12,856 nt of DNA from an uncultured Verrucomicrobiota bacterium (lineage in GTDB: Bacteria; Verrucomicrobiota; Verrucomicrobiia; Chthoniobacterales; SZAS-18): assembly GCA_937873255.1 (NCBI GenBank), contig CALMVM010000281.1, positions 1 to 12,856 of the forward strand. Reading direction: 5' to 3'. The translations under genes were made by a program, and so were the position numbers. Of this stretch, positions 1-12,856 are shown one piece after another. The stretch's first letter is position 1. Each line of letters starts with the position of its first letter. Below the pieces are notes generated by a model, which worked only from the letters and a program-made list of their open reading frames with translations, did not search any database and was not told where the DNA came from.

Positions 1-1
1 C

Positions 2-526
2 ATCAAGGGGTTCGGTGAGTTCGCCAATGGGTTTTTCCACCCATTTTTGACTCCTACCCATCTTCTCGTCCTTCTCAGCGTGGGACTCCTGCTCGGTCAG
101 CGTCCTCCGATACGCTTGCAGAATCCCGTGGGAACTTTTGCGGCGTTTGCCGCAGCCGGACTTGCGCTAACGCTTACCCACGTCGCAATCGGCGTTTATC
201 AGCCGGTTCTCATCGTCCTCGGTCTGTGCGCGGGGGGCTTGGTCGCGCTCGCGGCATCGCTGCCACCGTGGGTCAGTCTGGCAGCTTGTGCCGCTGTGGG
301 GTTCACGCTGGGCCTGGACTCGGGTGTTGATACGAATATTGATGGGAAGGCTGCGGCGACGACGCTGATCGCTACTTGGGTAAGCCTAATTGTCTTGGTA
401 ACCGACATCGCTTTTTACACTTCATTGGTACCACAATGTCAGTGGATTCGAACAGGCATCCGGGTGGTTGGGTCGTGGATCGTATCCATTGGGCTGCTCA
501 TGCTGGCGTTCTCGCTTAGACATTAA
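2..526 (+). CDS. HupE/UreJ-family membrane protein, 5'-truncated by window edge
   Basis: The frame is open to the left edge of the window, and the residues before the first possible internal start (TTG at 47) are clearly part of the protein: a stretch reading GFGEFANGFFHPFLTPTHLL matches the start of the HupE/UreJ_2 family, in which a conserved HP...H follows a short periplasmic segment. The true start is therefore upstream of base 1; 174 residues are visible. The rest is strongly hydrophobic, with about five to six membrane segments (around HLLVLLSVGLLLG, AAFAAAGLALTLTHVAIGVY, LIVLGLCAGGLVALAASL, VSLAACAAVGFTLG, TLIATWVSLIVLVTDIAFY and VVGSWIVSIGLLMLAFSL). Family members are inner-membrane proteins, some next to hydrogenase or urease genes and proposed to transport nickel or cobalt; many others are uncharacterised. 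No urease or hydrogenase gene is visible here, so the substrate is unknown. The gene ends with TAA and is followed by the mobile-element region. Confidence 0.75.
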   Translation: MKGFGEFANGFFHPFLTPTHLLVLLSVGLLLGQRPPIRLQNPVGTFAAFAAAGLALTLTHVAIGVYQPVLIVLGLCAGGLVALAASLPPWVSLAACAAVGFTLGLDSGVDTNIDGKAAATTLIATWVSLIVLVTDIAFYTSLVPQCQWIRTGIRVVGSWIVSIGLLMLAFSLRH

Positions 527-534
527 CCCGTTGG

Positions 535-559
535 AAAAATCACATTTTTAGTGACTAAA
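535..559. repeat. overlapping AT-rich palindromes after the HupE/UreJ gene
   Basis: Two perfect short inverted repeats overlap here: AAAAAT-CAC-ATTTTT (535-549) and TTTAGT-G-ACTAAA (547-559). They begin 8 bases after the TAA stop. They could form an AT-rich transcription terminator or a recombinase/repressor binding site at the element boundary. The sequence alone does not decide between these. Confidence 0.35.
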
Positions 560-631
560 GGGGACATTTGTGTTCTGAAGGCAAGCGATGCAGCATGAAA
601 AATATTTTCGGTGCTACAGACCGATGCTCTG

Positions 632-709
632 GTCCATTTGAGTCCATTGCTGTTCATTTACGTCCGAATATAACATGTTCGTTTTGAGCCGAATGTGCTG
701 TTCGTTCCA
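632..709 (+). repeat. ladder of GTYCRTT direct repeats upstream of the integrase
   Basis: Four units begin exactly 10 bp apart: GTCCATTTGA (632), GTCCATTGCT (642), GTTCATTTAC (652) and the degenerate GTCCGAATAT (662). Two more similar units follow: GTTCGTTTTG (677) and GTTCGTTCCA (700). In addition, TGTTCATTT...CCGAAT (651-669) and TGTTCGTTT...CCGAAT (676-694) form a longer ~24-bp direct repeat. Helically phased direct repeats between the element edge and the tyrosine recombinase gene are what arm-type sites or regulator sites would look like. The array lies in a 272-bp stretch in which I see no gene. Confidence 0.5.
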
Positions 710-798
710 CTTGCCAGCATCCAAAAAGGCTCGATGATGGAGGCCGCAACGATGAGCGAGGAGGACCAACTCCTTCCTCATTCGCTTGCGCCTCACTC

Positions 799-2280
799 AT
801 GGTCAACATCCTCGCTCCCGTCGTCACCACCGGCCCGACCTACGTCAAGGTGGCCAACTTTCCCGGCTTGTACCGCCACGCCCGCAGCGGTCGCTACTAC
901 GCCTGCAAAAAGCAGGGCGGCATCCGCAGGGAGCGTAGCCTCGGCACGTGCGACCGCAAGATCGCGGAACGACGGCTGAAGGAATGGACCGGCAACCTGG
1001 AGAAGGTGGATGCCGAGGTGGAGAAGACGACGCTGCATGAACTCATCGGCCGCTACCTTGTGGTCACCGGCAGCATGAGCGAGAGCAGTCGGGTCACCGA
1101 TCAGAGCATCATCAAGCGGTTCCTGACCTTCTGGTCTCACGGGAAAGATTATCAGGTGCGCTCTATCCGGCCGTCGATGCTGGACGAGTGGCTGACTCAC
1201 GAGGAACCCCGCCTGCGCAACGTGACGTACAATCGCTACGCCGGGTTCCTCAAGCAACTCTTCGACATCGCCGTCAAGGACCGCATCATCTCCGAGTCAC
1301 CCGCCAAGCTCCTGCGTCAGGGCTGGAAGAAGCCGCAGGCTGTCAAGCGGCAGGTGCCTTCCGTCGCTCAGTTCGAGGCCATCGTGGCCGACATCCGTGC
1401 TCAGCGCTTCAGCGACCATGCCGAGCACACGGCTGACTTCGTGGAGTTCCTTGGGCTAGCAGGACTGGGACAAGCGGAGGCATCCTCGCTGACGTGGGGC
1501 GACGTGGACTGGCAGCGCAACCAGATCAACGTGCGCCGCCACAAGACCGACACCCACTTCCAAGTGCCCATCTACGAGCATCTGCGTCCCTTGCTCGACA
1601 AGATGAACCGAGCACGGCGAGGAAAGCGCTCGCCAGCTTCTCTCGTCTTCAAGATCAAAGACGCCAAGAAGGCGCTCAAGGCGGCATGTGACAGGCTCAA
1701 ATTGCCGGCTTTCTGCCAGCGCAGCCTGCGCCAGCATCTCATCGGCAGACTATGGAAGGCGGGCGTGGACCGCAAGCTGATTGCACAATGGCAGGGCCAT
1801 CAGGACGGAGGCCAACTCATTCTTGACACATATACGCAGGTGTTCGGCAGCGACGACGAAGAGTATGTGCGCGGACAATTAGCGAAGATCGGCGGCGGAA
1901 CGACGCCAGCGGTCATGTTGTCCAGCGTAGAGGCATATCGCTCACCTTCTGGAGTCATGAAAGGGCCGCAAAAGAGTCATGCACCTGTTGATCCTCATTC
2001 TGCTCCTGCTGGTCGTTCTGCGCCTGCTGCGGTGAACCCGTACGCGAAGGGCGACAAGGTGCTCACCAAACTTGGTGGCAAGGGCGAGGACGTCGAGGCC
2101 GAGGTCGTTGCGGTGTGGAAGGACGAGGTGCAGGTCAAAACGCCGGATGGCGAGTTGCGCTGGAGGACGATCAGGACGGTGCAGCCGATCAAGGTAGTGG
2201 TCGCTCCCCAGGAGCCGACCAGTGAGGTGAAGCCGAGCGTACGCCGCAGGGGCAAGCCGATGCGCAAGAAGCGACGTTAG
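799..2280 (+). CDS. tyrosine recombinase/integrase with C-terminal SH3-like extension
   Basis: This is a site-specific DNA recombinase, probably the integrase of the element. Residues 23-65 form an N-terminal domain of the arm-binding kind (GLYRHARSGRYYA...SLGT), residues 75-180 the SAM-like core-binding domain, and residues 185-365 the catalytic domain. Visible catalytic-region residues are K249 (RRHKT), R311, H334 (WQGH) and Y345 (LDTYTQV). Two usual residues differ: the first arginine of the TGLR box is glycine (GLGQAE, G224), and the HxxR histidine is arginine (R308-S-L-R311). I recall the same changes in Verrucomicrobiota integrases, so they probably mark a subfamily rather than decay. 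Residues 370-493 are extra: a Pro/Ala/Ser linker, an SH3/Tudor-like patch (YAKGDKVLTKL...DGELRWRTIRTVQP) and a very basic tail. ATG 799 is the only start in frame nearby; the GAGGAGG at 758-764 is too far upstream to serve it. The gene ends with TAG. Confidence 0.88.
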   Translation: MVNILAPVVTTGPTYVKVANFPGLYRHARSGRYYACKKQGGIRRERSLGTCDRKIAERRLKEWTGNLEKVDAEVEKTTLHELIGRYLVVTGSMSESSRVTDQSIIKRFLTFWSHGKDYQVRSIRPSMLDEWLTHEEPRLRNVTYNRYAGFLKQLFDIAVKDRIISESPAKLLRQGWKKPQAVKRQVPSVAQFEAIVADIRAQRFSDHAEHTADFVEFLGLAGLGQAEASSLTWGDVDWQRNQINVRRHKTDTHFQVPIYEHLRPLLDKMNRARRGKRSPASLVFKIKDAKKALKAACDRLKLPAFCQRSLRQHLIGRLWKAGVDRKLIAQWQGHQDGGQLILDTYTQVFGSDDEEYVRGQLAKIGGGTTPAVMLSSVEAYRSPSGVMKGPQKSHAPVDPHSAPAGRSAPAAVNPYAKGDKVLTKLGGKGEDVEAEVVAVWKDEVQVKTPDGELRWRTIRTVQPIKVVVAPQEPTSEVKPSVRRRGKPMRKKRR

Positions 2281-2319
2281 TACTCCGTCGTCCACCTTCT
2301 AGCGAGTCCAGGGAGCCGC

Positions 2320-3324
2320 GTGCATGAGGCCCGCGCCCCTGCGCTCGGCATGACCATCCTTGACCCCGTCGCTGTCGCCAACCTCGCTGTCTTCCTCGTC
2401 CAGCTGCCCCGTGGCAGGACCACCTCACGAAGGCAATCCGCCGCCCCGCCACCCGTCGAGTTCATCTCGCTGGAAGCGGCCCGCGCCACCGGGGAGGTGG
2501 TGGTCTCAGAGACGGGCAGGACCGAGTGCGTGCGGTTGGAGAACCACTCTGAGCGTGACCTCTTTCTCCAAGCAGGCGAGATCCTACGTGGCGGCAATCA
2601 GGACCGGGCCGTGGCGGGTGATCTCATCATCCCCGCTCCCCGGCATGAGCCAGAGAGCTGCATGGTGCCCGTGTTCTGCGCAGAGCCGGAGCGTTCTACA
2701 CCGATGCGGGGCTGGACGCCGGACCTGTTCACGGTCTTCGACCAAACCTGCCCTAGCCGTAGGCTCAAGCGGGAGTTGCGGCTGGGCACTCAGGAGGATG
2801 TCTGGCGCGAGATCACCGCCCTGCGAGATGCGGTGTTCGACATCGTTAGCCACGGCGGTAGAAGGAACACGCCACGCTATTCCGTTTGGGAGCTGATCGA
2901 GACCCTGGAAGAGCTGAGCTGGCTGAAGCCTTACATTCACACGCTGCTGCCGCTGGCGGAGACCCATCTGGAGGCCACAGGGGTTGTGTTCGTCGTTGGC
3001 GGCAGATTCAACAGCGCGGAACTCTACGCCACCCCGGCTTTGTTCCGGCAGCTGTGGCCGAAAACCATCTATGCGATGGTGGTGGAAGCGCTGGTTGAAG
3101 AGAAGCTCAGCGGCGCATCGTGGCAGGGCACCTTGCCGACCAAGGGCGAGGTGACCGCGTGGCTGGCCGCAGGTCATCGGCGCGCGGTGGCAAGCCACAC
3201 CGACAAGATCAACCGGCGGGTGCATCGGCGCATCCGTTCCGGCGGCGGGGTGCTCTGCTTCGAGATGTTGGATCAAGAGCAGGACGGCTTCTGCATCCAT
3301 GAGACGATCCTGCCGAACGAGTGA
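2320..3324 (+). CDS. ARPP-1-like domain protein
   Basis: The protein has 334 residues from GTG 2320, which is preceded by AGGGAG (2310-2315) at short spacing. ATG 2350 is an alternative that would remove 10 residues without touching the conserved part. Residues 18-135 resemble the ARPP-1 family (ARG and Rhodanese-Phosphatase-superfamily-associated protein), with the key stretch ENHSERDLFLQAGEIL at 75-90, GGNQDRAVAGDLIIP at 91-105, and VPVFCAEPERS at 117-127 in the place of the family's 'pVsCvE.gRW'. The rest is mostly helical and contains VVFVVGGRFNSAELYATPAL. No signal peptide or membrane segment is visible. The biochemical role of ARPP-1 is not established to my knowledge. The gene starts 39 bp after the integrase on the same strand, so co-transcription is likely, and it may be cargo of the element. 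Repeat copy A begins just after its TGA. Confidence 0.62.
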   Translation: MHEARAPALGMTILDPVAVANLAVFLVQLPRGRTTSRRQSAAPPPVEFISLEAARATGEVVVSETGRTECVRLENHSERDLFLQAGEILRGGNQDRAVAGDLIIPAPRHEPESCMVPVFCAEPERSTPMRGWTPDLFTVFDQTCPSRRLKRELRLGTQEDVWREITALRDAVFDIVSHGGRRNTPRYSVWELIETLEELSWLKPYIHTLLPLAETHLEATGVVFVVGGRFNSAELYATPALFRQLWPKTIYAMVVEALVEEKLSGASWQGTLPTKGEVTAWLAAGHRRAVASHTDKINRRVHRRIRSGGGVLCFEMLDQEQDGFCIHETILPNE

Positions 3325-3326
3325 AG

Positions 3327-3522
3327 CGTCCGCCCTGTCCGGGGTGTCCGCCCATCTTGCGATGTTCTGCTGATTTTGCCTTAGACTCGGCAACGTACCG
3401 CGAGCGCCTCAGTCCAGTTGCACCGTCGATAGAACATCCCCGCATGCCTACGCCACCCCTCGTCGGTGATCGTAGCAAAAGAATGGGAGCATCATGGTCT
3501 CCCCAGACTGGGTGGGCGGACG
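3327..3522. repeat. ~196-bp dispersed repeat, copy A (MITE-like, imperfect terminal inverted repeats)
   Basis: The left end (3327-3346, CGTCCGCCCTGTCCGGGGTG) is identical to 7852-7871. The right end (3493-3515, containing GGTCTCCCCAGACTGGG) is identical over 23 bp to 8026-8048, with looser similarity just inside it (aaaagaatgggag against aagaaagggcg). The ends are also inverted repeats of each other: CGTCCGCCC (3327-3335) against GGGCGGACG (3514-3522), then TCCGGGGTGTCC against the complement of GGTCTCCCCAGA. The middle ~145 bp hardly aligns with copy B. The copy begins 2 bp after the TGA of the ARPP-1-like gene. It could be a miniature non-autonomous mobile element, a structured RNA or terminator, or a recombination site. 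Confidence 0.6.
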
Positions 3523-3649
3523 GAGGGAGCAGCGGTGGCAGTGGCAGCACTCGATGTGTTCGAGTACGCCCAACGAGTTCCCGTGTCACTAAACTTGCCG
3601 TCCGGCAAATACGTTGACCGCAGGAAACAGTAATTTTAGCATCTGCGTA
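3523..3649. other. non-coding stretch with two short palindromes
   Basis: With repeat A this makes about 325 bp without a convincing gene. It contains ACTCGA-tgtgt-TCGAGT (3549-3565) and TTGCCG-tc-CGGCAA (3595-3608). The second palindrome lies just before the TTG at 3614 and 42 bp before ATG 3650, where an operator for the downstream gene would be plausible. I see no promoter I would defend. Confidence 0.35.
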
Positions 3650-4387
3650 ATGCCCCGTGACCGTCCTCGTCCCCTCCCGAGCAAGATTCAAATTCTTGAC
3701 GGTGCATTCTGCCCGCAAATTGATACTGACCATTATTACGTCATTGCAGAACCTTGGAGCGCCGGGGTTCGTTCTCTGCTGCTCGTCAGCGAAACACTGG
3801 ATGGCAAGCGTGTTTTTAGAGACGTGTTGGCTGCAATGCCTGACCGCGCAACTGAGCGAAAAGACGTTCCGAAGTATCAACAAGCATTGTTCAAGTCGGC
3901 GCTGGCGGTAGTGATGCAGCACTACAAAGAGGCCGTCAGGGCAATGGACAAATTGGGGTTTGTCGAGAACTTACCCGCAGAGTTTATCGACGACCGCCTG
4001 TATGGCGATGCGCTCCCATCTTGGCTGCAGGAGTGGTTAGAAAGGCTGCGGGGAAAGGTTGCCAACTTGGAACCGCCGCCCAGTCTGCTGGCTGAGTTTG
4101 ACGATCTCCTCGGCCGCGGGTTGAGCGATAATCGCAGTGTCAAACGATGGAGCCCGTTGCACCTTCGGGATCGGGAGATCGATGCTAAGAACAACCTCGA
4201 TTGGCATATCTTCGAGTCGTGGGAGGAGTGGGATCAGGAGAAACTTGGCCGGAGGGAGCGGTCAACGAGGCTGTACGGCCGAGAGTTGGATTCGAAGGAT
4301 CTGGATAATTTTTACAGCAAATTAGATTATTTGAGCCTCAAAACTCCGAGAAATCATCGGCATAATAGATACTGGGTACAAATTTAA
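3650..4387 (+). CDS. hypothetical protein (orphan in mobile element)
   Basis: I do not recognise this protein. From ATG 3650 it has 245 residues; the frame is open to a TTG at 3614, which would add 12 residues, and neither start has a clear ribosome binding site. It looks soluble, with no signal peptide or membrane segment. The N-terminal third appears to be beta/alpha (SKIQILDG, DHYYVIAEPW, VRSLLLVSET), and the middle is predicted mostly helical (ALFKSALAVVMQHYKEAVRA, SWLQEWLERLRGKVANL). The C-terminal third is rich in Trp, Asp, Glu and Arg (NNLDWHIFESWEEWDQEKLG) and ends in a basic, aromatic tail (NHRHNRYWVQI). Base composition is lower in GC than in the neighbouring integrase and helicase, which suggests a separate origin. 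It lies between repeat A and the replication module, a usual place for accessory genes. The protein-like composition over 245 residues supports a real gene, but the start is uncertain. Confidence 0.55.
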   Translation: MPRDRPRPLPSKIQILDGAFCPQIDTDHYYVIAEPWSAGVRSLLLVSETLDGKRVFRDVLAAMPDRATERKDVPKYQQALFKSALAVVMQHYKEAVRAMDKLGFVENLPAEFIDDRLYGDALPSWLQEWLERLRGKVANLEPPPSLLAEFDDLLGRGLSDNRSVKRWSPLHLRDREIDAKNNLDWHIFESWEEWDQEKLGRRERSTRLYGRELDSKDLDNFYSKLDYLSLKTPRNHRHNRYWVQI

Positions 4388-4483
4388 AGGGTCCAAAATA
4401 CTCAAAGACAGCATTTTGCAAGACAGCGCCGCAAGAAAAAGGGGCAAAAATGATTTGGCGCCTCGTTCCGGCTTCGGAGATAT

Positions 4484-4720
4484 GTGCAACAATCGCATAC
4501 TCTCAATCAACCGCCGAAAACGCGGCGTGGCAGCACAGTCCTGTTTGGAACTGAAAAGATCGCTTACACGGCCCAAGAGGCCGCTCAAGCGCTTGGGATC
4601 AGCGTCCGGTCCCTGAAAAGGCTGGAAGAACGCGGGCTCATCAAGTCCTGCAAAGCCCTGCGAGTTCGCATCTACTCGCGGCGTGAGTTGGAGCGGTTTG
4701 TCGAGGAGAACTCGTTATGA
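4484..4720 (+). CDS. AlpA/excisionase-type helix-turn-helix protein
   Basis: This 78-residue DNA-binding protein probably acts as the excisionase or transcriptional regulator of the element. Residues 27-77 carry a MerR-like winged HTH of the HTH_17/excisionase type: AYTAQEAAQALGISVRSLKR (first helices and recognition helix), then RLEERGLIKSC and the wing, and RRELERFVEEN as the closing helix. GTG 4484 is chosen as start because GGAGA (4476-4480) sits at good spacing; an ATG at 4482 is in another frame. The first 25 residues are a disordered basic extension. Its stop overlaps the start of the primase gene (ATGA at 4717-4720), which implies translational coupling and an operon with the replication genes. 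In P4-like and related elements such proteins sit next to replication genes and govern excision. Confidence 0.75.
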   Translation: MQQSHTLNQPPKTRRGSTVLFGTEKIAYTAQEAAQALGISVRSLKRLEERGLIKSCKALRVRIYSRRELERFVEENSL

Positions 4721-5736
4721 TGCCTCCCCACCTGCGCGGCGGGGGCTTTCACGTCCCCCCCGAAGCCGTTCTGCCCACCCTCACAGCCTGCGGGGTCGAG
4801 GTCATCGACTCGACGCTGCTCCGTGCCCGGTGCCCGGCGGAAGACCTGCACACGACGCCCACCGGACCAGGGCACTGTGTCATCTTTCCTAACGACGGTA
4901 CTCCGCGCATTTTCTGCCACCACACGAGCTGTGCGGCACATGTCGATGCGGTCAACCGCCGACTCTGGAGCTGTAGCCGCCGGTTGGTCCGGTCCTCAAC
5001 GATGGCGGCTCACGTCGCGCGCCAGCGAAGCGCGCAACAGGCACACCAACATGAGCGTCAAGCGTTGCAGCAGCGTGCCGCCCGCATGCTGCCAACCGTG
5101 TTGGAAAAGTTCCACTGGCCGTTGGATGCGATTGAGGCCGATTCGCCCACGCCGATTATCCTCCCGGTTACCCAGCACCATCGCTATATCCTCGATCTAT
5201 TCGACGACAAGGACGTGGTGTGGACCGGCCAGCGGCTGAACCAAACAGGGCTGCCTTGGCACGACGTGCGTTTCCGCACAGTCAACCACTGGCTGGGTCG
5301 TATGCGCTGCCCCGGTGCATTCATTTGCCCGAGCACCTTCGTGCCTGGCATCTACAGCCGCGCGACTCACAACGTGGTCACCAGGAAATTCTTGGTGGTC
5401 GAGTCCGACAAGCTCGGCCGCGATGAAGTCGGCGCGGTGTTCCGGATGCTGCAAAAGCAGTTCGGGCTGCACCTGCGCGCGGTCGTGGACACGGGCGGTC
5501 GCTCGTTGCACGCCTGGTTCAACATGCCGCCCGCCGCCCTGTTGGAGGGCTTGGAGGCAACTCTCCTTGGGCTCGATTGTGACCCGGCCATGTTCCGCCC
5601 GGCTCAACCCTGCCGCTTGCCCGGCGTCGTGCGAGAGAAGACGGGGCGCTGTCAGGAACTCCTCTACCTTGATCTTGCACCAGTTCCCTCAAGCGCGGCG
5701 GGAGCAATGCTCCACGCGTTCAGCCAGCTCGTCTAA
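4717..5736 (+). CDS. primase-like protein: zinc ribbon plus AEP-type primase domain
   Basis: This is the probable primer-synthesising protein of the element. Residues 39-72 look like a zinc-binding ribbon (C39PAEDLH45 ... IFC67HHTSC72 with a nearby C54), similar to primase-associated ribbons. Residues 73-200 include a helical linker rich in Gln and Arg. Residues 224-310 resemble an archaeo-eukaryotic primase (AEP/PrimPol) fold: an acidic motif after a hydrophobic strand (KFLVVESD, E229/D231), the family's S-x-H motif (TGGRSLHAWF, S263/H265), and a late basic motif (CRLPGVVREK) before a final strand LLYLDL. The catalytic acids are not the classical DxD, so polymerase activity is inferred from fold similarity only. 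Start ATG 4717 overlaps the preceding HTH gene by four bases; the helicase gene starts 55 bp downstream. Together these form a primase-helicase pair that P4-like elements usually encode as one fused protein. Confidence 0.68.
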   Translation: MMPPHLRGGGFHVPPEAVLPTLTACGVEVIDSTLLRARCPAEDLHTTPTGPGHCVIFPNDGTPRIFCHHTSCAAHVDAVNRRLWSCSRRLVRSSTMAAHVARQRSAQQAHQHERQALQQRAARMLPTVLEKFHWPLDAIEADSPTPIILPVTQHHRYILDLFDDKDVVWTGQRLNQTGLPWHDVRFRTVNHWLGRMRCPGAFICPSTFVPGIYSRATHNVVTRKFLVVESDKLGRDEVGAVFRMLQKQFGLHLRAVVDTGGRSLHAWFNMPPAALLEGLEATLLGLDCDPAMFRPAQPCRLPGVVREKTGRCQELLYLDLAPVPSSAAGAMLHAFSQLV

Positions 5737-5791
5737 CCACCCACCGAAACGATCACGTCAGAAACCAACCAACAACAAACCAAACACCAGC

Positions 5792-7843
5792 ATGCAAGCC
5801 TTAGCAGTGAATTCAGAACCCACCATCAGCACCAATGTCGGCAGTCGCCGACGCCCATCCGCGAACCCAGCCGTGCGCATTGTGCTCACCCCGCTGTGCA
5901 AGCCATTCCCCAAGGGTAATCCGCTCCCACCCGAGTGCACGTTCGGCCTTACCACGCATCCAATGTTTACGGTGCTCCGACAAGACACTAAAGCTCCCCA
6001 TGTGGTTGTTCCCGTACTTGCTTCCAGAACGACGGTGACCGCTCCGCTTATTGTCGATGCTCAGTCGTCGCGCGAAACGTCGAGTGACAATGCCGCGGTC
6101 TCCCCGCAGGCACCCACCCCAGCAGTGGAGATCACGCTCACTCCGCAGACAGAGGTGGTGTGCGGTGCCAACAAGAAGCTGAAGTTCCACCTGTCTGGGC
6201 GCGACTTCAACTACTCCAACTTCGAGGAGGCTTTACTAGCGGCCGTCTTCCACAGCAAACCGCCCGAGGCGCTGCTAGAAATCCTCAATCGCATCACGAC
6301 CGAGGACTTCACAATCCTTGAGAACCGCATCATCGTCGAAGCGATGCTCCATATTTACATCAATGATGGCGAGGTGACCACGGCCAAGGTGCTGACCCAT
6401 CTGAAGTCTACCCTGGAGGATTATGGTCCGACGTGGATCGACTATGTCAATCGTTGCGCTTCGGTGGCCTACAATCCTGAGTACATCAAGGAGTACATCG
6501 GCAAGTTACAGGAAGCCTCCGCAATCCGCCGTGGTGACACCTTCACACGCTACCGCTACTCCGAGGCGTTCTGCGCCGGGCTGCTCAAGACTCATCTGCC
6601 GCAGATCAAGTGTGTGGGTGAAGAATGGTACGTGTACGACAAAGGCATCTGGGAAGTGACCGAGCGGGACATCTTCAGCATGATGGCGATGGAGAGTATG
6701 CACCCCGATCACCGTCAAGCCTCACGCGTCTGCGATCTTCTTGATCATGTTCAGCGCCTCTCGCAGGTGCCACGGAAGCTGTTCTTCGGAGCGTACAAGC
6801 GAGTTGAGGACCGCATTGTAATCAATGCCAACAACTGTGTGCTTGAGACTTCACCGGACGGCACGGTCACTCCGCGTGAGCATTCGCCCGACGACCACTT
6901 CACGCTCAAGTTGCCCGCTGACTTCGACCGAGCCGCTTGTTGCCCGGAGTTCGAAGCAACGCTGGAATACGCTTTGCCTGACGAGGCAGACCGCAACCTG
7001 TTGCAGGTGTTTGCCGGCTACATGCTCTATCCCGGTTGCGAGTTCCAGAAGGCGCTGGTGTGCTTCGGCGAAGGCGGCAACGGCAAGAGTACCCTCTTGG
7101 AGGGTATAGGACATGTGTTTGGAGAGTTTCTGTGTTCGGCCGCAGGTTTAGAAGACCTCTGCAAGCCTTCCGGTTACTCGCTCTCGATGATGCGGCATAC
7201 CATGCTCAACCTAGGGTCAGAGTTGAATGGGACCGAGATCGAAGAGTCGGCCAACTTCAAGAAACTGGTCTCTGGGGACACGATGCTCACGCGGCAGATT
7301 TACTGCAAGCCGAGTTTGATGACCGCGACGTGCAAACTCGTCTTCCTCACAAATCATATGCCTCGGTTTAGGGGTGGTTCCCACGCCGAGATGCGTCGCT
7401 TGCGCATCCTGCGCTTCGACCGCAAACCAACTGTAGAAGACCCGTTCCTCGGTGCCAAGATCAAGGCGGAACGCTCAGGCATCCTCAACTGGATGCTGTA
7501 CGGCTTGGCAAGCCTGCTCGATACTCGTGCCATTCCTCGCGGAGGCGATGGGGCGGCGATGGCACTGGAAGCTCTAAACCAGAGCGTTGACCCGGTGGGA
7601 GCGTTCGTAGCAGAACGTTGCAAGCTTGATCCGGCCGCGCGTGTGGCCAAGCAAACGTTGCTAGATCACTTCATCGCTTGGTGCGAAGAGAACAGCCATA
7701 GCTTCCGGGACGCGGAGAGCTTTTTCTTCAAGAAACTCTACGAACGCTATCCCGAGTTGAAGCCGAAAGGCACAGGTCCCAAGCCGACCATCGGCGGCAA
7801 GCGCTTGTACTGCCTCGACGGAATCGACGTACAGGAATCATGA
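5792..7843 (+). CDS. SF3 replicative helicase (D5/P4 family) with DnaB-N-like domain
   Basis: The protein is the likely replicative DNA helicase of the element. From ATG 5792 it has 683 residues; the frame is open further left to 5315, but that part overlaps the primase gene in another frame. Residues 1-130 are a low-complexity, Pro/Thr-rich extension with a small internal repeat (NPAVRIVLTP at 25-34 and TPAVEITLTP at 109-118). Residues 143-247 resemble the N-terminal domain of DnaB helicase (FEEALLAAVF, TTEDFTILENRIIVEAMLHI, NPEYIKEYIGKL). Residues 250-415 match D5_N. Residues 416-560 are the superfamily 3 ATPase: Walker A GEGGNGKST (426-434), a B motif around LNLGSE (to E477), sensor-1 LVFLTNHMPRF (N521) and the arginine-finger region RRLRILRF (535-542). 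A C-terminal winged-helix-like domain follows. Stop TGA is 8 bp before repeat copy B. Confidence 0.88.
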   Translation: MQALAVNSEPTISTNVGSRRRPSANPAVRIVLTPLCKPFPKGNPLPPECTFGLTTHPMFTVLRQDTKAPHVVVPVLASRTTVTAPLIVDAQSSRETSSDNAAVSPQAPTPAVEITLTPQTEVVCGANKKLKFHLSGRDFNYSNFEEALLAAVFHSKPPEALLEILNRITTEDFTILENRIIVEAMLHIYINDGEVTTAKVLTHLKSTLEDYGPTWIDYVNRCASVAYNPEYIKEYIGKLQEASAIRRGDTFTRYRYSEAFCAGLLKTHLPQIKCVGEEWYVYDKGIWEVTERDIFSMMAMESMHPDHRQASRVCDLLDHVQRLSQVPRKLFFGAYKRVEDRIVINANNCVLETSPDGTVTPREHSPDDHFTLKLPADFDRAACCPEFEATLEYALPDEADRNLLQVFAGYMLYPGCEFQKALVCFGEGGNGKSTLLEGIGHVFGEFLCSAAGLEDLCKPSGYSLSMMRHTMLNLGSELNGTEIEESANFKKLVSGDTMLTRQIYCKPSLMTATCKLVFLTNHMPRFRGGSHAEMRRLRILRFDRKPTVEDPFLGAKIKAERSGILNWMLYGLASLLDTRAIPRGGDGAAMALEALNQSVDPVGAFVAERCKLDPAARVAKQTLLDHFIAWCEENSHSFRDAESFFFKKLYERYPELKPKGTGPKPTIGGKRLYCLDGIDVQES

Positions 7844-7851
7844 TGTAACGC

Positions 7852-8054
7852 CGTCCGCCCTGTCCGGGGTGCCCGGCCTCTGCTTAATGTTCTCGGCTTC
7901 GGCTGGGGCCATGCGGGGGCCGGGCATCTTCGTTTACATAGCCCAATCGTGTCCAGCCTGTCCGGCCTGACCACCCTTCGGCGTATGTTTCCGGTATTGC
8001 CGTTCGGCCTCAAGAAAGGGCGAACCATGGTCTCCCCAGACTGGGTGGTCCGCA
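7852..8054. repeat. ~203-bp dispersed repeat, copy B
   Basis: This is the second copy of the element described at 3327-3522. The left 20 bp (7852-7871) and right 23 bp (8026-8048) are identical to copy A; the total length is nearly the same (ends 174 bp apart against 166), but the middle differs. Copy B also has an internal echo of its left end (GTCCAGCCTGTCCGG near 7959). The outer 9-bp inverted repeat seen in copy A is eroded here (CGTCCGCCC against TGGTCCGCA). It fills the space between the convergent helicase and nuclease genes, starting 8 bp after one stop and ending about 3 bp before the other, so a bidirectional terminator function is one possibility. Confidence 0.6.
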
Positions 8055-8057
8055 GCC

Positions 8058-9050
8058 TCAGTTTTCCTCTGCTGCCATTCTTTGCACCAGCCGGATGGAT
8101 TCCTCCGGTGTCAGCTCCCTTCGTTCGGCAGTATTGCGCATCGGGTGGCGGATGAACCCCGCGCGACTACGCTCTTCCTCGTCCGACTTGAACAGGCACT
8201 CCAACAGCCGCGCCGGTCCGTCCGGGCGTGAGATAAACTCGTGATTGCGGCCGTTGGGAGCGTGGTCCGTCCAGACCGCCACTGCCGCAACTTCAGGGTG
8301 CGAATCAAGGAACTGCGCGGCGTGGCGGCGAAGCAAGTTGTCGATTGGTGCGAGGACGGTCAGCGCGACCACGTTGTACGTGCCTTGCGGCGGCTCGATG
8401 GGAAACTTGCCATCCACGCCGTCGAAGAGGGAAGACAGGTCCTGCACATCGAAGCCGCCGTCCACTCTGGCCAGCCATGTGCGCGGTCGGTATTTGACCT
8501 CCAGATTGATTGTGATCCCTTCGGATCGAAAGCAGCAATCCACGTCCTTGGCGCTTCCCGGCACCAGCTTGGCGTTGAGTCGAACGGCGACCGGATTGCG
8601 CCAGCGACCTAGCCAGAGAAGCTCTTCGATGACGGCCACATGTTTACGCAGGTCGCGCAGTGCCTTGGCGTGAGTGCGCGGCCAGTTGGTGTGTGCCAGT
8701 ATCGTGTGGTCGATCTCTGACACGCGCGACAGTTTGAGCAGATCGGGACAATCAAGGCCGCTGCCTTCCCCGTGGAACATCTCGTGATCCTCGCCCTTCT
8801 TGCGATCATCCGGTCCCTTGCTCGCATTGAAGGGCGAGTCGGCCAGTCGGTACTTGGGCACGCGCATCGGCTCGCACCCATCGAACTCGATTGGCTGATA
8901 CGTGAGGCGCAGGTCGAAGCGCCACGCTTGCAGGTCGCCGTAGAGCCACTGAGCACGTTGAACGGCAACTGCGCGGGGCAAGACGGGATGGCTCGCACCG
9001 GGGTAGGCGCTTACCAATACTTGCTCAAGCTGTTCTAACGTGATGGTCAT
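8058..9050 (-). CDS. putative PD-(D/E)XK-superfamily nuclease
   Basis: This is a 330-residue soluble protein on the minus strand, start ATG at 9050 without a strong ribosome binding site. The core 140-190 has the order of a restriction-endonuclease-like fold: a helix with acidic residues (VIEELLWLG, E142/E143), a strand leading to KDVDC (D171), then a strand with the E-x-K pair (INLEVKYRPRTW, E184/K186). A later strand and helix (NVVALTVLAP and the helix after it) fit the rest of the fold. The N-terminal half is unassigned, and it includes a charged loop (KGPDDRKKGEDHE) and CPDL. Active nuclease function is inferred from the motif, not shown. It is convergent with the helicase gene across repeat B and divergent from the small gene at 9317, so it has its own promoter in 9051-9316. 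It could be a defence, anti-phage or element-processing nuclease. Confidence 0.55.
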   Translation of the reverse strand: MTITLEQLEQVLVSAYPGASHPVLPRAVAVQRAQWLYGDLQAWRFDLRLTYQPIEFDGCEPMRVPKYRLADSPFNASKGPDDRKKGEDHEMFHGEGSGLDCPDLLKLSRVSEIDHTILAHTNWPRTHAKALRDLRKHVAVIEELLWLGRWRNPVAVRLNAKLVPGSAKDVDCCFRSEGITINLEVKYRPRTWLARVDGGFDVQDLSSLFDGVDGKFPIEPPQGTYNVVALTVLAPIDNLLRRHAAQFLDSHPEVAAVAVWTDHAPNGRNHEFISRPDGPARLLECLFKSDEEERSRAGFIRHPMRNTAERRELTPEESIRLVQRMAAEEN

Positions 9051-9116
9051 AGACTGACTGTAAGGTAGCAGTAGTCATTCTTCAGTACAAATACGCGTGA
9101 AGACAGAAACTAATCT

Positions 9117-9133
9117 AGCATGCGTGTCATGCT
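9117..9133. promoter_or_regulatory. inverted repeat in divergent intergenic region
   Basis: AGCATG-cgtgt-CATGCT is a perfect 6-bp inverted repeat with a 5-bp spacer. It lies between the divergent nuclease gene (starting at 9050) and the small gene at 9317, where a shared operator would be placed. The 266-bp region also holds GTYCRTT-like units at 9162, 9181 and 9190. No -35/-10 pair stands out on either strand. Confidence 0.3.
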
Positions 9134-9316
9134 TTTGATCAAGCTGCGGTGGGTTATGTTAGTTCGTCTGACCAAGTTGCGTCCGTTCTGTCCATTCGCC
9201 TGCCTGACGATTGAGATAGATGCCTATGTTTATGTAACTGATCGTGCGGCAGTAGTCGGGTGTGCCCCGGTTCTATCAGGGCGTAGTCAGCAAACACAAA
9301 CACAACTAGCAACACA

Positions 9317-9703
9317 ATGGATACAACCCACATGAACCCACCCCAGGCAGACACCAGCATCTGGATCGGTGGCGCCGCGATGACTTGGCTGATCGAGCGT
9401 TTTAACGTCTGGTGCCAGGAATGGCTTGAGATGAAGTCGCCCGACAAGGGAGCCTACCAGATAACCCAGTTCCTCAAGGAGCTGATGGCCATCACCGACA
9501 TTCGTCTGCGCTTGGTGCGCGAGCACCCCGACCGCGGACCCGAGGCACTTGACCTCTCAACCCTCAACCTGATCCCTGTCGAAGGAGTGTGCCAGGACGA
9601 CATCATCGAAGCGTGGCTACGCTCCGGCGCGGCGTTGATCGCTGATGCGAACGATCTCATCGTGCGTCAGCCTCCCCACTTCGAAGTCGTGCGGGCGGAC
9701 TGA
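9317..9703 (+). CDS. small hypothetical protein
   Basis: The 128-residue product is not one I recognise. It looks like a real protein by composition: an aromatic, amphipathic N-terminal helix (AAMTWLIERFNVWCQEWLEM), a second helix (ITQFLKELMAITDIRLRLV), then a loop with TLNLIPVEGV and a helix IIEAWLRSGAALIADANDLI. It lacks a signal peptide and a clear membrane segment. The start could be ATG 9317 or ATG 9332; neither has an obvious ribosome binding site. It is divergent from the nuclease gene and convergent with the broken resolvase gene. Nothing in the sequence indicates a function. Confidence 0.5.
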   Translation: MDTTHMNPPQADTSIWIGGAAMTWLIERFNVWCQEWLEMKSPDKGAYQITQFLKELMAITDIRLRLVREHPDRGPEALDLSTLNLIPVEGVCQDDIIEAWLRSGAALIADANDLIVRQPPHFEVVRAD

Positions 9704-9782
9704 TCCGCTTCCGTGAGGGGTGCCAATGCCCGCTGCACTTGGCTCCCGTCGTACATGCGCGGCGGGGGCAGAGTTCCACGCC

Positions 9783-10400
9783 TCATTGCGGCTGCGTTGC
9801 CATCATCGTTCTCGCCTCCCTGACCAGCTCTCCTACGCTGGAGCGAGGCAGGCCAAGCTCCCGCATGATGACCTGATTGCAGCGATTGGCCCGCAAAAGT
9901 TCGATCACTCGTGGCAGGTGCTTGGCGTTCTTGCTGGGCCGACCCAGAGGCACCCCGCGCTGTTTGGCCGCCCGCAATCCGGCGTTGACGCGTTCGGTGA
10001 TGAGGTCGCGCTCAAACTGCGCCACTGCCCCGAGGATGTTGAGCTGAAGCTGAGCCACCGGATTGCTGTCGGTGGTGTCGATGCCCTGCGAAGGGATCAC
10101 CAGCGCTGTGCGATGGGACTGAAGCTCGCTGATGAGTTGCATGAGGTGAACGAGCGAGCGGGCAAGTCGGTCGAGCTTGAACGCCACGACCGTGGCAACC
10201 TTGCCCCGGCGAACCAGACCCATCAGCCGGTCCAGCCCCGTGCGGCTGGTGGAGCCGCCGGAGATGCAGTCGGTGTATTCCTGCACGTCCTCCCACCCTC
10301 GCCGTTGGCAGTAAGCACGTAGCTAGTCGAATTGGATGTGGGTGGTTTGACTAGCAGTGGACACGCGGGCGTAGATGGCGACGATCCCTTTCCGGCTCAT
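9783..10400 (-). pseudogene. serine resolvase/invertase with in-frame amber stop
   Basis: Read from ATG at 10400, the frame gives a normal small serine recombinase start (GIVAIYARVSTASQTTHIQF, catalytic S14, with Y10 and R12), then a TAG at codon 26 (10323-10325). It continues without any frame change as LRAYCQRRGWEDVQEYTDC. The amber stands where relatives usually have Glu (QLDELRAYC), so a single GAG to TAG change explains it. The downstream part is intact: FKLDRLARS with conserved arginines, QLQLNILGAVAQFERDLI, ERVNAGLRAAKQRG, GRPS and a C-terminal helix-turn-helix (IMRELGLPRSSVGELVREAR). Full length would be 205 residues, normal for resolvases. A re-start at GTG 10286 would lack the catalytic serine and should be inactive. 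The integrase gene here uses TAG as a genuine stop, which argues against TAG being read as sense. It is probably a remnant of a transposon or plasmid dimer-resolution system. Confidence 0.85.
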
Positions 10401-10430
10401 AGATGATTTTAGAAGCTGGGATTAGCTACG

Positions 10431-10515
10431 CCCGGCTGAGAATCATGGTGGCTCCTTTTCAGTGGACGAAGGGCTGGAACGAAGCAGGCTGAAATACTTC
10501 AGATTCTCAGCTGGG
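10431..10515. repeat. inverted repeat pair after the zinc-ribbon gene
   Basis: GCTGAGAATC (10435-10444) and GATTCTCAGC (10502-10511) are perfect 10-bp inverted repeats, and the match extends outward through CCC with one mismatch. They enclose 57 bp in the 141-bp gap between the resolvase remnant and the end of the zinc-ribbon gene. They could be the ends of a decayed small insertion, a recombination subsite for the resolvase, or part of a terminator structure for the minus-strand operon. Confidence 0.4.
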
Positions 10516-10541
10516 GTCCTTCTAACGTCAGGATGTCCAGC

Positions 10542-11516
10542 CTACAAACGGGGCAGCTTGGACGCCGGCACGAACACCGCAGCCAAGACAGCTCCCACGA
10601 TGCCGATCAGGACACAGATGCCGATTTCCTCTCGACGCACCAAGCCCAGCATGAACGTCACCGCAAAGCCGACCAACCCGACCACCATTCTGGCAAGAAC
10701 AACATTGTCGGCTCCAGCGGCTGTGTTCTGTGGCGTCAAAGGGGCGGCCATCTCAGCTCCGGGGAACTCTCGGCTAATCCGTTGGCGCAGTTCGTAGAGC
10801 GCCGGCAGCGTGTAGTGGAACCACGCCTTAGCCTCGTACGGGTAGCCCTCGGGCGAGTCGATGGCTCGGCCCGCCGCCGGCATGTGGTTCACCAGCGTTT
10901 CCATCAACGTCAGACCCTCACCGGTGTCGGCGGATGGTGCCAGTTCGTATGACACGCTCAGTAGCTCGAACGCCAGGGTGAGGAAGCGGTAGGCGAAGTC
11001 ACAGTGCACCCCGGCTACAAACGGCTGGCGGTGCGCTTCGTCGATGTAGCCGCTCGCAGAGTCACGCTCAACGTCCAAGTCGCTGCCAGCGCCCTCGGAC
11101 ACGCCGATGAGGGCAACCGCACGATCCTGGAAGCGCTGGGCCATGGCGGGCTTGAGTTCGGAAGCGGCGAATCCGTACCCCAAGGCTTTCACGGCGTAGC
11201 TGTTGACCTGATCGGGTCCGTCGGCGATGAGCGCCTTGCACATCCACACGGCACCGTTGGTCGGCTCGTGTTCCAGCACGCGGGTGAGTTGCGCGTCGGC
11301 CTCCTGGTAGTTGCCGCTGTCGATGAACTCCAGGGCCACTTGGAGCACGTCCCGTGCATGGGGCAAAGCAGGGGTGGCGACCGGGTTGCGGTGGGCCTGG
11401 ATGGCAGCTTGCACGTTCACCTCCTCACCGCAGATCATGCAGCGCGCGGTGGCACGGTCGGCAGGCACTTGGATGGTGGCACCACAGGCGGTGCAGCGGG
11501 CTGCCTTAAAGTTCAT
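10542..11516 (-). CDS. zinc-ribbon, TPR-like, two-TM membrane protein
   Basis: The 324-residue product starts at ATG 11516 with AGAGGA at good spacing upstream. It begins with a zinc ribbon (C8-T-A-C11 ... C26-M-I-C29). Residues 53-100 are a TPR-like helical pair (VLQVALEFIDSGNYQEADAQ, LTRVLEHEPTNGAVWMCKAL). The middle is predicted helical and may hold further weak repeats. The C-terminus has two membrane segments (about 270-289, LARMVVGLVGFAVTFMLGL, and 296-315, IGICVLIGIVGAVLAAVFV) separated by a short charged loop RREE. The ribbon and TPR part would thus lie on one side of the inner membrane, probably the cytoplasm. It is the second gene of an operon, 12 bp after the GYF_2/TonB gene. Function is unknown; ribbon-TPR-TM architectures usually act in protein-protein contacts. 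Domain calls are from visible motifs. Confidence 0.72.
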   Translation of the reverse strand: MNFKAARCTACGATIQVPADRATARCMICGEEVNVQAAIQAHRNPVATPALPHARDVLQVALEFIDSGNYQEADAQLTRVLEHEPTNGAVWMCKALIADGPDQVNSYAVKALGYGFAASELKPAMAQRFQDRAVALIGVSEGAGSDLDVERDSASGYIDEAHRQPFVAGVHCDFAYRFLTLAFELLSVSYELAPSADTGEGLTLMETLVNHMPAAGRAIDSPEGYPYEAKAWFHYTLPALYELRQRISREFPGAEMAAPLTPQNTAAGADNVVLARMVVGLVGFAVTFMLGLVRREEIGICVLIGIVGAVLAAVFVPASKLPRL

Positions 11517-11528
11517 CGGTTGATCCTC

Positions 11529-12362
11529 TCAGGGTAGGTTGTACACAAAGGTGAAGTTGTCCTTGGTACCCGGCTCGCCCGTCCAGTTGGCGCTGACGAA
11601 GTCCATGGTGCTCAGGTCAAGAACGCTCGCTCCTGTGGAGCGAGTCATCTCGGCGCTGCTTACACGTCCGTCTGCTCCGAAGACGACGTGACACACGCCC
11701 GTGCCGGTGGCGTGCGCCAGACGGGCTTCGTTGGGGTATGGCGGACGCGGCCGGGCGTACCGGGGAGCCACGCGCGCCGCTGCCGTTGGTGCAGGGGCAG
11801 GCGCGCGGTCCTTGATCTCGGTGTCAGGCACGACGTAGCCGTTGCGTCGCCACTCGATGTAGGCGTCCATCAGCCCGTTGAGGAACTGCTGGTACTCGGC
11901 GTTGGTGTACTTCTTGACGGTGGGGTTCTCGGCGCGACAGCCCTGGGCGAAGATCACCATGCCTCCGCTGCCGCTGTCCGTCGTGGCGCTTTTGAGCAGT
12001 TGCCGCCCCATGGCCCAGCCAAACTCGTGCGGGGTGCGACGACGCTGTGTTTGTTCCCGTGTAGCAGCCTCTTTGTCGTCGGTGAGGAGGCTGCCAACGA
12101 TTCCGGTGACGAGGGCGATCAGGAAGATCAGCGCAACCCATCCGCCGCAGCCCAACCGCCCGCGTGAGCGTGGGGCGACAGGCTGCGTGGAGATGGTGCC
12201 CGCGACCCCGGGGACGACGGCAAGCGGCACGAAGCGGTTGTCACCTCCATCGTAGGTGGCCATGTCGGTGGGTTTGAGGCTGCCGTTGGAGAGTTCATGC
12301 AGAACGTCCTCCAGCCTGTAGGGACCAAAGGTGCTCTGACCGCGATGAATGAAAATGCGCAT
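11529..12362 (-). CDS. GYF_2 domain, single-TM, TonB C-terminal domain protein
   Basis: The 277-residue protein combines three recognisable parts. Residues 1-50 are a GYF_2 domain (IFIHRGQSTFGPYRLEDVLH, then GSLKPTDMATYDGGDNRFVPL), a probable peptide-binding module common in Verrucomicrobiota and relatives. Residues 74-93 form one membrane helix (WVALIFLIALVTGIVGSLL). Residues 110-183 are an uncharacterised domain with two cysteines-poor helices (AEYQQFLNGLMDAYIEWRRN). A Pro/Ala linker (188-206) leads to a TonB C-terminal-like domain (PRPPYPNEARLAHATGTGVC, FGADGRVSSAEMTRSTGASV). The topology is then GYF_2 in the cytoplasm and TonB domain in the periplasm. The TonB-like part lacks an evident ExbB/ExbD partner nearby, so energy transduction is not assumed. 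It is the first gene of a two-gene operon and divergent from the XRE regulator. No ribosome binding site is evident before ATG 12362. Confidence 0.78.
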   Translation of the reverse strand: MRIFIHRGQSTFGPYRLEDVLHELSNGSLKPTDMATYDGGDNRFVPLAVVPGVAGTISTQPVAPRSRGRLGCGGWVALIFLIALVTGIVGSLLTDDKEAATREQTQRRRTPHEFGWAMGRQLLKSATTDSGSGGMVIFAQGCRAENPTVKKYTNAEYQQFLNGLMDAYIEWRRNGYVVPDTEIKDRAPAPAPTAAARVAPRYARPRPPYPNEARLAHATGTGVCHVVFGADGRVSSAEMTRSTGASVLDLSTMDFVSANWTGEPGTKDNFTFVYNLP

Positions 12363-12431
12363 CGCGCTAGGAGGTGAATGAGCCCACAGACAGTCCGCAG
12401 AGGGCTGTAAACGTGCCTGCTCGCACCGTTT

Positions 12432-12463
12432 ATGGTCAAGTGCTTTTTCTCACATGTGACCAT
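12432..12463. promoter_or_regulatory. operator-like nested palindromes upstream of XRE gene
   Basis: TCACATGTGA (12450-12459) is a perfect 10-bp palindrome. It overlaps the right arm of a wider perfect inverted repeat, ATGGTCA (12432-12438) and TGACCAT (12457-12463), separated by 18 bp. The site ends 5 bp before the XRE gene and lies in the divergent space with the GYF_2/TonB operon. Small XRE repressors often bind palindromes in their own promoter region, so autoregulation, and perhaps control of the divergent operon, is a reasonable inference. On the minus strand a TTGACC in this site could serve as a -35 element. Confidence 0.45.
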
Positions 12464-12468
12464 CCTGC

Positions 12469-12696
12469 ATGCCCATCGTTTGCCGCGTGGCGCAGCGTTT
12501 CAGAGGCCAACTCGGCAAGTTCCTTCGCCAGCGGCGAGGCGAGATGACCTACGCTCAGTTCGCCCGCAAGATCGGCATCTCCATCTCGTCACTCCAGCGC
12601 ATGGAGAACGGCATCCAGAACGTGACGCTGGACACTCTGGAGACGGTAGCCCGGAGGCTGAAAGCGTCGCTCAAGGACATCTTTGGCGACGTGTGA
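12469..12696 (+). CDS. XRE/Cro-CI family transcriptional regulator
   Basis: This 75-residue protein is little more than a Cro/CI helix-turn-helix domain, residues 12-73: LGKFLRQRRGEMTYAQFARK, then the recognition helix IGISISSLQRMENGIQN, and the closing helix pair TLDTLETVARRLKASLKDIF. It is expected to act as a dimer on palindromic DNA. ATG 12469 is the first start in frame with no clear ribosome binding site; an internal ATG at 12544 would cut into the domain. It is transcribed divergently from the GYF_2/TonB operon with a palindromic site between them. It has no toxin partner next to it, so a stand-alone repressor is the simplest reading. Confidence 0.8.
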   Translation: MPIVCRVAQRFRGQLGKFLRQRRGEMTYAQFARKIGISISSLQRMENGIQNVTLDTLETVARRLKASLKDIFGDV

Positions 12697-12734
12697 TCGA
12701 CCGCCAGACACGACTTCTGTTCGCTCGCCAACTG

Positions 12735-12757
12735 TGATTTAGAAGAATTCTAAATCA
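12735..12757. terminator. perfect AT-rich hairpin after XRE gene
   Basis: TGATTTAGAA-GAA-TTCTAAATCA is a perfect 10-bp inverted repeat with a 3-base spacer, 38 bp after the XRE stop. Neither strand has the GC-rich stem and T run of a typical intrinsic terminator, so it may instead be an operator or a protein-binding site. The remaining 99 bp to the window edge show no gene I can support. Confidence 0.35.
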
Positions 12758-12856
12758 GTCCACGGCGCTGGTGTGACGCTCGGCGTGTTGGCAGCCCTGC
12801 TTTCTCGTCTGCTAAAACTCCACGTCCCGGCAGCGTTGATCCAGCTGATGAGCGAT

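Follow-up and report, generated by a model that had tools for sequence, protein, structure and literature searches.

What kind of element keeps its two ends and lets its middle go? The stretch analysed here (12,856 nucleotides, the window) carries two regions, copies A and B, that raise this question. Recomputing them returned the same exact blocks that had first drawn attention: 20 bp on the left (3327-3346 and 7852-7871) and 23 bp on the right (3493-3515 and 8026-8048), with block starts 166 bp apart in A and 174 bp apart in B. No exact direct repeat in the window is longer than the 23-bp block; in 200 dinucleotide shuffles the longest repeats measured 12-19 bp. The shared sequence had been drawn as far as 3522 and 8054; its true limits are 3515 and 8048, and copy A was set at 3330-3515 and copy B at 7855-8048. 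Both copies do lie shortly after stop codons, with a TGA ending at 3324 before A and another ending at 7843 before B. The shared CGT of copy B begins at 7852, 8 bp past the rep stop.

A whole-genome search found a further copy, C, beyond the window on the minus strand (contig 16517-16676). The original prediction of a two-copy element was right that A and B are real and wrong in the count. The window ends where the scaffold, 22,328 bases long, has a run of Ns; this run (12857-12867) separates C from A and B, so that their linkage depends on the scaffolding. No ORF of at least 80 aa was found to end directly before C. Across the three copies the left end is identical at 19 of 21 bases and the right end at every base. 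The ends had been described as imperfect inverted repeats of each other in A; this is correct and applies to B and C as well, the left end agreeing with the inverted right end at 15/21 bases in A, 15/21 in B and 16/21 in C. A, B and C are a real, constrained module, present in three copies on the mobile element's scaffold with near-identical ends and unrelated middles. The earlier view that this is not a simple segmental duplication stands, as the ends are constrained and the middle is not. The right end was also tried as the code for a leader peptide (ATG GTC TCC in A and B), an idea that was dropped: there are no synonymous changes in 21 bases, and the ATG is absent from C.

Features in the window (all coordinates are window positions)
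Feature	Position	Strand	Remark
Tyrosine integrase	799..2280	+	First of the genes listed, from the left
ARPP-1 domain gene	2350..3324	+	Ends just upstream of copy A
Copy A left end, 21 bp	3330..3350	+	Match to B begins 3 bp earlier, at 3327
Copy A ATGTTYT box	3362..3368	+	11 nt inside left end
Copy A right end	3495..3515	+	21/21 identical in A, B and C
First gene after copy A, no assigned function	3614..4387	+	Start uncertain; ATG at 3650 possible
Excisionase-like HTH gene	4484..4720	+	phrog_66, E 3e-6; below NCBIfam cut-off
Conserved protein just upstream of rep	4717..5736	+	No family match; "primase-like" by position only
rep, P4-family primase C-terminal / SF3-type helicase	5792..7843	+	Homologous to SaPI5 Rep
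Copy B left end	7855..7875	+	11 bp past rep stop codon
Copy B ATGTTYT box	7887..7893	+	Shared-offset 5-mer test
Second, weaker left-type end within B, GTCCAGCCTGTCCGGCCTGACC	7951..7989	+	ATGTT at 7985, matching offset
Copy B right end	8028..8048	+	10 bp before stop of convergent gene 8058-9050

The middles are 144 bp (A), 152 bp (B) and 118 bp (C) long. They have diverged, as first proposed, and align no better than dinucleotide shuffles: shuffles scored at least as high as the real alignment in 93/500 cases for A-B, 111/500 for A-C and 297/500 for B-C. Their GC contents are 0.60, 0.64 and 0.61 (contig 0.592), and the lowest GC of any 30 bp in the modules is 0.40-0.47. An ATGTT box lies 10-11 nt inside the left end, its offset agreeing within 1 nt across A, B and C; a shared 5-mer at such an offset arose in 4 of 3000 shuffles, in a post hoc test. 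At the left end of copy A, GTCC occurs at 3328, 3337 and 3346, three times in 9-bp steps. The pattern GTCC-N3-CTGTCC, which was derived from the left ends, is found five times in the scaffold (once in each left end of A and B, once within B, at 9181 and at 15890 minus) and nine times in 2,317,828 bases of other loci, which are partly redundant. The sites at window 9181 (+) and contig 15890 (-) are lone ones, and no right end was seen close by.

Sharp borders, intergenic sites, copies in both orientations and imperfect inverted ends in A, B and C are all consistent with a transposable element, in which case the modules would be relics of a MITE or an IS-end pair with terminal inverted repeats of about 21 bp, inserted three times into the mobile element. 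The original prediction had offered a MITE-like element, and had proposed searching this genome and its relatives for more copies. The search gave a third copy on the element's own scaffold, but no copy in the relatives searched at the sensitivities used. The own genome assembly is 5.02 Mb in 642 contigs and about 90% complete, and beyond A, B and C neither end was matched in it within 3 mismatches. A covariance model (R1) built from A, B and C scored them at 153-192 bits; the next match reached 19.4 bits among 213 order genomes and 21.9 bits among 384 class genomes. The order, class and phylum genome sets overlap. Allowing up to 2 mismatches, the right end was found among the order genomes in the own genome and as four single 2-mismatch matches elsewhere. 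Only one of these four, in locus L043, has a left-type partner, and that pair is taken as chance because the partner has 5 mismatches and no complementarity is visible by eye. An 18-mer search with 1 mismatch in 387 phylum genomes returned the own copies and one single match (genome G219), and an exact 19-mer search of GTDB contigs gave 0 matches. Viral contigs gave one and three single-end matches and both ends together in none, and blastn against phage and plasmid records gave no match. Left-end matches in two genomes (G001 and G002) lie in the coding region just before tsf and were put down to coincidence. The transposable-element explanation thus faces an absence of dispersed copies (there are three, all on one scaffold of the 642-contig genome), no target-site duplication of at least 4 bp within 6 bp of the ends, and middles with no common interior despite nearly identical ends. 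We consider it unlikely.

The ends can also be read as the closing stem of a folded molecule. Pairing covers 17 positions, broken by single mismatches at regular intervals, two G-U pairs are possible on the plus strand only, and the whole-element fold on that strand has z scores of -2.6, -3.7 and -4.9, as might be expected if the modules were three paralogues of a non-coding RNA whose structure is closed by a conserved stem. The minus strand, however, is nearly equal in stability (z -1.8, -3.0 and -3.9), and the middles alone reach only -0.5 to -1.9 (plus) and -0.3 to -0.9 (minus). A covariance model was built, as the original prediction had suggested. In the three copies 17/17 stem pairs are invariant, with no compensatory changes, which goes against an RNA, though weakly with three sequences only. 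The covariation term of the consensus fold is unfavourable (+1.11), with both sides changed in 3 of 33 pairs. No Rfam match above the gathering score was found in the window or in the locus that holds C (L031), and the three window matches at E <= 5 are all below gathering and away from the modules. A structured RNA seems very unlikely. Under the refuting condition set with the original prediction, no further copies and no compensatory changes, both the MITE and the RNA ideas fall. Sites bound as DNA fit better than an RNA or a transposon, because base identity itself is conserved with every stem pair unchanged (17/17), because the end stem accounts for most of the excess folding, which is found on both strands, and because dispersed copies, target duplications of at least 4 bp and a common interior are all absent.

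If the modules are bound as DNA, their neighbours suggest by what. The order along the window is integrase, ARPP-1, A, the ORF without function, HTH, conserved protein, rep, B and a convergent gene, and because of this order the interval from A to B is taken as the element's replication module. The original proposal that A and B bracket a replication module is borne out, with A upstream of the module and B 4.5 kb on, after rep. Rep scores 134.4 bits against TIGR01613 (cut-off 108.7), which places it in the P4 family of primase-helicases, and it is also related to the Reps of SaPIs; its closest relatives, P0002 and P0003, are 70% and 67% identical. Its predicted structure matches DnaB-type and pox/ASFV helicases, which we use only as support for a helicase fold, and has pLDDT below 50 in parts 1-138 and 451-513.

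Two things hint at a role in replication: the element carries a third copy, and the modules stand next to the initiator gene. The likeliest reading, which we put at somewhat less than an even chance, is that the modules are putative binding sites for the replication initiator of a P4/SaPI-like integrative element, by analogy with the P4 ori and crr or the SaPI/PICI origin. Rep would load on the inverted end blocks and melt or extrude what lies between, and the excised element would begin to replicate there. B would be the rep-proximal site, comparable to the P4 crr or the SaPI ori, A its partner, comparable to the P4 ori, and C may be a further site of the kind seen in other multi-site replicons. 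Confidence is kept at this level because the copy after rep could be luck, given three positions and about twenty genes.

The comparison with P4 (X51522) is close in layout. Both have a P4-family initiator, and in both, two cis regions with common short repeats flank the replication module, one of them just after the initiator stop; these regions are 100-300 bp long, and the repeats occur in both orientations and in 9-10 bp steps. P4, though, has many 8-bp iterons in AT-rich DNA, whereas the ends here, each of 21 bp, are rich in GC and can form hairpins, and the modules number three. The P4 iteron GGTGAACA is absent from the modules and occurs twice elsewhere on the contig. In a SaPI/PICI origin, found directly downstream of rep (where B lies, and A and C do not), two repeat sets flank a variable stretch, AT-rich by definition; the homology of the own Rep to SaPI5 Rep adds to this likeness. 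The modules differ in having no AT-rich stretch and in having extra copies elsewhere on the element, and they fall outside the PICI origin definition because their middles are GC-rich, although paired end blocks are present. In pRN1, too, an SF3 helicase replication protein is followed by a stem-loop of free sequence, but there the whole stem-loop varies and the flanks are conserved yet dispensable, while here the stem ends are conserved.

Several observations count against the modules being initiator sites. None of their middles is AT-rich. At E <= 0.01 the own rep gives no match to the Pox_D5 winged helix, though 11 of 16 relatives do. The reading predicts neither C nor the siting of A after ARPP-1. 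In SCCmec, initiator binding is affected by removing direct repeats and unaffected by removing inverted repeats, which, if the analogy holds, would speak against loading on inverted ends. The closest rep relative whose DNA was compared (36% identity) has its next ORF 3 bp after rep, with no such module and no room for one. When 79 distant viral loci with a D5 helicase were tested, the first 300 bp past rep in no case matched another part of the locus better than all controls did, so these loci have no general habit of repeating their post-rep sequence. The own contig and P4 fail this rank test as well, because their partner copies sit among the controls, although they have the highest and second highest recurrence scores (50.0 and 37.4 bits). 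The viral D5 locus L102 comes close to P4 at 36.5 bits, a score due to a post-rep sequence at 3477-3513 that recurs at 640-676 (37 nt, 81%).

Loci with relatives of the conserved protein encoded just before rep (6 GTDB and 50 viral loci) or of rep itself (80 of 186 viral loci) were scanned for paired ends. At 0-1 mismatch only the own copies were found, and left-right pairs with 4-5 mismatches arise by chance. Only 3 of the 56 loci with the conserved protein also have a rep match. Repeats near the gene in one locus (L049) looked promising at first and proved to be part of another gene's coding end. In a relative (L218:1603-1740), two topoisomerase-like genes have between them a pair of 39-nt arms that are 92% complementary.

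If the initiator-site reading is true, a replicating mobile element would have gained its origin sites in a lineage, probably Verrucomicrobiota judging by the named primase relatives, in which elements of the satellite type seem to have had little study; among the matches listed, Verrucomicrobia went unmentioned in the satellite-element literature. It would also connect iteron origins with stem-loop origins within the P4/SaPI/pRN1 helicase group, in a way that can be tested. A more specific version, which we regard as quite unlikely, is a multi-site hairpin-type origin of a satellite-like element, in which the initiator would read only the paired inverted 21-bp ends, the 120-150-bp middle would be free, and the three modules would cooperate in and near the replication genes. 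Such an origin would unite iteron origins, as in P4 and SaPI, with the stem-loop origins of pRN1.

Two further explanations draw on other genes of the scaffold. Inverted ends flanking a free middle, on a scaffold with two recombinase genes, might be a recombinase site, either a folded site resembling attC or a segment that can invert, for the integrase or for a serine recombinase; the original prediction had also named a recombination site. Yet the left/right asymmetry is alike in all three copies (one assembly) with no inverted copy seen, B lies between two gene ends so that its inversion would switch no gene, an in-frame stop interrupts the serine recombinase, and the integrase scores 22.4 bits against the XerA/integron model (cut-off 220). 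The module ends also do not show the integron core boxes. This explanation seems very unlikely. The serine recombinase is invertase-like (phrog_125) and lies at window 9783-10286 (9783-10400, minus strand, by the wider limits), with the stop near its N-terminus.

C has a LexA-like repressor gene on one side and, on the other, part of a gene of the 5-hmdU DNA kinase helical domain type. The modules could then be operators of a regulator such as this repressor, as its gene (L031:5113-5736), about 460 bp from C, codes for an HTH + S24 peptidase protein and C is in the intergenic region upstream of it. B, however, sits between convergent gene ends, and the sites are large and paired 118-152 bp apart, and operators seem the least probable of the explanations considered. 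The gene fragment, which starts next to C (L031:3918-4577, minus strand), matches only positions 3-109 of the 281 in PF18723 (5-hmdU DNA kinase helical domain). At L031:5820-9888, DUF5131, TcmP and N6-adenine methyltransferase-like genes are adjacent, perhaps a DNA-modification or defence cluster.
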